Shown piece after piece: positions 1-64,000 of a stretch of DNA of 64,000 bases. The DNA lies in contig NZ_CP108032.1 in assembly GCF_036169555.1 (NCBI RefSeq), positions 868,001 to 932,000 on the forward strand, written 5' to 3'. Numbering within the stretch: the stretch's first letter is position 1; the number at the start of each line of letters is the position of its first letter. A program made the translations under genes and the position numbers. The stretch comes from Streptomyces sp. NBC_00306. Its GTDB lineage: Bacteria; Actinomycetota; Actinomycetes; Streptomycetales; Streptomycetaceae. The notes beneath the pieces were generated by a model. It searched no databases and was not told the origin of the DNA. It saw only the letters and a program-made list of their open reading frames with translations.

Positions 1-1
1 G

Positions 2-31
2 CTGGGCGCCTCGCTCGGCCACGAGTTGTGA
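2..31 (+). CDS. C-terminal end of an upstream gene, possibly methylmalonyl-CoA mutase large subunit (partial)
   Basis: The first bases read in frame as LGASLGHEL followed by a TGA stop at 29-31, four bases before the meaB start. meaB genes usually follow a methylmalonyl-CoA mutase gene, so this is probably the end of the mutase large subunit and the two genes would be co-transcribed. Only nine codons are visible, so the identity is inferred from context and the reading frame itself is not certain. Confidence 0.4.
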   Translation: MGASLGHEL

Positions 32-35
32 GCTC

Positions 36-1028
36 ATGCCACCGACGATCGACATCGACAGTTACGTCAAGGGCGTACGTGAGGGGTCGCGCGCGTACAT
101 CGCGCGCGCCGTCACGCTCGTGGAGTCCACCCGCGCCGATCACCGGACGCTGGCGCAGCAGTTGCTCACCGAGCTGTTGCCGTACGCCGGTTCGGCCCGG
201 CGGGTGGGGATCAGCGGGGTGCCCGGGGTCGGAAAGTCCACCTTCATCGACGCGCTCGGGACGCTGCTGACCGGGCTCGGCCACCGGGTCGCGGTCCTCG
301 CCGTCGATCCGTCGTCCAGCCGTACGGGCGGCTCCATCCTCGGCGACAAGACGCGGATGGAGCGGCTGTCGACGGACCCTGCGGCATTCGTCCGTCCCTC
401 CCCCACCTCGGGCACGCTCGGCGGTGTCGCCAAGGCGACGCGCGAGACCATGATCGTGATGGAGGCGGCGGGCTACGACGTGGTGCTGGTCGAGACCGTC
501 GGCGTGGGCCAGTCGGAGACGGCCGTGGCCAACATGGTGGACACCTTCCTGCTGCTCACCCTGGCCCGCACCGGCGACCAGCTCCAGGGCATCAAGAAGG
601 GTGTGCTGGAGCTGGCCGACGTGATCACGGTGAACAAGGCCGACGGACCCCATGAGCGGGACGCCCGCTCCGCGGCACGTGAACTCGCGGGCGCCCTGCG
701 GCTGATGCACCCCGCCGACGCGGCGTGGACTCCCCCGGTGCTGTCGTGCAGCGCACGGGAGGGCACGGGCCTGGACACGGTGTGGGAGCGGGTCGAGCAG
801 CACCGCTCCCTGCTGGACTCGACGGGGCGCCTGGCGGCGAAGCGCCGTTCCCAGCAGATCGACTGGGCGTGGACGATGGTCCACGACGGGCTGCGCGACC
901 GCCTGCGCGCGCATCCCGAGGTACGGGCACTCGCGCCCGATCTCGAACAGCAGGTCCGGGAAGGGCAGTTGACGGCGACGCTGGCGGCGGAACGCATCCT
1001 GGACGCGTTCTGGAAGCCGCAGGCGTAG
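36..1028 (+). CDS. meaB: Methylmalonyl-CoA mutase-associated GTPase MeaB
   Basis: A 330-aa G3E-family P-loop GTPase. MeaB binds the B12-dependent methylmalonyl-CoA mutase, gates cofactor loading and protects the radical enzyme from inactivation, in propionyl-CoA/methylmalonyl-CoA metabolism in the cytoplasm. Visible motifs are the P-loop GVPGVGKST at about residues 61-69, the family-specific AVDPSSSRTGGSILGDKTRM stretch around 90-110, VETVGVGQSE around 150 (Walker B/switch) and the guanine-specificity NKADG motif near 200. Length matches the family. The ATG at 36 lies just downstream of another stop codon, suggesting translational coupling. A hairpin follows immediately downstream, then a long repeat-rich interval. 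Confidence 0.95.
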   Translation: MPPTIDIDSYVKGVREGSRAYIARAVTLVESTRADHRTLAQQLLTELLPYAGSARRVGISGVPGVGKSTFIDALGTLLTGLGHRVAVLAVDPSSSRTGGSILGDKTRMERLSTDPAAFVRPSPTSGTLGGVAKATRETMIVMEAAGYDVVLVETVGVGQSETAVANMVDTFLLLTLARTGDQLQGIKKGVLELADVITVNKADGPHERDARSAARELAGALRLMHPADAAWTPPVLSCSAREGTGLDTVWERVEQHRSLLDSTGRLAAKRRSQQIDWAWTMVHDGLRDRLRAHPEVRALAPDLEQQVREGQLTATLAAERILDAFWKPQA

Positions 1029-1037
1029 GGCGTTGCG

Positions 1038-1058
1038 GCGCGCAGTTGCTTTGCGCGC
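1038..1058 (+). terminator. Hairpin terminator after meaB
   Basis: GCGCGCA (1038-1044) and TGCGCGC (1052-1058) form a 7-bp GC-only stem with a 7-nt loop, 10 bases after the meaB stop. There is no U-tract, which is usual for streptomycete terminators. Confidence 0.45.
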
Positions 1059-1248
1059 ACCGCGCGGGGGTCGCGGCCGCCGGACCGGGGGTACTCGCGG
1101 GGCGGGGGCCGGGCGTTGGGTTCCGCCGCCGGGCCAGAAACGGTAGGCGGGGACGGTGGTCCCGGGCGCCGGGCCCGAAGCGGTGGTCGCGGTGGTCGAC
1201 CGAGGGCGGGTGCGGTGACCCCGGTCGCCGAGCCGGTGTGGCATTCTC

Positions 1249-1289
1249 GGTCGCCGGACCGGTGGTGTCCGGTCGCCGGACCGGTGGTG
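1249..1289. repeat. 22-bp tandem repeat
   Basis: The unit GGTCGCCGGACCGGTGGTG occurs at 1249 and again at 1271 (period 22). A degenerate earlier version starts near 1223. It lies inside the non-coding mosaic interval. Confidence 0.75.
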
Positions 1290-1313
1290 GTCGTGGGCGC
1301 GAGCATGGGCGCC

Positions 1314-1752
1314 GCCGAGCGTCAGCCCGGAACAGTGGTCCCAGGCACGGCCTCCCGGTTGTGGTTGCCGCGCCCGCGGTGGACCCGGCCACAGGCGTCG
1401 GCGGGGGCACCCTGAGCGGTGGTCGCAGCAACGCCCCTGGGCGTCGGTCCCGGGCGCCGGCCCGGAGAGGCGGTCGTGGGCGGGCACGAGCCCGCAGCAC
1501 CTGTCCCGGACGTGGGCGCCCACCCGGAGCGTTGCCCTCGGACGGCGGAGCGACAGCAGCGGGCACCTGCCCGTGGTGGCCGCGGGCGCGAGCCGCAGCT
1601 TTAGTGCCGAGCGTGAGCCCGGAACAGTGGTCCCGGGCATGGCCTCCCGGTTGTGGTCCCCGCGCCCGCGGTGGACGCGGCCACAGGCGCCGGCGCGGGC
1701 GCCCTGCCTGAGGGCAAGTCGTAGCAACGCCCCTGGGCGTCGGTCCCGGGCG
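1314..1752. repeat. Direct duplication of a ~145-bp block, 292 bp apart
   Basis: The block starting GCCGAGCGT at 1314 and running to about 1457 is repeated with few changes from 1606 to about 1752. Shared features in order are CGGAACAGTGGTCCC (at 1328 and 1620), GGCCTCCCGGTTGTGGT, CGCGCCCGCGGTGGAC, GGCCACAGGCG and CAACGCCCCTGGGCGTCGG. The second copy carries a short insertion of a few bases before the last block. Confidence 0.85.
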
Positions 1753-2219
1753 CGAGCCCTGGGCGGTTCCCAGTGCGGCCTCGGAGCAGTAGTCCCCGTA
1801 CAGAGCCGAGGACTTGCTCTCGCGCGCGGGCTCAGAACGGCGTCGTCCGGCGCGGGCGCCCGCCCTCCCGGGAGCGGCGAGCACCGGCGGATGCGGTGGC
1901 CCCGAGCGCGTGCCCGCAGCACCGGCCGCGGGCGCGGGCCGGCGTGGTGGCCCCGGCACGCGGCCGGAAGAGTGGTCCCGGAGTCCAAGCCGGAGTCGCG
2001 GGCGTGGGCGCCCGCCCGGAGCGGCAGATACGGGCACCCGCCGGAGCAACAACCCAGGAGCCGTGGTCCCGGCGGGCGGCCCCTGAAGAGTGGTCCCGTG
2101 CACCGGCCCGGAGAGGTAGTCGCGCGCAGGCACCTGTCCCGGGCGCGGGCACCGACCCGGATGCAGCCGCGAGCACGCAGCAAGAGCGCCGCGCGGCGGA
2201 AGGCTCACGCCCCCGCCCC

Positions 2220-2239
2220 CTCACCTCACCTCACCTCAC
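2220..2239. repeat. CTCAC pentanucleotide repeat, 4 units, covering a stop codon
   Basis: Four perfect CTCAC units run from 2220 to 2239. The TGA stop of the minus-strand DUF2993 gene (2238-2236) lies inside the last unit, so slippage here would change the protein's C-terminus. Confidence 0.8.
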
Positions 2240-3465
2240 CGACCCGACGCCTCCGCGCCGCCCGCTTCTCCCACCTTGATGCCCGAGCCGACCACCCGGG
2301 CCTTGATGCCCTCCTTCTCCACCCTGATGTCCTGAAGACTCAGCTCACGCAGCGACGCAGGCAGTTCGAAGGACAGGGACAGCCGCTCCGACAGCTCCGG
2401 GGGCCTCAGCGCGAGCAGGCCCTTGATCAGTGCGGGGTCGATGCCGACCTTTTCCAGGAGCTCGGGGTGTGCGACCACCACATCGACGAGGTTGACCTTC
2501 ATCAGCTGCTCGGCGAACTTCGGGGCGCCCGTCAGCCGGTTCAGTTCCTTCTCGCTCGCCAGCGCCCGGCGCACCTGCGCGTCGCTGACGCCGAGCCGTT
2601 CGACGATCGCCGGCACGGAGAGCAGCGCCTTGGCGCGTGCGGCCTCGCGGCTGATGAGGTCGGCCGTCTCCCGGTGCAGCCGCAGGCCGGAGTGTTCGGG
2701 GTCCTTGCCCGGCCGGTAGACGGCGACGCCCGGGATGTCGAGCTGCATGCCGTCGATGGTCGTGGTGAGGGCACGGCCGTTGTCGCGGGTGAGCCGGGCA
2801 TGGGCACGGACGCTCAGATCCTGTCCGGCGACGGCGAGTTCACCGTTGACGCGGACGGCGTCGTCGCCGCTCCCGGTGAACGTCAGCTGGGAGGCGCCGA
2901 GTTCGCGATTGAGATCGTCGAAGGAGAGCAGGACCTCGCCGTCGAGGCGGCCGATGACCGCACCCTGGATGGAGGTGGGGGCGTCGCCGACGATGCGGAC
3001 GTCTCGCACACTGGCCCGCACCTCGGCGAGCGAGACACGGTCCGCGGAGACGTCCGGCACGGTGACGTCGACGCGGTCGATCCGGTCGCCGAGCACCTGG
3101 GTAAGGAACGGGAAGCCGTGGATGTCCACGTCCGGCCGCGTGGCGAGACCGAGCGAATTCTGCAGCTTGTCGGCGGCCTTGGTCTGCGCGTACGCCTCGG
3201 CGAGCCGGTCGGCGAGCAGCAGGCAGACGGCGAACAGGCCCGTGACCAGGACCAGCTTCACCAGGGCGGGCAGCGCCGCGAAGCGGCTCCTGCCGCGGTG
3301 GTTGGGCGGCTGCCAGTCGTCCTCGTCGTCGGTGTCGGACCGTAGTCCGAGCTCCAGCGGATCCCTCGGAACGTAGTCGGTGTAGTCGGGCTCCGGATCT
3401 GCCAGTTGAGCGAGTTCCTCGTACGGATTTCGCGAATGCGTCGATATGCGTGTGGGGGGGCGCAT
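2236..3465 (-). CDS. DUF2993 (LmeA-like) membrane-anchored lipid-binding domain protein
   Basis: A 409-aa protein with an acidic, proline-containing N-terminus (residues 1-60), one membrane segment at about 67-90 (ALVKLVLVTGLFAVCLLLAD) and an extracytoplasmic DUF2993 domain. The domain begins around the LGLATRPDVDIHGFPFLTQVLG stretch typical of the family. Family members such as mycobacterial LmeA bind phospholipids and act in cell-envelope lipid or mannan maturation. Here the specific role is unknown. The ATG at 3465 follows a weak ribosome-binding site. The gene points toward meaB and its stop codon lies in a pentanucleotide repeat. It is divergent from the glycolipid-binding protein gene, about 120 bp away. 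Confidence 0.85.
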   Translation of the reverse strand: MRPPTRISTHSRNPYEELAQLADPEPDYTDYVPRDPLELGLRSDTDDEDDWQPPNHRGRSRFAALPALVKLVLVTGLFAVCLLLADRLAEAYAQTKAADKLQNSLGLATRPDVDIHGFPFLTQVLGDRIDRVDVTVPDVSADRVSLAEVRASVRDVRIVGDAPTSIQGAVIGRLDGEVLLSFDDLNRELGASQLTFTGSGDDAVRVNGELAVAGQDLSVRAHARLTRDNGRALTTTIDGMQLDIPGVAVYRPGKDPEHSGLRLHRETADLISREAARAKALLSVPAIVERLGVSDAQVRRALASEKELNRLTGAPKFAEQLMKVNLVDVVVAHPELLEKVGIDPALIKGLLALRPPELSERLSLSFELPASLRELSLQDIRVEKEGIKARVVGSGIKVGEAGGAEASGR

Positions 3466-3589
3466 CAGCTCATCCCACCATGCGGGCCACCCTCGAACGC
3501 AAGTCCAACCGCCTTTACGTGAGGGTTTGAGACAAAGATCGGCGCAGCCGCGGCGCCCGGACCTCCCACGACGCGCCTAATCTGTGTCC

Positions 3590-7931
<4,342 letters not shown>

Positions 7932-7943
7932 GGCGGGCCCCTC

Positions 7944-8912
7944 CTACTTTTCCCTGCGCGCGACCAGGCGCCAGTTGACGATCGAGAAGATGACGACGAC
8001 GAGGAAGATGCCCCAGGCGACGGCGGCCCCGTAGCCGAAGTCGTTGTTGTCGAAGCTCTGCTGGAAGAAGTAGAGGACCATCGTCTGGCCCGCGTTGTCG
8101 GGACCGCCCGCGAACGTCGAGGTGTTGGACGTCGTGGACAGCAGCACCTGCGGCTCGGAGAAGGACTGGAGCCCGGTGACGGTGGAGACGACGAGGGTGA
8201 AGAGGATGACGGGGCGCATCAGCGGGACGGTGATCCGGAAGAAGGTCTGCACGGGGTTCGCGCCGTCGACCCGGGCCGCCTCGTACAGCTCGCCGGGGAT
8301 GGTCTGCAGGCCCGCGAGGAAGATGATCGCGTTGTAGCCGACCCACTGCCAGCTCATCAATGCGGCGATGGAGACCTTGATGCTCCACGGTGTCTGGAGC
8401 CAGGCGACCGGGTCAAGGCCCAGTCCCTGGAGTACGGCGTTGACGAGGCCGAAGTTGGTGGAGAAGACCGAGCCGAAGACGATGGCGACGGCCACGACGG
8501 AGGTGACGTTCGGCACGAAGAAGGCGAAGCGGTAGAAACTCGTCAGCCGCTTCGCGGAGTTGATCATCACCGCGACGAGCAGCGCCAGGAAGAGCATGGG
8601 GAAGGTCGCCATCGCCCAGATCACGAGGGTGTTGCCCAGCGCGTTCCAGAACTGCGTGTCGGAGAGCAGATAGCGGTACTGGGCGAGGCCGGCGAACTCC
8701 ATGGAGCCGAGGCCGTCCCAGCGGTGGAACGAGAGGTACAGCGAGAACCCGACGGGGATCAGGCCGAACGCCAGGAAGATCAGGTAGAACGGCGATATCG
8801 CTGCGTACAGCCGCCAGTGCCGGAGCACCGAGCGGGCCTTGGAGCGCGGCGGCGGCTCGGGCGGGGTACGCCGGCTCGCGGCCGTCCGGTCGAGGGCGGG
8901 TGCGGTGGTCAC
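7944..8912 (-). CDS. Sugar ABC transporter permease, MalF type
   Basis: A 322-aa CUT1-family permease. A basic proline-rich N-terminus (about residues 1-30) is followed by about six membrane segments, and the EAA loop appears as ELYEAARVDGANPVQ near residue 215. The GTG start at 8912 overlaps the binding-protein stop by four bases (GTGA). This fixes the start and indicates translational coupling. It forms the heterodimeric pore with the MalG-type permease directly downstream. Confidence 0.9.
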   Translation of the reverse strand: MTTAPALDRTAASRRTPPEPPPRSKARSVLRHWRLYAAISPFYLIFLAFGLIPVGFSLYLSFHRWDGLGSMEFAGLAQYRYLLSDTQFWNALGNTLVIWAMATFPMLFLALLVAVMINSAKRLTSFYRFAFFVPNVTSVVAVAIVFGSVFSTNFGLVNAVLQGLGLDPVAWLQTPWSIKVSIAALMSWQWVGYNAIIFLAGLQTIPGELYEAARVDGANPVQTFFRITVPLMRPVILFTLVVSTVTGLQSFSEPQVLLSTTSNTSTFAGGPDNAGQTMVLYFFQQSFDNNDFGYGAAVAWGIFLVVVIFSIVNWRLVARREK

Positions 8913-10189
8913 ACGCTCACCCCCAGGTGGTCGGCTATGCGGCGGCAGGTCTTCATGGCGTCCCTCCAGGCGCGCTTCGGGTCCTTGCCCGCCTGCGAGA
9001 CACGGGTCAGTTCGTCCCTGATGGGCTGACCGAGGGCCACGTCGTACGGGCTGTTGTAGGCGACGGGGATCTTCTCGGCGGCCGGCCCGAAGACGTCGAC
9101 CGTGCGCTGGCCGCCGAAGAAGGGGTCGGGGTCGAGCATCGCCTTCTGCCGGTACGACGCCGGGGTCGAGGGGAAGAGGCCCGCGTCGACGAAGCCCCGC
9201 GTCTGATTGTCGGCCCCGAGGAGCCAGGTGATGATCTCGAAGGCCTGCTCGCGCTCGCGGCACGCCTGGGTGATCGACAGGAACGAGCCGCCGTCGTTGG
9301 CGGGCCCGCCGGGCATCTGCGCCACGCGCCATGTCCCCTCGGTCTTCGGCAGGTTGAGCTTCAGGTCGCCGCCGATCCAGGAGGCGCCGAGCTGGTCGGG
9401 CAGCAGTCCCTTCTCGGTGGCGGCGATCGCGTCGGGGGTGCCGGAGAGCATCGGGGAGACGAGGCCCCGGCGGCGCGCTTCGAGCGCCAGGTCCCAGGCG
9501 CGGCGGACATGCTCCCCGTCGCCGATGAAGTGGCGGTTCTCGTCGACGAAGCGCCGGGTGCCCTGGCCGATCGCGTAGTTGTAGACGGCGATGATGTCGA
9601 CGACCCAGTACGCGCCCTTGATCTTCTTCTGCAGCGTCTCGCCCGTCGCGAAGTACGCCTCCCAGGTCGAGGTCCGGGCGGACACCTCGGCGGGGTCGGT
9701 GGGCAGTCCGGCCGCCTCGAAGGTGTCGGCGCGGTAGAACTGGCCGACGGGTCCGGCATCGATCGGGAAGCCGATCAGACGGCCGTCGGGCGCGGTGCCG
9801 GCGTCCCATTTCCAGGGCAGGTACTGGTCCTTGAACTTCTCGGCGCCGAGGGTGCGCAGGTCCACGAACTGGTCGGCGTTCGGGAGGTAGGACGCCATGT
9901 CCTCGCCCCGCAGGCCCGCGATGTCGGGGATGTACGCCTGCCCGGTCATCGTGGTCATCAGCTTGGAGCGGTAGTAGCCGCCGATCTGGACGGGCCGCAG
10001 CGACACGTCGGTGAAGCGGCGCTCGGCGTCGGCGACGACCTTCTCGCTCAGCCCCCCGGACCAGTACCAGAGGGTCATGGTGCGGCCGGTGGAGCCGCGG
10101 GGGACGGCGCAGCCTGCCGCGGTGGAGCCGAGCGCGGCGGCCGTGGTGGCCAGCCCTGCGCGCAGCAGTCCTCTTCGGGAGAGGTGCAC
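8909..10189 (-). CDS. Sugar ABC transporter substrate-binding lipoprotein
   Basis: A 426-aa extracytoplasmic solute-binding protein, family 1. The N-terminus SRRGLLRAGLATTAAALG followed by a TAAGC lipobox indicates Tat-dependent export and lipidation near residue 27. The mature part shows typical features such as MTLWYWSGGLSEKVV and the late GGQRTVDVFGPAAEKIPV hinge-side stretch. It would capture an oligosaccharide, possibly galactose- and mannose-containing given the GH2 and GH38 neighbours. The ligand cannot be read from sequence. It lies 42 bp downstream of the PfkB kinase gene in the same operon. Confidence 0.88.
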   Translation of the reverse strand: MHLSRRGLLRAGLATTAAALGSTAAGCAVPRGSTGRTMTLWYWSGGLSEKVVADAERRFTDVSLRPVQIGGYYRSKLMTTMTGQAYIPDIAGLRGEDMASYLPNADQFVDLRTLGAEKFKDQYLPWKWDAGTAPDGRLIGFPIDAGPVGQFYRADTFEAAGLPTDPAEVSARTSTWEAYFATGETLQKKIKGAYWVVDIIAVYNYAIGQGTRRFVDENRHFIGDGEHVRRAWDLALEARRRGLVSPMLSGTPDAIAATEKGLLPDQLGASWIGGDLKLNLPKTEGTWRVAQMPGGPANDGGSFLSITQACREREQAFEIITWLLGADNQTRGFVDAGLFPSTPASYRQKAMLDPDPFFGGQRTVDVFGPAAEKIPVAYNSPYDVALGQPIRDELTRVSQAGKDPKRAWRDAMKTCRRIADHLGVSV

Positions 10190-10231
10190 TGCTCCTACCG
10201 CCTTTCGGGGTCGGTGTGTCCGGACGGATGG

Positions 10232-11248
10232 TCAGCGGGGGGTGACGGGCGCCTCGTGCGGGGCCGGGCCGGGGTCGGCGGGCAGCCGGTCGGCCAGGAA
10301 GGCGTAGTCGCGAAAGAGCCCGGGGGTGCGTGAGCCGGTGGTGTGCCACCAGTGGGTGATGCCGTGCAGGCCGGGTGCGGCGAGCGCGCCGGTGTGGCGC
10401 CGGACGGAGAGGCCGGCGGCGAGGGTGGCGAAGCGCAGCCGGTCGGCGAGGGGCCAGCCGCCGAGGCTCGCGGCGACGAAGCTCGCCCCGAACACGTCAC
10501 CGGCCCCGGTGGCGTCGATGGCAACGATGTCAAGGGCCGGGACCTCGGCGTACTCCCCGGTGAGCTGGTCGACGGCGAGCGCGCCCTCGCGTCCGCGGGT
10601 GATCACGGCGACGGGGGTCAGGTCGGCGAGCGCACCGAGCGCGGCGGCCGGGCTGTCGGTGCGGGTGTAGCGCATGGCCTCGGTGTCGTTGGGCAGGAAG
10701 GCGTGGCAGAGGGAGAGCTGTTCCAGCAGCTCGCCGGACCACTGTTCGCTGGGGTCCCAGCCGACGTCGGCGAAGATCAGGGTGCCGGAGGCGGCGGCCT
10801 TGCCGAGCCACTCCTGGCGTTCGGCGCCGAGATGCACGAGTGCGGTGCGGGCGGGCGGCGGGTCGGGCAGCAGCTGGTCCTGTGTATACGGGGGCGGTGT
10901 GCCGTGGGTGACCAGGGCGCGGTCGTGGCCGTGGGCGAGGGAGACGGTGACCGGGGTGTCCCAACCCTCGGCCGTGCGGGAGCACCTGAGGTCGATGCCC
11001 TCCTGCCCGGCGAGGATCTCCTTGAGCTGTCTGCCGTACAGGTCGTCGCCGAAGACGGTGGCGAGCGAGGTGGTGAGTCCGTGGCGGGCGGCCGCCACGG
11101 CGAGGTTGGCGATCCCGCCCGGGCCGCAGCCCATCCCGCGGGTCCAGATCTCCTCCCCCGGCGTGGGCGGCTTGCCGAGGCCGGTGAGGACGATGTCGTG
11201 GAAGAGCAGGCCGGTCAGGAGGACATCGGCCCTCGGCTCCTCGTCCAC
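10232..11248 (-). CDS. PfkB-family carbohydrate kinase
   Basis: A 338-aa ribokinase-fold sugar kinase. The N-terminal substrate-binding signature appears as RGMGCGPGGIANLAVAAARHG (about 37-57). The C-terminal signature DATGAGDVFGASF around residue 250 contains the catalytic Asp and anion hole. It is the first gene of the minus-strand sugar operon and is divergent from the DeoR gene. It probably phosphorylates a monosaccharide released by the locus glycosidases. The exact sugar is not decidable; the family includes ribokinase, fructokinase and ketodeoxygluconate kinase. Confidence 0.85.
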   Translation of the reverse strand: MDEEPRADVLLTGLLFHDIVLTGLGKPPTPGEEIWTRGMGCGPGGIANLAVAAARHGLTTSLATVFGDDLYGRQLKEILAGQEGIDLRCSRTAEGWDTPVTVSLAHGHDRALVTHGTPPPYTQDQLLPDPPPARTALVHLGAERQEWLGKAAASGTLIFADVGWDPSEQWSGELLEQLSLCHAFLPNDTEAMRYTRTDSPAAALGALADLTPVAVITRGREGALAVDQLTGEYAEVPALDIVAIDATGAGDVFGASFVAASLGGWPLADRLRFATLAAGLSVRRHTGALAAPGLHGITHWWHTTGSRTPGLFRDYAFLADRLPADPGPAPHEAPVTPR

Positions 11249-11374
11249 GCGCCCGCCCTCTCGTCAAAGACCTGCAAGCTGTGCACAGGATCGTGCGCCC
11301 GACGAACAGAATTGGCAAGAGTTGAGCACGAAGATGCATGGAAATGCTTGAGATTGACGAGTAGCGTGCCCGGT
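11249..11374. promoter_or_regulatory. Divergent promoter region between PfkB and DeoR genes
   Basis: A 126-bp interval carrying the promoters of both operons. It contains two similar stretches, GCAAGCTGTGCAC (starting near 11275) and GCAAGAGTTGAGCAC (near 11315). These could be direct-repeat DeoR half-sites. A TAGCGT box at 11362-11367 ends seven bases before the DeoR GTG, suggesting a leaderless transcript. Confidence 0.5.
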
Positions 11375-12124
11375 GTGCTGGCTGAGCGACGACATCAACT
11401 CATCCTGCGGGCCCTGAGATCAGGCGGCCCCGCAGCCGTAACCGACCTGTCCGAGCAGCTGGGTGTGAGCGCCGCCACCGTCCGGCGGGACCTGGTCAAG
11501 CTGGAGGAGGAGGGTCTGCTCACCCGGGTCCACGGCGGGGCCGCCGTGGACGAGGGCGATCAGCCCTTCGCCGAGGTCGCCGAGATCCGGGTGCCCGAGA
11601 AGGACGCCATAGCGGTCCGCGCCGCCGCGATGGTCGAGGACGGACAGTCCGTGCTCCTCGACATCGGCACCACGGCCTACCGGCTGGCCCGGCAGCTGCG
11701 CGGCCGCCGGCTCACCGTGATCACCAGCAATCTGGTGGTGTACGAGGAGCTGGCCGACGACACCGGCATCGAGCTGATCCTGCTCGGCGGCATGGTCCGC
11801 CGGGAGTACCGCTCCCTGGTCGGCTTCCTCACCGAGGACAATCTCCGCCAGCTGCACGCGGACTGGCTCTTCCTCGGCACGAGCGGCATCCGCCCGAACG
11901 GCCACGTCATGGACACCACCGTCGTCGAGGTCCCGGTCAAGCGGGCGATGATCGCGGCCGCCGACGCGGTGGTCCTGCTCGCCGACGCGGGCAAGTTCCC
12001 CGGCACCGGCATGGCCAGGGTGTGCGGCCCGGACGCACTCGACACCGTGGTGACCAACGCCCCCGCGGATCCGGCGACCGGCGCCGCCTTCGACGAGGCA
12101 GGAGTGAAGGTGATGGAGGTATGA
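11375..12124 (+). CDS. DeoR/GlpR-family transcriptional regulator
   Basis: A 249-aa regulator. The N-terminal DeoR helix-turn-helix (residues 1-57) includes VTDLSEQLGVSAATVRRDLVKL. The C-terminal sugar-phosphate-sensing domain (about 75-230) includes LDIGTTAYRLARQL and the family pattern ITSNLVVYEEL. It probably senses a phosphorylated sugar made by the divergent PfkB kinase and controls both operons. I chose the GTG at 11375 because the protein then begins VLAERRHQ, like most family members, and a -10-like box is seven bases upstream. An in-frame GTG at 11366 is possible. The stop overlaps the GH4 start (ATGA). Confidence 0.88.
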   Translation: MLAERRHQLILRALRSGGPAAVTDLSEQLGVSAATVRRDLVKLEEEGLLTRVHGGAAVDEGDQPFAEVAEIRVPEKDAIAVRAAAMVEDGQSVLLDIGTTAYRLARQLRGRRLTVITSNLVVYEELADDTGIELILLGGMVRREYRSLVGFLTEDNLRQLHADWLFLGTSGIRPNGHVMDTTVVEVPVKRAMIAAADAVVLLADAGKFPGTGMARVCGPDALDTVVTNAPADPATGAAFDEAGVKVMEV

Positions 12125-13461
12125 GGCTCACGATCCTCGGCGGTGGGGGCTTCCGGCTGCCGCTCGTCTACGGCGCCCTGCTCGGCGACCACGCCGCGGG
12201 CCGGGTCACCGACGTCGTCCTGCACGACCTGGACTCCGCCAGACTCAACGCCATCGCGCGGGTGCTGGCCGACCAAGCGGCCGGGGTGCCGGACGCGCCA
12301 CGCGTCACCGTCACCACGGACCTCGACGAGGCCCTGCGCGGGGCCGACTTCGTCTTCTCCGCCATCCGCGTGGGCGGGCTGGAGGGCCGCGCCGCCGATG
12401 AGCGCATCGCCCTCGCCGAGGGAGTGCTCGGCCAGGAGACCGTCGGCGCCGGCGGCATCGCGTACGGACTGCGGACGGTTCCCGTCGCCGTCGACATCGC
12501 CCGCCGGGTCGCGAGACTCGCGCCGGACGCCTGGGTCATCAACTTCACCAACCCGGCGGGGCTGGTCACCGAGGCCATGGCCCGTCATCTGGGCGACCGA
12601 GTCATCGGCATCTGCGACTCACCGGTGGGCCTCGGCCGACGGGTGGCGCGCGTCCTGGGCGCCGACCCGGACAGCGCCTGGATCGACTACGTGGGCCTCA
12701 ACCACCTCGGGTGGCTGCGCGGGCTGCGCGTCGAGGGCCGCGACGAGCTGCCCCGGCTGCTCGCCGACACCGAACTGCTCGGCTCCTTCGAGGAGGGCAA
12801 GCTCTTCGGCCCCGACTGGCTCCAGTCCCTCGGCGCGATCCCCAACGAGTATCTGCACTACTACTACTTCAACCGTGAGGCGGTGCGCGCCTACCAGGAG
12901 GCGAAGCAGACCCGCGGTGCGTTCCTGCACGAGCAACAGGCCCGTTTCTACGCGGAGATGGAGCGCCCGGACGCCCCGGCGCTGGAGACCTGGGACCGTA
13001 CGCGCGCCGAACGCGAGGCCACGTACATGGCGCACAACCGCGAGGCCGCCGGGGCCGGTGAGCGGGACGCGAGCGATCTCGAGTCGGGCGGCTACGAGCA
13101 GGTGGCGCTCGCCCTGATGCGGGCCATCGCGCACAACCAGCGCACCACGCTGATCCTCAACGTGCGCAACCGGACGACCCTGTCGGTGCTGGACGCGGAC
13201 GCCGTCGTCGAAGTCCCCTGCTTCGTCGACGCGAACGGTGCGCATCCGGTCTCGGTCAGTCCACTGCCCGCCCACGCCACGGGTCTTGTCCTCGCCGTCA
13301 AGGCCGTGGAACGTGAAGTGCTGGCCGCGGCCGGCAGCGGATCACGGGCGGCCGCCGTCAAGGCGTTCGCCCTCCATCCCCTGGTCGACTCCGTGACCGT
13401 CGCCCGCCGTCTCGTCGACGGATACACCGGCGCCCATCCCGCACTCGCGTATCTGACGTAG
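12121..13461 (+). CDS. GH4-family NAD-dependent glycosidase
   Basis: A 446-aa enzyme of glycoside hydrolase family 4, which uses NAD+ and a divalent metal in a redox-elimination mechanism. The N-terminal dinucleotide fold begins RLTILGGGGFRLPLV. NFTNPAG is near residue 142, the metal-binding cysteine is C165 in ICDSPVG and the metal-binding histidine is H195 in GLNHLGW. The motif after the cysteine is CDSP, not the CN(I/V)P described for 6-phosphoglucosidases, so phosphorylation of the substrate should not be assumed. It is translationally coupled to the DeoR gene and nine bases ahead of the GH38 gene, with GGAG in that gap. Confidence 0.88.
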   Translation: MRLTILGGGGFRLPLVYGALLGDHAAGRVTDVVLHDLDSARLNAIARVLADQAAGVPDAPRVTVTTDLDEALRGADFVFSAIRVGGLEGRAADERIALAEGVLGQETVGAGGIAYGLRTVPVAVDIARRVARLAPDAWVINFTNPAGLVTEAMARHLGDRVIGICDSPVGLGRRVARVLGADPDSAWIDYVGLNHLGWLRGLRVEGRDELPRLLADTELLGSFEEGKLFGPDWLQSLGAIPNEYLHYYYFNREAVRAYQEAKQTRGAFLHEQQARFYAEMERPDAPALETWDRTRAEREATYMAHNREAAGAGERDASDLESGGYEQVALALMRAIAHNQRTTLILNVRNRTTLSVLDADAVVEVPCFVDANGAHPVSVSPLPAHATGLVLAVKAVEREVLAAAGSGSRAAAVKAFALHPLVDSVTVARRLVDGYTGAHPALAYLT

Positions 13462-13470
13462 GAGCCGTAC

Positions 13471-16400
13471 ATGCACGACGAACGCCGCCGTATCGAGGAA
13501 CGTGTCGAGCGGATCCTGGAGCAGCGCATCCGGCCCGCCGTCCATACCGACGCGGTGCCCTTCGTGATCGAGGCCTGGGAGGCGCCGGGCGAGCCGGTGC
13601 CGTTCGAGGAGGCCGCGGCCCAGTCGTACGAACCGTTCGTGACGGGCACACCGTGGGGTCCGCCCTGGGGCACCACGTGGTTCCGGGTGCGCGGCGAGGT
13701 CCCGGCCCGGTGGGCCGGCCGCCGGGTCGAGTCCGTCTTCGACCTGGGCTTCGTCGGCGACTGGCCGGGCAACCAGGCGGAAGCGCTGGTGCACACGGTG
13801 GACGGCACCCCGCTGAAGGCGGTCAACCCGCAGAACCAGTACGTCCCGGTCGCGCACCCGGCCGCCGGCGGCGAACGGGTCGACTACCTCATCGAGGCCG
13901 CCTCCAACCCTGACATCCTGGCGAACGACTTCCGCGGCCCGACCCCGCTCGGCGATCCGGCCACCGCGGGCCGTGCGCCGCTCTACACCTTCGCCCGCGC
14001 GGACCTCGCCGTACTCGACGAGAACGTCTGGCACCTCTCCCTCGATCTCCAGGTGCTGCGCGAGCTGATGCTGGAGCTCGGCGACCACGAACCACGTCGC
14101 CACGAGATCATGCACGCCCTCGACCGCGCGCTCGACGCACTGGACCTGGACGACATCCCGGGCTCGTCGGCGGACGTACGGGAGCTGTTGCGGCCGGTCC
14201 TCGCGCGACCGGCACACGCGAGCGCGCACACGATGTCGGCGGTCGGTCACGCCCATATCGACAGCGCCTGGCTGTGGCCGATCCGCGAGACCAAGCGCAA
14301 GGCGTCGCGCACGTTCTCCAATGTGACGGCGCTGGCGGAGGAGTACGAGGAGTTCGTCTTCGCCTGCTCCCAGGCACAGCAGTACGCCTGGGTGCGCGAG
14401 AACTACCCGCGAGTGTGGGAGCGCATCAAGAAGGCCGTCGCCGACGGGCAGTGGGCTCCGGTCGGCGGCATGTGGGTGGAGTCGGACGGCAATCTGCCCG
14501 GCGGTGAGGCCATCGCACGCCAACTCGTGCACGGCAAGCGGTTCTTCATGGAGCACTTCGGCATCGAGACCAAGGGCGTGTGGCTGCCGGACTCGTTCGG
14601 CTACAACGCGGCCTATCCCCAGCTCGCGAAGCTCGCCGGCAACGAGTGGTTCCTCACCCAGAAGCTGTCGTGGAACCAGACCAACAAGCTGCCCCACCAC
14701 ACCTTCTGGTGGGAGGGCATCGACGGTTCGCGGATCTTCACGCACTTCCCGCCGGTGGACACCTACAACGCCGAGTTCTCCGGCAAGGAGATGGCCCACG
14801 CTGTCCGCAACTACCAGGACAAGGGCGGCGGTACACGCTCGCTCGCGCCGTTCGGGCACGGCGACGGCGGTGGCGGCCCCACCCGGGAGATGATGGAGCG
14901 CGCCCGGCGGCTCGCCGACCTCGAGGGTTCGGCCAAGGTGCGCGTCGAGCACCCGGACGCCTTCTTCGAGGCGGCCCGGGCCGAGTACCCCGACGCGCCG
15001 GTGTGGTCGGGCGAGCTCTATCTGGAGCTGCACCGCGCCACGTACACCTCGCAGGCCCGCACCAAGCAGGGCAACCGGCGCAGTGAACACCGGCTGCGCG
15101 AGGCGGAGCTGTGGGCGACGGCCGCCGCCCTGCGGGTCCCCGGCTACGACTATCCCCACGAGTGGCTGGACCGGCTGTGGAAGACGGTCCTGCTGCACCA
15201 GTTCCACGACATCCTGCCCGGCTCGTCGATCGCCTGGGTGCACCGCGAGGCGGAAGCGGAGTACGCGCGGGTCGCCGGGGAGCTGGAGGCGCTGACGTCC
15301 CAGGCGCTGGCCGCGCTGGGCGAGGGCGCGCCGCAGGTGTTCAACACGAGCCCGCTGGACCGCGCCGAAGTGGTGCGGACCCCGGACGGCGGCCTGACGT
15401 ACACCGAGGTGCCCGGCAGCGGCAGTGCCGCGCTCGGGACGGGCACGGCTCCCCGGCAGGTCACGACGACGGACCGGGTGCTCGACAACGGCCTGGTGCG
15501 CGTCGAGTTCGCGCCCGACGGCACACTCGCCTCCGTACGTGACCTGGTGGCGGGCCGCGAGGTGCTGGCCGGGCCCGGCAATCTGCTGCGGCTGCACAGC
15601 GACCTGCCCAACTACTGGGACGCCTGGGACATCGACAAGCACTACAGGAACCGCTTCACCGATCTGCTCGACGCCGAGTCGGTCACGGTCGTGGAGTCGG
15701 GGCCGCTGCTCGGCGCGGTGCGGATCGAGCGGGCCTTCGGCAAGGGTTCCCGGATCACCCAGACGGTGACGGTCCGGGCGGGTAGCCGGCGGATCGACGT
15801 GGAGACCGACATCGACTGGCACGAGGCCGAGAAGATCCTCAAGGCGGCCTTCCCCGTCGACGTCCGGGCCGACCGGTCCACGGCGGAGATCCAGTTCGGG
15901 CACGTGCACCGGCCCACGCACACCAACACCAGCTGGGAGGCGGCCCGTTTCGAGGTCTACGGGCACCGCTGGGTGCATGTCGCGGAGCCCGGCTACGGCG
16001 TCGCCGTCATCAACGACTCGACGTACGGGCACGACGTCTCACGGACCACCCGCGAGGACGGCGGCACGACGACCACGGTCCGCCTCAGCCTGGTCCGCGC
16101 GCCGCGCGTCCCGGACCCCGAGGCCGATCAGGGACGCCACCGCTTCACCTACGCCCTGCTGCCCGGGGCGACGGTGCAGGACGCGATCGCGGAGGGATAC
16201 GCGCTCAATCTGCCGCTGCGGGTGGCCGAGGCCGGGCCGGTCGCTCCGCTGGTGACCAGTGACAACCCGGCCGTCACGGTGGAGGCGGTCAAACTCGCCG
16301 ACGACCGCTCGGGCGATGTCGTGGTGCGGCTCTACGAGAGTCTCGGCGGGCGGGCCCACGCGACGCTGCGCACCGGATTCGCCCTCGCCGGGGCGCAGGT

Positions 16401-16515
16401 GAACGACCTGCTGGAGCGGCCGTTGGCCGACGAGGCGGTGTCCTGCGACGGGGACACGGTGACGCTGACCCTGCGCCCGTTCCAGATCCTGACGCTGCGG
16501 CTCGCCCGCGCCTGA
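13471..16515 (+). CDS. GH38 alpha-mannosidase (locus 1)
   Basis: A 1014-aa zinc-dependent retaining alpha-mannosidase without a signal peptide, so cytoplasmic. A family N-terminal domain (1-250) is followed by the catalytic domain. H260, H262 and D264 in VGHAHIDSAWLWP are metal/catalytic-site residues and D374 in WLPDSFGYNAAYPQ is the predicted nucleophile. A C-terminal beta domain runs from about 650. It is closely related along its whole length to the second GH38 protein at 37149-40196. GGAG precedes the ATG by six bases. It ends the DeoR-GH4-GH38 operon, with a strong hairpin 13 bases after the stop. Confidence 0.93.
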   Translation: MHDERRRIEERVERILEQRIRPAVHTDAVPFVIEAWEAPGEPVPFEEAAAQSYEPFVTGTPWGPPWGTTWFRVRGEVPARWAGRRVESVFDLGFVGDWPGNQAEALVHTVDGTPLKAVNPQNQYVPVAHPAAGGERVDYLIEAASNPDILANDFRGPTPLGDPATAGRAPLYTFARADLAVLDENVWHLSLDLQVLRELMLELGDHEPRRHEIMHALDRALDALDLDDIPGSSADVRELLRPVLARPAHASAHTMSAVGHAHIDSAWLWPIRETKRKASRTFSNVTALAEEYEEFVFACSQAQQYAWVRENYPRVWERIKKAVADGQWAPVGGMWVESDGNLPGGEAIARQLVHGKRFFMEHFGIETKGVWLPDSFGYNAAYPQLAKLAGNEWFLTQKLSWNQTNKLPHHTFWWEGIDGSRIFTHFPPVDTYNAEFSGKEMAHAVRNYQDKGGGTRSLAPFGHGDGGGGPTREMMERARRLADLEGSAKVRVEHPDAFFEAARAEYPDAPVWSGELYLELHRATYTSQARTKQGNRRSEHRLREAELWATAAALRVPGYDYPHEWLDRLWKTVLLHQFHDILPGSSIAWVHREAEAEYARVAGELEALTSQALAALGEGAPQVFNTSPLDRAEVVRTPDGGLTYTEVPGSGSAALGTGTAPRQVTTTDRVLDNGLVRVEFAPDGTLASVRDLVAGREVLAGPGNLLRLHSDLPNYWDAWDIDKHYRNRFTDLLDAESVTVVESGPLLGAVRIERAFGKGSRITQTVTVRAGSRRIDVETDIDWHEAEKILKAAFPVDVRADRSTAEIQFGHVHRPTHTNTSWEAARFEVYGHRWVHVAEPGYGVAVINDSTYGHDVSRTTREDGGTTTTVRLSLVRAPRVPDPEADQGRHRFTYALLPGATVQDAIAEGYALNLPLRVAEAGPVAPLVTSDNPAVTVEAVKLADDRSGDVVVRLYESLGGRAHATLRTGFALAGAQVNDLLERPLADEAVSCDGDTVTLTLRPFQILTLRLARA

Positions 16516-16528
16516 GGGGAACCGGACT

Positions 16529-16563
16529 CGTCCGCACCTTCCCCACCCGGGAAGGTGCGGACG
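16529..16563. terminator. Bidirectional hairpin terminator
   Basis: A perfect 15-bp stem (16529-16543 with 16549-16563) has a five-base loop. It lies between the convergent GH38 and oxidoreductase genes and can serve both strands. Confidence 0.85.
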
Positions 16564-16588
16564 AGGACGGGCCCGGCTGCCGCGGGCC

Positions 16589-17557
16589 TCACTCGGCGCG
16601 CGGCTCCGGGGCCTTCTCCGGGTCGTCGAAGGAAGCGAGGTAGCTGGCGGCCATGTCCTTCTCCCCCAGCCCCCGGTCGACCAGCCGCTCGAAGCGCTCC
16701 GCCCCGGCGCGGGCGACATCCATCGCGACTCCGCGCCGCTCCCCCGCCTCGACGATGAGGCGCGCGTCCTTCAGGGCGTTGTCGACACTGAAGCTGGGGG
16801 TGAAGTCGCCGGCCAGGATCGCCTCGGTCTTCAGACGCAGATAGCCGTTGTCCAGCGGCCCGCCGGACACGCTGTCGAGGAAGGCCCGGGGATCGACACC
16901 GAGGCCGTCGGCCAGGGCGATCGCCTCGGCGGCGGCGTGGTTGAGAGCGGCGACCCAGCTGTTCAGGACCAGCTTGAGCTTGCTGGCACCGCCGTCGGAG
17001 CCGTCGTCGCCGACCCAGGTGGTGCGCCGCCCGACGGCGTCGAAGACGGGAGCGAGCGCCGCCCGAGCACGGTCCGGACCGGCCGCCAGCACGATGAGTT
17101 CGCCCGCTTCCGCAGGCTGCTTGGTGCCGAGTACGGGGGCGTCGACGAAGGTCAGTCCGTGCTCGCGTGCGAAGTCGGCCAGCTCCGCCGTGGCGGCATC
17201 CCCGACGGTGGCCGACTGGGCCCACACCGCGCCCGGGGTGAAGCCGTCGGCCGCCTCCCGCATGGCCGCGAGCACCCGCGGGCCGTCGTTGAGCACGGTG
17301 AGCACCACATCCGCGCCCCGGACGGCGTCGGCCGGCGAGTCGGCGCAGTACGCCCCGTCGGCGACGAGGGCCTCCGCCTTCGCCCGGGTGCGGTTCCAGG
17401 CACGGACGGCCAGCCCGCCGCGGAGCAGGTTCCGCGCCATGGCGGCACCCATGATCCCGGTGCCGAGCACCGCGACCGTCGTGGGTGCGCCGTCGCCGTG
17501 CGGGTCGCCTTGAGCTGCGTGCGGGTCGCCTTGAGCTGAGGGCATGGTCACGCACAT
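16589..17557 (-). CDS. NAD(P)-dependent beta-hydroxyacid dehydrogenase family oxidoreductase
   Basis: A 322-aa protein of the 6-phosphogluconate/3-hydroxyisobutyrate dehydrogenase superfamily. The N-terminal Rossmann fold carries VAVLGTGIMGAAMARNL. A helical C-terminal domain includes the active-site region GGASKLKLVLNSWVAALNHAAAEAIAL. The lysine in that stretch (KLKLVLN) is at the position of the catalytic Lys. The substrate is unknown. The ATG at 17557 has GGAAGG five bases upstream and is preferred; another ATG at 17545 is weaker. Codons 6-19 contain a duplicated 21-bp unit (AQGDPH twice). It stands alone between the GH38 and methyltransferase genes. Confidence 0.85.
   Translation of the reverse strand: MCVTMPSAQGDPHAAQGDPHGDGAPTTVAVLGTGIMGAAMARNLLRGGLAVRAWNRTRAKAEALVADGAYCADSPADAVRGADVVLTVLNDGPRVLAAMREAADGFTPGAVWAQSATVGDAATAELADFAREHGLTFVDAPVLGTKQPAEAGELIVLAAGPDRARAALAPVFDAVGRRTTWVGDDGSDGGASKLKLVLNSWVAALNHAAAEAIALADGLGVDPRAFLDSVSGGPLDNGYLRLKTEAILAGDFTPSFSVDNALKDARLIVEAGERRGVAMDVARAGAERFERLVDRGLGEKDMAASYLASFDDPEKAPEPRAE
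17498..17539. repeat. 21-bp tandem duplication in the 5' end of the oxidoreductase gene
   Basis: GTGCGGGTCGCCTTGAGCTG occurs at 17498 and again at 17519. It adds seven in-frame residues (a repeat of AQGDPH) before the Rossmann fold. Confidence 0.85.
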
Positions 17558-17748
17558 CGCCTTCCGTCGTCGGGGGATTCGACGGTGCGAGGGTAACCAA
17601 GGAACCACCGGTGCGGCGGTGACGACGCGTCAGCAGTGCGCTCAGCGTGGCCGGTTCTGCCGGTGCGGTCTACCGGTCCGCGGCCCGTCTCCGATAGAGG
17701 TTCCTCCGCGCTGCACCCGACAGTCCGTGAGAGCTGTGGAGGCCTGCC

Positions 17749-18597
17749 ATGATCCGAGGACGGAGCAGTATCGACCTGGACCGGAGCCGGTTCGACGACC
17801 TCCACGACCGGCCCGATCCGCGCGCGTACGTCCACCGGCTGGTCCAGGTGTCGTACGAGACACCGCATCACGCCCAGCGGGCCGTCCGCGCCACGATCAC
17901 CGAGCGCGCGTCGGTCCACGGCGGAGGGCCGTTCACCGTTCTCGACCTGTGCTGCTCGTACGGCATCAACGCGGCACTGCTCAACCACCATGTGACGCTT
18001 GCCGAGTTGTACGAGCACTGGACCCGCCCGGACGCACAGACACTGACCCCCGCCGAACTCGTCCGGCACGACCGGGAGTTCTTCGCCCTGCGGCGCAGAT
18101 CGGACGCGGTTCCGGTGGTGGGGGTCGACATCGCGGGCAACGCGGTCCGGTACGCCCAGGCCGTGGGTCTGCTGGACGAGACGTACACCGAGAATCTGGA
18201 GTGCTGTCCGCCCAGCAGACATCTGCGGCGAGCGATGGCCGCCACCGGGCTGATCACCGTCACCGCAGGCATCGGTCATGTCACCTGGCGCAGCTTCGAG
18301 ACACTGCTGCGCTGTGCGGACATCCCGGTGTGGGTGAGCGCGTTCGTGCCGCGCACCGTCGCGTACCGGCCGGTGGCCGACCGGCTGGCCCGGCACGGCC
18401 TGGTCACCCGGGCGGATCCCGGGCGGACCTACCCGCGGCGCCTGTTCACCGGGCCGGCGGAACAGCGCCGGGCAATCGAGCGGGCCCTGCGCGGCGGTCA
18501 CGATCCCTCCGGGCTGGAGACGCGCGGCCGCTGCCACACGCATCTGCACCAGTCCCGCCCGGCCACTGCCTGGGCGCATATCGGTACGAAAAGTTAG
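17749..18597 (+). CDS. Class I SAM-dependent methyltransferase-like protein
   Basis: A 282-aa protein with a SAM-binding motif I, FTVLDLCCSYGINAALL, at about residues 63-80, and a second Rossmann strand VVGVDIAGNAVRYAQ near 123-137. A GxGxG-like glycine pattern is replaced by CCSYG, so activity is not certain. No substrate-defining domain is visible. A GTGGAGG precedes the ATG. It ends ten bases before the FHA-ABC gene, so it may be expressed with it, but that gene also has its own -10-like box overlapping this stop. Confidence 0.7.
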   Translation: MIRGRSSIDLDRSRFDDLHDRPDPRAYVHRLVQVSYETPHHAQRAVRATITERASVHGGGPFTVLDLCCSYGINAALLNHHVTLAELYEHWTRPDAQTLTPAELVRHDREFFALRRRSDAVPVVGVDIAGNAVRYAQAVGLLDETYTENLECCPPSRHLRRAMAATGLITVTAGIGHVTWRSFETLLRCADIPVWVSAFVPRTVAYRPVADRLARHGLVTRADPGRTYPRRLFTGPAEQRRAIERALRGGHDPSGLETRGRCHTHLHQSRPATAWAHIGTKS

Positions 18598-18606
18598 AAT
18601 TCGAGC

Positions 18607-21030
18607 ATGGGAGAGCGGCCTGTAGCACCGACTGCGCCCGAACTTGTCCTCGAAACAGACGCGGGCTCCACGGTGATGAGTCCGAGCCGGGACTACCACA
18701 TCGGGCGCGACCCCTCGAGCGACATCGTGCTGGACGACGACCGGGTGTCCTGGCACCACGCGGTGCTGCACGCCGACGACGGCCACTGGACCGTCGCGGA
18801 CGAGGGCAGCACCAACGGGACCTACGCCGACGGCCGGCGCATCGACGAGCAGGGCGACGTCGGACCCGGCAGCGTCCTGCGGTTCGGCCATGCCGTCGAC
18901 GGTGCACGTGCCGTGCTGACCGGGCAGGCCCCTCCGGAGCCGGCGCCTGCGCCCGTGTCCGTGTCCGAGCCGGCGCCCGCGCCCGTGTCCGAGCCGGCGC
19001 CCGAGCCCGTGTCCGGCGGGCGGGACAGGCCCTCGGCGGTCTCGATGCCCCGGGCGACCGGCACCTTCCGGCAGCCGACCAGTGTGCGTCCGCTCCCGGC
19101 CCGCACCGTCCGTATCGGCCGGGGCGACGACAACGACCTGGTCATCGATGATCTGGTGGTCTCACGCCACCACGCCGAGCTGCGGGCGCACTCCGACGGC
19201 ACCTACGAGATCGTCGACATCGGCTCCCACAACGGCACCTTCCTCAACGGCCAGCCGGTCGAGAGCGCCCGGATCGGCTCCGGAGACATCGTCGGTATCG
19301 GCCACTCCGCGTTCTGCCTGGTGGGTGACCAGCTCCAGGAGTACGTCGACACCGGCGAGGTCTCCCTCGATGTGCAGGACCTCGCGGTCACCGTGGACCA
19401 CGGACGCAAGACTCTCCTCGACCATGTCTCGTTCCCGGTCGGCGAGAAGTGCCTGCTCGGCGTGGTCGGCCCGAGTGGGGCCGGCAAGTCCACCCTGCTC
19501 AACGCTCTCACCGGCCTGCGACCCGCCGACGAGGGGACCGTCCTGTACGACGGGCGCGATCTGTACCGGGACTTCGCCGAGCTGCGCCAGCGCATCGGCC
19601 TCGTGCCGCAGGACGACATCCTGCACACCCAGCTGACCGTGCGCCGGGCCCTCGGCTACGCCGCCGAACTGCGCTTCCCCCAGGACACCGGCAAGGCCGA
19701 GCGCCTGGCGCGGGTGGAGGAAGTGGTGCGCGAGCTGGGCCTGGAGGAGCGTGCGGACCAGCCGATCCACAGTCTGTCCGGCGGCCAGCGCAAGCGGGTG
19801 AGCGTGGCGCTGGAGCTGATGACCAAACCCTCGCTGCTCTTCCTCGACGAACCGACGTCCGGACTGGACCCCGGTATGGACCGTTCGGTGATGCACATGC
19901 TGCGCGGCCTGGCCGACGACGGACGCACGGTCGTCGTGGTCACGCACAGCGTGCTCAGCCTGGATGTGTGCGACCGGCTGCTCGTCCTCGCGCCCGGCGG
20001 CAGGATCGCCTACTACGGGCCGCCCGATGAGGCACTGCCGTTCTTCGGCTTCGAGCAGTGGCCGGAGGCCTTCGAGGCGTTCGAGAACGACCGGGACCGC
20101 GACTGGGCCGGTGCGTACCGGGACTCGCCGCTTCAGCGGCGGTACATCGCGAACGCCTCCCCGCAGCCCCACCAGCCGCAGGAGTCGGCGGCCGCCTTCG
20201 TGGCGCCGCCCAAGGCCCAGAGCTGGGGATCGCAGCTGAACACCCTGGTGCGCCGGTACGCGGCGGCGCTCTCCGCCGACCGCACCTTCCTGGTGATCAT
20301 GATCGCGCTGCCGTTCGTGATGGGCGCGATGGCCCGTGCGCTCGCCGGGAGCCGTCTCACCCAGGAGACGGCGATGAACGCACTGCTCATCCTGTGTGTG
20401 GGCGGTGTCCTGATCGGTGCCGCCAACGCGGTGCGCGAGCTGGTCAAGGAACGGGTGATCTACCGGCGGGAACGAGCCGTCGGACTGTCCAGATCCGCCT
20501 ATCTGATGTCCAAGGTCGTCGTGCTGGGCACGGTCACGGTGCTCCAGGCCGTGGTCCTGACCCTGGTCGGCCTGGTCGGCGTCGCCCCCAACGCGCCCGG
20601 TGGCAAAGGGGTGCTGCTGCCACCCCTCGTGGAGATCACCCTTGCGGTCGCGGTGCTGTCCTTCACGGCCATGATGCTCGGCCTGCTCGTCTCCGCCGTG
20701 GTCCGCAAGGAAGAGGTGACCATGCCTCTGCTGGTGCTCCTCGCCATCGTGCAGGTCGTGTTCTGCGGAGCCCTGCTCAGGCTGAGCGGGCTGCCGGTCA
20801 TCGAGCAGCTGGCCTGGTTCATCCCCTCGCGCTGGGCGCTGGGAGCGATGGCGGGCACCGTCGGCCTGTCCCGGATCGTGCCCGGCGATCTCACGGCGGA
20901 CCCACTGTTCGAGCACTCCGCGGGCGTGTGGCTGCTGAACATGGGAATGCTGCTGGTGCTCTCGGTGATCTTCGGCTACGCCGTCCTGCGGCTGCTGCGC
21001 CGCCACGAGCCCGCCGTCATGCGGAAGTAG
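18607..21030 (+). CDS. FHA-FHA-ABC transporter (ATPase fused to ABC-2 membrane domain)
   Basis: An 807-aa half-transporter resembling mycobacterial Rv1747. FHA1 (about 30-100) has YHIGRDPSSDIVLDD and STNGTY. A linker follows with repeated EPAPAPVS units. FHA2 (about 158-235) has VRIGRGDDNDLVIDD, SRHHAEL and HNGTFLNG. The ATPase has a Walker A GPSGAGKST at 288-296, signature LSGGQRKR from 391 and Walker B LLFLDEPTSG. An ABC-2 type membrane domain has about six segments (565-800). FHA domains bind phosphothreonine, and the gene two downstream encodes a Ser/Thr kinase, so transport is probably phospho-regulated. The exported substrate is unknown. A TAGAAT box ends six bases before the ATG, suggesting a leaderless transcript. 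Confidence 0.92.
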   Translation: MGERPVAPTAPELVLETDAGSTVMSPSRDYHIGRDPSSDIVLDDDRVSWHHAVLHADDGHWTVADEGSTNGTYADGRRIDEQGDVGPGSVLRFGHAVDGARAVLTGQAPPEPAPAPVSVSEPAPAPVSEPAPEPVSGGRDRPSAVSMPRATGTFRQPTSVRPLPARTVRIGRGDDNDLVIDDLVVSRHHAELRAHSDGTYEIVDIGSHNGTFLNGQPVESARIGSGDIVGIGHSAFCLVGDQLQEYVDTGEVSLDVQDLAVTVDHGRKTLLDHVSFPVGEKCLLGVVGPSGAGKSTLLNALTGLRPADEGTVLYDGRDLYRDFAELRQRIGLVPQDDILHTQLTVRRALGYAAELRFPQDTGKAERLARVEEVVRELGLEERADQPIHSLSGGQRKRVSVALELMTKPSLLFLDEPTSGLDPGMDRSVMHMLRGLADDGRTVVVVTHSVLSLDVCDRLLVLAPGGRIAYYGPPDEALPFFGFEQWPEAFEAFENDRDRDWAGAYRDSPLQRRYIANASPQPHQPQESAAAFVAPPKAQSWGSQLNTLVRRYAAALSADRTFLVIMIALPFVMGAMARALAGSRLTQETAMNALLILCVGGVLIGAANAVRELVKERVIYRRERAVGLSRSAYLMSKVVVLGTVTVLQAVVLTLVGLVGVAPNAPGGKGVLLPPLVEITLAVAVLSFTAMMLGLLVSAVVRKEEVTMPLLVLLAIVQVVFCGALLRLSGLPVIEQLAWFIPSRWALGAMAGTVGLSRIVPGDLTADPLFEHSAGVWLLNMGMLLVLSVIFGYAVLRLLRRHEPAVMRK

Positions 21031-21042
21031 GGCGAAGCCACC

Positions 21043-22023
21043 ATGACCATCGAGGACTTCCGTCCGACACATGTCGTCCCCCGCGACGGTCTGCCCGCCT
21101 GGGAGGAGCCGGACGTGTCCCGGCCGACGGCGCCGCTGGACGCGCTGCTGCCGGTGCGACTGGTCGACCGGCGGGGCGACTGGGGCCGTATCGAGTGCGC
21201 CAACGGCTGGTCGGCCTGGGTGGACGGCCGGCTGCTGGTCTCCGTGCCGCAGGAGCCCCCGGCCACCGGTCAGCCCCTCACCCGCACGGCCGATCCGCGG
21301 CCGCTGCTGACCCGGGCCGGGGAGTCACTCGGGACGTACCGGCGCGCGGCCGAGGAGCTGGCGACGGGCCGGACCGACCGGGAGACGTTCCGCCGCCGGA
21401 CGCGGGGACTGCGGGTCGGCATGGTGGTGGACGGGGAGTCGGTGTGGTTGTACGACTCCGAGCACGAGCGCTGGGTGTACTGCGACGGTGCGCGGCTGAG
21501 CACGTTCGCGACCGCTGCCGGGCCGGAGGAGTCGGCCGGCCCGGCAGCTCGGGCGGCCGCACCGCCGGAGCCCACCCGGGTGGTGGACCAGGCGGAGGCG
21601 GCGGGGCCGGCACCGGTGCAGGCACGCCCGGAAGGCGCGGGACCGGCTCCGGCACAGGCTCGGCCGGAAGCGGCGGGGCCTGCCGGACCCGCCCCCGCTC
21701 AGGCTCAACCGGAAGGCCCGGGACCGGCTCCGGCACAGGGCCGCCCGGAAGCCGCGGAACCGGCCGGACCCGCCCCCGCTCAGGCTCGACCGGAAGCGGC
21801 CGGGCCTGCCGAACCGGCCCCCGCTCGGGCCCCGGCTCCTCCGGAGCCCACACGTGTCGTGACCCCGGCGCCCCCGCCCCCGGAAGCCACCCGGTCCGTC
21901 GATCCCGCGCAGGCACAGCCGCAGGCCCCCCAGGACCAGGTCCCGGAGAACGCGCAGGAGACCCGCCGCGTACCCCCTGCCGACGCCGATCCGGATCCGC
22001 CCGCCCGGCCGGGTGACACATGA
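21043..22023 (+). CDS. SH3-like, proline/alanine-rich protein with TRxV motifs
   Basis: A 326-aa protein of unknown function between the FHA-ABC and kinase genes. Residues 35-70 look like a small SH3-type beta fold (LLPVRLVDRRGDWGRIECA, then WSAWVDGRLLVSV). Residues 85-155 form a conserved-looking region containing VWLYDSEHERWVYC. Residues 160-326 are low-complexity, with repeated GPAPAQARPEAA units. Five T-x-x-V sites (T9, T178, T270, T283, T307; the last four TRxV) stand out. pT with Val at +3 fits FHA recognition, so this may be the kinase substrate and FHA ligand. That is inference. Its stop overlaps the kinase start (ATGA). No signal peptide or membrane segment is present. Confidence 0.75.
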   Translation: MTIEDFRPTHVVPRDGLPAWEEPDVSRPTAPLDALLPVRLVDRRGDWGRIECANGWSAWVDGRLLVSVPQEPPATGQPLTRTADPRPLLTRAGESLGTYRRAAEELATGRTDRETFRRRTRGLRVGMVVDGESVWLYDSEHERWVYCDGARLSTFATAAGPEESAGPAARAAAPPEPTRVVDQAEAAGPAPVQARPEGAGPAPAQARPEAAGPAGPAPAQAQPEGPGPAPAQGRPEAAEPAGPAPAQARPEAAGPAEPAPARAPAPPEPTRVVTPAPPPPEATRSVDPAQAQPQAPQDQVPENAQETRRVPPADADPDPPARPGDT

Positions 22024-23033
22024 TGGCGAGAAGTCCGCACGACACCGGTCTGCCGACCGGAAGGCCCTCCGACCTGGTCGGACAGCAGATCGCGGGCTAC
22101 CGCGTGGAGAACGAGATCGGGCGCGGCGGGATGGCGGTGGTGTACCGCGCCAAGGATCTGCGGCTGGACCGTACGGTCGCGCTGAAACTGCTCGCGCCCG
22201 AGCTCGCCCGCAACGACACCTTCCGTCAGAGGTTCACCCATGAGTCCCGGGTGGCCGCGGCCATCGATCATCCGCACATCGTCCCGGTCTTCGAGGCGGG
22301 CGAGACGGAAGGCATTCTCTACATCGCGATGCGCTATGTGGCGGGGCAGGATCTGCGGGCCCTGCTCGACCGCAAGGGGCCGCTGCCGATCGCCACGGCG
22401 GGCCGGATCGCCGCGCAGGTCGCCTCGGCCCTGGACGCCGCACACACCCACGACCTGGTGCACCGGGACGTGAAGCCCGGCAACATCCTGGTCGCCGAGG
22501 GCACGGACAGCGAGCACCCCGAGCACGTCTATCTCACCGACTTCGGGCTGACGAAGAAGTCGCTGTCGCTGACGGGGTTCACCTCGGTCGGGCAGTTCGT
22601 GGGCACGCTCGACTACGTGGCGCCCGAGCAGATCTCCGGCCGTCCCGTCGACGGCCGGTGCGACGTCTACAGCTTCGCCTGCGTCGTCTACGAGACCCTC
22701 GCCGGGACGCCCCCCTTCCAGCGGGACGACGACATGGCGCTGCTGTGGGCCCATCAGTTCGATCCGCCGCCGCCGCTGACGTCGAAGCGCGCCGACCTGC
22801 CGGCCGCGGTGGACGGCGTCCTGGCGAAGGCGCTGGCCAAGAGCCCGGACGACCGTTACGGCTCCTGTCTGCAGTTCGTGGCGTCGCTGCGAGCGGCGGC
22901 GAGGAGCGGGACCGAGGCAGGGCACCCGCCGGCCCATGGGGATCTGGCCGCGGTAGCGGGGGCCGTGGACCCGGGCCCGCCACCACCGCCGCCGAGCTGG
23001 GCCATGCCGGTGTTCCCCGGGCTGCCGGCCTGA
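22020..23033 (+). CDS. Serine/threonine protein kinase, PknF/PknB-like, soluble
   Basis: A 337-aa Hanks-type kinase. The glycine loop is IGRGGMAVVYRA (about 34-45), the ATP lysine is K56 in VALKLL and the catalytic Asp is D150 in HRDVKPGN. It also has DFGLTKK, an activation segment ending GTLDYVAPEQ and the DVYSFACVVYE helix. The C-terminal 50 residues are proline-rich. Unlike PknB it has no transmembrane or PASTA region. The ATG at 22020 overlaps the upstream stop by four bases, so it is co-translated with the SH3-like protein. Synteny with an FHA-ABC transporter parallels the mycobacterial Rv1747-PknF pair, where the kinase phosphorylates the transporter. Confidence 0.93.
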   Translation: MMARSPHDTGLPTGRPSDLVGQQIAGYRVENEIGRGGMAVVYRAKDLRLDRTVALKLLAPELARNDTFRQRFTHESRVAAAIDHPHIVPVFEAGETEGILYIAMRYVAGQDLRALLDRKGPLPIATAGRIAAQVASALDAAHTHDLVHRDVKPGNILVAEGTDSEHPEHVYLTDFGLTKKSLSLTGFTSVGQFVGTLDYVAPEQISGRPVDGRCDVYSFACVVYETLAGTPPFQRDDDMALLWAHQFDPPPPLTSKRADLPAAVDGVLAKALAKSPDDRYGSCLQFVASLRAAARSGTEAGHPPAHGDLAAVAGAVDPGPPPPPPSWAMPVFPGLPA

Positions 23034-23075
23034 GGACGGATCCGTGAGGGCTGGGCACGGCCTGTTGTCCCGTTC

Positions 23076-24359
23076 TCAGACGTCGGTGGTCCCGACCTCG
23101 CCGCGCCGGTGGACACGCAGTGCCGGCAGGCTGCCGAGGAAGCCGGTGACCAGTCCCCACAGGGCGGCGAGCCCCAGGGCGGACCACAGCCGCGGCCGCA
23201 GGAACACATCACCGCCGAGACCTCCGTCGATGTCCCCGATGCCCAGCAGCGACAGTCCGTAGTGCGCGGTCAGCCGGGCGACGAGGCAGACGGTCAGCAC
23301 CGTGAGGACGAGTGCGACGGCCATGTGCACGGCGTGCTGCCACGGCCGGACGCGGGCGGGTGAGCGCACGGCCATCAGGAAGGCCGCGCCCAGCAGGAGT
23401 ACCGCGGCCACGACGAGCAGCCACCAGGCGCGGCTGTCCCGCTCGGTGAGCGAACTCAGGTTGACCGTGGACCCGCCCGGTGTGCGAAGGACTTCGTCGA
23501 GAATCTGCGGCACGGGCAGCCCGAAGGGGCCCTCGACCTTGCCGTCCCAGGTGGCGCCGAGTCCGACGGTGAAGGCGATCCAGGCGAGGTTGGGCAGCCC
23601 GAGCAGGATCACCGCGAGCGTCTCGGCGGTGTGCCCGCGGGTCGCCGCGACGACGAGTCCCACGACGATGCCCAGGACGACGTAGGCGAGCAGCAGGACG
23701 ACCATGGCGAATGCCGCCGGGCGCACCGACTCCTGGAAACGCAGCAGACGGCCGGGCAGCGGGGTCTTGCGCGAGACGAGTACGGCCAGCAGGAGGAGGC
23801 CCGCGAGCCACACCAGTCCCAGGACGACGGTGACGGGGATGTTAGCGCGGAAGCCGACCTGTGGGGCGGAGTCGAGCAGGTCACCGATGTCGGAGACGGT
23901 CCCTTCGCCCAGTGGGACGGCGAAGGAGTGCCGGGCGACGGCAGCCAGGGCGATGAGGGCGATCGCCCACAGCACGGCGAGCCGGCCGGCCCAGCCGGCC
24001 AGCTCGCGGGCGCTCGCGACGGCGCGGTGCCGCAGAGGGCGCAGAAAGCCCTCGGCGATGACCACGGCGCCGGCCAGTGTCACCGAGAGGGGCAGCACGG
24101 TGAGTCCCGCGCTCGTCTCGGCGATGAGCCCGGCGTCCCCGGAGAGCTCGACGGAGCCGCCGACCGCCATCACGACGACCGCCGCGACGACGGAGGGAAA
24201 GGCGCCTCCGGGCAGTTCGGCGGCCCCGGCGGCCCACAGACCGAGGGCTGCCGTGACGAGGAGGGCCACCACGCCGGCGAGCACTGCCACCAGTGCTTGG
24301 AGCCAGCCGTGCGAGGCACGGGCGGGCCGGTCGCGGTCGCGGATCTCCTCGTGGCTCAC
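23076..24359 (-). CDS. Streptophobe-family membrane protein
   Basis: A 427-aa, very hydrophobic protein with about ten membrane segments (first at about 22-48, last at about 395-415), characteristic of the actinobacterial streptophobe family. Function is unknown. A short polar N-terminus (SHEEIRDRDRPARASHG) precedes the first segment, and the basic tail HRRGEVGTTDV is probably cytoplasmic. Start is GTG at 24359. It converges on the kinase gene (42-bp gap) and is divergent from the DUF6777-like gene, an arrangement suggesting a shared role with the signalling module. Confidence 0.82.
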   Translation of the reverse strand: MSHEEIRDRDRPARASHGWLQALVAVLAGVVALLVTAALGLWAAGAAELPGGAFPSVVAAVVVMAVGGSVELSGDAGLIAETSAGLTVLPLSVTLAGAVVIAEGFLRPLRHRAVASARELAGWAGRLAVLWAIALIALAAVARHSFAVPLGEGTVSDIGDLLDSAPQVGFRANIPVTVVLGLVWLAGLLLLAVLVSRKTPLPGRLLRFQESVRPAAFAMVVLLLAYVVLGIVVGLVVAATRGHTAETLAVILLGLPNLAWIAFTVGLGATWDGKVEGPFGLPVPQILDEVLRTPGGSTVNLSSLTERDSRAWWLLVVAAVLLLGAAFLMAVRSPARVRPWQHAVHMAVALVLTVLTVCLVARLTAHYGLSLLGIGDIDGGLGGDVFLRPRLWSALGLAALWGLVTGFLGSLPALRVHRRGEVGTTDV

Positions 24360-24536
24360 GCTGCCACGCTAAGCAGCCGAGCGTCGCTCCGCCCGCCGGG
24401 AGGGCCGACCGCGTCAGCTTGCGGGCCGTGCGGATACGGAGCACACAATGGTCGTGCAGTGCCATGAAACGTCTTCAACGGAATATGCGGTGCATTTCCA
24501 CTCCGCTTGACGTCCTCATCGTGGGAAGAAGAGCCC

Positions 24537-25814
24537 GTGAGCGCCGAACAGCCACCGTCCGAACGCCCCACAGGTCCACCGTCAGGCCCCTTGTCCGGAC
24601 CGTCGCGGGGAGGACCGACGCCACCACCCGGCCCGCCGCCCGGCCCGTCGAGCGGCGGTGGCCCGAGCGGACCGGGCGGACCCGGCGGTACGGGCGGCTC
24701 CGGCGGAACGGGCGGCTCCGGCACTCCCACGGGAGGGCCCGGCGACGGAGGGCAGCGCCCGTGGTGGCGCTCCGTACCCAAGGTGGCCACGATCGCCGTC
24801 GCGCTGGTGGCCGCCGTGGCGCTGATCGTCGTCTTCACCCGCCCCGACGGAGGCTCCGGCTCCGGCAGCGAGGTGTTCCTCCAGGCCGCGGGTACGGCCG
24901 GCCCCGATCCCTACACCCCCTCCACCGCACGCGAGGACGCGCCCACCGACGAGTCGGCGCAGCCGACCGCGACCGCGAAGGCCGCGAATCAGACGCAGAG
25001 CGTGGTGGGCTCAACACCCGGTCTGTACGGGGGAACCCGCAAGGTCGCCAGCTGCAATGTCGAGCAGCAGGTCACCTACCTCACCGACAATCCGGCCAAG
25101 AACACGGCCTTCGCCTCGGTCGTGGATGTCGAGCCCGGCGCCGTACCCGCGTATCTGCGCTCGTTGACGCCCGTCCAGCTGCGACTGGACACCCGCGTCA
25201 CCAACCACGGCTACCGGGACGGCAAGCCGACCAGCTACCAGGCGGTGCTCCAGACCGGCACGGCCGTCCTCATCGACGACCGCGGCGTCCCGACGGTGCG
25301 CTGTGCCTGCGGCAACCCGCTCCAGGAGCCCAAGGAGCTGAAGGGCACACCGAAGCGCACGGGCGACGCCTGGCCCGGCTACCGTCCGGAAAAGGAAGTG
25401 ATCGTCGCGCCCGCGCCGCAGCCGGTCAAGGAGTTCGTGGTCTTCGACGGCGAGAACGACGACTGGTTCGAACGCCCCGCGGGCGGCACCGGCGGCAGCG
25501 ACAAGAAGACGGCACCCCCGAAGAAGCCGCTCCCCTCGGCGCCCACACCGGGCACCTCCCCCTCGGGCTCGTCCGGGTCCGCGTGTCCGTCGCCGGGCGG
25601 GAAATGCCCGCCGCCGTCACCCAGTTCACCGCCCTCGAACCCGCCGGACTCACCTTCTGAGCCCCCGCCCTCGCAACCGCAGAGCCCGGAACCCCCGCCC
25701 ACCCAGTCCCCGGAGCCACCGCCGCCACCTCCACCGCCGCCGCAGTCCGACTCGGCGGACACGGGCAACACCGCATCGGCACCGGACTCACCGCCGCCGG
25801 CCCCGGCCGGTTAG
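24537..25814 (+). CDS. DUF6777-like single-pass membrane protein with proline-rich ends
   Basis: A 425-aa protein. A Pro/Gly/Ser-rich cytoplasmic N-terminus (about 1-75) is followed by one membrane segment (VATIAVALVAAVALIVVF, about 83-102). The conserved extracytoplasmic domain (about 110-265) starts EVFLQAAGTAGPDPYTPST, as in DUF6777 proteins, and contains paired cysteines including CAC near 260. A long Pro/Ser-rich tail follows. Function is unknown. I chose the GTG at 24537 because GGAAG lies just upstream; a TTG ten codons earlier is unlikely. It may act with the nearby kinase/FHA module, since its cytoplasmic tail is rich in possible phosphorylation sites. Confidence 0.75.
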   Translation: MSAEQPPSERPTGPPSGPLSGPSRGGPTPPPGPPPGPSSGGGPSGPGGPGGTGGSGGTGGSGTPTGGPGDGGQRPWWRSVPKVATIAVALVAAVALIVVFTRPDGGSGSGSEVFLQAAGTAGPDPYTPSTAREDAPTDESAQPTATAKAANQTQSVVGSTPGLYGGTRKVASCNVEQQVTYLTDNPAKNTAFASVVDVEPGAVPAYLRSLTPVQLRLDTRVTNHGYRDGKPTSYQAVLQTGTAVLIDDRGVPTVRCACGNPLQEPKELKGTPKRTGDAWPGYRPEKEVIVAPAPQPVKEFVVFDGENDDWFERPAGGTGGSDKKTAPPKKPLPSAPTPGTSPSGSSGSACPSPGGKCPPPSPSSPPSNPPDSPSEPPPSQPQSPEPPPTQSPEPPPPPPPPPQSDSADTGNTASAPDSPPPAPAG

Positions 25815-25831
25815 CGGTGAGGCCGGGGGCC
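25799..25831. terminator. Hairpin terminator overlapping a stop codon
   Basis: GGCCCCGGCC (25799-25808) pairs with GGCCGGGGGCC (25821-25831) with one bulged G. The DUF6777-like gene stop lies in the loop. It sits between convergent genes and may serve both. Confidence 0.6.
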
Positions 25832-25846
25832 CTCGGCGACGGACGG

Positions 25847-26764
25847 CTAGCCGAGTTCGAGTGAGGTGACCCCGAACATGCGCTCCGCCCCCACCTCCGG
25901 CGCCGGCCCGTTGTACATCCGGACGGTGACCGACCGGGGTTCGAGGCCCCGTGCCGCGGCGAGCGCGACGGCATCCTTCCGGGCTTCGGGTACGTCGAGG
26001 GCGACCACCTCGTCCGGGCCGAGGTGTGCGGTGAGGGCGTCGAAGAGTGCGCCGGCGTCCTCGGTGGTGTCGGCGAACAGCGGGCCGATGCGGTGGCCTT
26101 CGAGCGCGGGACGGATCACCCCGTAGCCCGTGACGCGGCCGTCCCGCAGCCGCGCGTACGCCCGGTGGCCGGCCGCGGTCAGCCAGCGGGAGACGAAGTC
26201 CCGCCGGTCGGCGGGGAAGCACTCCCTGTCGTACGCGGCGATCGCGTCCAGGTGCTCCGGGGCCACGGAGACCACTCCGGGTGCGGGCGTGCCCGACCGG
26301 GCGGGGCGGCCGCCGTACCGGATGTTCTCGCCCACCGCGGTGAAGCCGACGCGTCCGTAGGTGGCTTGCTGGGCGGGTACCGCGTCCAGGCCGACGACGC
26401 GGTCGCCGGCGTGCGGGAAGGCGGCCCGCCAGGTCGCGAGGCCGAGGCCCTTCCGGCGGTGCAGCGGGTGCACGAGGTAGTAGCCGAGGAAGGCGTAGCG
26501 GTCCGAGTAGGTGACGATCGAGACCGCGGAGACGATCGTGTCGCCGATCCGGCCGACGAAGAAGCCCGCCGGGTCGGTGGGGTGGTAGCAGGCGACGTCG
26601 TCGTTGCCCGGGTTCCACCCTTCGTCGGCGGCCCAGCGGGCCACCAGGTGCCAGTCCTCCAACGACGCGCCGCTGATGGCGAGTTCACCGATGCCGGGTA
26701 CCGCGCCGCGTGTGCTGCCCGGGCCCGCCGAGGACGGCTGGGTGGATTCGTCGCGAGTGTTCAT
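25847..26764 (-). CDS. GNAT-family N-acetyltransferase
   Basis: A 305-aa protein with an N-terminal GNAT fold (about 25-155). The acetyl-CoA-binding loop appears as HPLHRRKGLGLATW near 102-115 (the R/Q-x-x-G-x-G/A pattern). A second domain (about 170-300) begins DAIAAYDRECFPADRRDF, as in other two-domain GNATs. The acceptor substrate is unknown. I prefer the ATG at 26764 because AAAGG lies nine bases upstream; an in-frame GTG at 26776 has no such site. It lies about 100 bp downstream of the APC permease and could be its third operon member. Confidence 0.82.
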   Translation of the reverse strand: MNTRDESTQPSSAGPGSTRGAVPGIGELAISGASLEDWHLVARWAADEGWNPGNDDVACYHPTDPAGFFVGRIGDTIVSAVSIVTYSDRYAFLGYYLVHPLHRRKGLGLATWRAAFPHAGDRVVGLDAVPAQQATYGRVGFTAVGENIRYGGRPARSGTPAPGVVSVAPEHLDAIAAYDRECFPADRRDFVSRWLTAAGHRAYARLRDGRVTGYGVIRPALEGHRIGPLFADTTEDAGALFDALTAHLGPDEVVALDVPEARKDAVALAAARGLEPRSVTVRMYNGPAPEVGAERMFGVTSLELG

Positions 26765-26863
26765 GGGGTTGCGCACCTTTCGTGCCGTACTTCTGCGGAT
26801 CGTGCCGACGGTGGGCCGGGCGAACGGGTGGGCCGTGCGGCCCGGCGGCGGATCGGGGCCGGG

Positions 26864-28408
26864 TCAGATCAGGTCCATGGCGGCCACCTCGTCCGGGCTG
26901 CCGTAGCTGACCGGGCCCTGGAAACGGCGCCGTGCGGTGGCGAACCACCAGACCGTGGCGATGAGGAGGACGACCCCGAGGGCGATCGGGGCGTAGTTGA
27001 AGGTCGTCCCCGTGATCGGGGAGACCTGCGGGAGCATGAACAGCACGCTGCTGAACACGATCCAGGTCACGGCCACCCGCGCGACCGGCTTGCCCCAGCG
27101 CCCGAGGCTCCAGGGGCCGGCCTCGAACGCGTCGCCCAGACGCAGCCGCAGGAAGATGGGCACGCCGTAGGCGAGATACAGCCCGACCACATTGACACTC
27201 ACAATCGCGGTGAACGCGGTGTGCGACCACCACGCCGGAATGATCAGGACGAGCGAACACGCGGCCGCCAGCCAAACCGCCTTGACGGGCGTGCGGGTCC
27301 GCAGGGACACCGAATGCCACAGCTGCGAGCCGGGCATCGCGCCGTCCCGGGAGAAGGCGAAAATCTGCCGCGTATTGCTGGTCATGTTGGCGAGCCCGCA
27401 GAACAGCATGGCGCCGATCACGATGAGCAGGAGCAGCTTCGCCGTGCTCGCGCCGAGTCCGTCGATGAGAATCTGCACCGGTGGCGCGGAAGCACTCGCT
27501 GTAGCCGCATAATCGCGGATCGCGTACACCAGGGCGAGCATGAGGACGAGGCCGGCGACCGCCGAGCACCCGATCGCCCGCATGATGCCCCTGGGGGTGT
27601 TGACGGTCGCCTTCACTGTCTCTTCCGACATGTGGAAACTGCCGTCGAAGCCGGTGAACGTCCAACTGGTCACCAGGAGACCGAGCATTGCGGCGTACAG
27701 ACCGTTGCTGAAGCCGGTGTTGTTCACGAAATGAGTGACGAACGACGGCGACTGATGGTGCGTCGGTATGAAGGCGAGACACACCACGATGACCACCATG
27801 CCGATCAGCAGCCACCACACGGAGATCCGGTTCAGGGCGGCGACGAGTTGCACGGTGTAGGTGTTCGCCAGCGCCTGGAGCAGCACGATCAGGGTGGTGA
27901 TGAGCACCGTCCGCTGGCCGGTGATCTCGTAGCCCGGCCACTGCATGACGACGAATGCCTGGATGAAGGTGGCGGCCGCGTACCCCGTGGCGGCCGTGCC
28001 GCCGACCTGCCCGACGAAGTTCAGCCAGCCGGTGTACCAGGACCAGGCACCGCGGTTCCGTTTGGCGAGCTTGCCGGCCGAGAAGTACAGCGCCCCGCTC
28101 GTCGGATACGCGGACGCGATCTCGCCCATCGCGGCGCCGACGAACAGCACCATGACGGACACGCCTATCCACCCCAGGACCAGAATCCGCGGGCCGCCGG
28201 CGCCCATGCCGAATCCGAAGGCCGAGAAGATTCCGGAGATGATGTTGATGATGGTGAAGGAAATGGCGAAATTGTCGAATGCGCGGAATCGCCGCGTGAG
28301 CTTTCGCGGATAACCCATCGCATGCAGGGTCGCGTCGTCATCCAGAGCGACGGCGCCGTCGTGGCGATGACGGTTCTTCAATCGGGGTGCGGACATACGC
28401 TCGGACAC
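26864..28408 (-). CDS. APC-superfamily amino acid permease
   Basis: A 514-aa permease with 12 predicted membrane segments, most similar in pattern to GABA/choline-type (ACT family) amino acid permeases. An N-terminal cytoplasmic stretch ends LHAMGYPRKLTRRFRAFDNF. Helix 1 is broken by the substrate-binding GFGMGAGGP region, and TGFDGSFHMSEETVKATVNTP is a typical helix 6/loop signature of the group. It probably imports an amino acid or amine; the substrate cannot be assigned. The GTG at 28408 has AAAGGA seven bases upstream. Its neighbours are a helical-repeat protein upstream and a GNAT downstream. Confidence 0.88.
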   Translation of the reverse strand: MSERMSAPRLKNRHRHDGAVALDDDATLHAMGYPRKLTRRFRAFDNFAISFTIINIISGIFSAFGFGMGAGGPRILVLGWIGVSVMVLFVGAAMGEIASAYPTSGALYFSAGKLAKRNRGAWSWYTGWLNFVGQVGGTAATGYAAATFIQAFVVMQWPGYEITGQRTVLITTLIVLLQALANTYTVQLVAALNRISVWWLLIGMVVIVVCLAFIPTHHQSPSFVTHFVNNTGFSNGLYAAMLGLLVTSWTFTGFDGSFHMSEETVKATVNTPRGIMRAIGCSAVAGLVLMLALVYAIRDYAATASASAPPVQILIDGLGASTAKLLLLIVIGAMLFCGLANMTSNTRQIFAFSRDGAMPGSQLWHSVSLRTRTPVKAVWLAAACSLVLIIPAWWSHTAFTAIVSVNVVGLYLAYGVPIFLRLRLGDAFEAGPWSLGRWGKPVARVAVTWIVFSSVLFMLPQVSPITGTTFNYAPIALGVVLLIATVWWFATARRRFQGPVSYGSPDEVAAMDLI

Positions 28409-28472
28409 AACTGCGTCCTTTCCCTGAGGGATTGGAAGAAGGAGTCGAAAAGGCGGGATCGGCCGGGAGGAT

Positions 28473-29429
28473 TCAGGCGGCGCTCGGGACGGGGAGCCCG
28501 CAGGTGCGTCTCGCGCGGGTCAATTGCTCGCCCGGCGCTCCGAAAACGCTCCATGGCATCCGCGACGCATAGGGCCCCATCGCGGTGAGGACTTCCCGCG
28601 CCTCGAATTCACGCTGCGCCATGTAGAGGGCGTGCGCCAGATACGACAGGTCCAGGACCGGCGTGAAGCGGTAGTCGGACGTGCGGGGGAACCAGTGGTG
28701 GTAGAGCCCCATCGAGGTGGCCAGCCACTGGGGTTGACGCCAGGTGCGGTCGGCGAGCAGGGCGGCGGGGTCGTACTCCTCGACCAGAGCGACCAGCGGC
28801 AGCAGCCGCAGCGGGGATGCGGCCGGGGCGCGGTGGCTGAGGAACGAGGCGACGTCCCAGCGCGCGCTGGCCGTGCCGCCGTGCCGGGTGAAGAAGAAGG
28901 ACAGGAAGCGGTGATGGGCCTCGCGGTTCCAGGGATCGAGCCGCAGTACCCGTGAGAACAGCTGCCAGGGACCGGGCGGTGCGGTCAACAGGCCCTGCGG
29001 GGCCGGGTCGAGGGGCCGGCGGATACGGGCCAGGGCCAGCTGCGCCACCCAGGGCGTGGGGTCCTCGGGCAGCAACTGCGCAGCCCGCTCGCAGGCGCCG
29101 TTCGCGATGCCCGCCAGGGTTCCGGTGCGCCGGTCCTGCGCGTCGGCCGAGCGCAGCGCGCGAAGCATCGCCACACGCGCCCACAGCAGCGCCGACTCGG
29201 GGCCCGGCTCCTCGGCGAGCCAGCGCTCGGCGAGGTCCGAGTCGGCCGCCTCGGACGCCAGCACCAGCGAACGGTGGGCGCGTACATCGAAATCGTCGCG
29301 AGCGTCCTTGAGCACCTCGTGGGCGCTGAGATAGCGGCCGGCTTTCACGTCGACGCACGCACGGGCCAGTTGACGGTCGTCGGCCGCCGGATGCCAGACG
29401 TACTGCCCCTCGAACGAACCAGCGGCCAC
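28473..29429 (-). CDS. Hypothetical alpha-helical repeat (TPR-like) protein
   Basis: A 318-aa protein I do not recognise by family. Its N-terminal half has paired amphipathic helices resembling tetratricopeptide repeats (for example ACVDVKAGRYLSAHEVLKDA and AERWLAEEPGPESALLWARV). The C-terminal half is conserved-looking and aromatic, with QWLATSMGLYHHWFP and DLSYLAHALYMAQREFEAREV. No signal peptide or membrane segment is present. The GTG at 29429 has GGAGG seven bases upstream. It lies 64 bp upstream of the APC permease in the same orientation. Confidence 0.7.
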   Translation of the reverse strand: MAAGSFEGQYVWHPAADDRQLARACVDVKAGRYLSAHEVLKDARDDFDVRAHRSLVLASEAADSDLAERWLAEEPGPESALLWARVAMLRALRSADAQDRRTGTLAGIANGACERAAQLLPEDPTPWVAQLALARIRRPLDPAPQGLLTAPPGPWQLFSRVLRLDPWNREAHHRFLSFFFTRHGGTASARWDVASFLSHRAPAASPLRLLPLVALVEEYDPAALLADRTWRQPQWLATSMGLYHHWFPRTSDYRFTPVLDLSYLAHALYMAQREFEAREVLTAMGPYASRMPWSVFGAPGEQLTRARRTCGLPVPSAA

Positions 29430-29826
29430 GATCCCCCTCCGTCCCCCGCAGACGACACAGACGTACCCTCATACACATTCCGGCCAGGCGGAATTGCGCC
29501 GGTGTACGACGCGATAGATCACCGACAGCGGGCCACACCCTACTCACCATCAAGTGACGGGGAAAACACTCGTTCGGAGGAACTGGCGTGTCGCCATTCC
29601 CACCGCGCCCCGAAGGCCCGACGGCTGGCATATGCGAAACGCACTCGACGGGTGACCCGAGGGCCGAACTTGTTGAACCCTCCATCATTCATGGGATGTC
29701 GGATGCATTCCCCGTACGCCTTCCGCGCTCAGCCGAATGACCGGTACGCCCTCGTCAGGACCGCACGGACTCGCTCGTCCGTGCGATGGTGCGACACCTC
29801 GGCCGCGGACGGTCGTTCTGTTCTGC
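29430..29826. other. Intergenic region upstream of the DUF6299 gene
   Basis: A 397-bp divergent interval of lower GC than its neighbours, holding promoters for the helical-repeat and DUF6299 genes. I see no RNA gene or clear operator. In-frame sequence upstream of the DUF6299 ATG lacks a signal peptide and looks non-coding. Confidence 0.5.
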
Positions 29827-30264
29827 ATGATCACTGCTCGACGCGCAACGCTCATTTCATCGGTCTGTATCGCTGCCGCCCTCGCGACCGGCCTGACGCC
29901 CGGCAGCGCGAGTGCTCAATTCGCTCCCGACACCGTCACCGTGGACGGGGTCGGCCTGATCGCGGAGGACGGAACGCTCACGCTGAGCGGCACCTACCGC
30001 TGTTCGTCACTGCGCACCAGCCCGATCGTCATCAGCTCCAAGGCCACCCAGGGCGACACCCAGGTCGGCATCGGGAGCACCACGGCGATCTGCGACGGCC
30101 AGGAGCGCGAGTGGCGCAACACCGGCAACCACATGGGCCTGCTGGCGCCCGGGGCCGCACAGGGCGAGGCGTCGCTCATCGAACTGGACACCTCGCGCGG
30201 CTTCATCCCGATCCCCGTCGTCCTCACCACCCAGCGCGGCGATCTGACCCTCCAGCAGGGCTGA
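29827..30264 (+). CDS. Secreted DUF6299-family protein
   Basis: A 145-aa protein with a clear Sec signal peptide (MITARRATLISSVCIAAALATGL, cleavage probably after SASA near residue 35). A small beta-rich domain follows, beginning DTVTVDGVGLIAEDGTLTLS. Two cysteines (in YRCSS and TAICDG) probably form a disulfide. Function is unknown; the family is common in Streptomyces. The ATG at 29827 is chosen because it directly precedes the signal peptide. Confidence 0.78.
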   Translation: MITARRATLISSVCIAAALATGLTPGSASAQFAPDTVTVDGVGLIAEDGTLTLSGTYRCSSLRTSPIVISSKATQGDTQVGIGSTTAICDGQEREWRNTGNHMGLLAPGAAQGEASLIELDTSRGFIPIPVVLTTQRGDLTLQQG

Positions 30265-30284
30265 CATCCGGTCAATTCCCCGGC

Positions 30285-30318
30285 GCCCCGCGTATCGCGG
30301 TGACAGCGGACGCGGGGC
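30285..30318 (+). terminator. Hairpin terminator after the DUF6299 gene
   Basis: GCCCCGCGT (30285-30293) pairs perfectly with ACGCGGGGC (30310-30318) across a 16-base loop, 20 bases after the stop. Confidence 0.6.
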
Positions 30319-30386
30319 CTTCGCCGTGTGACCAGGGCATTCCGGAGCGTCGCCGAAGAGCGGACAGATCAGAACGCCCCACCCTC

Positions 30387-30402
30387 TTGACAACGATGTC
30401 AG
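30387..30402. promoter_or_regulatory. LacI-type operator upstream of the GH84-like gene
   Basis: GACAACGATGTC at 30389-30400 differs by one base from the perfect palindrome GACAACGTTGTC found upstream of the GH92 gene, and both are followed by AGC. The first bases form a consensus TTGACA (-35) at 30387-30392, so repressor binding would block polymerase. Confidence 0.6.
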
Positions 30403-30454
30403 CCAGTGGTCCAGTCCTCCAGCATCAAGGCATTGACGAGGAGGCGGCACAGCG

Positions 30455-32437
30455 ATGGCAGTCGGAACCACATCCGCGGCGCTCCCACCCCACCGGCGCT
30501 CCCGGGGCGCACATGCCGTCGCCCTGATGCTCTCGCTCCTCGAAGGTGCCCCGGCAGTCGCCGGCAGCCCTGGCCGAGCCGCGGCCGGTCGCGACGACCT
30601 CGCGCCGCGGCTGTTCCCGCGGCCCCGTTCGGTGCAGAAGCGTCCCGAGTCCGTCCGCCTTCCGGCGGCGGTGACCGTCGTCCGCGGGGCGTCGACCGAT
30701 GCCGGCGCCCTGGCCCTCGTCGAGGAGGTGCTCCACGACGCGGGCGTCCGCGCCATCGGCCGGTCGGACGACCACGCGCCCGTACGCGACCGGTTCGTCG
30801 TCCACGTCGGCGGCCACCGGGAGAACGGGGCGACGGCCGATGCGCTGAGCGCGCTCGGGATCCAGGGTGCCGAGACCATGGCCGCCGAGGGGTACGTCCT
30901 CGCCGTCGGCGCGGGCCGGGACGGTCGCCGTCATATCGTGCTGAGCGGCGCGGACCCCACGGGCACGTACTACGCGGCCCGGACGCTGCGCCGGCTGGTG
31001 CACGGGCCGAAGCTGCGGGGGACGGTGATCCGCGACTGGCCCTCGTTAGCGCGGCGCGGAGTCGTCGACGTCTCGCGGAGCTCACCGTGGTCGCATCAGC
31101 GCCGCCTCGCCGACCTGGAGTGGCTGGGCGGGCACAAGGTGAACGCGTACTACTACGCGCCCGCGGACGCCCCCTGCCGGGGACCCGAGGGGCGCTCGCT
31201 GTTTCCACCGGGTGAACTCGCCCGTATCGCGGAGCTGGTGGGGCACGCCTGCGCCCACCACGTGGAGTTCGGTTACGTCCTCTCCCCCGGCCGGCCGGGG
31301 CAGTACGCCCTGGGTGAGCTGACCGCGAAGGTCGCGGCCCTGAGGAACATCGGTGTCCGCAGCTTTGTCGTCGCCTTCGAGGACCTCGGTGGCGGTCGGC
31401 GCGACGGCGCGGCGGGCACGGAGCCCAGGGCCCTGGCGCACGCTCAGGCGCGTCTGGCCAATGCCCTCCACGCGGAATGCCCAGGGCACCCCGGAGTGGC
31501 ACCCCTGCAGATCGCGCCCACCGCGTGCGCAGGCCCGGGGCAGAACGACTACCTACGACGGCTCGCGCAGGAGCTCGATCCCGGCATCGCCGTCCAGTGG
31601 AGTGCCGGGAGCCCGGCGTCCCGAGGCCAACGGGCCACCGCACGCCGGGCCTTCGGCCGCCGACTGCTGGTACGGGACCCCGGACCGGAGGGCGGCACAC
31701 CGGGCAGACTGTCGCTCGGGCCCTACGCCGGACACGGCCCGGGGCTCGCCGAGGAGGTGCTCGGACTGGTCACCGTCCCGCCGCCCCGGGCCTCGCGGAT
31801 CGCCCTGTCCGGATTCGCCGACTACGCCTGGAACGACGGCGACTACGACCCCGAACGGTCCTGGTCGGCCGCGCTCGACGAACTGACCGGCGGGGACGAG
31901 GCCGCCACCGACGCCCTGCGCGCCTTCGCCGACGTCCACCGCACCGGGGGGACGGCCGGTCGTCAGGGCGGTGAACTCGCCGCCCTTGTCTCGGAGTTCC
32001 GCCGCGACGGCCACGCGGCTCCGCTGCGCAAAGCGCTCCGCGCGGTCCACGAAGCGCCCGCGGTGCTCCGCGGCCGCCTGCGGGACCCCGCCTTCCTCGC
32101 CGACACCGGCCCGTGGCTCGACGCCGCCGAGGCCTGCGGCGAAGCCGCTCTCGCGGCACTGGAGTCGACGACAGCGCACAGCACCCACCGCCGTGCCGGC
32201 GCCGGAGAGCCGCACCCTTCACCCGTCCCGCTCGTCGACCGTGCCCGGTCCTCCACCGAGCCGGATTCGCCCGGCGCTGTGCCGGCCGAATGCGGCCCGG
32301 TCCTCGCGGAGTTCGTGCTCGCCGCGCTGGAGAGGACCGCCCACCGTCCGGCCCCCGGCCGCACCTCCACCGAGGCCCGCCGCCCGCGTCCGGGCCGGAC
32401 CGGCGAGACCCGGCCGCTCACCGACGGCGGGGTGTGA
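30455..32437 (+). CDS. GH84-like beta-N-acetylglucosaminidase-fold protein, active-site motifs largely lost
   Basis: A 660-aa protein whose middle region (about 205-450) follows the GH84 barrel: RGVVDVSRSSPWS, GGHKVNAYYYAPADAPC, GVRSFVVAFEDLGGG and YAWNDGDYDPERSW. Active GH84 enzymes typically show GVVEGFYG.PW, YAPKDDPY and a D-N-Y-P-V-N-D motif. Here the first two are altered and the third is not recognisable. The N-terminal domain (about 50-190) resembles the accessory domain of GH20/GH84 enzymes. A weak export signal precedes it. Codon 198 (31046-31048) is TTA. AGGAGG precedes the ATG. It could be a carbohydrate-binding pseudoenzyme or an enzyme of altered specificity. A LacI-type operator lies upstream. 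Confidence 0.75.
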   Translation: MAVGTTSAALPPHRRSRGAHAVALMLSLLEGAPAVAGSPGRAAAGRDDLAPRLFPRPRSVQKRPESVRLPAAVTVVRGASTDAGALALVEEVLHDAGVRAIGRSDDHAPVRDRFVVHVGGHRENGATADALSALGIQGAETMAAEGYVLAVGAGRDGRRHIVLSGADPTGTYYAARTLRRLVHGPKLRGTVIRDWPSLARRGVVDVSRSSPWSHQRRLADLEWLGGHKVNAYYYAPADAPCRGPEGRSLFPPGELARIAELVGHACAHHVEFGYVLSPGRPGQYALGELTAKVAALRNIGVRSFVVAFEDLGGGRRDGAAGTEPRALAHAQARLANALHAECPGHPGVAPLQIAPTACAGPGQNDYLRRLAQELDPGIAVQWSAGSPASRGQRATARRAFGRRLLVRDPGPEGGTPGRLSLGPYAGHGPGLAEEVLGLVTVPPPRASRIALSGFADYAWNDGDYDPERSWSAALDELTGGDEAATDALRAFADVHRTGGTAGRQGGELAALVSEFRRDGHAAPLRKALRAVHEAPAVLRGRLRDPAFLADTGPWLDAAEACGEAALAALESTTAHSTHRRAGAGEPHPSPVPLVDRARSSTEPDSPGAVPAECGPVLAEFVLAALERTAHRPAPGRTSTEARRPRPGRTGETRPLTDGGV

Positions 32438-32491
32438 ACGGGCCATTGACAGGTTTCGGACGACCATGAAAGCTTTCCCGGACCCGAATCG

Positions 32492-32503
32492 GACAACGTT
32501 GTC
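32492..32503. promoter_or_regulatory. LacI-type operator upstream of the GH92 gene
   Basis: GACAACGTTGTC is a perfect 12-bp palindrome with the central CG typical of LacI-family operators, 16 bases before the GH92 ATG. A TTGACA hexamer lies at 32446-32451 and a GAAAGCTTTC palindrome at 32468-32477. Confidence 0.65.
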
Positions 32504-32519
32504 AGCAAGGGGCGCCCAG

Positions 32520-35500
32520 ATGCGAGAGTCGGCCGTTCGGATGCGCACGAGAACCGCCCGGTTGCTGGCGGCCGTCCTGCTGGCCGGTGGGCTGTCCGGT
32601 CCGGCGGGCTCGGCCGTGGCCGCCGGGGCACCGGCCGTCGCGGACGACCCGGCCGCGCTCGTCAACCCCTTCGTGGGCACCCAGAACTTCGGCAACACCT
32701 TTCCCGGCGCGAGCGCGCCGTTCGGCATGGTGCAGGTCAGTCCGGACACCGGCGGCCAGGGCGGCTACGACTACCAGCAGAACAAGATCCACGGGTTCAG
32801 CCAGACCCATCTGTCGGGCGTGGGCTGCGGGGTGGCGGGTGAGCTGCCGATCATGCCGACCACGGGCGCTGTCGGCAGCGTGAACCCCGATGAGTACCGC
32901 TCGGAGTACTCGCACGACGACGAGCAGGCGGAGCCTGGCTACTACCGGGTGAACCTCACGTCGTACGGGATCGACGCGGAGCTCACCGCCACACAGCGGA
33001 CCGGCTGGCAGCGTTATACGTTCCCGTCCACGGGCGATGCCAACGTGCTGTTCAACACCGGCAGGGCCAACCAGAAGGTGTACGACTCCGAGGTCCATGT
33101 GATCGGCGACCGGACGGTCGAGGGCCGCGTCGACGCGGGCAACTTCTGCGCGGGCAAGGACCGTCACACCGTCTACTTCACCGCCACCTTCGACCGCCCG
33201 TTCAGGGCGCAGGGCACCTGGCGCGGGTCGACCCCCACGCCGGGCGGCAGGGATGCCGCGGGCGAGGGGGGCAACGGCGCCTGGGTGACCTTCGATGCGA
33301 GCGCCGACAAGGACGTCGTGGTGAAGGTCGGCCTGTCGTACACCGGAATCGAGGGTGCCCGGAAGAACCTGGCCGCGGAGACGAAGGACTCGTACGACTT
33401 CGACGCCACGCGCGCCGCCCTGCACAGCACCTGGCAGAAGCAGCTGGGGTCTGTCCGGATCGGTGGCGGCTCGCGCGAGCGGCAGAGCGCCTTCTACACC
33501 GCGCTCTACCACGCGCAGTTGCACCCGAACGTGGCCGGCGACGTGGACGGCCGGTATGTGGGCTTCGACCGCAAGGCCCATACGGCGGAGGGCTACACGC
33601 CTTATCAGAACTTCTCCCTGTGGGACACCTACCGGCCGCAGAACCAGCTGCTGGAGCTGCTCCAACCCGGGGTGGCCCGCGATGTCGCCCTGTCCGTCGT
33701 CGCGATCGGCAGGGACGGCGGCTGGCTCCCGCGGTGGGCGCTCGCCAACAGCGAGACCAACATCATGACCGGCGATCCGGTGACACCGTTCCTCGTCGAG
33801 GCCTGGTCCAAGGGGCTCCTCGCCGGCCACGAGAAGGAGGCGTACGCGCTGTTGCGGAAGAACGCCACCACCACCCCGCCCGCCGGTTCCCCCTACAACG
33901 GCCGCTCGGGCGTGGACTTCTACGGCGAACGCGGCTACATCCCGTCCGGCCTCGGACTCGGCAAGGACTGCGCGGACAAGGGCGGCGACAACGACTGCAA
34001 CCACCCCGCGTCGGCCACGCTCGAATACGCGGCGGCGGACGCCTCACTGGCCCTGATGGCGAAGGGTCTCGGACACGCCGCCGACGCGCGGATGTTCGCC
34101 GGGCGGGGGCAGTGGTACCGCAATCTGTGGGACTCCTCCATCGGCCAGTTCCGCCCCCGGACTTCGCAGGGCACCTGGGTGACCCCCTACGATCCGGTGG
34201 AAGCGGGCCATCAGTTCCACGAGGGCGGTGCCTATCAGTACCAGTGGCTGGTGCCCCAGGACCCGGCCGGGCTGATCGGGCTCATGGGCGGCAGGAAGGC
34301 CACGGAGAAGCGTCTGGACGCCTTCTTCGTCCATGACAAGCTGCTGACCGACCCGGCCGGGACCGCCCGCAGGGACTGGATCTCGCAGCCGTACGACTAC
34401 TACGGCAAGCCGACCTACAACCCCAACAACGAGCCGGATCTGCACGCCCCGTACATGTATCTGTGGGCGGGCGCGCCCGCGAAGACGGCGACCGTCACCC
34501 GGGCGGCGATGACGCTGTTCACGACCGGGCCCGACGGTATGACGGGCAACGACGACCTGGGCACCATGTCGGCCTGGTACGTGTTCTCGTCGCTCGGGCT
34601 GTATCCGGTGATGAGCGGCGCCGATCATCTGGCCCTGTCCAGCCCGCAGTTCGAGTCGGCGGTGGTGACGGTCGGCCGGCACGGCCGGCGTCAGGGCGGC
34701 ACGCTGAAGATCACCGCTCCGGGCGCGAGCGACGAACGCCGGTATGTGCAGACCGTGACTCTCGACGGCGCGCCGGTCAACCGGACCTGGCTGGACTGGG
34801 ACGCCGTCGCGGACGGCGGCCGTCTCGACCACCGGCTCGGCACGACACCGTCCGCGTGGGGCACCACCCCGGGCGCCGAACCGCCGTCCGTCAACGCCGG
34901 GGGCGGCGCGGACCGACGCCGCCAACTGGACGCCTCGCTGCCCACCGCCGCCGATGTCGTACCGGCCGGCGGCAGCGGGCAGACGGCGCATCTGGCGGTG
35001 GACGTCCTCGCACAGTCCCCGGGCGAGGTCCGGGCGACCGTCGGTGTCCGGGCTCCCGCCGGGTGGTCCGTGAAGGGGGCATCTCGCCTCACGCTGAACT
35101 CGCGTCATCTGCCGGTGCAGAAGACGGTCCCCATCGCGGTCGGCGTACCCGCCGGAACGGCGACGGGCTCGTATCCCGTACGGATCACGGTCACCGCGCC
35201 GGGCATGGCCGCGGTCGTCCGCAGCGCCACGGTCGAGGTGCGTCCGGCCGCGTCCTGCGCGGCTGAGGGCGGGTCCACCTGCGCGGTGGATCTGACGGGG
35301 GCGCTGAACCACGACGGCACGGCGACGACGGACCAGTCCGGCCAGGGTGACTTCGACGGGGGCGGCTGGAGCTACGACGCCGGGCTGCTGCCCCCTGCCG
35401 GGCCGGTCACCTGGAGCGGCACGACCTATCGGGCGCCCGACCCGTCGGGGACCGCGCCGAACTTCGTCGAGGCCCGTGGCCAGACGCTGTTGCTGCCCTC

Positions 35501-35813
35501 CGGTGCCCGGTCGTCTCTGCGGCTGGTGGCCGCCTCCCACAACGGTCCGGTCACCACCTCGCTGACCGTGCGCTACACCGACGGCACTGCGGCACAACTG
35601 CCGGTGACGATCGGCGACTGGGCGGGTTCCGCGCCGGCCGGCAGCACCGTGGTCCTCGACATGCCGCACCGGATCAAGGCGGGACAGGGCGTCGACGGGC
35701 CGCCGGTACGGCTGTTCGGCGACTCGGCGGCGCTCGACAGCACCAGGTCGCCGCGCTCGGTGACGCTCCCCGACGATGCGCGGGTCGAGGTGTACGCGAT
35801 CACCTTGACGTGA
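32520..35813 (+). CDS. Secreted GH92 alpha-mannosidase with C-terminal accessory domains
   Basis: A 1097-aa calcium-dependent exo-alpha-mannosidase predicted to trim high-mannose N-glycans outside the cell. A signal peptide (TRTARLLAAVLLAGGLSG, cleavage near residue 36) precedes the family start VNPFVGTQNFGNTFPGAS and PFGMVQVSPDTGGQ. EGGAYQYQW carries the conserved glutamate region and GNDDLGTMSAWYVFS the calcium/substrate-binding Asp pair (about 680). Behind the catalytic part lies a NEW3-type beta domain (about 810-910) and a further carbohydrate-binding-like domain. The ATG at 32520 has AAGGGG upstream and sits after the operator; an earlier in-frame ATG at 32466 would put the operator inside the gene. 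It follows the GH84-like gene. Confidence 0.92.
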   Translation: MRESAVRMRTRTARLLAAVLLAGGLSGPAGSAVAAGAPAVADDPAALVNPFVGTQNFGNTFPGASAPFGMVQVSPDTGGQGGYDYQQNKIHGFSQTHLSGVGCGVAGELPIMPTTGAVGSVNPDEYRSEYSHDDEQAEPGYYRVNLTSYGIDAELTATQRTGWQRYTFPSTGDANVLFNTGRANQKVYDSEVHVIGDRTVEGRVDAGNFCAGKDRHTVYFTATFDRPFRAQGTWRGSTPTPGGRDAAGEGGNGAWVTFDASADKDVVVKVGLSYTGIEGARKNLAAETKDSYDFDATRAALHSTWQKQLGSVRIGGGSRERQSAFYTALYHAQLHPNVAGDVDGRYVGFDRKAHTAEGYTPYQNFSLWDTYRPQNQLLELLQPGVARDVALSVVAIGRDGGWLPRWALANSETNIMTGDPVTPFLVEAWSKGLLAGHEKEAYALLRKNATTTPPAGSPYNGRSGVDFYGERGYIPSGLGLGKDCADKGGDNDCNHPASATLEYAAADASLALMAKGLGHAADARMFAGRGQWYRNLWDSSIGQFRPRTSQGTWVTPYDPVEAGHQFHEGGAYQYQWLVPQDPAGLIGLMGGRKATEKRLDAFFVHDKLLTDPAGTARRDWISQPYDYYGKPTYNPNNEPDLHAPYMYLWAGAPAKTATVTRAAMTLFTTGPDGMTGNDDLGTMSAWYVFSSLGLYPVMSGADHLALSSPQFESAVVTVGRHGRRQGGTLKITAPGASDERRYVQTVTLDGAPVNRTWLDWDAVADGGRLDHRLGTTPSAWGTTPGAEPPSVNAGGGADRRRQLDASLPTAADVVPAGGSGQTAHLAVDVLAQSPGEVRATVGVRAPAGWSVKGASRLTLNSRHLPVQKTVPIAVGVPAGTATGSYPVRITVTAPGMAAVVRSATVEVRPAASCAAEGGSTCAVDLTGALNHDGTATTDQSGQGDFDGGGWSYDAGLLPPAGPVTWSGTTYRAPDPSGTAPNFVEARGQTLLLPSGARSSLRLVAASHNGPVTTSLTVRYTDGTAAQLPVTIGDWAGSAPAGSTVVLDMPHRIKAGQGVDGPPVRLFGDSAALDSTRSPRSVTLPDDARVEVYAITLT

Positions 35814-35908
35814 GCCGCGCCCCTGCCCTGTCCTCCCGCCCCCGACCCCGCACCACCGGCGTCGCCCCCCACCTCGCACCACCCGGACCGACTTCCGAGG
35901 TAGAGCAC

Positions 35909-37087
35909 ATGAGCAGCAGAGCAGCAGCGGCGGACACCGGCCGTCCCGTGCCCCCGGTTGAAGCGCCGGGCAGGCGCAGGTTCCTCGGGACCGTGGTGGC
36001 CGCGGCGGTCACCACTGCCTTACCGGCGACCGCTCACGCCGCACCCCGCGGGCCGCGCCGTCTCTTTCTGGGCACCTACACCTCCGTCGCCGGTGGTGGC
36101 GCCGGCATCGGTCTGGCGGCGTACGACGACACGACCGGGCACATCACCGCCACCGGCACCGTCACCGGCGTCGGCGACCCGTCGTTCCTGGCACTCCACC
36201 CCTCCGGCAGCACGCTCTACACGGTGAACGAGCGGCAGGACGGCGCGGTGACCGCGGTCCGGCTCTCCTCGGACGGCCGGCACCAGGTCCTCGGCAGCCG
36301 CGCCACGGGCGGCGCAGGCCCGTGCCATCTGTCCGTGCATCCGGGCGGCAACTGGCTGCTGAGCGCCAACTACACGTCCGGCAGCGTCGCCGTGCATCCG
36401 ATCGAGGCGTCCGGCGCGCTGGGGGCACGCACGGCCCTCGTGACGCATTCCGCACCGCCGCCCGGCCCCGGCCAGGGGGGACCGCACGCGCACCAGATCA
36501 TCACCAGCCCGGACGGCGGTCATGTCCTCGCCGTCGATCTGGGCACCGACACCGTCTACACCTATCGGCTCGACACCGCGCGCGGCACGCTCACCGCGGT
36601 GTCGCGGGCGACGGTCCGACCGGGCGCCGGGCCGCGTCACCTCACCTTCCATCCCTCGGGCCGCTACGCGTTCCTGGCCAACGAGCTGGACAACACGGTG
36701 GCGGTCTGCGGCTACGACCCGGCCACGGGCAGGCTGACCCCGGGCGCGCCGCAACCCACCGGGGCGGGCCCGGGAACGAGCTATCCGGCGCAGCTCGCGG
36801 TGACCCGCGACGGCCGGTTCGCGTTTCTCGCCAACCGTGGGCACAACAGCCTGACGCGCTATGCCGTGGAGGACGGCGGAGCGCGGCTGCGGCTGCTCGG
36901 CACCGTCCCGGTCGGCGGCGACCACCCCCGGCACATCGCCCTGTCGCCGTCGCAGAATCTGTTGTTCGCCGCCAACCAGCGCTCCAGCACGGTGTCCGTG
37001 TTCCACGTCGATCGGACGACCGGAGAACTGCGGCCTGCGGGGGGCCCCTTTCGCTTTCCGGTAGCGGTCTGCGCGCTACCGCTGTAA
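35909..37087 (+). CDS. Tat-exported lactonase-family beta-propeller protein
   Basis: A 392-aa protein of the 6-phosphogluconolactonase/carboxy-muconate cyclase-like seven-bladed propeller family (PF10282 type). A twin-arginine signal, GRRRFLGTVVAAAVTTALPA (about 21-40), ends in AHAAP. Repeated blade motifs include HPSGSTLYTVNE, HPGGNWLLSANY, HPSGRYAFLANE and SPSQNLLFAANQ. Export makes a role in the pentose phosphate pathway unlikely; it may act on an extracytoplasmic sugar lactone or simply bind a ligand. Codon 38 (36020-36022) is TTA, inside the signal peptide. GAGG precedes the ATG. It ends at a strong hairpin. Confidence 0.85.
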   Translation: MSSRAAAADTGRPVPPVEAPGRRRFLGTVVAAAVTTALPATAHAAPRGPRRLFLGTYTSVAGGGAGIGLAAYDDTTGHITATGTVTGVGDPSFLALHPSGSTLYTVNERQDGAVTAVRLSSDGRHQVLGSRATGGAGPCHLSVHPGGNWLLSANYTSGSVAVHPIEASGALGARTALVTHSAPPPGPGQGGPHAHQIITSPDGGHVLAVDLGTDTVYTYRLDTARGTLTAVSRATVRPGAGPRHLTFHPSGRYAFLANELDNTVAVCGYDPATGRLTPGAPQPTGAGPGTSYPAQLAVTRDGRFAFLANRGHNSLTRYAVEDGGARLRLLGTVPVGGDHPRHIALSPSQNLLFAANQRSSTVSVFHVDRTTGELRPAGGPFRFPVAVCALPL

Positions 37088-37091
37088 CCCC

Positions 37092-37138
37092 ATGCGGCAG
37101 CACGCCCCGCGCTCGCGGCGTGGGGCGTGCTGCCGCAT
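37092..37138. terminator. Strong bidirectional hairpin terminator
   Basis: A perfect 17-bp stem (37092-37108 with 37122-37138) lies between the convergent lactonase and GH38 genes, 4 and 10 bases from their stops. Confidence 0.9.
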
Positions 37139-37148
37139 CTGTCGCGGG

Positions 37149-40100
37149 TCAGTCCTGCGGGCGGGCCAGCCGGAGGGTGACGAGCTCGAAGGGGCGCAGG
37201 CTCAACCGGACTGCTCCATCGGTGAGTTCGGGCTGCGGAACGCCGGCCAGAGGCCGCTCCAGCAGATCGGTCGTGACCGCGCCGAGTGCCTCGAACTCCG
37301 TCGCGAGGCGCACGCGGACGCGACCGCCGCGCGATTCGTAGAGCCGCACGATCACATCGCCGCTGCCGTCGTCGGCCAGCTTCACCGCACTGACGACCAC
37401 CCCGTCCTGATCGACCGTCACCAACGGGGCCACCGCACCCTCACCGGTGACCGTGCGCTCGGGGAGGTTGATACGGAAGCCTTCGCGGACCGCGTCAGCG
37501 ATCTGCGCACCGGGCACGAGTGCGTGCCGGAACCGGTGGACGCCCTGGTCGGTCTCGGGGTCGGGGAAGCGCGGTGCCCGGAGCAGGGAGACCCGGAGCG
37601 TGGTCGTCGTGCCGCTGTCGGTGTCGGTGTCTGTGTCGCGCACGGTGCGGGTGACGTCGTGGCCGTACGTCGAGTCGTTGACGACCGCGACACCCCAGCC
37701 GGGCTCTTCCAGATGCACGAAACGGTGGTTGCACGCCTCGAACTTGGCCGCCTCCCAGCTGGTGTTGGTGTGGGTGGCCCGGTGGAAGTGCCCGAACTGC
37801 GTCTCGGAGGCGTAGCGCTCGGCATGGATGTCGAGCGGGAAGGACATCTTGAGGAACTTCTCCGTCTCGTGCCAGTCGACCTCGGTCTCGATGTCCAGGC
37901 GCTTGGCTCCGGCGGGGAGCGTCAGCACCTGGGTGACCTTCGAGTCGCCGAAGCTGCGGACGACGCGTACGGCGGCCGCGTTCTCGGAGGTCACGGCCGT
38001 GACCTCGTCGGCGCCCGTGAGATCGGTGACGGTGTTGCGGTAGAACTCGTCGACGTCCCACGCGTCCCACATGTTCGGGAAGTCGGGGTGGATCTGCAGG
38101 AGGCCGGCGGCGGTGCCCGGTGCGACCGTCTCGCGCTCGGCCCCGCTGTCGTAGGCGGAGACCACCAGGCCGCGGCCGTCGATCTCCACTTCCAGCAGGC
38201 CGTTGTGGAGGACGAAGCCGCCGTCCTCGCGCGGGGTGAGCGAGGCGCCGCCGCCGTCGGTGGGGGCGGACGCGCCTCCCGCGGGCACGCCGTGCCGCTC
38301 GTGCGGTGCGCCGTTGAAGACCAGCCGGGTGCCGGAGGCGGGATCGCCGGCGAGCGCACGCTGCGCCGCGTCGATGATGCCGTTCAGCTCATCCGCGACG
38401 GTGGCGTACGTCCGGGCGGCCTCGCGGTGCACCCAGGCGATGGAGGAGCCGGGCAGGATGTCGTGGAACTGGTGCAGCAGCACCGTCTTCCACAGCCGGT
38501 CCAACTCCTCGTAGGGGTAGGGGAAGCCGGTCCGTACGGCAGCGGTCGCGGCCCACAGCTCGGCCTCCCGCAGCAGGTGCTCACTGCGGCGGTTGCCCTG
38601 CTTGGTCTTCGCCTGGCTGGTCAGGGTGGCCCGGTGGAGCTCCAGATAGAGCTCGCCGACCCAGACCGGCGCCTGCGGATACTCCGCCTCGGCCTTGGCG
38701 AAGAACTCGGCCGGCCTTTCCCAGCTCACGGTCGCCGACCCTTCGAGACTGCGCAGCCGGGCGGCCTTGGCGACCATCTCGCGGGTGGTACCGCCGCCTC
38801 CGTCGCCCCATCCTGTCGGGGCGAGCGAGTGGTGTGCGACTCCCTTGTCCTTGAAGTTGCGCGCCGCGTGGGCGATCTCGCTGCCCTTCATGGAGCAGTT
38901 GTAGGTGTCGACCGGCGGGAAGTGCGTGAAGATGCGGGTGCCGTCGATGCCCTCCCACTGGAAGGTGTGGTGGGGGAACTTGTTCGTCTGCGACCACGAG
39001 ATCTTCTGGGTGAGCAGCCACTTGGAACCGGCGGCCTTGATGATCTGCGGCAGTCCGGCGGCGAAGCCGAACGTGTCGGGGAGCCACGCCTCGTCGTTCT
39101 CGATGCCGAACTCGTCGAGGAAGAAGCGCTTTCCGTGCACGAACTGCCGGGCCATCGCCTCCGAGCCGGGCATGTTGGTGTCGGACTCCACCCACATACC
39201 GCCGGCGGGCACGAAGCGCCCGTCGGCGACGGCCGCCTTGACCTTGGCGTAGACCTCGGGGCGGTGTTCCTTGATCCAGGCGAACTGCTGTGCCTGGGAC
39301 ATCGCGAAGACGAAGTCGGGCTCGTCCTCCAGCAGTGCCGTCATGTTGGACGTCGTCCGGGCGACCTTGCGCACGGTCTCGCGCAGCGGCCACAGCCAGG
39401 CCGAGTCGATGTGGGCGTGCCCGACCGCGCTGATGCGGTGGGCGGACGGCTCGGCGGGCGTGGACAGGACCTCTTCGAGGCAGGCCCGTGCCTCTGCCGC
39501 CGTGCCGTTGACGTCCTGGAGGTCGACGGCGTCCAGGGCCCGGCCGACCGCGCGCAGGATCGCGTGCCGGCGCTGGCTGTCGGCGGACAGTTCCTGCATC
39601 AGCTCACCGAGGACCTCCAGGTCCAGGACGAGGTTCCACACGGTCTCGTCGAAGACGGCGAGGTCCATGCGCGCGAGCCGGTACTGCGGCTCGCTGCCCG
39701 CGGTCTCCTTGTCGCCGAGCTGCGTCGGCAGGAAGGGGTGGTAGTCGAGGATCACGGGGTTGGACGCGGCCTCGATGTGCAGCAGCACCTCCTCACCGCC
39801 CTGGACCGGAGCGCCGATACGGACCCACTGGTTGCGCGGGTTGAGGCCCTTCACGGGAGTGCCGTCGGCCCGGTAGACCAGGCCCTCGCACTGGAAGCCC
39901 GGCATGTTCTCGTCGAATCCGAGGTCGAGCAGTGCCTCGACGGTCCGTCCTGCCCACTCCTGGGGCACGGTGCCGGTCACCCGGAACCAGCTGGTCCCCC
40001 AGGGAGCACCCCACATGTCGCCGGCCTTGATCGGCACGGGTTCGGCCGCGAGTCCTTCGGCGACCGGGACGGGCTCGCCGGGTGCGTTCCACACCGCGAT

Positions 40101-40196
40101 GTCCAGCGGAACGGACCGGGGGTGGACGGCAGGGCGTATGCGTTCGTCGAGGACCCTCCTGAGGCGGGATTCGACGAGGCTGCGGTCGTCATGCAT
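37149..40196 (-). CDS. GH38 alpha-mannosidase (locus 2)
   Basis: A 1015-aa cytoplasmic zinc alpha-mannosidase paralogous to the locus-1 enzyme over its full length. Key motifs are intact: VGHAHIDSAWLWP (near 260), WLPDTFGFAAGLPQ with the predicted nucleophile Asp (near 370) and HQFHDILPGSSIAWVHREA. It would remove alpha-mannose from imported N-glycan oligosaccharides. Near residue 855 it carries an acidic DTDTDTDS insert coded by a hexanucleotide repeat, absent in the paralog. The ATG at 40196 follows the GH85 stop by about 30 bp. It is the last gene of the minus-strand importer operon. Confidence 0.93.
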   Translation of the reverse strand: MHDDRSLVESRLRRVLDERIRPAVHPRSVPLDIAVWNAPGEPVPVAEGLAAEPVPIKAGDMWGAPWGTSWFRVTGTVPQEWAGRTVEALLDLGFDENMPGFQCEGLVYRADGTPVKGLNPRNQWVRIGAPVQGGEEVLLHIEAASNPVILDYHPFLPTQLGDKETAGSEPQYRLARMDLAVFDETVWNLVLDLEVLGELMQELSADSQRRHAILRAVGRALDAVDLQDVNGTAAEARACLEEVLSTPAEPSAHRISAVGHAHIDSAWLWPLRETVRKVARTTSNMTALLEDEPDFVFAMSQAQQFAWIKEHRPEVYAKVKAAVADGRFVPAGGMWVESDTNMPGSEAMARQFVHGKRFFLDEFGIENDEAWLPDTFGFAAGLPQIIKAAGSKWLLTQKISWSQTNKFPHHTFQWEGIDGTRIFTHFPPVDTYNCSMKGSEIAHAARNFKDKGVAHHSLAPTGWGDGGGGTTREMVAKAARLRSLEGSATVSWERPAEFFAKAEAEYPQAPVWVGELYLELHRATLTSQAKTKQGNRRSEHLLREAELWAATAAVRTGFPYPYEELDRLWKTVLLHQFHDILPGSSIAWVHREAARTYATVADELNGIIDAAQRALAGDPASGTRLVFNGAPHERHGVPAGGASAPTDGGGASLTPREDGGFVLHNGLLEVEIDGRGLVVSAYDSGAERETVAPGTAAGLLQIHPDFPNMWDAWDVDEFYRNTVTDLTGADEVTAVTSENAAAVRVVRSFGDSKVTQVLTLPAGAKRLDIETEVDWHETEKFLKMSFPLDIHAERYASETQFGHFHRATHTNTSWEAAKFEACNHRFVHLEEPGWGVAVVNDSTYGHDVTRTVRDTDTDTDSGTTTTLRVSLLRAPRFPDPETDQGVHRFRHALVPGAQIADAVREGFRINLPERTVTGEGAVAPLVTVDQDGVVVSAVKLADDGSGDVIVRLYESRGGRVRVRLATEFEALGAVTTDLLERPLAGVPQPELTDGAVRLSLRPFELVTLRLARPQD
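37613..37638. repeat. TGTCGG-type hexanucleotide repeat inside the GH38 gene
   Basis: Consecutive TGTCGG-like units (with one TGTCTG variant) encode Asp-Thr dipeptides in frame. The related gene at 13471-16515 has TTREDGG at this point with no repeat. Confidence 0.75.
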
Positions 40197-40226
40197 GTGG
40201 GGTGGCTCCGAGGGTTGCGGTGGTGG

Positions 40227-42242
40227 TTACCAGGGGTGGGTGGCGGTCACGGGAGTCGACGCGGTGTAGAGCTCCCCCACGGCGCGCAGTTCGAACCGCG
40301 CCGCACTCTCGCCCTGTTCGGGCCGCAGGCCCGGGACGAAGTAGGCCCGCTGACAGGTGGCGCCGAGGAAGCGCCGTGTCCCGTCCGGCAGTACCCGGTG
40401 GAGGGTGTGGTGGCGTACGGCGCCGGGGGCGGGCTGCCAGGCGAAGCGCAGATCGCCACCCGCCGCTGCGGTGATCCGCAGACCGGCGGGGGCGGACGGG
40501 TTCTGTGCCGCCTTGTCGCGTACGGCCAGGGAGCCGAGGCGCCAGGTCACCGGGCCTCCGGTGCCGGTCAGCCGGACACCCAGCGCGCGGACCGTCCCGG
40601 ACAGACCGGTCAGCCGCACGGTGGTGGTCGTCCAGCCGCGGCCCGGGGCGGCGAGCGGCACATAGGTGTACGGATGCGGCTGTCCGGGTCCGGCGGGCTC
40701 GGCCGTGGCGAGGGCCAGTTCGACGGTGACCCCGGCGCTCTCGCTGCGGTGGACGAGTTCGACGACGGTGTCGGCGGTGAGTGGCAGCCGGCACGCGTAC
40801 AGGTCGAGGGTGGTGGGAGCGGTGAGGGTGCCGCCGACGAGGAGGCTGCTGCCGCCGTGCCAGGCGTCGCCGAAGTCGTAGGCCACCGTGGGCCGTTGAC
40901 CTGTGGTGCGCACGACCCACTGGCGCGAGGGCATGCGGTCCTGGACTCCGAGGTGGTTCCACGGCGCGTCGGACGTCACCTTGCCCCTCTCGTACCAGCG
41001 CAGTCCGTGGCCGGTGTTGAAGACGGTCGCGAACGGCAGGGTGTCGACGGTGGAGCGGTCGGCGACGGCGAGCGCCGGGGCCCGCCAGGGGTCCCCGGGT
41101 GCCGGCCGCGACGGGTCGAGGGACTGCCCGCTCCAGAACCGGTCGTCGGCGGCGTGGAACTGTGCGGGGGTGCGGCCCGCGGGCAGGTGGTTGCGGGTCC
41201 ACTCCGGCCGGTAGAAGCCCAGCGAGACGACGTCCGGTGTGTTCACCGGGATGATGGCGTCCCAGTCGACGGACCGGTTCCAGCCGTTCGCCTCGACGTC
41301 GACACCGGCCCACAACGCGTAGCGGCTGCGGCCCAGTTGTTCGGCGGTGCGACCCGAGGCGGCCAGCGTGGAGCGCGACCAGCGGAAGTCCACGAACATG
41401 GAGTCGGCCGCCTGGAAGAAGGGCCTGTTGCGGTCGTTCAGCGCCCCCTGCCAGCTGACCGATCCGCTCACGGTCATCGAGTCGTACCAGCACACCCGCA
41501 GGCCCTTCGGCCTGCCGAGCGCGGTGAGTTCCTTCAGGAAGCCGGTCATGTCGGCGGCGAGCTCCGCGTCCCCGCCACCGGTCTCGGCGTTGATGAACCA
41601 GCCGTCGAAGCCGTACGCCGCCGCGACCGCGACGAGGCGCTCCGCGAGCGGGAAGCGGCCGAAGGAGTCCTTCTGGACCAGGTCCCGGGTCCAGCGCAGA
41701 TCCCCGCCGTAGGCGACGGGCGGGAGGAACACGCTGCCGAGCACGGGGACACCGTGGCGGTGTGCGGCGTCCACGACGGGCGCGTTGGGCGCGAGGACCA
41801 GGCCCTCGCCGGACGAGCCGCCCCAGAAGACGAGTTCGTCGAGGTAGGACCAGTGGGTCAGGGCGTAGTGGTCGGCGGTGGCGGAGCCCTGGGAGGGGTT
41901 GCCGGCGGTGGGGGCGAAGGAGACCAGGGACTGGATGCGCGCCTGGCCGGCGCGGGCCGTGGTGTTCACCGGGACCGGCGTGAAGCGCCTCGCCAGGGGC
42001 ACGGTCGCGGAGTTGAACGCCAGATCCGCGTCGTCCTCGGCGCGCCAGGCCTTGAGGCTGCGCCAGGTGATGCCGGGGCCGGGGGTCCCGGCGGGAAAGG
42101 AGTCCGGGTACCAGTAGGCGGCGTACGGCGCGCCGGAGGCGGCCCTGGTCGCGGCGGAGGCCGCACCGGGCAGGACCGCCGGCGCCACGGCCGCGGCGGC
42201 GGAGGCCAGGAGGAGGGTTCGTCTGCTGAGGTGGGGGGTCAT
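40227..42242 (-). CDS. Secreted GH85 endo-beta-N-acetylglucosaminidase
   Basis: A 671-aa ENGase predicted to cut between the two core GlcNAc residues of N-glycans. A Tat signal, SRRTLLLASAAAAVAPAVLP with AASA cleavage near residue 30, shows export. The catalytic barrel (about 40-380) holds N218 and E220 in GFDGWFINAETGG, the Asn and acid/base Glu of the substrate-assisted mechanism. Beta-sandwich and Fn3-like C-terminal domains follow (about 480-671). It is encoded between the GH5 beta-mannosidase and GH38 genes, so oligosaccharides it releases would be imported and finished in the cytoplasm. Confidence 0.92.
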   Translation of the reverse strand: MTPHLSRRTLLLASAAAAVAPAVLPGAASAATRAASGAPYAAYWYPDSFPAGTPGPGITWRSLKAWRAEDDADLAFNSATVPLARRFTPVPVNTTARAGQARIQSLVSFAPTAGNPSQGSATADHYALTHWSYLDELVFWGGSSGEGLVLAPNAPVVDAAHRHGVPVLGSVFLPPVAYGGDLRWTRDLVQKDSFGRFPLAERLVAVAAAYGFDGWFINAETGGGDAELAADMTGFLKELTALGRPKGLRVCWYDSMTVSGSVSWQGALNDRNRPFFQAADSMFVDFRWSRSTLAASGRTAEQLGRSRYALWAGVDVEANGWNRSVDWDAIIPVNTPDVVSLGFYRPEWTRNHLPAGRTPAQFHAADDRFWSGQSLDPSRPAPGDPWRAPALAVADRSTVDTLPFATVFNTGHGLRWYERGKVTSDAPWNHLGVQDRMPSRQWVVRTTGQRPTVAYDFGDAWHGGSSLLVGGTLTAPTTLDLYACRLPLTADTVVELVHRSESAGVTVELALATAEPAGPGQPHPYTYVPLAAPGRGWTTTTVRLTGLSGTVRALGVRLTGTGGPVTWRLGSLAVRDKAAQNPSAPAGLRITAAAGGDLRFAWQPAPGAVRHHTLHRVLPDGTRRFLGATCQRAYFVPGLRPEQGESAARFELRAVGELYTASTPVTATHPW

Positions 42243-42299
42243 GGTGTGCTCCGTGTCGTTGGGGGACGGCTTACGGTGCTGTGGTGGTGGCGGACCGGG

Positions 42300-43556
42300 T
42301 CATGAGCCGGCCTGTTCGGGGGTGACGACTTCGGTGATGCCGCGCGCGGCGAGATGGTCCCTGTCGTCGCTGCGGCTCGCGAGAACGGTGGTGGGGCGCG
42401 CACCCTGGGCGGTCAGCCGGGCGAACGCCTCGAACACGGCGCCGCCGGGTGCGCAGACGGAGCGCCGGGGCGCGGTCTCGTCGTCACCCGCGTCGACGAC
42501 GAGGGCGAGGGTCCGCGGCTCGGGCGGCTTCTTCCGGTCGCGTCGTTCCTCGACGATCCGCGCGATGGCCTGTCCGGCGGGCTTGACCTCCCGGTCGTTG
42601 GTCAACAAACCGAGGCTGTACTCGAGTTCGGGGAAGTCGGCGAGCGAACGCGACACGTCGTGGGAGCACCACCAGGTCACGCCCCAGACGTCCGGGCAGT
42701 CCAGCGCGTTCGCCACGGTGGCCTCCGTGAAGGCGGCGGCGTCGGCGGCGGGGACGAGGGGGGCGGGCGCGCCGACCTCCTGGAGCCAGACGGGGCGGTC
42801 CGGGGACGGTGCCCACGCCTTGGAGAGTTCGATCATGTAGGCGGCGTGGTGCTCGGTGGCGGTGCCGGTGGGGCCGTGGCGCTGTGCCGTGCCGTTGAAG
42901 ACCCAGGAGTGCACGGCGGTCATGGCGCCGAGGCGGGCGGAGTGTGCGGGGGTGAACGGGTGGTCGTCGCGGTACCAGGCCGCGTCGTACTCGGCGTGCA
43001 GATGGAGCCTGCCGGGTGCGCCCGCCTCGCACGCGTCCAGCAGCCGGGCGAGCCAACTGCCCGCCTCCGCCGATGAGATGCGGTCGGGGTCGGGGTGCGG
43101 CCCGCCGGAGAACTGGTTGATCTCGTTGCCGATGGTCATGCCGATGAAGTTCGGCCGGTCGGCGAGTGCGGCCGCGAGGGTGCGCAGGTACTCCGCCTGC
43201 CCCGAGACGACGTCCGGATCGGTGAAGATGTTGCGCCGGTGCCAGGTCTGGGTCCAGGCGGGCAGGAAGTCGAAGCTCGACAGATGGCCCTGGAGTCCGT
43301 CCACGTTGACGTCGAGCCCGCGCTCGGCCGCCGCGTCGGCGAGCTGGACGAGCTGCTCGACGGCGCGCGGGCGGATCAGCGTGCGGTTGGGCTGGAACAG
43401 CGGCCAGAGCGGGAAGACGCGGATGTGGTCCAGGCCGAGGCCGGCGATGGAGTCGAGATCGGCGCGCACGGCGTCGAGGTCGAAGTCCAGCCAGTGGTGG
43501 AACCAGCCCTGGCTGGGCGTGTAGTTGGCGCCGAAGCGCGGCACGGAAGAGCTCAT
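42300..43556 (-). CDS. GH5 family beta-mannosidase (GH5_18-like)
   Basis: A 418-aa cytoplasmic (no signal peptide) TIM-barrel glycosidase. It begins RFGANYTPSQGWFHHW. The acid/base is E145 in TIGNEINQF and the nucleophile is E260 in PVWLQEVGAP. Subfamily GH5_18 enzymes of actinobacteria cleave the Man-beta-1,4-GlcNAc core disaccharide of N-glycans. The GH85, GH38 and ABC neighbours fit that role well. Subfamily assignment is from memory of motifs and context. Start is ATG at 43556. The gene lies about 50 bp downstream of the permease pair. Confidence 0.85.
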   Translation of the reverse strand: MSSSVPRFGANYTPSQGWFHHWLDFDLDAVRADLDSIAGLGLDHIRVFPLWPLFQPNRTLIRPRAVEQLVQLADAAAERGLDVNVDGLQGHLSSFDFLPAWTQTWHRRNIFTDPDVVSGQAEYLRTLAAALADRPNFIGMTIGNEINQFSGGPHPDPDRISSAEAGSWLARLLDACEAGAPGRLHLHAEYDAAWYRDDHPFTPAHSARLGAMTAVHSWVFNGTAQRHGPTGTATEHHAAYMIELSKAWAPSPDRPVWLQEVGAPAPLVPAADAAAFTEATVANALDCPDVWGVTWWCSHDVSRSLADFPELEYSLGLLTNDREVKPAGQAIARIVEERRDRKKPPEPRTLALVVDAGDDETAPRRSVCAPGGAVFEAFARLTAQGARPTTVLASRSDDRDHLAARGITEVVTPEQAGS

Positions 43557-43608
43557 ACGGGAGAGGTGTCCTCGTTCTGTGGTGCGACGGCGATGGGGGG
43601 CCGGGCGG

Positions 43609-44469
43609 TCAGCCCTTGACGGCCCCCTCACCGACACCGCGGAAGAAGAAGCGCTGCAGACAGGCGAAAAGGATGATCAGGGGCAGCACGGCGATGATCG
43701 TTCCGGCGGCGACGAGGCGTTCGTCGTTGGCGAAGGTGCCGTGCAGATAGTTCAGGCCGATGGTGAGCGTGAAGTTCTGCGGATCGCTCAGGACGATGAG
43801 CGGCCACAGGAAGTCGTCCCAGGCGCCCATGAAGGAGAAGATCGCGACCACGGCGAGGGTGCCCTTGACCGAGGGCAGGGCGATACGCAGGAATCGCTGC
43901 CACACGTTCGCGCCGTCGACGTAGGCCGCCTCCTCCACCTCCTGCGGGAGGCCCAGGAAGGCGTTGCGCATCAGCAGGACGTTGAGCGCTCCGATGCAGC
44001 CCGGCAACAGGACGGCGACCAGGGTGTTGTTCAGCCCGAGGTCCCGCATGGTGGTGAACTGGGCGATGATGATGCCCTCGACGGGGACGAGCATCGCGAG
44101 GACGAAGGCGAGCGTCGCGGCCCGGCGTCCGCGGTAGCGCATCCGGGCGAGCGCGTAGCCCGCGAGTGCCGCGCCGACGCAGTTGGTGACCACGTTGGTC
44201 GCTGCGACCTTCAGGGAGTTGAGCGCGTAGTCCCACACCGGGATGGTGTTGGCGACGCGTGTGTAGTTGTCGAGGGTCGGGTCGCTGGGGAAGAACTTCG
44301 GCGGGGAACTGAAGATGTCCTCGTGCGGTCCCTTGAGCGAGGTGGACAACTGCCACAGGAAGGGCCCGACGGTCAGGGCCAGTACGGCGAGCAGCAGGAG
44401 GTAGCGCAGCACGAGCTGCCAGCCCGGGATCCGCCGGCCTTCGGCGTCCGTCACGCTGATCGCTTTCAC
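43609..44469 (-). CDS. Sugar ABC transporter permease, MalG type (locus 2)
   Basis: A 286-aa CUT1 permease with six membrane segments. The EAA loop is EVEEAAYVDGANVWQRF near residue 190. The GTG at 44469 overlaps the preceding permease stop by four bases (GTGA), fixing the start. No ATPase is encoded nearby, as usual for MsiK-dependent importers. It probably transports N-glycan-derived oligosaccharides. Confidence 0.9.
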   Translation of the reverse strand: MKAISVTDAEGRRIPGWQLVLRYLLLLAVLALTVGPFLWQLSTSLKGPHEDIFSSPPKFFPSDPTLDNYTRVANTIPVWDYALNSLKVAATNVVTNCVGAALAGYALARMRYRGRRAATLAFVLAMLVPVEGIIIAQFTTMRDLGLNNTLVAVLLPGCIGALNVLLMRNAFLGLPQEVEEAAYVDGANVWQRFLRIALPSVKGTLAVVAIFSFMGAWDDFLWPLIVLSDPQNFTLTIGLNYLHGTFANDERLVAAGTIIAVLPLIILFACLQRFFFRGVGEGAVKG

Positions 44470-45434
44470 GCGTCCTCCCGGCGGTCGGCGCGGAGCACGA
44501 GCAGCATCAGGGCGACGGTGACGACGAAGACGACCACCGAGATGGCGGAGGCGTAGCCGACGCGTCCGGACAGTCCGGTGCCGACGCGCTGGACGAGCAT
44601 CACGAGTGTGGTGTCCTCGCCCGCGGGCCCTCCGCTGGGGCCGGCCATCAGATAGACCTCGGAGAAGACCTTGAAGGCGGCGACCGAGGAGAGGGCTCCG
44701 ACGAGGACCATGGTGGAGCGGACGGCGGGGACGGTGACGGTGACGAAGCGCCGGACGGGGCCCGCCCCGTCGACCGCCGCGGCCTCGTGGAGTTCGCGGG
44801 GCACGTTCGCCAGCGCGGCCAGATAAATGATCATGTAGTAGCCGAGGCCCTTCCAGACCGTCACCGCCATGGCGCTGCCGAGCAGCAGCCACTGGTCGCT
44901 GAGGAAGCCGACCTTGCCGACGCCCACCGCCTCCAGGACGGCGTTGATCAGCCCGCGGTCGTCCAGCATCCACACCCAGATCAGACCGACGACCACGATG
45001 GAGGCGACCACCGGTGTGTAGAAGGCCGACCGGAAGAAGGTGATACCGGGGATGTGGCGCTGCACAAGCATCGCGAGCAGCAGAGGCAGGATCACCAGCG
45101 CGGGCACCACGCCGAGGACGTACAGGGTGCTGTTGCGCAGTCCGATCCAGAACATGTCGTCGTGGAGGAGTTCCTCGAAGTTGGCGAGGCCCACGAACTG
45201 TCCGGGGATCAGGGTGCGGCGGTCGGTGAAGGCGTTCACCAGCGTGCTGATGAAGGGATACAGGCTGAAGGCCCCGACGATCAGCAGACCGGGTAGGGCG
45301 AACAGCCAGGGGCTGGTCGGCAGTTGGCGCCTGATCGGGCTGCCGGGGCGGCGGCCGCCGGAGCGGGCCGCCCTCTTCGGCTCGACGCGCTCCGGCGGGC
45401 TCGCCGCGGCGGAGGAAACGGTGGAGGTGGTCAT
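44466..45434 (-). CDS. Sugar ABC transporter permease, MalF type (locus 2)
   Basis: A 322-aa CUT1 permease. A polar N-terminus rich in Ser, Pro and Arg (1-42) precedes six membrane segments, and ELHEAAAVDGAGPVRRF is the EAA loop near residue 210. It lies 12 bp after the binding-protein gene and is coupled to the MalG-type permease. A near-palindromic operator-like sequence sits just upstream, in the end of the binding-protein gene. Confidence 0.9.
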   Translation of the reverse strand: MTTSTVSSAAASPPERVEPKRAARSGGRRPGSPIRRQLPTSPWLFALPGLLIVGAFSLYPFISTLVNAFTDRRTLIPGQFVGLANFEELLHDDMFWIGLRNSTLYVLGVVPALVILPLLLAMLVQRHIPGITFFRSAFYTPVVASIVVVGLIWVWMLDDRGLINAVLEAVGVGKVGFLSDQWLLLGSAMAVTVWKGLGYYMIIYLAALANVPRELHEAAAVDGAGPVRRFVTVTVPAVRSTMVLVGALSSVAAFKVFSEVYLMAGPSGGPAGEDTTLVMLVQRVGTGLSGRVGYASAISVVVFVVTVALMLLVLRADRREDA

Positions 45435-45446
45435 CGCGGTTCCGGC

Positions 45447-46736
45447 TCAGCTCTGCTTGAGCAGCCGGTCGCAGGCCTTGACAGCGTTGTCAAGCGCTTC
45501 CTCGGGGCTCTCCTTGCCCTGGAGCGCCCGCGCCACCGCGTTGCGCAGCTCGGTCTTCATCTGCTCGCTGAACAGCACCGGTGTGTAATTGACGGCCGTC
45601 TTCAGGGACTTGGCGGCCGCGACCCGGACGCGGGTCTCGTCGCTGCCGTCCTCCTTGGTGAAGTACGGGTCGTCCAGGGAGCCCGCGGTGCTCGGGAAGA
45701 TGGCGACCTTCTTGGCGAACTCCATCTGGCGGGTCGCGTCGGTCACGAAGTGCGCGAAGGCGACGGCGGCGGGCTTCTGCTGCGACCGGGAGTTCACCAT
45801 CACGCCCATGACGTACATGTTGGCGTGTCCGGTGCTGCTGACCTGGTCGGTGATCCCGATGTTCTTGTACAGGCCGGGCGCCTGCTTCTTGAAGTTCCCG
45901 AGGTCCAGTGCGCTGCCCGGGTTCATGGCCACCGACTCGGTCAGGAACTTGTGGCCCGCGGACTCGGGCGTGGCCGTGAGTGCCTGCGGATCCAGCGCCT
46001 TGGCGTCGTACAACTCCTTGTACTTGGTGAGGAGTTCGACGCCCTTCGCGTCGTTGAAGGCGAAGCCGGTGCCCTCCTTGTTCATCAGCGGGACGTCATA
46101 GCGGCCGAAGTCCTCGATGGTGGGCACATTGGCCAGGGTGGCGATCTTCCCCTTGCTCTTCTGGGCCAGCTGGAGCCCGGCGGCGAAGACCTGGTCGTAC
46201 GTCTTCGGCGGCTGCGCGGCGTCGAGCCCCGCCTCGGTGAGGAGCCGCTTGTTGTAGAAGAGCGGGCCGGTGTTGAGGTACCAGGGGAAGGCGAAGGTGC
46301 CCTCCATGCCGGGTATCCGATGGCTCTGCCAGGCGCCTTCCAGATACTCCTTGCGGTACTGGGAGGCGGCCTTGTCCAGATCGAGGGCGAGCCCGGCCTT
46401 GGCGAGCGGGGCGACCAGGTCCGGCGAGACGTTGACGACGTCGGGCAGGGTGCCTCCGGCCGCATCCGCGCTGATCTTGTCGGCGTAGCCCTCGGCCGGC
46501 CGGTCGACCCACTTCACGTCGGTACCGGGGTGCTGCTTCTCGAAGTCGGCGATCAGGCCGTTGAAGTAGTCCTTGAAGTTGGCCTGGAGGTTCCAGGTCT
46601 GGAAGGTGATCCGGCCCTCGACCTTGCCGGAGGCGTCGGACGAACCGGTGTCCGATGCGCCGCCGCAGGCACTCAGCGGCAGGACGACGGCGATGACGGC
46701 GGCGGCAGCGGCGAATGCCCTGCGGTTGATGCGCAC
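45447..46736 (-). CDS. Sugar ABC transporter substrate-binding lipoprotein (locus 2)
   Basis: A 429-aa family 1 solute-binding protein. A Sec lipoprotein signal, VRINRRAFAAAAAVIAVVLP, is followed by the lipobox LSAC near residue 24. The mature protein has ITFQTWNLQANFKDYF and the ligand-side FPWYLNTGPLFYNKRLL typical of oligosaccharide binders. The GTG at 46736 has AAAGGAG nine bases upstream and is clearly the start; longer in-frame versions would misplace the signal peptide. It heads the minus-strand operon and is divergent from lacI. Confidence 0.9.
   Translation of the reverse strand: MRINRRAFAAAAAVIAVVLPLSACGGASDTGSSDASGKVEGRITFQTWNLQANFKDYFNGLIADFEKQHPGTDVKWVDRPAEGYADKISADAAGGTLPDVVNVSPDLVAPLAKAGLALDLDKAASQYRKEYLEGAWQSHRIPGMEGTFAFPWYLNTGPLFYNKRLLTEAGLDAAQPPKTYDQVFAAGLQLAQKSKGKIATLANVPTIEDFGRYDVPLMNKEGTGFAFNDAKGVELLTKYKELYDAKALDPQALTATPESAGHKFLTESVAMNPGSALDLGNFKKQAPGLYKNIGITDQVSSTGHANMYVMGVMVNSRSQQKPAAVAFAHFVTDATRQMEFAKKVAIFPSTAGSLDDPYFTKEDGSDETRVRVAAAKSLKTAVNYTPVLFSEQMKTELRNAVARALQGKESPEEALDNAVKACDRLLKQS
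45478..45493. promoter_or_regulatory. Operator-like palindrome within the 3' end of the binding-protein gene
   Basis: TTGACAGCGTTGTCAA has 6-bp arms. Its core GACAGCGTTGTC differs by one base from the GACAACGTTGTC operator near the GH92 gene. It lies about 45 bp upstream of the permease start. It could be an internal operator or chance. Confidence 0.35.
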
Positions 46737-46854
46737 GGTGAACGGCTCCTTTGCTCGGACCAGACGTGCGGATGCCGGAGCTGCGGCCACCGGCTGTTTC
46801 ACTGCGACCAGACCCTGCAAGTGAACTGGTCGTGAAGTCAAGACATTCGCGCCA

Positions 46855-46880
46855 ACTAATGCGTTTCACTCTGCATTAGT
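46855..46880. promoter_or_regulatory. Inverted repeat in the binding-protein/lacI divergent region
   Basis: ACTAATGC (46855-46862) and GCATTAGT (46873-46880) form 8-bp perfect arms with a 10-bp spacer, upstream of the binding-protein gene. It may be a further regulator site for the importer operon. Confidence 0.45.
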
Positions 46881-46920
46881 CCAGGTCAGAGCCGGGTGAG
46901 CAAGCACTTGCGCGGATCAA

Positions 46921-46958
46921 CTAAAGCGCTTTAGGGTATGCGTGCTCAAGCGCTTTAG
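46921..46958. promoter_or_regulatory. Tandem LacI operators upstream of lacI
   Basis: CTAAAGCGCTTTAG (46921-46934) is a perfect 14-bp palindrome with central CG. CTCAAGCGCTTTAG (46945-46958) is a one-mismatch second copy. Their centres are 24 bp apart. They directly precede the LacI gene and probably mediate autoregulation and control of the divergent importer operon. Confidence 0.75.
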
Positions 46959-46981
46959 TACGCAGGGTGAAAGGGGCCCCA

Positions 46982-48061
46982 GTGGCAGCGGAAACACCGC
47001 CGGGGGCGGCGGGTCCACCCTCCAGGCGGGCACCGGTACGCCGCCCCACGATGAAGGACATCGCCCGCCGTGCCGGTGTGTCGGAGAGCGCCGTGTCCTT
47101 CGCGCTGAACGACCGGCCGGGGGTCTCGGAGATCACCCGCGACCGGGTGCGCCGGGTCGCCGAGCAGCTGGGCTGGCGACCGAGCACGGCCGCCCGTGCC
47201 CTGTCCGGCGAAGGTGCGGCGACGGTCGGGCTCGTCGTGGCACGGCCCGCGACGACGCTCGGCGTGGACTCCTTCTTCCTCCAGTTGATCTCCGGCATCC
47301 AGGAAGTGCTGGCGGAGCGTCACCTCGGCCTGCTGTTCCAGGTGGTGGAGGACGTGGCGGACGAGTGCGCCGTCTATCGCCGCTGGTGGGCCGAGCACCG
47401 CGTGGACGGTGTGCTGGTGGTGGATCCGCGGACGGACGACCCGCGTCCGGCGCTGCTGGACGAACTGGGACTGCCCGGGGTCGTCATCGGCGGGCTGCCC
47501 GACGGACACCCGAATCTCTCCCAGGTGCGGGCCGACGACACCGGCGCCATGGCGGTGATCGTCGGCCGGCTGCACGAGCTCGGCCACCGGCGGATCGTGC
47601 ACATCGCGGGTCTGTCCTCGCTCGCCCACACCGACCGGCGCATCCGCTCGCTGCGTGTGGAGGCCGAGCGGCGCCATCTCGCCGAGGCCCGTTCGGTGAC
47701 CACCGACTACTCCGACACCGAAGGTGCCGCGGTGACCCGGCGGGTGCTGACGGGCGAGGCGCCGCCCACCGCCCTCGTCTACGACAACGACGTGATGGCC
47801 GCCGCGGGCGCCGCCGTGACGATCGGCCTCGGACTCAACGTCCCCGGCGACGTCTCGATCGTCTCGTGGGAGGACTCCGTGCTGTGCCGGATGGCCCATC
47901 CCTGGCTGACCGCGCTGTCCCGGGACACGGTCGCCTTCGGACGGCTCGCCGCCGAGGAACTGACGGCCCTGCTGGACGGTGGCGCGGCACGGACGGTGGG
48001 GGTACCGCTCCCCCGGCTCCTCGAACGGGAGAGCACGGCGACCGCGCCGGGCGCGGGCTGA
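46982..48061 (+). CDS. LacI-family transcriptional regulator
   Basis: A 359-aa repressor. The LacI helix-turn-helix starts TMKDIARRAGVSESAVSFALN (about 23-43), with hinge helix SGEGAATVGLVV. A periplasmic-binding-protein-like effector domain (about 75-340) includes TALVYDNDVMAAAGA and DVSIVSWEDS. It is the only LacI protein in the window and probably responds to an N-glycan-derived sugar. I prefer the GTG at 46982 (AAAGGGG five bases upstream) over the GTG at 46967. It is divergent from the importer operon and preceded by two palindromic operators. Confidence 0.9.
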   Translation: MAAETPPGAAGPPSRRAPVRRPTMKDIARRAGVSESAVSFALNDRPGVSEITRDRVRRVAEQLGWRPSTAARALSGEGAATVGLVVARPATTLGVDSFFLQLISGIQEVLAERHLGLLFQVVEDVADECAVYRRWWAEHRVDGVLVVDPRTDDPRPALLDELGLPGVVIGGLPDGHPNLSQVRADDTGAMAVIVGRLHELGHRRIVHIAGLSSLAHTDRRIRSLRVEAERRHLAEARSVTTDYSDTEGAAVTRRVLTGEAPPTALVYDNDVMAAAGAAVTIGLGLNVPGDVSIVSWEDSVLCRMAHPWLTALSRDTVAFGRLAAEELTALLDGGAARTVGVPLPRLLERESTATAPGAG

Positions 48062-48098
48062 GACCTCTAGCGCGGAAGGTGACCCGGCCGGCGGGTCG

Positions 48099-50648
48099 CT
48101 ACACCCAGCGGGTGGCGAGCAGCAGCGCGATGTCGTCGGGCCGGTCCGCCGCCTGACCGGCCTCCCGGATCAGCCGGTCCGCCGTCTCGGCCAGGGTCAG
48201 CGATCCGCATTCGGCGAACGTGGCGCACAGCCGGTCGATACCGACGTCGATGTCGCGCCCCGGCTCCTCGACCAGACCGTCGGTGAACAACGCCAGCACC
48301 GCGCCGGGTTCCAGACGCAGTTCGGTGACCGGATAGGTGGCAGCGGGGTCGACGCCGAGCACGACTCCGCCCGCCAGGTTGAGCACGTCGGTCCGTCCGT
48401 CGGGGTGCCGCAGCAGCGGCTGCGGATGACCGGCCCTTACGGCTCGCGTGATGCCGGTCGCCGGGTCGACGACGATGTAGCAGCAACTGGCGAACTGGCC
48501 CGGGTCGAGGTCGATGAGCAGCCGGTTGGTACCGGTCACCACTTCCTGCGGATCGTGGCCCGCCAGCGCGAACGCCCGCAGCGCGGTGCGCAGTTGACCC
48601 ATCGTGGCCGCCGCGGACACCCCGTGCCCCTGGACGTCGCCGATGACCAGGGCGATCTTGTCACCTTGCTCGACGACGTCGTACCAGTCCCCGCCGACCT
48701 CCATGCCCTGAGTGCCGGGGAGATAGCGGCCCACGGTCGCGGCATTGCTCAGGACGGGCAGCCGGTGCGGCAGCAGGGCGTCCTGCAGTCCGCGGGCGAG
48801 CGCCGCCTCACTGTCGTAGCGCTGGGCGCGCTCCAGCGCCTGCGCGATGAGTCCGGCGAGCGCGGTCAGGACCGTACGTTCCTCCGGGCTGAATCCGCGC
48901 GGCTGGTCGAAGCCGAGAATGCAGGAGCCCACCGGCCGGCCGGAGGCGATCAGCGGCAGGAAGGCCCGCGCGCCCACGTGGGCGTCGAGCGGAATGCCGG
49001 GATAGGCGGTCGCCAGATGCTCCATCGACTCGAAGAAGATCGGGCGGCCGGAGGTCAGGGTTTCGACTCCGGGCAGCCGCGCGTCGAGCGCCACGCCGTC
49101 GAAGCGGTCCAGGAACCCCTGCGGGAAGCCGGTCTCCCAGGCCAGGTAGAGGTGTCTTTCGTTGAGCAGATAGATCGCCAGCTGCCTGCCACCGAAGGCC
49201 GGGAGCAGTTCCTCGGTGACGACGGCGGATACCTGACGTGCCGTGACGGCCTCGGTCAGGGCGATGGCCAGCGCGACCGGACGGTAGAGCGCCGAGGCGC
49301 GGTCGGCCGGTGAGCCGAGGCCGGTGCCGGGGGTGATCACCGAACCCGGGGCGTACGACGGCTCGTCCGCGGGCATGAGGCTCGCGGTCAGACCGTCATG
49401 GCCGGGGAAGAGGGAGACGGACAGCCACTCGTCCTCGGTCCGCCGGGCCATGAAGTGCACGGCGGTGTGGGACATCATCGCGGCCCGGTAGTGGTCCTCG
49501 TAGGCGGGGTTGCCGAGCCAGGGCACCACATCCCACAGGATGCGCCCGGTCAGTTCGGGCGCGCCGCGCTCGAACATCCTCTCGGCGCGCTGGTTGAGGT
49601 AGGTGATCCGGCCGAGCCGGTCGAGCGAGAAGATCCCGCGGGGCAGCCGCTCCGTCGCCTCGGAGATGATCGGCCCGGTGCCGAGGTCCACCAGGAATCC
49701 GGTCAGACGGTCCCCCTGTCCGGCTTCCGGCGGGTCGGCGCGGCGGCCCGTGAGCTCGAGCAGGTGCGGCCGGCCGTCGGATCCGCGCAGCCGCATTCGC
49801 CGGGCCACCGGCCGGCTGGAGTCGAGCGCCTGCCGCGCGACGGCCCACAGGCCGAACATGTCCTCCGGCGACAGCCGTTCGGTCAGCGCCTCGATCGTGC
49901 CCGGGAACCCCTTCGGATCAGCGCCGAGGATCGTGCACATGTCCTCGTCCGCCGTGACGGTGCCGCTGCTCAGCTCCCACTCGAAGTGGCCGATGCGTAC
50001 GGGGGGTGTGGTGAGGGCAGGCAGCTGGACGGGGACGGGCTCGCCCTCCCAGGCGACGGGCGAGCCCCGGGCGCTCAGTGCGGCGAGCGCGGCTCCGAGC
50101 CGCCGGGCGGCGTTGTGGATCCGGTGGCGGTCGCTGTTGTCGACGGGCTGCCCGACGGTGGCCCGCCGCAGGACCACCAGAACACCGAATCTTTCGCTGT
50201 CGGCGACGACGGGAACGTAGAGCGATCCGAAGGGGAAGGGCAGGCCCGCCATGAGCTGCGGGAAGCGGCGCATCGCTTCTTCGGCGTCCGCCAGGTGGAC
50301 GGCACGTCCCGATCTGTAGGCCTCGGCGACGGGGAACGGCCTGTTCACATGCATGCGCCACCAGGGCCGGAACAGGCGCTGCGGCAGCCCGGCGAGCACG
50401 GCCAGCCTCAGGAGTCCCTCGGATTCGGACCGCAGATAGACGCCACCGGCGAACCCCCCGACCGCTTCGATGGCGCTCACGGAGGCTTGAGCGAGTACGA
50501 GCTCCAGTTCGTCGGGAACTCGGCCGTCGCTCTTCCCTGTCCCGGCCGTGACCCCGCGTCGATCCTGCGGAGTGTGCCCGGCCGCGGCGTACCAGGTCAC
50601 ACAGTAAGAATGCCCTCCCCCAGCCGTATCGCGCATCTCTGTCGACAC
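48099..50648 (-). CDS. SpoIIE-type PP2C phosphatase with GAF and PAS sensors
   Basis: An 849-aa soluble signalling protein. A GAF-like domain (about 50-195), PAS-like domains (about 215-320 and 335-430; ITYLNQRAERMFERG marks one) and a second GAF domain (about 455-615) precede the PP2C/SpoIIE catalytic domain (about 630-849). GGDWYDVVEQGDKIALVIGD carries the metal-binding Asp residues, DGLVEEPGRDID follows, and DDIALLLATR ends the protein. Such proteins dephosphorylate anti-anti-sigma factors in actinobacterial stress and development networks. No kinase or anti-anti-sigma gene is adjacent. The start is uncertain; a GTG about 16 codons downstream follows a GGGGGAGG stretch. The signal sensed is unknown. 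Confidence 0.88.
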   Translation of the reverse strand: MSTEMRDTAGGGHSYCVTWYAAAGHTPQDRRGVTAGTGKSDGRVPDELELVLAQASVSAIEAVGGFAGGVYLRSESEGLLRLAVLAGLPQRLFRPWWRMHVNRPFPVAEAYRSGRAVHLADAEEAMRRFPQLMAGLPFPFGSLYVPVVADSERFGVLVVLRRATVGQPVDNSDRHRIHNAARRLGAALAALSARGSPVAWEGEPVPVQLPALTTPPVRIGHFEWELSSGTVTADEDMCTILGADPKGFPGTIEALTERLSPEDMFGLWAVARQALDSSRPVARRMRLRGSDGRPHLLELTGRRADPPEAGQGDRLTGFLVDLGTGPIISEATERLPRGIFSLDRLGRITYLNQRAERMFERGAPELTGRILWDVVPWLGNPAYEDHYRAAMMSHTAVHFMARRTEDEWLSVSLFPGHDGLTASLMPADEPSYAPGSVITPGTGLGSPADRASALYRPVALAIALTEAVTARQVSAVVTEELLPAFGGRQLAIYLLNERHLYLAWETGFPQGFLDRFDGVALDARLPGVETLTSGRPIFFESMEHLATAYPGIPLDAHVGARAFLPLIASGRPVGSCILGFDQPRGFSPEERTVLTALAGLIAQALERAQRYDSEAALARGLQDALLPHRLPVLSNAATVGRYLPGTQGMEVGGDWYDVVEQGDKIALVIGDVQGHGVSAAATMGQLRTALRAFALAGHDPQEVVTGTNRLLIDLDPGQFASCCYIVVDPATGITRAVRAGHPQPLLRHPDGRTDVLNLAGGVVLGVDPAATYPVTELRLEPGAVLALFTDGLVEEPGRDIDVGIDRLCATFAECGSLTLAETADRLIREAGQAADRPDDIALLLATRWV

Positions 50649-50691
50649 AGATCGTGCGCCCCGGTGACTGCCGGGCGTCCCGGCGCGCGTC

Positions 50692-51159
50692 TCAGAATCC
50701 GAGCTCCGAGAGTCCGGGATGGTCGTCGGGGCGGCGGCCGAGCGGCCAGTGGTAGGCGCGGTCGGACTCCTGGATCGGTGCGTCGTTGATGCTCGCGTGC
50801 CGCACCCGCATCAGACCGCTCTCGTCGAACTCCCAGTTCTCGTTGCCGTACGAGCGGTACCACTGGCCGGAGTCGTCGTGCCATTCGTAGGCGAAGCGCA
50901 CGGCGATACGGTCACCGCCGTACGCCCACAGCTCCTTGATCAGGCGGTAGTCCAGCTCCCTGGCCCACTTGCGGGTCAGGAAGGCGACGATCCGGTCGCG
51001 TCCGGCGAACCGTTCGGCGCGGTTGCGCCAGCGGGAGTCCTCCGTATAGGCGAGGGCGACCTTTTCGGGGGTGCGGCTGTTCCAGCCGTCCTCGGCGAGG
51101 CGGACCTTGTCGACGGCGCTCTCGCGGGTGAAGGGCGGGACGGGAGGACGGAGCGACAT
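50692..51159 (-). CDS. DUF1348 / NTF2-like protein
   Basis: A 155-aa small protein of the SnoaL/NTF2-like fold, DUF1348 type, with family sequences [39 protein letters not shown] and [11 protein letters not shown]. Function is unknown; the fold often binds small hydrophobic ligands. The ATG at 51159 has AAGGAG five bases upstream. It is divergent from a TetR gene, with two operator-like palindromes between them, so it is probably the regulator's target. Confidence 0.88.
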
Positions 51160-51209
51160 GACGTCTCCTTCGGTGCCGGAGGTGACTCCCCTTGCGGGCT
51201 CCACCAGCA

Positions 51210-51261
51210 GAGAACGTGCGTTCTCCGCATGGCGATGTAGGTTAGGAGAACGATGATTCTC
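51210..51261. promoter_or_regulatory. Two TetR operator-like palindromes
   Basis: GAGAACGTGCGTTCTC (51210-51225) has perfect 7-bp arms around TG. GAGAACGATGATTCTC (51246-51261) is a weaker copy. They start 36 bp apart, between the DUF1348 and TetR starts, and probably allow repression of both genes. Confidence 0.7.
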
Positions 51262-51278
51262 GCGCAACTGGAGCACCG

Positions 51279-51860
51279 GTGGACCTGACGGAAGCGCGTA
51301 TGAAACTGCTCGACGCGGCCGAGGAGCTGTTCTACGAACGAGGCGTCCAGGCCGTCGGCATGGACGAGATCCGTTCCGCGTCCGGCGTCTCCCTCAAGCG
51401 CCTCTACCAGGTCTTCCCCTCCAAGGCGGAGCTGCTGCGGGCCTACCTCGAACGGCGCGACATCCGCTGGCGCACACAGGTCATGGAGTACGCCGACAGC
51501 CGGGCGGACGGGGAGGAACGCATCCTCGCCGTCTACGACTGGCTCCGGGACTGGTTCGCGCAGCCGGACTTCCGGGGCTGCGCCTTCATCAACTCCTACG
51601 GCGAGCTCGGCGCCGTCGACCCGGCAGTCGCCGAGGCGGCCCGCCACCACAAGAGCGCCTTCGGGGCCTACGTGGCGAGCCTGGTGAAGGACGCGGGCCG
51701 CCCCGCGGAACTCGCCGGCCCGCTCGTCCTGCTCGCCGAGGGCGCGATGGCCACGGCGGCCATCACCCGCTCCGCCGACGCGGCCGGGCAGGCACGGCAG
51801 GGCGCCTCGATGCTGCTGCGGGCAACGGAGCCGGCGTCCACGCGAGCATCCGGAATATGA
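51279..51860 (+). CDS. TetR-family transcriptional regulator
   Basis: A 193-aa repressor. The N-terminal helix-turn-helix (about 8-55) is [20 protein letters not shown] followed by [23 protein letters not shown]. The C-terminal ligand domain includes the [11 protein letters not shown] region of the TetR_C (AcrR-like) group. The GTG at 51279 has GGAG five bases upstream. It is divergent from the DUF1348 gene across paired palindromes, so it probably represses itself and that gene. The inducer is unknown. Confidence 0.9.
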
Positions 51861-51952
51861 GACGACGGGTCCCACACCTGCCGGAAGTCTCCCTGCCGAC
51901 CCGGGCGACTGAGCTATCTTGAGCGAAAGTGGGACGAGAAGGAGTGACACCG

Positions 51953-52876
51953 GTGCCATCAGGGCAGCAGGCACGCGCACAGGCGTCTGCGATCACGCCG
52001 GGGAGACTTTCTCCCGACGCGGAGCCGGCCCCAACAGACAGGGTTCTCGCCCTTTTCGGCGGCCATCGGCTCTCGCCGGGACAGCGGCGGATCGCGCAGT
52101 ACATCACCGACCACCTCACCGAGGCGGCGTTCCTGTCGATCACGGATCTCGCGGAGCGGGTGGGGGTCAGCCAGCCCTCGGTGACCCGGTTCGCCTCGTC
52201 GGTCGGCTTCAGCGGCTATCCCGCGCTCCGCGAGGCGCTTCAGCCCATCGCGCTCAGCGCCGTCGCGGGCTCGCCCGACTCGCGCGAACAGATCCGCCGC
52301 AACGAACTGCAGGCCGCCGTGGACGCCGAGATCGAGAACCTCGAGAATCTGCGCCGGGTACTGGCCGACACCGACCAGGTGCTGGACGTCGGCCGTGAAC
52401 TCGCCCGGTCGGTTCCGCTCACCGTTCTCGGACTGCGGATCTCCGTCTCGCTCGCGGAGTACTTCGCCTATGCCGCGCGCCGGATCCATCCCGATGTGCG
52501 CACGGTGACCCGCGGCGGCAGCGTCGCGTACGACGCACTCCTTCAGTCACGGGCCGCCGGCGGCACCTGGGTGCTGGCGTTCGCGATGCCACGGCATGCG
52601 AACGAGACCCTCGCGGCGATGCGCGCGGCCCGCAGCACGGGGCTGCGCGTCGCGCTGATCACCGACCTGTCACTCGGCCCCATCGTGGACGAGGCCGATG
52701 TGGCCCTGACCGCCGCCACCGGGTCACGGCTCGTCTTCGACTCCTACGCGGCGCCGGGCGTCCTGTCCGCCGCCCTGCTCCAGGCGATGGCCGACGCCGA
52801 TCCGCAGCGCACGCAGAGCCGGCTCGAAAGCTACGAGCAGGCCGCCGAACAGCACGATTTCTTCCTCGAGGACTGA
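51953..52876 (+). CDS. MurR/RpiR-family transcriptional regulator
   Basis: A 307-aa regulator. An N-terminal RpiR helix-turn-helix (about 30-105) includes FLSITDLAERVGVSQPSVTRF. A C-terminal SIS sugar-phosphate-binding domain (about 135-270) includes GLRISVSLAEYFAYAARRI. RpiR proteins sense phosphosugars such as MurNAc-6-P. No metabolic target gene is adjacent, but overlapping ATGAAA/TTTCAT palindromes lie about 35 bases after its stop. The GTG at 51953 has AAGGAG eight bases upstream and is preferred over in-frame GTGs at 51929 and 51944. Confidence 0.88.
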   Translation: MPSGQQARAQASAITPGRLSPDAEPAPTDRVLALFGGHRLSPGQRRIAQYITDHLTEAAFLSITDLAERVGVSQPSVTRFASSVGFSGYPALREALQPIALSAVAGSPDSREQIRRNELQAAVDAEIENLENLRRVLADTDQVLDVGRELARSVPLTVLGLRISVSLAEYFAYAARRIHPDVRTVTRGGSVAYDALLQSRAAGGTWVLAFAMPRHANETLAAMRAARSTGLRVALITDLSLGPIVDEADVALTAATGSRLVFDSYAAPGVLSAALLQAMADADPQRTQSRLESYEQAAEQHDFFLED

Positions 52877-52911
52877 TCCGCGGGCGCATCACCGGTGGAA
52901 TCGATCGGGAC

Positions 52912-52980
52912 GTTTCATGCCTCATCGTGCATGAAATTTTTCATACCCTTGCGTACTCAACGGTATATATATTTACTGCC
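52912..52980. promoter_or_regulatory. AT-rich element with overlapping palindromes and a possible promoter
   Basis: TTTCATGC (52912-52919) and GCATGAAA (52928-52935) form 8-bp arms. ATGAAA (52930-52935) and TTTCAT (52938-52943) form a second, overlapping palindrome. TATATATATTTA follows from 52963, with TTGCGT at 52948-52953 as a possible -35. This is the most AT-rich stretch I noticed in the window. It may be the RpiR binding site and a regulated promoter. Confidence 0.5.
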
Positions 52981-53352
52981 CTGGTGGCCCCGGTTCCTCC
53001 GGATCCCAGGCCGGCCCGCACCGTCGCCCAGGAAAGTCGGCACCGCCCCATGCACACCTCGCCACGCCCCGCCGCACACGGCGCACTCCGCAGAGATCCG
53101 CCGGGGCCGAAACGGCTCACGGGTGTCATCGGTGCGGGCGACCACGGCGATCCGGTACGAGCCCCCTAGCACGGACACCGAGGTATGACGCTCTCCTCCT
53201 CGCGTCCCGCCCCTCGGTGTTCCGTCCGGGCACCTTCCGCCCCCTGCGGATGTGCCCACCCGGCGGCCCCGGTCAACCCCTGGGCCGGGGCCGCCAGAGA
53301 CTCCCCAGGCCAGCGACCCTGTGCCGATCCGCCCCATCCGGAAGCGACGACG
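52981..53352. other. Intergenic region after rpiR
   Basis: Apart from the long-loop inverted repeat near its centre, this stretch shows no supported gene. Short reading frames here lack ribosome-binding sites and normal codon bias. It could be a 5' leader of the gene at 53353 or hold a small RNA. Confidence 0.4.
53171..53225. terminator. Long-loop inverted repeat
   Basis: ACGGACACCGAGG (53171-53183) pairs with CCTCGGTGTTCCGT (53212-53225), with one bulged base and a 28-base loop. It may terminate transcripts from the AT-rich promoter about 200 bp upstream. Confidence 0.4.
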
Positions 53353-53745
53353 ATGTCCCAGACCTTCACCCCGATCGACTCGGACTGGCCGGTACAGGTC
53401 AAGACCCCCGGCAGCCACGACTGGGAGCGCACGGCGGCGCGCTGGTTGCGCGATCTCCTGCCGGCCCGCTACGCCGGCTACTCGACGCTGACCCGTCATC
53501 ACATCCTGCTGGCCCGCCATGCGCAGTTGCAGCTCCAGCACGAAATGCGGACCGTACGCGTCGCCCTGCAGACCTGCCGGGCCGAACTCCCCACGCTGGG
53601 CGTCTCCGACCAGATCATCGAGAGCACGATCCGGCTCTACGCCGTCGAGTTGGAGCAGCTGAACCGGCTGGCGCGGGGCGTGCGGCTCATCACGGAGGCG
53701 CTTCTCGCGGGCAGTCACGCCCAGCGCAGGCGCTCCGCCGTGTAG
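53353..53745 (+). CDS. Hypothetical protein, mostly alpha-helical
   Basis: A 130-aa protein I do not recognise. The N-terminus (SQTFTPIDSDWPVQVKTPGS) is extended. Residues 25-125 are predicted helical, with heptad-like LLARHAQLQLQHEMRTVRVAL and IRLYAVELEQLNRLARGVRL. A short basic tail, AQRRRSAV, ends it. No signal peptide or membrane segment is present, and codon bias looks like a real gene. It is convergent with the Clp-N regulator and lies downstream of the rpiR palindromic element. Confidence 0.6.
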   Translation: MSQTFTPIDSDWPVQVKTPGSHDWERTAARWLRDLLPARYAGYSTLTRHHILLARHAQLQLQHEMRTVRVALQTCRAELPTLGVSDQIIESTIRLYAVELEQLNRLARGVRLITEALLAGSHAQRRRSAV

Positions 53746-53788
53746 GACGTCGTGGTGCGCGCCATGCGCCGGCTCTCAGGCGCGCGTC

Positions 53789-54526
53789 TCAATCCTGCCG
53801 GCGGGCGGCGATGATCGCCGCCACGGCGTCGGCGATATGGCCCTCTGCCGCGGCCTTGTCGACGCCGGCCGTGGTGAGCACGCCCGCGCCGTCCTCGAAC
53901 TCCAGCAGGGCAAGCACCATGTGCTCGGTGCCGATGTAGTTGTGGCCCAGGCGCAGCGCCTCACGGAAGGTCAGTTCCAGGACCTTGCGCGACGACGCGT
54001 CGTACGGGACCAGGTCGGGCACCTCGTCGGCCGCGGGCGGCAATGCCGCGGTCGCGGCCCGGCGGACGGTGTCCAGCGGCACACCCTGCGCGACGATCGC
54101 ACGGGCGGCGAGCGCGTCCGGCTCGGCGAGCAGCCCGAGGACTAGATGCGCCGGCCCGATCGTGGTGTTCCGTGCGGTGTGGGCCTCGTTGTGCGCCGCC
54201 ATCAGGCAGTTCCTGGCCCGCTCGGTGAACCTGCTGAAACCCTGGCTGGGGGCGAGATCCGACTCGGCGCTGCCCTTGGGGACGAATCGCTTCTGAGCGG
54301 CCTGGCGGGTGACGCCCATGCTCTTGCCGATCTCCGTCCACGAGGCACCGGAACGCCGGGCCTGGTCCACGAAGTGACCGATCAGATGGTCGGCCACGTC
54401 CCCGAGGTGATCGGCGGCGATGACCGCGTCCGACAGCTGGTCGAGTTCGTTGGAATGGACCCTCTTGATGGCCTCGATGAGGTCGTCGAGCCGTACGGGA
54501 TGGGTCATGCGGCCGGGATTCTCCAT
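53789..54526 (-). CDS. Clp N-terminal domain protein with N-terminal DNA-binding region
   Basis: A 245-aa protein. The N-terminal part (about 1-85) resembles a helix-turn-helix, SGASWTEIGKSMGVTRQAAQKRF. It is followed by a Clp_N double repeat (about 95-240) like the ClpC/ClpA substrate- and adaptor-binding domain, with two related units (RARNCLMAAHNEAHTARNTT and RKVLELTFREALRLGHNYIG). No ATPase domain is present. It is probably a transcription factor whose stability or activity is linked to the Clp system. Two GTCAACC palindromes overlap its promoter, suggesting autoregulation. The promoter geometry puts the start of transcription on the ATG itself (leaderless). Confidence 0.85.
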   Translation of the reverse strand: MENPGRMTHPVRLDDLIEAIKRVHSNELDQLSDAVIAADHLGDVADHLIGHFVDQARRSGASWTEIGKSMGVTRQAAQKRFVPKGSAESDLAPSQGFSRFTERARNCLMAAHNEAHTARNTTIGPAHLVLGLLAEPDALAARAIVAQGVPLDTVRRAATAALPPAADEVPDLVPYDASSRKVLELTFREALRLGHNYIGTEHMVLALLEFEDGAGVLTTAGVDKAAAEGHIADAVAAIIAARRQD

Positions 54527-54528
54527 GC

Positions 54529-54573
54529 GTCAACCGTAGGTTGACACACGGAGGGTGTCAACCTTGGGTTGTC
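54529..54573 (-). promoter_or_regulatory. Promoter and paired operators of the Clp-N regulator gene
   Basis: On the minus strand TTGACA (54561-54556) and TACGGT (54538-54533) are 17 bp apart, and the ATG starts seven bases after the -10 box. Two palindromes, GTCAACC-N3-GGTTGAC (54529-54545) and GTCAACC-N3-GGTTGTC (54557-54573), cover the -10 and -35 boxes. Confidence 0.75.
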
Positions 54574-54729
54574 ACTGCCCTGCCGGCCCGGCCTCCGTCG
54601 GACTCGGTCCACGCCGACCGGCGGCGCGGTGAACCGTGGGCCGCCCTCCCACGTATGGAAGGAGGGCTCCTGGTGTCCGGGTGCCCTCGGCGTTCGGAGC
54701 GGCGTCGCGCAACGACCAAGGGGCCAGGG

Positions 54730-56061
54730 ATGACGCACGCACGACGCAGACTGCAGCGGATCGCACGGCTGGCCGCCGTGGGAGGACTGCTCTGCGGAGG
54801 GCTGATGGTCACGGACGCCGTGGCCGGTGAGACCCCCGGAGCGGGCGGGACACCGGCCAATGACGTGGGCACCCGGCTCGTGTCGGAGCTCGGCACGTCG
54901 CGCACCGCGGGCACCTGGATGGGCGACGACGGGCGCGAGGTCGTGGCGGTGACCGACGAGCAGGCGGCCGAGGAGGTCGAGCGTGCGGGCGCGCGCGCCA
55001 AGGTCGTGCGGTACAACATGAGCCAACTGCGGTCGGCCACCGATGCGTTGGGCCAGGCTCCGCGGGTGCCGGGCACCGCGTGGTCACTGGACTATGCGAC
55101 CAACACGGTGTCGGTGCAGGCCGACAGCACGGTGTCGGCGGCCGACTGGGACCGGCTGTCCGCCGTCGCCGAGAAGATCGGCGCGTCCGTACGGATGGAG
55201 CGCACCGCCGGGTCGTTCACCACCAGGATCAACGGCGCCGAGCCGATTCTCGCCGGCGAGGGCCGCTGTTCCGCCGGCTTCAACGTCACCGACGGCCGGG
55301 CCAACTTCGTCCTCACGGCGGGCCATTGCGGTCCCGCGGGCACCACCTGGTTCCAGGACAACAGCGGCAGCAAGCCGGTGGGCAACATGACAGTGAGCAG
55401 GTTCCCCGGCAACGACTTCGCGCTCGTGCAGTACCAGAACGGCGAGATCCCCGGTGGGCCCAATGTGGTGAACATCGGCGGAGGCCAGGCCGTCCAGATC
55501 AACGGGGCCGCCGAACCCTTCGTCGGCCAGCAGGTGTTCCGCAGCGGCAGTACGACCGGGCTGCGCACCGGACAGGTCACCGGACTGAACGCGACCGTGA
55601 ACTACCCCGAGGGCACGGTCGTCGGCCTCATCAAGACGACGGTGTGCGCCGAACCCGGTGACAGCGGGGGCCCGTTGTTCGCGGAGGGTCTGGCGCTCGG
55701 CGTGACGTCGGGCGGCAACGGCGACTGCACCAGGGGCGGCGTCACCTACTTCCAGCCGGCGACCAAGGCGATGGCGGCCCTTGGCGTACGTCTCACCGGT
55801 GGCGGCGCCGCCGCGAACGGCGCGGCCCAGGCACCGCTCAACCCCGACCTCCCGCCGCCGAACACCGCGGGCGGCAACGCCCCCCTCAACCCGGGCGGGG
55901 GCGAGGGACGGACGGTCACCAACATCCTCGGACCCGAGGCTGTCGCTCCGGGGCTGATCGTCATCACGGTGAGTCTGCTCGGGCTGATCGCCACCCGGTC
56001 GATCTGGTCGGCGCAGGACCGCCGGGACTTCCGCAGCCACTACACGCAGAGCTGGGGCTGA
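54730..56061 (+). CDS. Membrane-anchored streptogrisin-like S1 serine protease
   Basis: A 443-aa exported protease. A signal peptide (about 1-36) is followed by a pro-region (about 40-155) and a chymotrypsin-fold domain. H199 in LTAGHCG, D229 in NDFALVQY and S312 in PGDSGGPLF form the catalytic triad. A Pro/Asn/Gly-rich linker (about 365-400) precedes a C-terminal membrane segment (APGLIVITVSLLGLIATRSI) and a short basic tail, so the enzyme is probably tethered to the cell surface. Secreted streptogrisins normally lack this anchor. The ATG at 54730 is chosen because it directly precedes the signal peptide. It is divergent from the Clp-N regulator. Confidence 0.9.
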   Translation: MTHARRRLQRIARLAAVGGLLCGGLMVTDAVAGETPGAGGTPANDVGTRLVSELGTSRTAGTWMGDDGREVVAVTDEQAAEEVERAGARAKVVRYNMSQLRSATDALGQAPRVPGTAWSLDYATNTVSVQADSTVSAADWDRLSAVAEKIGASVRMERTAGSFTTRINGAEPILAGEGRCSAGFNVTDGRANFVLTAGHCGPAGTTWFQDNSGSKPVGNMTVSRFPGNDFALVQYQNGEIPGGPNVVNIGGGQAVQINGAAEPFVGQQVFRSGSTTGLRTGQVTGLNATVNYPEGTVVGLIKTTVCAEPGDSGGPLFAEGLALGVTSGGNGDCTRGGVTYFQPATKAMAALGVRLTGGGAAANGAAQAPLNPDLPPPNTAGGNAPLNPGGGEGRTVTNILGPEAVAPGLIVITVSLLGLIATRSIWSAQDRRDFRSHYTQSWG

Positions 56062-56116
56062 CGCCGCTCCCGGCAGCTACGGGCTGTCGGGGTTGCCGTC
56101 GCCTCCGCAAGGGTGT

Positions 56117-56743
56117 TCAGTACCGCTGGGCCTTGGCCACCGTGGGCGTGAGGTTCAGATCGGCGGGCTTCCTGCTGATGGCCAGCGGCTGGGCGCTCTT
56201 GCCCGGCGCGAGGTCCTGGGCGCCGACCACGCGGCTCTCCACGACCTTGCCGGAGGAGTCCCTGAAGTCGACCTGCACGGCGTACGAAGCCTCTTCGTCC
56301 GTGCTGTTGGTGATGTTCACGATGACGGCCCGCAGACCACCGGTCTCGGCCACGGGCTTGCCCCGGAGCGTGACGTCGGCCCGGGCGTTGCCGCCCCCCT
56401 TCACGTCCTTCAGCTCCTCGGCGGCTTCCTGGTTCGCCCGCCCCACCTCGGCCGAGATCGACGACTCGAGGGCGGAGGCCGCGGCGGACGCCGACGAGGC
56501 GGCGGCCGAGGCGGCCGCACGGGCCGAGGCCGCGTCGGAGGCCAGGGCGGACGGCACGTCACCGGAGAAGGAGGCGGTCTCCGGGGGTGTGGGGCGGGGA
56601 CTGGGATACGAACTGCTCGTGGAGCCGTTGTAGTCGCCGCCGCACGAGACGAGCCCGGTGACGCCCACCGCCACCATGACCACGGTCGCCGCCGCGGCAA
56701 CGGGCCGCCGCATACTCGACCGGCGTGGGGATGCTGCGCTCAT
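56117..56743 (-). CDS. Putative lipoprotein with FxLYD-like domain
   Basis: A 208-aa protein. The signal RRPVAAAATVVMVAVGVTGL with lipobox LVSC (Cys near 34) predicts a lipoprotein. An Ala/Ser-rich helical stretch (about 60-100; repeated AAASAAASSASAAASA) leads to a beta domain (about 115-205). That domain contains LRAVIVNITNSTDEEASYAV and FRDSSGKVVESRVVGAQDLAPG, typical of FxLYD domains. The role is unknown; such domains occur in envelope proteins. The ATG at 56743 has AAAGGA six bases upstream. It lies 26 bp downstream of the baeRF3-type gene, probably in one operon. Confidence 0.75.
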   Translation of the reverse strand: MSAASPRRSSMRRPVAAAATVVMVAVGVTGLVSCGGDYNGSTSSSYPSPRPTPPETASFSGDVPSALASDAASARAAASAAASSASAAASALESSISAEVGRANQEAAEELKDVKGGGNARADVTLRGKPVAETGGLRAVIVNITNSTDEEASYAVQVDFRDSSGKVVESRVVGAQDLAPGKSAQPLAISRKPADLNLTPTVAKAQRY

Positions 56744-56769
56744 CGGAGATCCTTTCCTGCTCACCGCGC

Positions 56770-57867
56770 TCAGTAGCGCAGGGAACTCGCGATTCCGCCG
56801 ACGTCGGCCAGCGTGCCGTCGGGCACGAACCGCACCTCGGCGCCGGTGTCCAGCGACCGTTCGACGATGTCGTCGACAATGTCGTCGAGGGCGTCCAGAT
56901 CGCCCGGTTCCGCGGGATTGAGGTGCTCTCCGGTGTCCCGCACGGTCTCCCGGTAGTTCTCCTCGACCGCGAGGAGTGCCACTCGGCCCGTCGCGACGTT
57001 CTGCCGGATCTCGTCCACGCCGGCGGCGAACGCCCGGCGCCCGCGGGCCCGGTCCAGCTCCGCCAGCACATCGGCGACGTCCTGCTCGGCACTGGCCTCG
57101 GCGAACGGCCGCACGGCCTGCCACACCGCGTCGGCGGGTCCCCTGGCGAGGCCTCCGTGCGGAATGCGGGCCGCGGCCTTGGCGGCCACGCTGCCGACGT
57201 CGCCGAGAAGGGCGAGCGCCGCCGCTTCCCCGGCCACGTACAGCGGCCGGGGGTGGGACGCCAGGACGGCGTTCATCGCGGAGTCGGCGTCGCGCAGGAA
57301 CTGACGGGTGAGTTCGTCGCTGAAGGTGCTGGGCAGATCGCCGATCCGCTCCTTGCGCTCTGCGTCAGGGTCCTCGAGGCTGCGAGTCAGCGGGAACGAC
57401 CCGGCCTCCTCCTCGGTGACGCGGTCCGTCGTGCCGCTCCACAGACTGGCGCGGTCGGCAGAGACGGCCAGCACCCAGAACGGCCGCTCGGCAGCATGCG
57501 CCGAGACGAGATTGCGGGTCAGGAAGGTGTCCGAGAGCACCACGCGTTCGGGAACGGTCCGGCCGAGCGACCAGACCTGGTGCTCCCCCGGCGCGGCGAA
57601 GACCACGAGCCCGTCCTCGGCATGTGCCAGGTCGACTTCGGCCAGTGCGCGGTCCAGCTGTTCGGTGACCTCGCTGCGGGTCTCCCGGGTGACAGCGGGA
57701 TCGGCCTGGAGCTGTTCCTTCGCCGCGGCCATGAGATTGCGCAGCCGGACGGGATCCTGCGCGTTGTCCGGTTCGCGACGGTGCGTGGGCATCAGGACCG
57801 TAACTGCCGGATAGGGACGCTGCTGACGCAGCTGGGCCAGGGCAGCAGAGCTGAGTGCGGGGCGCAT
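56770..57867 (-). CDS. baeRF3-type (release factor-like fold) protein
   Basis: A 365-aa soluble protein of the bacterial archaeo-eukaryotic release factor-like group, family 3 (often annotated as chemotaxis-like). Family features are the start PAVTVLMPTHRREPDNAQDPVRL, LVVFAAPGEHQVWSLGRTVPERVVL and the C-terminal EVRFVPDGTLADVGGIASSLRY. Such proteins are thought to act in ribosome hibernation or RNA/translation stress; the exact role is unproven. GGAAAGGG precedes the ATG at 57867. It heads an operon with the lipoprotein gene. Confidence 0.8.
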   Translation of the reverse strand: MRPALSSAALAQLRQQRPYPAVTVLMPTHRREPDNAQDPVRLRNLMAAAKEQLQADPAVTRETRSEVTEQLDRALAEVDLAHAEDGLVVFAAPGEHQVWSLGRTVPERVVLSDTFLTRNLVSAHAAERPFWVLAVSADRASLWSGTTDRVTEEEAGSFPLTRSLEDPDAERKERIGDLPSTFSDELTRQFLRDADSAMNAVLASHPRPLYVAGEAAALALLGDVGSVAAKAAARIPHGGLARGPADAVWQAVRPFAEASAEQDVADVLAELDRARGRRAFAAGVDEIRQNVATGRVALLAVEENYRETVRDTGEHLNPAEPGDLDALDDIVDDIVERSLDTGAEVRFVPDGTLADVGGIASSLRY

Positions 57868-58116
57868 GTGAACCCTTTCCAGGCTTGTCGCCACATCAAC
57901 AGATGAACCATATGTCCGTTTGCAGCGACCGGCAGAAGATGGACCGCGACTCTGCGGAAACGCGGGCTTCGGCGACGGTCGAGCGCTGGCGCATGGGGGG
58001 TCCACTCACCACCGGCGACTGAAGTATGGTGTCCCACCACATGTGCCGGTGACCTGCGTGTTTCTACGGTGTGGCGACATCGCAACGTCCCCGTCCCCCG
58101 CCCGGAAGTGGTGACC

Positions 58117-59544
58117 ATGGCTGCCTCGGCAACCGCTCCCCCAGCTCCAGCCCGTCTGCGCCGCATCGTCGCCGCGAGCCTCATCGGCACCACCATCGAG
58201 TGGTACGACTTCTTCCTCTACGGATCCGCCGCCGCGCTCGTCTTCAACAAGCTGTTCTTCCCGGGCTCCGACCCGCTCGTCGGCACCCTGCTCTCCTTCC
58301 TCACCTACGCCGTCGGCTTCGCTGCCCGTCCTCTCGGGGCGCTGGTCTTCGGCCACTACGGTGACCGGCTCGGCCGCAAGAAGCTGCTGGTGCTGAGCCT
58401 GCTGCTGATGGGCGGTGCGACCTTCGCGATCGGACTGCTGCCGACGCACGCCACCATCGGCACGGCGGCGCCCGTACTGCTCACCGTGCTGAGGCTGGTG
58501 CAGGGCTTCGCGCTCGGCGGTGAGTGGGGCGGGGCCGTGCTGCTGGTCTCCGAACACGGCGACGCCCGACGCCGCGGTTTCTGGGCGTCCTGGCCGCAAA
58601 CGGGCGCGCCCGCGGGCCAGTTGCTGGCCACCGGTGTGCTGTCCGCGCTCACGGCGCTGCTGTCGGACGCGGCGTTCACGTCGTGGGGCTGGCGCATTCC
58701 CTTCCTGCTCTCCGGGGTCCTGGTGATCGTCGGCTTGTGGATTCGTCTCTCTGTCGATGAATCCCCGGTGTTCAAGGCCGCGTTGGCCCATGCCGAGCAG
58801 CGCAAGGCGAGTGCCGCGGGGGCCGAGAAGATGCCGCTCGTCGCCGTGCTGCGGCACCACTGGCGGGACGTGCTGGTGGCGATGGGCGCGCGCATGGCCG
58901 AGAACATCAGCTACTACGTGATCACCGCCTTCATCCTGGTGTACGCCACGACAGCGGTGGACCTGAGCAAACAGACCGCGCTCAACGCCGTACTCATCGC
59001 CTCCGCCGTGCACTTCGCGGTGATCCCCCTGTGGGGCGCGCTGTCGGACCGCATCGGGCGCAGGCCCGTCTATCTGATCGGCGCGATCGGGGTCGGGGCG
59101 TGGATGTTCCCGTTCTTCGCGCTCATCGACACGGCGAGCTTCGGGGCCCTGCTGCTCGCCGTCACCGTGGGGCTGGTGTTCCACGGCGCGATGTACGCAC
59201 CCCAGGCGGCCTTCTTCTCCGAGATGTTCGCGACACGTATGCGCTACTCCGGGGCCTCGATCGGCGCGCAGTTCTCCTCGGTGGCCGCCGGAGCGCCTGC
59301 CCCGCTCATCGCGACCGCGCTGCTCGCCGACTTCGACTCGTCGACACCGATCGCCCTGTATGTGATCGCCGCCGCGCTGATCACTGTCGTGGCCATCGCC
59401 TGCGCCCAGGAGACCCGGCACCGGGACCTGGCGGACGTCGACGCGGCGCGGCCCGGGGGCAGCGGCACCGGCATCAAGGAGTCGGGCGGGGCGGTCGAGG
59501 CTCCCGCCGATGGCACCCCGGCGGATGCGCGGACCACTGCCTGA
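58117..59544 (+). CDS. MHS-family MFS metabolite:H+ symporter
   Basis: A 475-aa major facilitator with 12 membrane segments. IGTTIEWYDFFLYGSAAAL in helix 1 and HYGDRLGRKKLL in loop 2-3 are hallmarks of the metabolite:H+ symporter family (ShiA, KgtP, ProP relatives). WGALSDRIGRRPVYL is the matching loop 8-9 motif. The substrate is probably an organic acid or osmolyte and is not decidable. The ATG at 58117 has GGAAG upstream. It ends at a strong hairpin followed by the 125-bp repeat array. Confidence 0.9.
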   Translation: MAASATAPPAPARLRRIVAASLIGTTIEWYDFFLYGSAAALVFNKLFFPGSDPLVGTLLSFLTYAVGFAARPLGALVFGHYGDRLGRKKLLVLSLLLMGGATFAIGLLPTHATIGTAAPVLLTVLRLVQGFALGGEWGGAVLLVSEHGDARRRGFWASWPQTGAPAGQLLATGVLSALTALLSDAAFTSWGWRIPFLLSGVLVIVGLWIRLSVDESPVFKAALAHAEQRKASAAGAEKMPLVAVLRHHWRDVLVAMGARMAENISYYVITAFILVYATTAVDLSKQTALNAVLIASAVHFAVIPLWGALSDRIGRRPVYLIGAIGVGAWMFPFFALIDTASFGALLLAVTVGLVFHGAMYAPQAAFFSEMFATRMRYSGASIGAQFSSVAAGAPAPLIATALLADFDSSTPIALYVIAAALITVVAIACAQETRHRDLADVDAARPGGSGTGIKESGGAVEAPADGTPADARTTA

Positions 59545-59575
59545 CACGCATCCGCAGGCCGGCAACTCCGGCCCT

Positions 59576-59619
59576 GCGCCGCCGCGCGGGCTCCCTCCCC
59601 GGAGCCCGCGCGGCGGCGC
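59576..59619 (+). terminator. Strong hairpin terminator after the MHS gene
   Basis: A perfect 19-bp GC-rich stem (59576-59594 with 59601-59619) has a six-base loop, 32 bases after the stop. Confidence 0.9.
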
Positions 59620-60305
59620 GTTCGGCGGGCAGCGGTGGTGCGGTACGGGTTGGTGGCGCTTTTGCCGGGCGACAGTGCCGGAGTACGGGTGGTCGCGTGT
59701 TCACCCGGCAGCGGTGCCGGAGTACGAGGGACGCACCCGGCGGACAGCAGGCAACCGCGCCCGCTCCCGTCCCGCAGGCGCCGCCGGCAGGCAGCGGCCT
59801 CGGAGCCCCCGCGGTAGGCGCATGCAGCAGGCAACGGCCTGCGGATCACGCGCCGGGCGCACCCAGCGGGCAGCAGCGCACGGCGCCGAGACCGTTTCGC
59901 GGGCGCCTCCGGCAGGCAGCGGACTCGGAGCCCCCGCCCTATGCGCACGCGGCAGGCAACGGCCTCCGGATCACGCTCCGGACGCACCCAGCGGGCAGCA
60001 GCGCACGGCGCCGAGACCGTCCCGCGGGCGCCTCCGGCAGGCAGCGGCCTCGGAGCCCCCGCGGTAGACGCATGCAGCACAGGCAACGGCCTGCGGATCA
60101 CGCGCCGGACGCACCCAGCGGGCAGCGGCGCACGGCGCCGAGACCGTCCCGCGGGCGCCGCCGGCAGGCAGCGGCCTCGGAGCCCCCGCCGTAGGCGCAC
60201 GCGGCAGGCAACGGCCTCCGGATCACGCTCCGGACGCACCCAGCGGGCAGCAGGGCACGGCGCCGAGACCGTCCCGCGGGCGCCGCCGGCAGGCAACCGC
60301 CTCAG
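59620..60305. repeat. Minisatellite: four ~125-bp tandem units with an A-B-A-B higher-order pattern
   Basis: Units start with CGGCAGGCAGCGG at 59785, 59910, 60035 and 60162, with a final partial unit at 60287 (periods 125, 125, 127, 125). Units 1 and 3 share TAGGCGCATGCAGCA-like and CCTGCGGATCACGCGCCGG variants. Units 2 and 4 share GCGCACGCGGCA and CCTCCGGATCACGCTCCGG, so a ~250-bp dimer was duplicated. Each unit holds three related ~42-bp subunits with GCAGGCA(G/A)CGG-like cores. Degenerate subunits extend back to 59620. The period is not a multiple of three in most steps, so this is not a repeat-protein gene. The remaining bases to 60373 show no gene. Confidence 0.9.
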
Positions 60306-60373
60306 CCATGCCGCAGGGCCCGGCCCCCCGCCTCCGCCCCGACCAGGACGACGAAGTCCGCGCGGCAGCGCGT

Positions 60374-62317
60374 CTAGCGCGCCACCGCCTCCGACATCGC
60401 GTGCAGCCGCAGCGCCAGTTGGATCTCCAGCGCTCTGCCGGGCGACTGCCAGTCGGGACCGAGGAGCCGGCCGATGCGCTCCAGGCGCTGGGCCACCGTG
60501 TTCACATGGACATGCAGCTCGTCCTTCGTCCGGGCCGGGCTCATCCCGCTCGCGAAGTACGCGTCCATGGTCCGCACCAGATCGGTGCCGCGCCGGCGAT
60601 CGTAGGCGACGACCTCGCCCATCGTGCGCCCGACGAAGCCGTCGATGTCCCCGGGATCGGCGAGGAGCAGTCCGAGGAAGCCGAGGTCCTGCGCCGCGGC
60701 ACCCTGGCCGGCCCGGCCGAGCAGCCGCAGTGCGTCCAGGCAGCGCCGCGCCTGGTCGTACGCCCCGGCTATCGGACTCGGGTCGCCCGCCGGCACGGCG
60801 ACCGGAGCGGACGCCCCGACCGTGACCGACTCCCGCAGTGCGCCGCCCAGTTGACGTGCGGTGCGGCAGGCCAGCTCGGAGGCGTCGTCGTCGGGGCCGA
60901 GCGGCAGGAGCAGGACCGCGCCCCCGTCCCGCGCAGCGGCCAGGCCCGAGCGGGTCGCCGCCAGATGCGAGGCGGCTGCCCACAACCGCTGGCGGTCGGC
61001 GCTCTCGCGCTCCACCGCGGTGCCCGCACCCCGTCCGCCGGCGCCCCGGGCACTCGCGCCGCGGCCCGCGCTCTCCTGTTCGGGCACGCCGGAGTCCGGC
61101 CCCTCCATCCGCGCGGCCAGCACCACATGGGGAACGTCGAGATCCGCCCCCAGCCGGGCCGCACGCTCCCGCAGCAGTCGGGGGTCGCGGTCCGGGGCAT
61201 CGAGGAGGTCGTCGAGCAGTTCGCCCCGTACGCGCTGTTCGGCCTCGTGGGCCGAGCGGCGGGCGAGCAGCAGGAGGGAGGTCACCATCGCACCGCGCTC
61301 CAGGGTGCGCCGGTCGACGGGATCGAGGTCGGCATGGCCGGCCAGCACCAGGGCGCCGAGGTCCTCACCGCCGGCCGAGACGGCCGCCACCCACTCCTGC
61401 TCCCGTCGTATCGCGCGCCCGTCCGCGCCGGGTGCGTCGGGGTGGCTGTCGGTGAACCGGACGGTGCCGTCGAGGACTTCGGAGAGGGCGGCGGCCACAT
61501 CGTCGACGCCGCCGCCGCGCAGCACCACCTCGGTCAGCCGGTCATGCACCTCGGACGCGCGCTCGATGACGCCGCTGTGGTCCCGGATGATCTCGTTGGC
61601 CTTCTCCAGTTCGGCGAGAGCCGAGCGGGTCTCGGCGAGCAGGTTCGCGGTGTCGATGGCGACGGCCGCATGGGCGGCGAAGGAGGCCAGCAGCGCGACC
61701 TGTTCCCGCTCGAAGACTCGCGCCCGGCGGTCGGCGGCGAACAGCACGCCGATGACCTGGCTGCCGAGCATCAGCGGCACACCGAGGATCGCGACGAGGC
61801 CTTCGTCCCGTACGGCCGTGTCGATGGACGGTGTGTGCTCGAAGCGGGCGTCGTCGAAGTAGCTGTCGGTGACATAGGGGCGGGCGGTCTGGGCGACGAG
61901 ACCGCCGAGCCCCTCTCCCATACCGAGCCGCACCTGCTGGAAGCGGGCCGAGACCGACCCCTCGGTGACCCGCATATAGGTGTCTCCGGCCGACGGGTCG
62001 TTGAGACTGAGATAGGCCACTTCCGTGCCGAGCAGCGAGCGGGCCCGCTGCACGATCGCGCGGAGCACGGCGTCGAGGTCGCGCAGTCCGGCGAGGTCGT
62101 GCGCGGTTTCGAACAGCGCCGAGAGCTCGGCCTCGCGTCGGCGCCGGCCCTCCAGCTCGGCGCGCACCCGCAGCGCGAGCTGCTTGGCGTGTTCGAGGGC
62201 GGCGAGCTTCTCCGGTCCGGCGCCGCTCGCACGGGCGAGCAGTGCCGGCCGGTCGTACGCCTCCGCGGCGGCGCCGCGTGCGAGGAGCTCCAGGTAGTCG
62301 GCTTGATCGTGGGACAT
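60374..62317 (-). CDS. GAF-domain PucR-type transcriptional regulator
   Basis: A 647-aa regulator. An N-terminal helical region (1-75) is followed by a GAF sensor (about 80-235; SLLGTEVAYLSLNDPSAGDT), a coiled-coil linker (about 225-265) and a middle region with a GGDEF-derived CdaR fold (about 380-560). The C-terminal PucR helix-turn-helix (about 585-640) contains DELHVHVNTVAQRLERIGRL. Such proteins commonly control neighbouring catabolic genes; the adjacent co-oriented 3-hydroxybutyrate dehydrogenase gene is a likely target. A TAATCC box ends seven bases before the ATG at 62317, suggesting a leaderless transcript; an in-frame GTG lies at 62323. Confidence 0.88.
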   Translation of the reverse strand: MSHDQADYLELLARGAAAEAYDRPALLARASGAGPEKLAALEHAKQLALRVRAELEGRRRREAELSALFETAHDLAGLRDLDAVLRAIVQRARSLLGTEVAYLSLNDPSAGDTYMRVTEGSVSARFQQVRLGMGEGLGGLVAQTARPYVTDSYFDDARFEHTPSIDTAVRDEGLVAILGVPLMLGSQVIGVLFAADRRARVFEREQVALLASFAAHAAVAIDTANLLAETRSALAELEKANEIIRDHSGVIERASEVHDRLTEVVLRGGGVDDVAAALSEVLDGTVRFTDSHPDAPGADGRAIRREQEWVAAVSAGGEDLGALVLAGHADLDPVDRRTLERGAMVTSLLLLARRSAHEAEQRVRGELLDDLLDAPDRDPRLLRERAARLGADLDVPHVVLAARMEGPDSGVPEQESAGRGASARGAGGRGAGTAVERESADRQRLWAAASHLAATRSGLAAARDGGAVLLLPLGPDDDASELACRTARQLGGALRESVTVGASAPVAVPAGDPSPIAGAYDQARRCLDALRLLGRAGQGAAAQDLGFLGLLLADPGDIDGFVGRTMGEVVAYDRRRGTDLVRTMDAYFASGMSPARTKDELHVHVNTVAQRLERIGRLLGPDWQSPGRALEIQLALRLHAMSEAVAR

Positions 62318-62397
62318 GGACACAGGATTACCTGCCGTACGGGAGGTGGCACCAGCCCTGTGGACGAGCGGGCCGTTGGGGACAACCGGGTCACCCG

Positions 62398-63201
62398 TCA
62401 GTGCGCGGTCCAGCCGCCGTCGAGGGCGATCGAGGTGCCGGTGATGAACGCGGCCTGCGGCGTGCAGAGATACAGCACCGCCTCGGCCACTTCCTCGGGC
62501 TCCACCAGGCGCTTGACGGCGGAGTCCTTGAGCAGGACGTCGGCGAGCACCTGGTCCTCGGGCAGGGAGTGGGCCGCCGCCTGATCGGCGATCTGCCGCT
62601 CGACGAGCGGGGTGCGCACATAGCCGGGGTTCACACAGACCGATGTCACACCATGGGGGGCGCCTTCCAGGGCCGCCGTTTTGGAGAGCCCTTCGAGACC
62701 GTGTTTCGCGGCCACATACGCGGACTTGAAGGCGGAGGCGCGCAGCCCGTGCACGGAGGAGATGTTGACGATGCGCCCCCAGCCCTGCGCGTACATGTGC
62801 GGCAGGGCGCCCCTGATCAGGCGGAACGGCGCCTCCAGCATCACGGTGAGCACCGTGTGGAAGACGTCCGGCGGAAAGGCCTCGATGGGCCGGACCAGCT
62901 GGAGACCGGCGTTGTTGACCAGGATGTCGGCGCCCGCGGCCGCCGCCTCCGCCGCGTCGAGGTCGGTGAGATCCAGGACCTGGGGCTCCACGGCTCCGCC
63001 GGCTTCCGTGCCGAGCGCGGCGAGCGTCTCCAGCCCGTCGGCGTCCCGGTCGACGGCCCTGACCTTCGCCCCCGCGGCCGCGAGCCGCAGCGCGCAGGCG
63101 CGGCCGATGCCGCTCGCTGCCCCGGTGACAAGTGCGGTGCGGCCGCCGAGATCGAGGTCGACCACGGTAGGAGGAACGCCAGGTGTGGTGGGGGACGTCA
63201 T
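62398..63201 (-). CDS. 3-hydroxybutyrate dehydrogenase (SDR family)
   Basis: A 267-aa short-chain dehydrogenase. The cofactor loop is TGAASGIG, followed by NNAG and catalytic Ser, Tyr and Lys in NISSVHGLRASAFKSAYVAAK. VNPGYVRTPLVERQIADQA is characteristic of D-3-hydroxybutyrate dehydrogenases, which interconvert 3-hydroxybutyrate and acetoacetate with NAD+. A TAGGGT box ends seven bases before the ATG at 63201, so the transcript may be leaderless. The PucR-type regulator gene lies immediately downstream in the same direction. Confidence 0.87.
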   Translation of the reverse strand: MTSPTTPGVPPTVVDLDLGGRTALVTGAASGIGRACALRLAAAGAKVRAVDRDADGLETLAALGTEAGGAVEPQVLDLTDLDAAEAAAAGADILVNNAGLQLVRPIEAFPPDVFHTVLTVMLEAPFRLIRGALPHMYAQGWGRIVNISSVHGLRASAFKSAYVAAKHGLEGLSKTAALEGAPHGVTSVCVNPGYVRTPLVERQIADQAAAHSLPEDQVLADVLLKDSAVKRLVEPEEVAEAVLYLCTPQAAFITGTSIALDGGWTAH

Positions 63202-63256
63202 GCTGCGAACCCTAGGCAGCGATCATTCCCCGACCGATGTGGTCACCACCCATACT

Positions 63257-63739
63257 TCACTGCTCGTGCATAGGCTGGAACCATGCCGGTCCCTCGGCCA
63301 GGGCCTGCTTGATCCGGAAGTGCGCGAATTCCTTGAGCTCCGGCAGCGCATCCACGGTGAACCAGCCGACCTCGAGCGACTCGTCGTCGTTGACACAGGC
63401 CACGCCGCCCACCGCCCGGCAGCGGAAGGTGATGTCCATGAACTGGCACCGGTCCCCGTTGGGATAGGTGACCGGCTCCGGCAGCGCCTGGACGAGCACG
63501 ACCCGTTCGGCGACACAGCGCACCGCGGTCTCCTCGTACACCTCGCGCACGGCGGTCGCGGCCGGCTCCTCGCCGGGCTCGGGGATCCCGCCGATCACGG
63601 ACCACCGGCCGTTGTCCGCGCGCCGTCCCAGCAGCACACGCCCCTCGTCGTCGAAGACGATCGCGCTGACGCCGGGCAGAAGGAGCAGCTGGTTCCCGGC
63701 GGTGGCCCGGATGTCGCGGATGAAGTCGGGGGTAGCCAT
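63257..63739 (-). CDS. NUDIX hydrolase
   Basis: A 160-aa hydrolase of nucleoside diphosphate-linked compounds. The Nudix box is GGIPEPGEEPAATAVREVYEE followed by TAV, keeping the metal-binding REVYEE; Ala replaces the usual Gly of the final x-G-U. It is preceded by VLLGRRADNGRWSVIGG, typical of MutT-like or ADP-ribose-type members. The substrate is unknown. The ATG at 63739 is chosen from the family-typical N-terminus. It lies about 40 bp downstream of the lnt end in the same orientation. Confidence 0.88.
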   Translation of the reverse strand: MATPDFIRDIRATAGNQLLLLPGVSAIVFDDEGRVLLGRRADNGRWSVIGGIPEPGEEPAATAVREVYEETAVRCVAERVVLVQALPEPVTYPNGDRCQFMDITFRCRAVGGVACVNDDESLEVGWFTVDALPELKEFAHFRIKQALAEGPAWFQPMHEQ

Positions 63740-63776
63740 GGCTTCGACCTTACGGCCCGCCGGGCCGCAGCTCGGT

Positions 63777-64000
63777 CTATCCGGCGTCGCCGGTGCCCGG
63801 TGCGACCGGCTCGCCCGCCGTCGCCCGCTCACGCCGCCGCCGTACGCCCCGCACGGACACCACGCCGACGCCGCCTGCCGCGATCAGCAGCAGCGCGATC
63901 TCGGGCCAGGTCCCGAGACGCGTCGCCGGGGTGAGCGAGGAACGCAGCGGCACCTCCGCGACCAGAGCGTCCGGTGTGAACATCTCCGTCCGCTGGACGA
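63777..64000 (-). CDS. lnt: Apolipoprotein N-acyltransferase, C-terminal part (partial)
   Basis: The C-terminal 74 residues of a protein that continues beyond the window. The sequence QRTEMFTPDALVAEVPLRSS followed by LTPATRLGTWPEIALLLIAAGG matches the end of actinobacterial Lnt proteins: the close of the nitrilase-like domain, then the last membrane segment and a basic cytoplasmic tail (VRRRRERATAGE). Lnt transfers the third acyl chain to lipoproteins at the membrane. The catalytic residues lie outside the window, so the call rests on this tail only. Confidence 0.7.
   Translation of the reverse strand, partial: VQRTEMFTPDALVAEVPLRSSLTPATRLGTWPEIALLLIAAGGVGVVSVRGVRRRRERATAGEPVAPGTGDAG

What the first reader, a model, noticed from the sequence alone, without database searches (positions are those of the whole stretch)
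18607..23033. FHA-ABC transporter / TRxV protein / Ser-Thr kinase phospho-switch module
A transporter with two FHA domains and a soluble kinase flank a protein with four T-R-x-V sites and one T-H-V-V site (T9, T178, T270, T283, T307) embedded in otherwise low-complexity sequence. FHA domains favour certain residues at pT+3, and Val fits. The arrangement extends the known Rv1747-PknF pairing with a candidate dedicated adaptor not known to me.
Basis: partly seen in the sequence, partly recalled or inferred. Interest (0 to 1): 0.7.

Follow-up and report, generated by a model that had tools for sequence, protein, structure and literature searches.

The report
Streptomyces adaptor for FHA-domain exporter
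A Streptomyces exporter that carries phosphate-reading domains is encoded beside a kinase and a tail-bearing protein whose repeated E-P-T-R/Q-V-V motif looks like the string of switchable tags those domains read, a new twist on a regulated exporter known from mycobacteria.

Summary
In detail: a two-FHA ABC exporter, a 326-aa protein whose only five T..V sites are T9, T178, T270, T283 and T307, and a Ser/Thr kinase. None of 5,000 shuffles of the protein has four TRxV. Orthologs turn the hint into a good case, with corrections. T9 belongs to a conserved SH3-like head and is probably structural. The tail does not keep its positions, yet 99 of 108 distinct tails carry T[R/Q]xV, up to 14 copies (301 observed, 6.4 expected), consensus E-P-T-[R/Q]-V-V; Ser analogues are not enriched. 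In the window's 8.5-Mb genome the DNA pattern for this motif occurs three times, twice in this gene and once out of frame. Among 41 genus genomes the adaptor occurs only with this exporter type, in 24 of 25. The published FHA-I ligand of the mycobacterial homologue Rv1747 is pTRVV of Rv2623. Best reading: a dedicated, multivalent phosphothreonine adaptor, written by the neighbouring kinase and read by the exporter's FHA domains. Phosphorylation and binding are inferred, not shown. New variant of the Rv1747/PknF theme.

The parts
18607..21030 (+). FHA-FHA-ABC exporter (type A), 807 aa
   Evidence: Pfam FHA x2, ABC_tran, ABC2_membrane; adjacent to the adaptor in 118 of 119 loci
18694..18888 (+). 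FHA1
   Evidence: matches Rv1747 FHA-1, 6ccd; R34 in 85 of 86, S48 in 84 of 86, N70 in 88 of 90 ungapped rows
19057..19071 (+). T151-G-T-F-R155 of the conserved block before FHA2, candidate cis phospho-site
   Evidence: T151 and R155 in 93 of 93 rows; low confidence in the model; function inferred
19108..19302 (+). FHA2
   Evidence: matches Rv1747 FHA-2, 6cah, and GarA; R172, S186, H189, N209 in 93 of 93 rows
21043..22023 (+). adaptor gene, 326 aa
   Evidence: 338 relatives found, best 80 kept
21049..21267 (+). SH3-like domain of the adaptor (residues 3-75), includes T9
   Evidence: model; VIA-align Z 8.7 and 8.3; Pfam SH3_4 below cut-off for the window protein
21292..21516 (+). helix pair plus four strands of the adaptor head (residues 84-158)
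   Evidence: model; no fold assigned
21517..22020 (+). disordered-looking P/A/E-rich tail (residues 159-326)
21574..21576 (+). codon of T178 (EPTRVV)
21850..21852 (+). codon of T270 (EPTRVV)
21889..21891 (+). codon of T283 (EATRSV)
21961..21963 (+). codon of T307 (QETRRV)
22020..23033 (+). Ser/Thr kinase, 337 aa; ATG overlaps the adaptor's stop
   Evidence: Pfam Pkinase 158 bits; nearest solved chain PknE, 2h34; adjacent in 110 of 119 loci
23076..24359 (-). streptophobe family membrane protein, conserved convergent neighbour
   Evidence: NF038391, 520.7 bits; in 80 of 88 loci that reach 1.5 kb past the kinase

Best explanation
The 326-aa protein is a dedicated phospho-adaptor of the FHA-ABC exporter. 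Its folded head (SH3-like plus a small helix/strand part) probably holds it to a partner. Its tail shows one to many E-P-T-[R/Q]-V-V sites. The neighbouring kinase phosphorylates the Thr; phosphothreonine with Val at +3 docks on an FHA domain of the exporter; several sites per tail can bridge exporters and keep the kinase close, and so switch or cluster transport; a phosphatase resets it. Shown here: genes, domains, intact FHA pThr-binding residues, motif kept while positions drift, Thr rather than Ser, co-inheritance with one exporter paralog. Inferred: phosphorylation, which kinase writes, FHA binding, effect on transport.
For: Tails: T[RQ]xV 301 observed against 6.4 in shuffles, in 99 of 108 distinct tails against 6.0 expected. 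Thr and Val/Ile specific: TxxV 325 against 65.6, TxxI 21 against 5.5, but SxxV 27 against 35.0, TxxL 6 against 8.0, V at +4 15 against 64.7, as FHA domains demand pThr. 274 T[RQ][VIL]V copies use 93 different DNA 12-mers, so selection acts on protein. Own genome: two of three hits of the DNA pattern are T178 and T270, the third is out of frame. Co-occurrence: 24 adaptor genomes of 41, all with type-A exporter; 0 of 16 genomes without it. FHA pThr residues conserved. pTRVV of Rv2623 binds FHA I of Rv1747 and T237A weakens it (PMC5549992, passages). Kinase-FHA-ABC single chains in two genomes of another genus.
Against: No phosphorylation or binding data for this family. Nine of 108 tails lack T[RQ]xV; L099, L101, L102, L104 and L107 keep [PA]TR but lost V at +3, L108 and L111 have no recognisable site. 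Adaptor and exporter persist without an adjacent kinase in L034 (identical to L090), L044, L121 and L128, so the writer may be another kinase. The window's T283 and T307 fit the consensus only in part. The E at -2 is not among the positions reported for PknA-dependent sites (PMC7164672 passage). The sample leans to close relatives, shuffles ignore relatedness, and tandem copying inflates copy counts. 33 of 108 tails have a single site, so multivalence is not general.
Confidence: 0.62

Rival explanations
1. The tail motif is a real pThr ligand, but for another FHA protein of the cell (GarA-like, FhaA-like or exporter type B); the neighbourhood reflects shared expression.
For: The own genome has other FHA proteins (10 FHA matches in all). 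Type B exporter is in 40 of 41 genomes.
Against: The adaptor is absent from all 16 genomes that have only type B, and type-B loci have no adaptor or kinase homolog beside them in 20 of 20 fetched stretches.
Confidence: 0.15
2. The motif is a docking or substrate site for the kinase alone, or for the head of another adaptor copy, without FHA reading.
For: Half of the kinase C-tails carry a related [PAR]T[RQ]V segment, mostly with D at +3 (49 of 107), and 102 of 107 end in W[AS]xP[VMI][FY], so kinase and adaptor may share a partner.
Against: Strict Thr over Ser and Val/Ile at +3 is the FHA signature rather than a general kinase preference; the exporter beside it has two intact FHA domains.
Confidence: 0.1
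3. The repeats are neutral tandem duplications of GC-rich DNA in a disordered tail.
For: Spacing of 11 residues in 56 cases and arrays up to 14 copies show copying by slippage.
Against: 93 DNA versions of 274 copies; the motif stays in single-site tails and in 99 of 108 tails that otherwise do not align; SxxV and T+4V controls are not enriched.
Confidence: 0.07
4. T9 (THVV) is a phospho-site of the same kind as the tail sites.
For: T in 114 of 119 loci, with V or I at +3.
Against: It stands beside the first strand pair of the SH3-like model, is Ser in 4 and Gly in 1 of 119 loci, and is kept in paralog L103, which lacks tail motif, exporter and kinase.
Confidence: 0.05

Closest known systems
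Rv1747-PknF of Mycobacterium tuberculosis
   Same: Two-FHA ABC exporter in an operon with a Ser/Thr kinase that phosphorylates it (PMC3908365, passages); FHA1 and FHA2 match solved Rv1747 domains.
   Different: Here a third, separate protein carries the motif; gene order is exporter, adaptor, kinase rather than kinase, exporter; the inter-FHA linker has no P-T-[RQ]-V-V in 89 parsed cases.
Rv2623 universal stress protein as FHA-I ligand of Rv1747
   Same: Same four letters, pTRVV, bind FHA I; T237A weakens binding (PMC5549992, passages and section 9).
   Different: Rv2623 is a folded stress protein with one such site; the adaptor is unrelated by its conserved head and carries up to 14 sites in a tail.
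Phosphorylation-enhanced condensation of Rv1747(1-310)
   Same: FHA modules and disordered segments under kinase control (review PMC9312465, passages on Heinkel et al. 2019).
   Different: There sites and readers are one chain; here the sites are in trans. Condensation is not tested here.
GarA/OdhI N-terminal switch
   Same: FHA2 matches GarA; the block T151-G-T-F-R before FHA2 recalls TTSVFR of GarA (peptide printed in PMC8546545, passage).
   Different: Different setting and only a short resemblance; no evidence of phosphorylation here.

Membership tests
Rv1747-type FHA-ABC exporter | Two FHA domains, ATPase and membrane domain in one chain | tested here: met
   Pfam above cut-offs
Rv1747-type FHA-ABC exporter | FHA residues that hold pThr are intact | tested here: met
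Rv1747-type FHA-ABC exporter | Kinase gene in the same operon | tested here: met
   Adjacent, same strand, in 110 of 119 loci; transcription itself not tested
Rv1747-type FHA-ABC exporter | Kinase-dependent phosphorylation and clustering | not testable with these tools
   needs experiment
pTxxV FHA ligand (as Rv2623) | Thr with Val at +3, conserved, Thr not Ser | tested here: met
   99 of 108 tails have T[RQ]xV; SxxV not enriched
pTxxV FHA ligand (as Rv2623) | Phosphate-dependent FHA binding | not testable with these tools
   needs experiment
Bacterial SH3 (SH3_4 and relatives) | Pfam score over cut-off | tested here: inconclusive
   Window protein 16.3 bits against 24.1; 28 of 63 members match at E up to 1, best 2.3e-7
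Bacterial SH3 (SH3_4 and relatives) | SH3-like barrel | tested here: inconclusive
   VIA-align Z 8.7 and 8.3 over 71 and 67 residues; Foldseek none at E up to 0.001
GarA/OdhI cis switch | Conserved Thr block before the FHA domain that binds it when phosphorylated | tested here: inconclusive
   Block conserved, disordered in the model; binding not testable

The most novel reading that the evidence does not exclude
The adaptor is a valence-tunable phospho-scaffold in trans: lineages set the strength of exporter clustering by gaining or losing E-P-T-[R/Q]-V-V copies (0 to 14), which compete with a GarA-like cis block (TGTFR) for the exporter's FHA domains. That would be a bacterial counterpart of the multivalent phospho-scaffolds of animal receptors, encoded in one operon with its writer and its reader.
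Probability: 0.35. Interest if true: 0.78.

Novelty: new variant of a known kind. Interest (0 to 1): 0.6.

Why it matters
If true, one operon holds writer (kinase), multivalent tag (adaptor) and reader (FHA exporter) as a compact, tractable set in a genus of soil bacteria and antibiotic makers. It would show that control of Rv1747-type exporters can be moved to a separate scaffold with adjustable copy number, and would make the role of FHA-driven clustering testable by counting motifs. It also gives a partner and a likely role to a protein that NCBIfam does not name at E up to 1.

Tried and rejected
Considered and rejected: T9 as a switch site (see rivals); DNA repeats without function (93 DNA versions of 274 copies); the exporter's own linker as carrier of the motif (no P-T-[RQ]-V-V in 89 of 118 linkers that I could parse; 16 T[RQ]xV matches there are all TRTV right before FHA2); motif in cis in FHA-ABC proteins of other genera (no T[RQ][VILAM]V before the ATPase domain in 20, from 20 of the 24 non-genus genomes with a match); motif in paralog B (one match in 20 proteins, in the membrane part; 16 of 20 linkers parsed).

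Weak or dead ends: two marginal adaptor-like hits outside the genus (G061, G253; E about 6e-4, partial, one with a stop inside) were not followed; that search scored at most 12 candidates per genome. No solved chain matches the head by profile (best E 0.64). Foldseek found no match at E up to 0.001. Prisic 2010 and Heinkel 2019 are not held; the first I only recall, the second I know through a review. 'Streptophobe' is in no held paper. Whole-word TRVV with FHA found none, since the known paper prints pTRVV.

Rows dropped: tail statistics leave out 7 of 119 loci (L014, L025, L041 cut by contig ends; L058, L072, L079 with X in the tail; paralog L103) and merge duplicates to 108. FHA residue counts use 93 of 118 exporters, those of 700 aa or more. 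L009-L088 are the best 80 of 338 relatives, so the sample leans to close relatives.
Full report
What is there. The window lies in an 8.5-Mb genome; the 80 kept relatives of the middle protein all carry Streptomyces titles. Three genes follow one another on the + strand: 18607-21030 (807 aa; FHA, FHA, ABC_tran, ABC2_membrane), 21043-22023 (326 aa) and 22020-23033 (337 aa, protein kinase). The first gap is 12 bases and the second junction an ATGA overlap, as in an operon. The kinase has no strongly hydrophobic stretch.

The middle protein has two parts. Residues 1-158 are conserved: mean column identity 78% over 63 sequences. The model has mean pLDDT 78.9 and pTM 0.50, with an SH3-like barrel, then two helices and four strands. 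Residues 3-75 align with SH3 domains (best Z 8.7 over 71 and 8.3 over 67 residues), but Foldseek alone gave nothing at E up to 0.001, and the window protein's SH3_4 score stays under Pfam's cut-off, so I call it SH3-like. T9 belongs to this part: the segment is PTHVVP in 108 of 119 loci, PTHIVP or PTHVIP in 5, ATHVVP in paralog L103, PSHVVP in 4 and PGHVVP in L108. L103 has no tail motif and no exporter or kinase beside it. T9 is best read as structural.

The tail is the interesting part. I took 119 loci (window, 80, the rest), left out seven and merged duplicates to 108 distinct tails of 9 to 308 residues. Observed against the mean of 200 shuffles: TRxV 195 against 4.7; T[RQ]xV 301 against 6.4; TxxV 325 against 65.6; TxxI 21 against 5.5; TxxL 6 against 8.0; SxxV 27 against 35.0; V at +4 15 against 64.7. 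At least one T[RQ]xV is in 99 of 108 tails, against 6.0 in shuffles; strict TRxV is in 69 of 108. Around TxxV sites P stands at -1 in 81%, E at -2 in 63%, R or Q at +1 in 93%, V at +2 in 71%, so the consensus is E-P-T-[R/Q]-V-V. In the window T178 and T270 fit it fully, T283 (EATRSV) and T307 (QETRRV) in part. Copies per tail run from 0 to 14, with 33 tails at one copy; a spacing of 11 residues is commonest (56 cases), so tandem copying has happened, yet 274 T[RQ][VIL]V copies use 93 DNA versions. On a FastTree tree of the head, presence of the motif needs at least 5 changes and four or more copies at least 13. Motif kept, position free: this is how a short linear motif under selection looks. 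Against it: nine tails have none; L099, L101, L102, L104 and L107 keep [PA]TR without V at +3, L034 has PTQIT, L126 ETRAI, and L108 and L111 no recognisable site. Shuffles do not correct for relatedness.

Specificity. In the own genome a DNA pattern for [E/Q]-P-T-[R/Q/H]-V-V has three hits, against two for the reversed control pattern; two are T178 and T270 here, and the third is in no listed ORF of 80 aa or more in its frame. The linker between the exporter's FHA domains holds no P-T-[RQ]-V-V in 89 of 118 linkers that could be parsed; no T[RQ][VILAM]V stands before the ATPase domain in 20 FHA-ABC proteins of other genera.

Association. The exporter is adjacent in 118 of 119 loci, the kinase in 110. 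Of the nine without kinase three are cut contigs, one is the paralog, and L034 (identical to L090), L044, L121 and L128 lack it; L034 and L044 have no kinase match in their whole loci, and in L121 and L128, with 1.5 kb of flank, the streptophobe gene comes next. Of 41 genus genomes 24 have the adaptor. All 41 have an FHA-ABC, of two kinds by identity: type A (77% or more, 25 genomes) and type B (57-65%, 40 genomes; the one without B, G001, is 79% complete). All 24 adaptor genomes have type A; the other type-A genome, G017, has the match 415 bases from a contig end; none of the 16 genomes without type A has the adaptor. Twenty fetched type-B stretches have no adaptor or kinase homolog. In a class-wide draw of 296 genomes the adaptor is in 16 of the 28 listed genus members; elsewhere there are two marginal hits. 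In two genomes of one other genus kinase, one FHA domain and ABC exporter are a single chain of 1258 and 1144 aa, which ties such kinases to such exporters.

FHA2 keeps R172, S186, H189 and N209 in 93 of 93 aligned exporters; FHA1 keeps R34 in 85 of 86, S48 in 84 of 86 and N70 in 88 of 90 ungapped rows. Sequence search finds Rv1747 FHA-1 (6ccd), Rv1747 FHA-2 (6cah) and GarA. Before FHA2 stands a block with T151-G-T-F-R155-x-P-T158; T151 and R155 are invariant in 93 rows, T158 is Thr in 89 and Ser in 4. The model is of low confidence up to residue 154 and makes residues 159-162 the first strand of FHA2 (model residue plus 7). The letters T-x-x-F-R recall TTSVFR of GarA. I take this as a lead for a cis site, no more.

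What is known. PMC5549992 (passages and section 9 seen) reports that Rv2623 T237 lies in pTRVV, that T237A weakens the interaction with FHA I of Rv1747 without abolishing it, and that the residue at pT+3 steers FHA binding. PMC3908365 (passages) reports the pknF-Rv1747 operon and PknF phosphorylation of the exporter. PMC9312465 (passages of a review) reports phosphorylation-enhanced condensation of Rv1747(1-310). PMC7164672 (passages) reports Pro at -1 and Leu/Val at +3, with acidic residues at -1 and -3 to -6, around Thr sites lost on PknA depletion: a partial fit. The listings of searches with Streptomyces, FHA, ABC transporter and kinase or phosphoproteome terms, for multivalent FHA scaffolds and for TRVV with FHA show no paper on this adaptor; only open-licence papers are held, and one Streptomyces phosphoproteome paper searched for FHA, SH3 and TRVV had none in its main text (PMC9600765).

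How it most likely works. The kinase phosphorylates the tail; FHA domains of the exporter bind pT-[R/Q]-V-V; a multi-site tail can bridge exporters and hold the kinase close; the head gives a second contact. Genes, domains, motif statistics and co-inheritance are shown; phosphorylation, binding and effect are inferred.

Noticed in passing
window 23076-24359 (-); L141 8358-10604 (+): Both FHA-ABC paralogs of this genome stand beside a streptophobe family gene (NF038391, 520.7 and 489.9 bits). It may be a further partner of FHA-ABC exporters; a search for papers with this name found none.
   Followed up: partly
window 24507-25814 (+): A DUF6777 protein with a P/G-rich start recurs in 71 of 117 adaptor loci, so the conserved block may be five genes long.
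   Followed up: partly
window 22830-23033 (kinase C-terminus): The kinase ends in a conserved W[AS]xP[VMI][FY] in 102 of 107 complete kinases, and 49 of 107 have [PAR]T[RQ]V, mostly followed by D, in the C-tail.
   Followed up: partly
L195 5467-9243 (-); L196 5114-8548 (+): Kinase, FHA and ABC exporter fused in one chain (1258 and 1144 aa) in two genomes of another genus of the class.
   Followed up: partly
L121, L128 (also L034, L044): Adaptor and exporter persist without the adjacent kinase; in L121 and L128 the streptophobe gene comes next. Natural cases for a kinase acting from elsewhere.
   Followed up: no
L103 (G018:C16): A paralog of the adaptor head (36% identity) without tail motif, exporter or kinase beside it, so the head has a second use.
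   Followed up: partly
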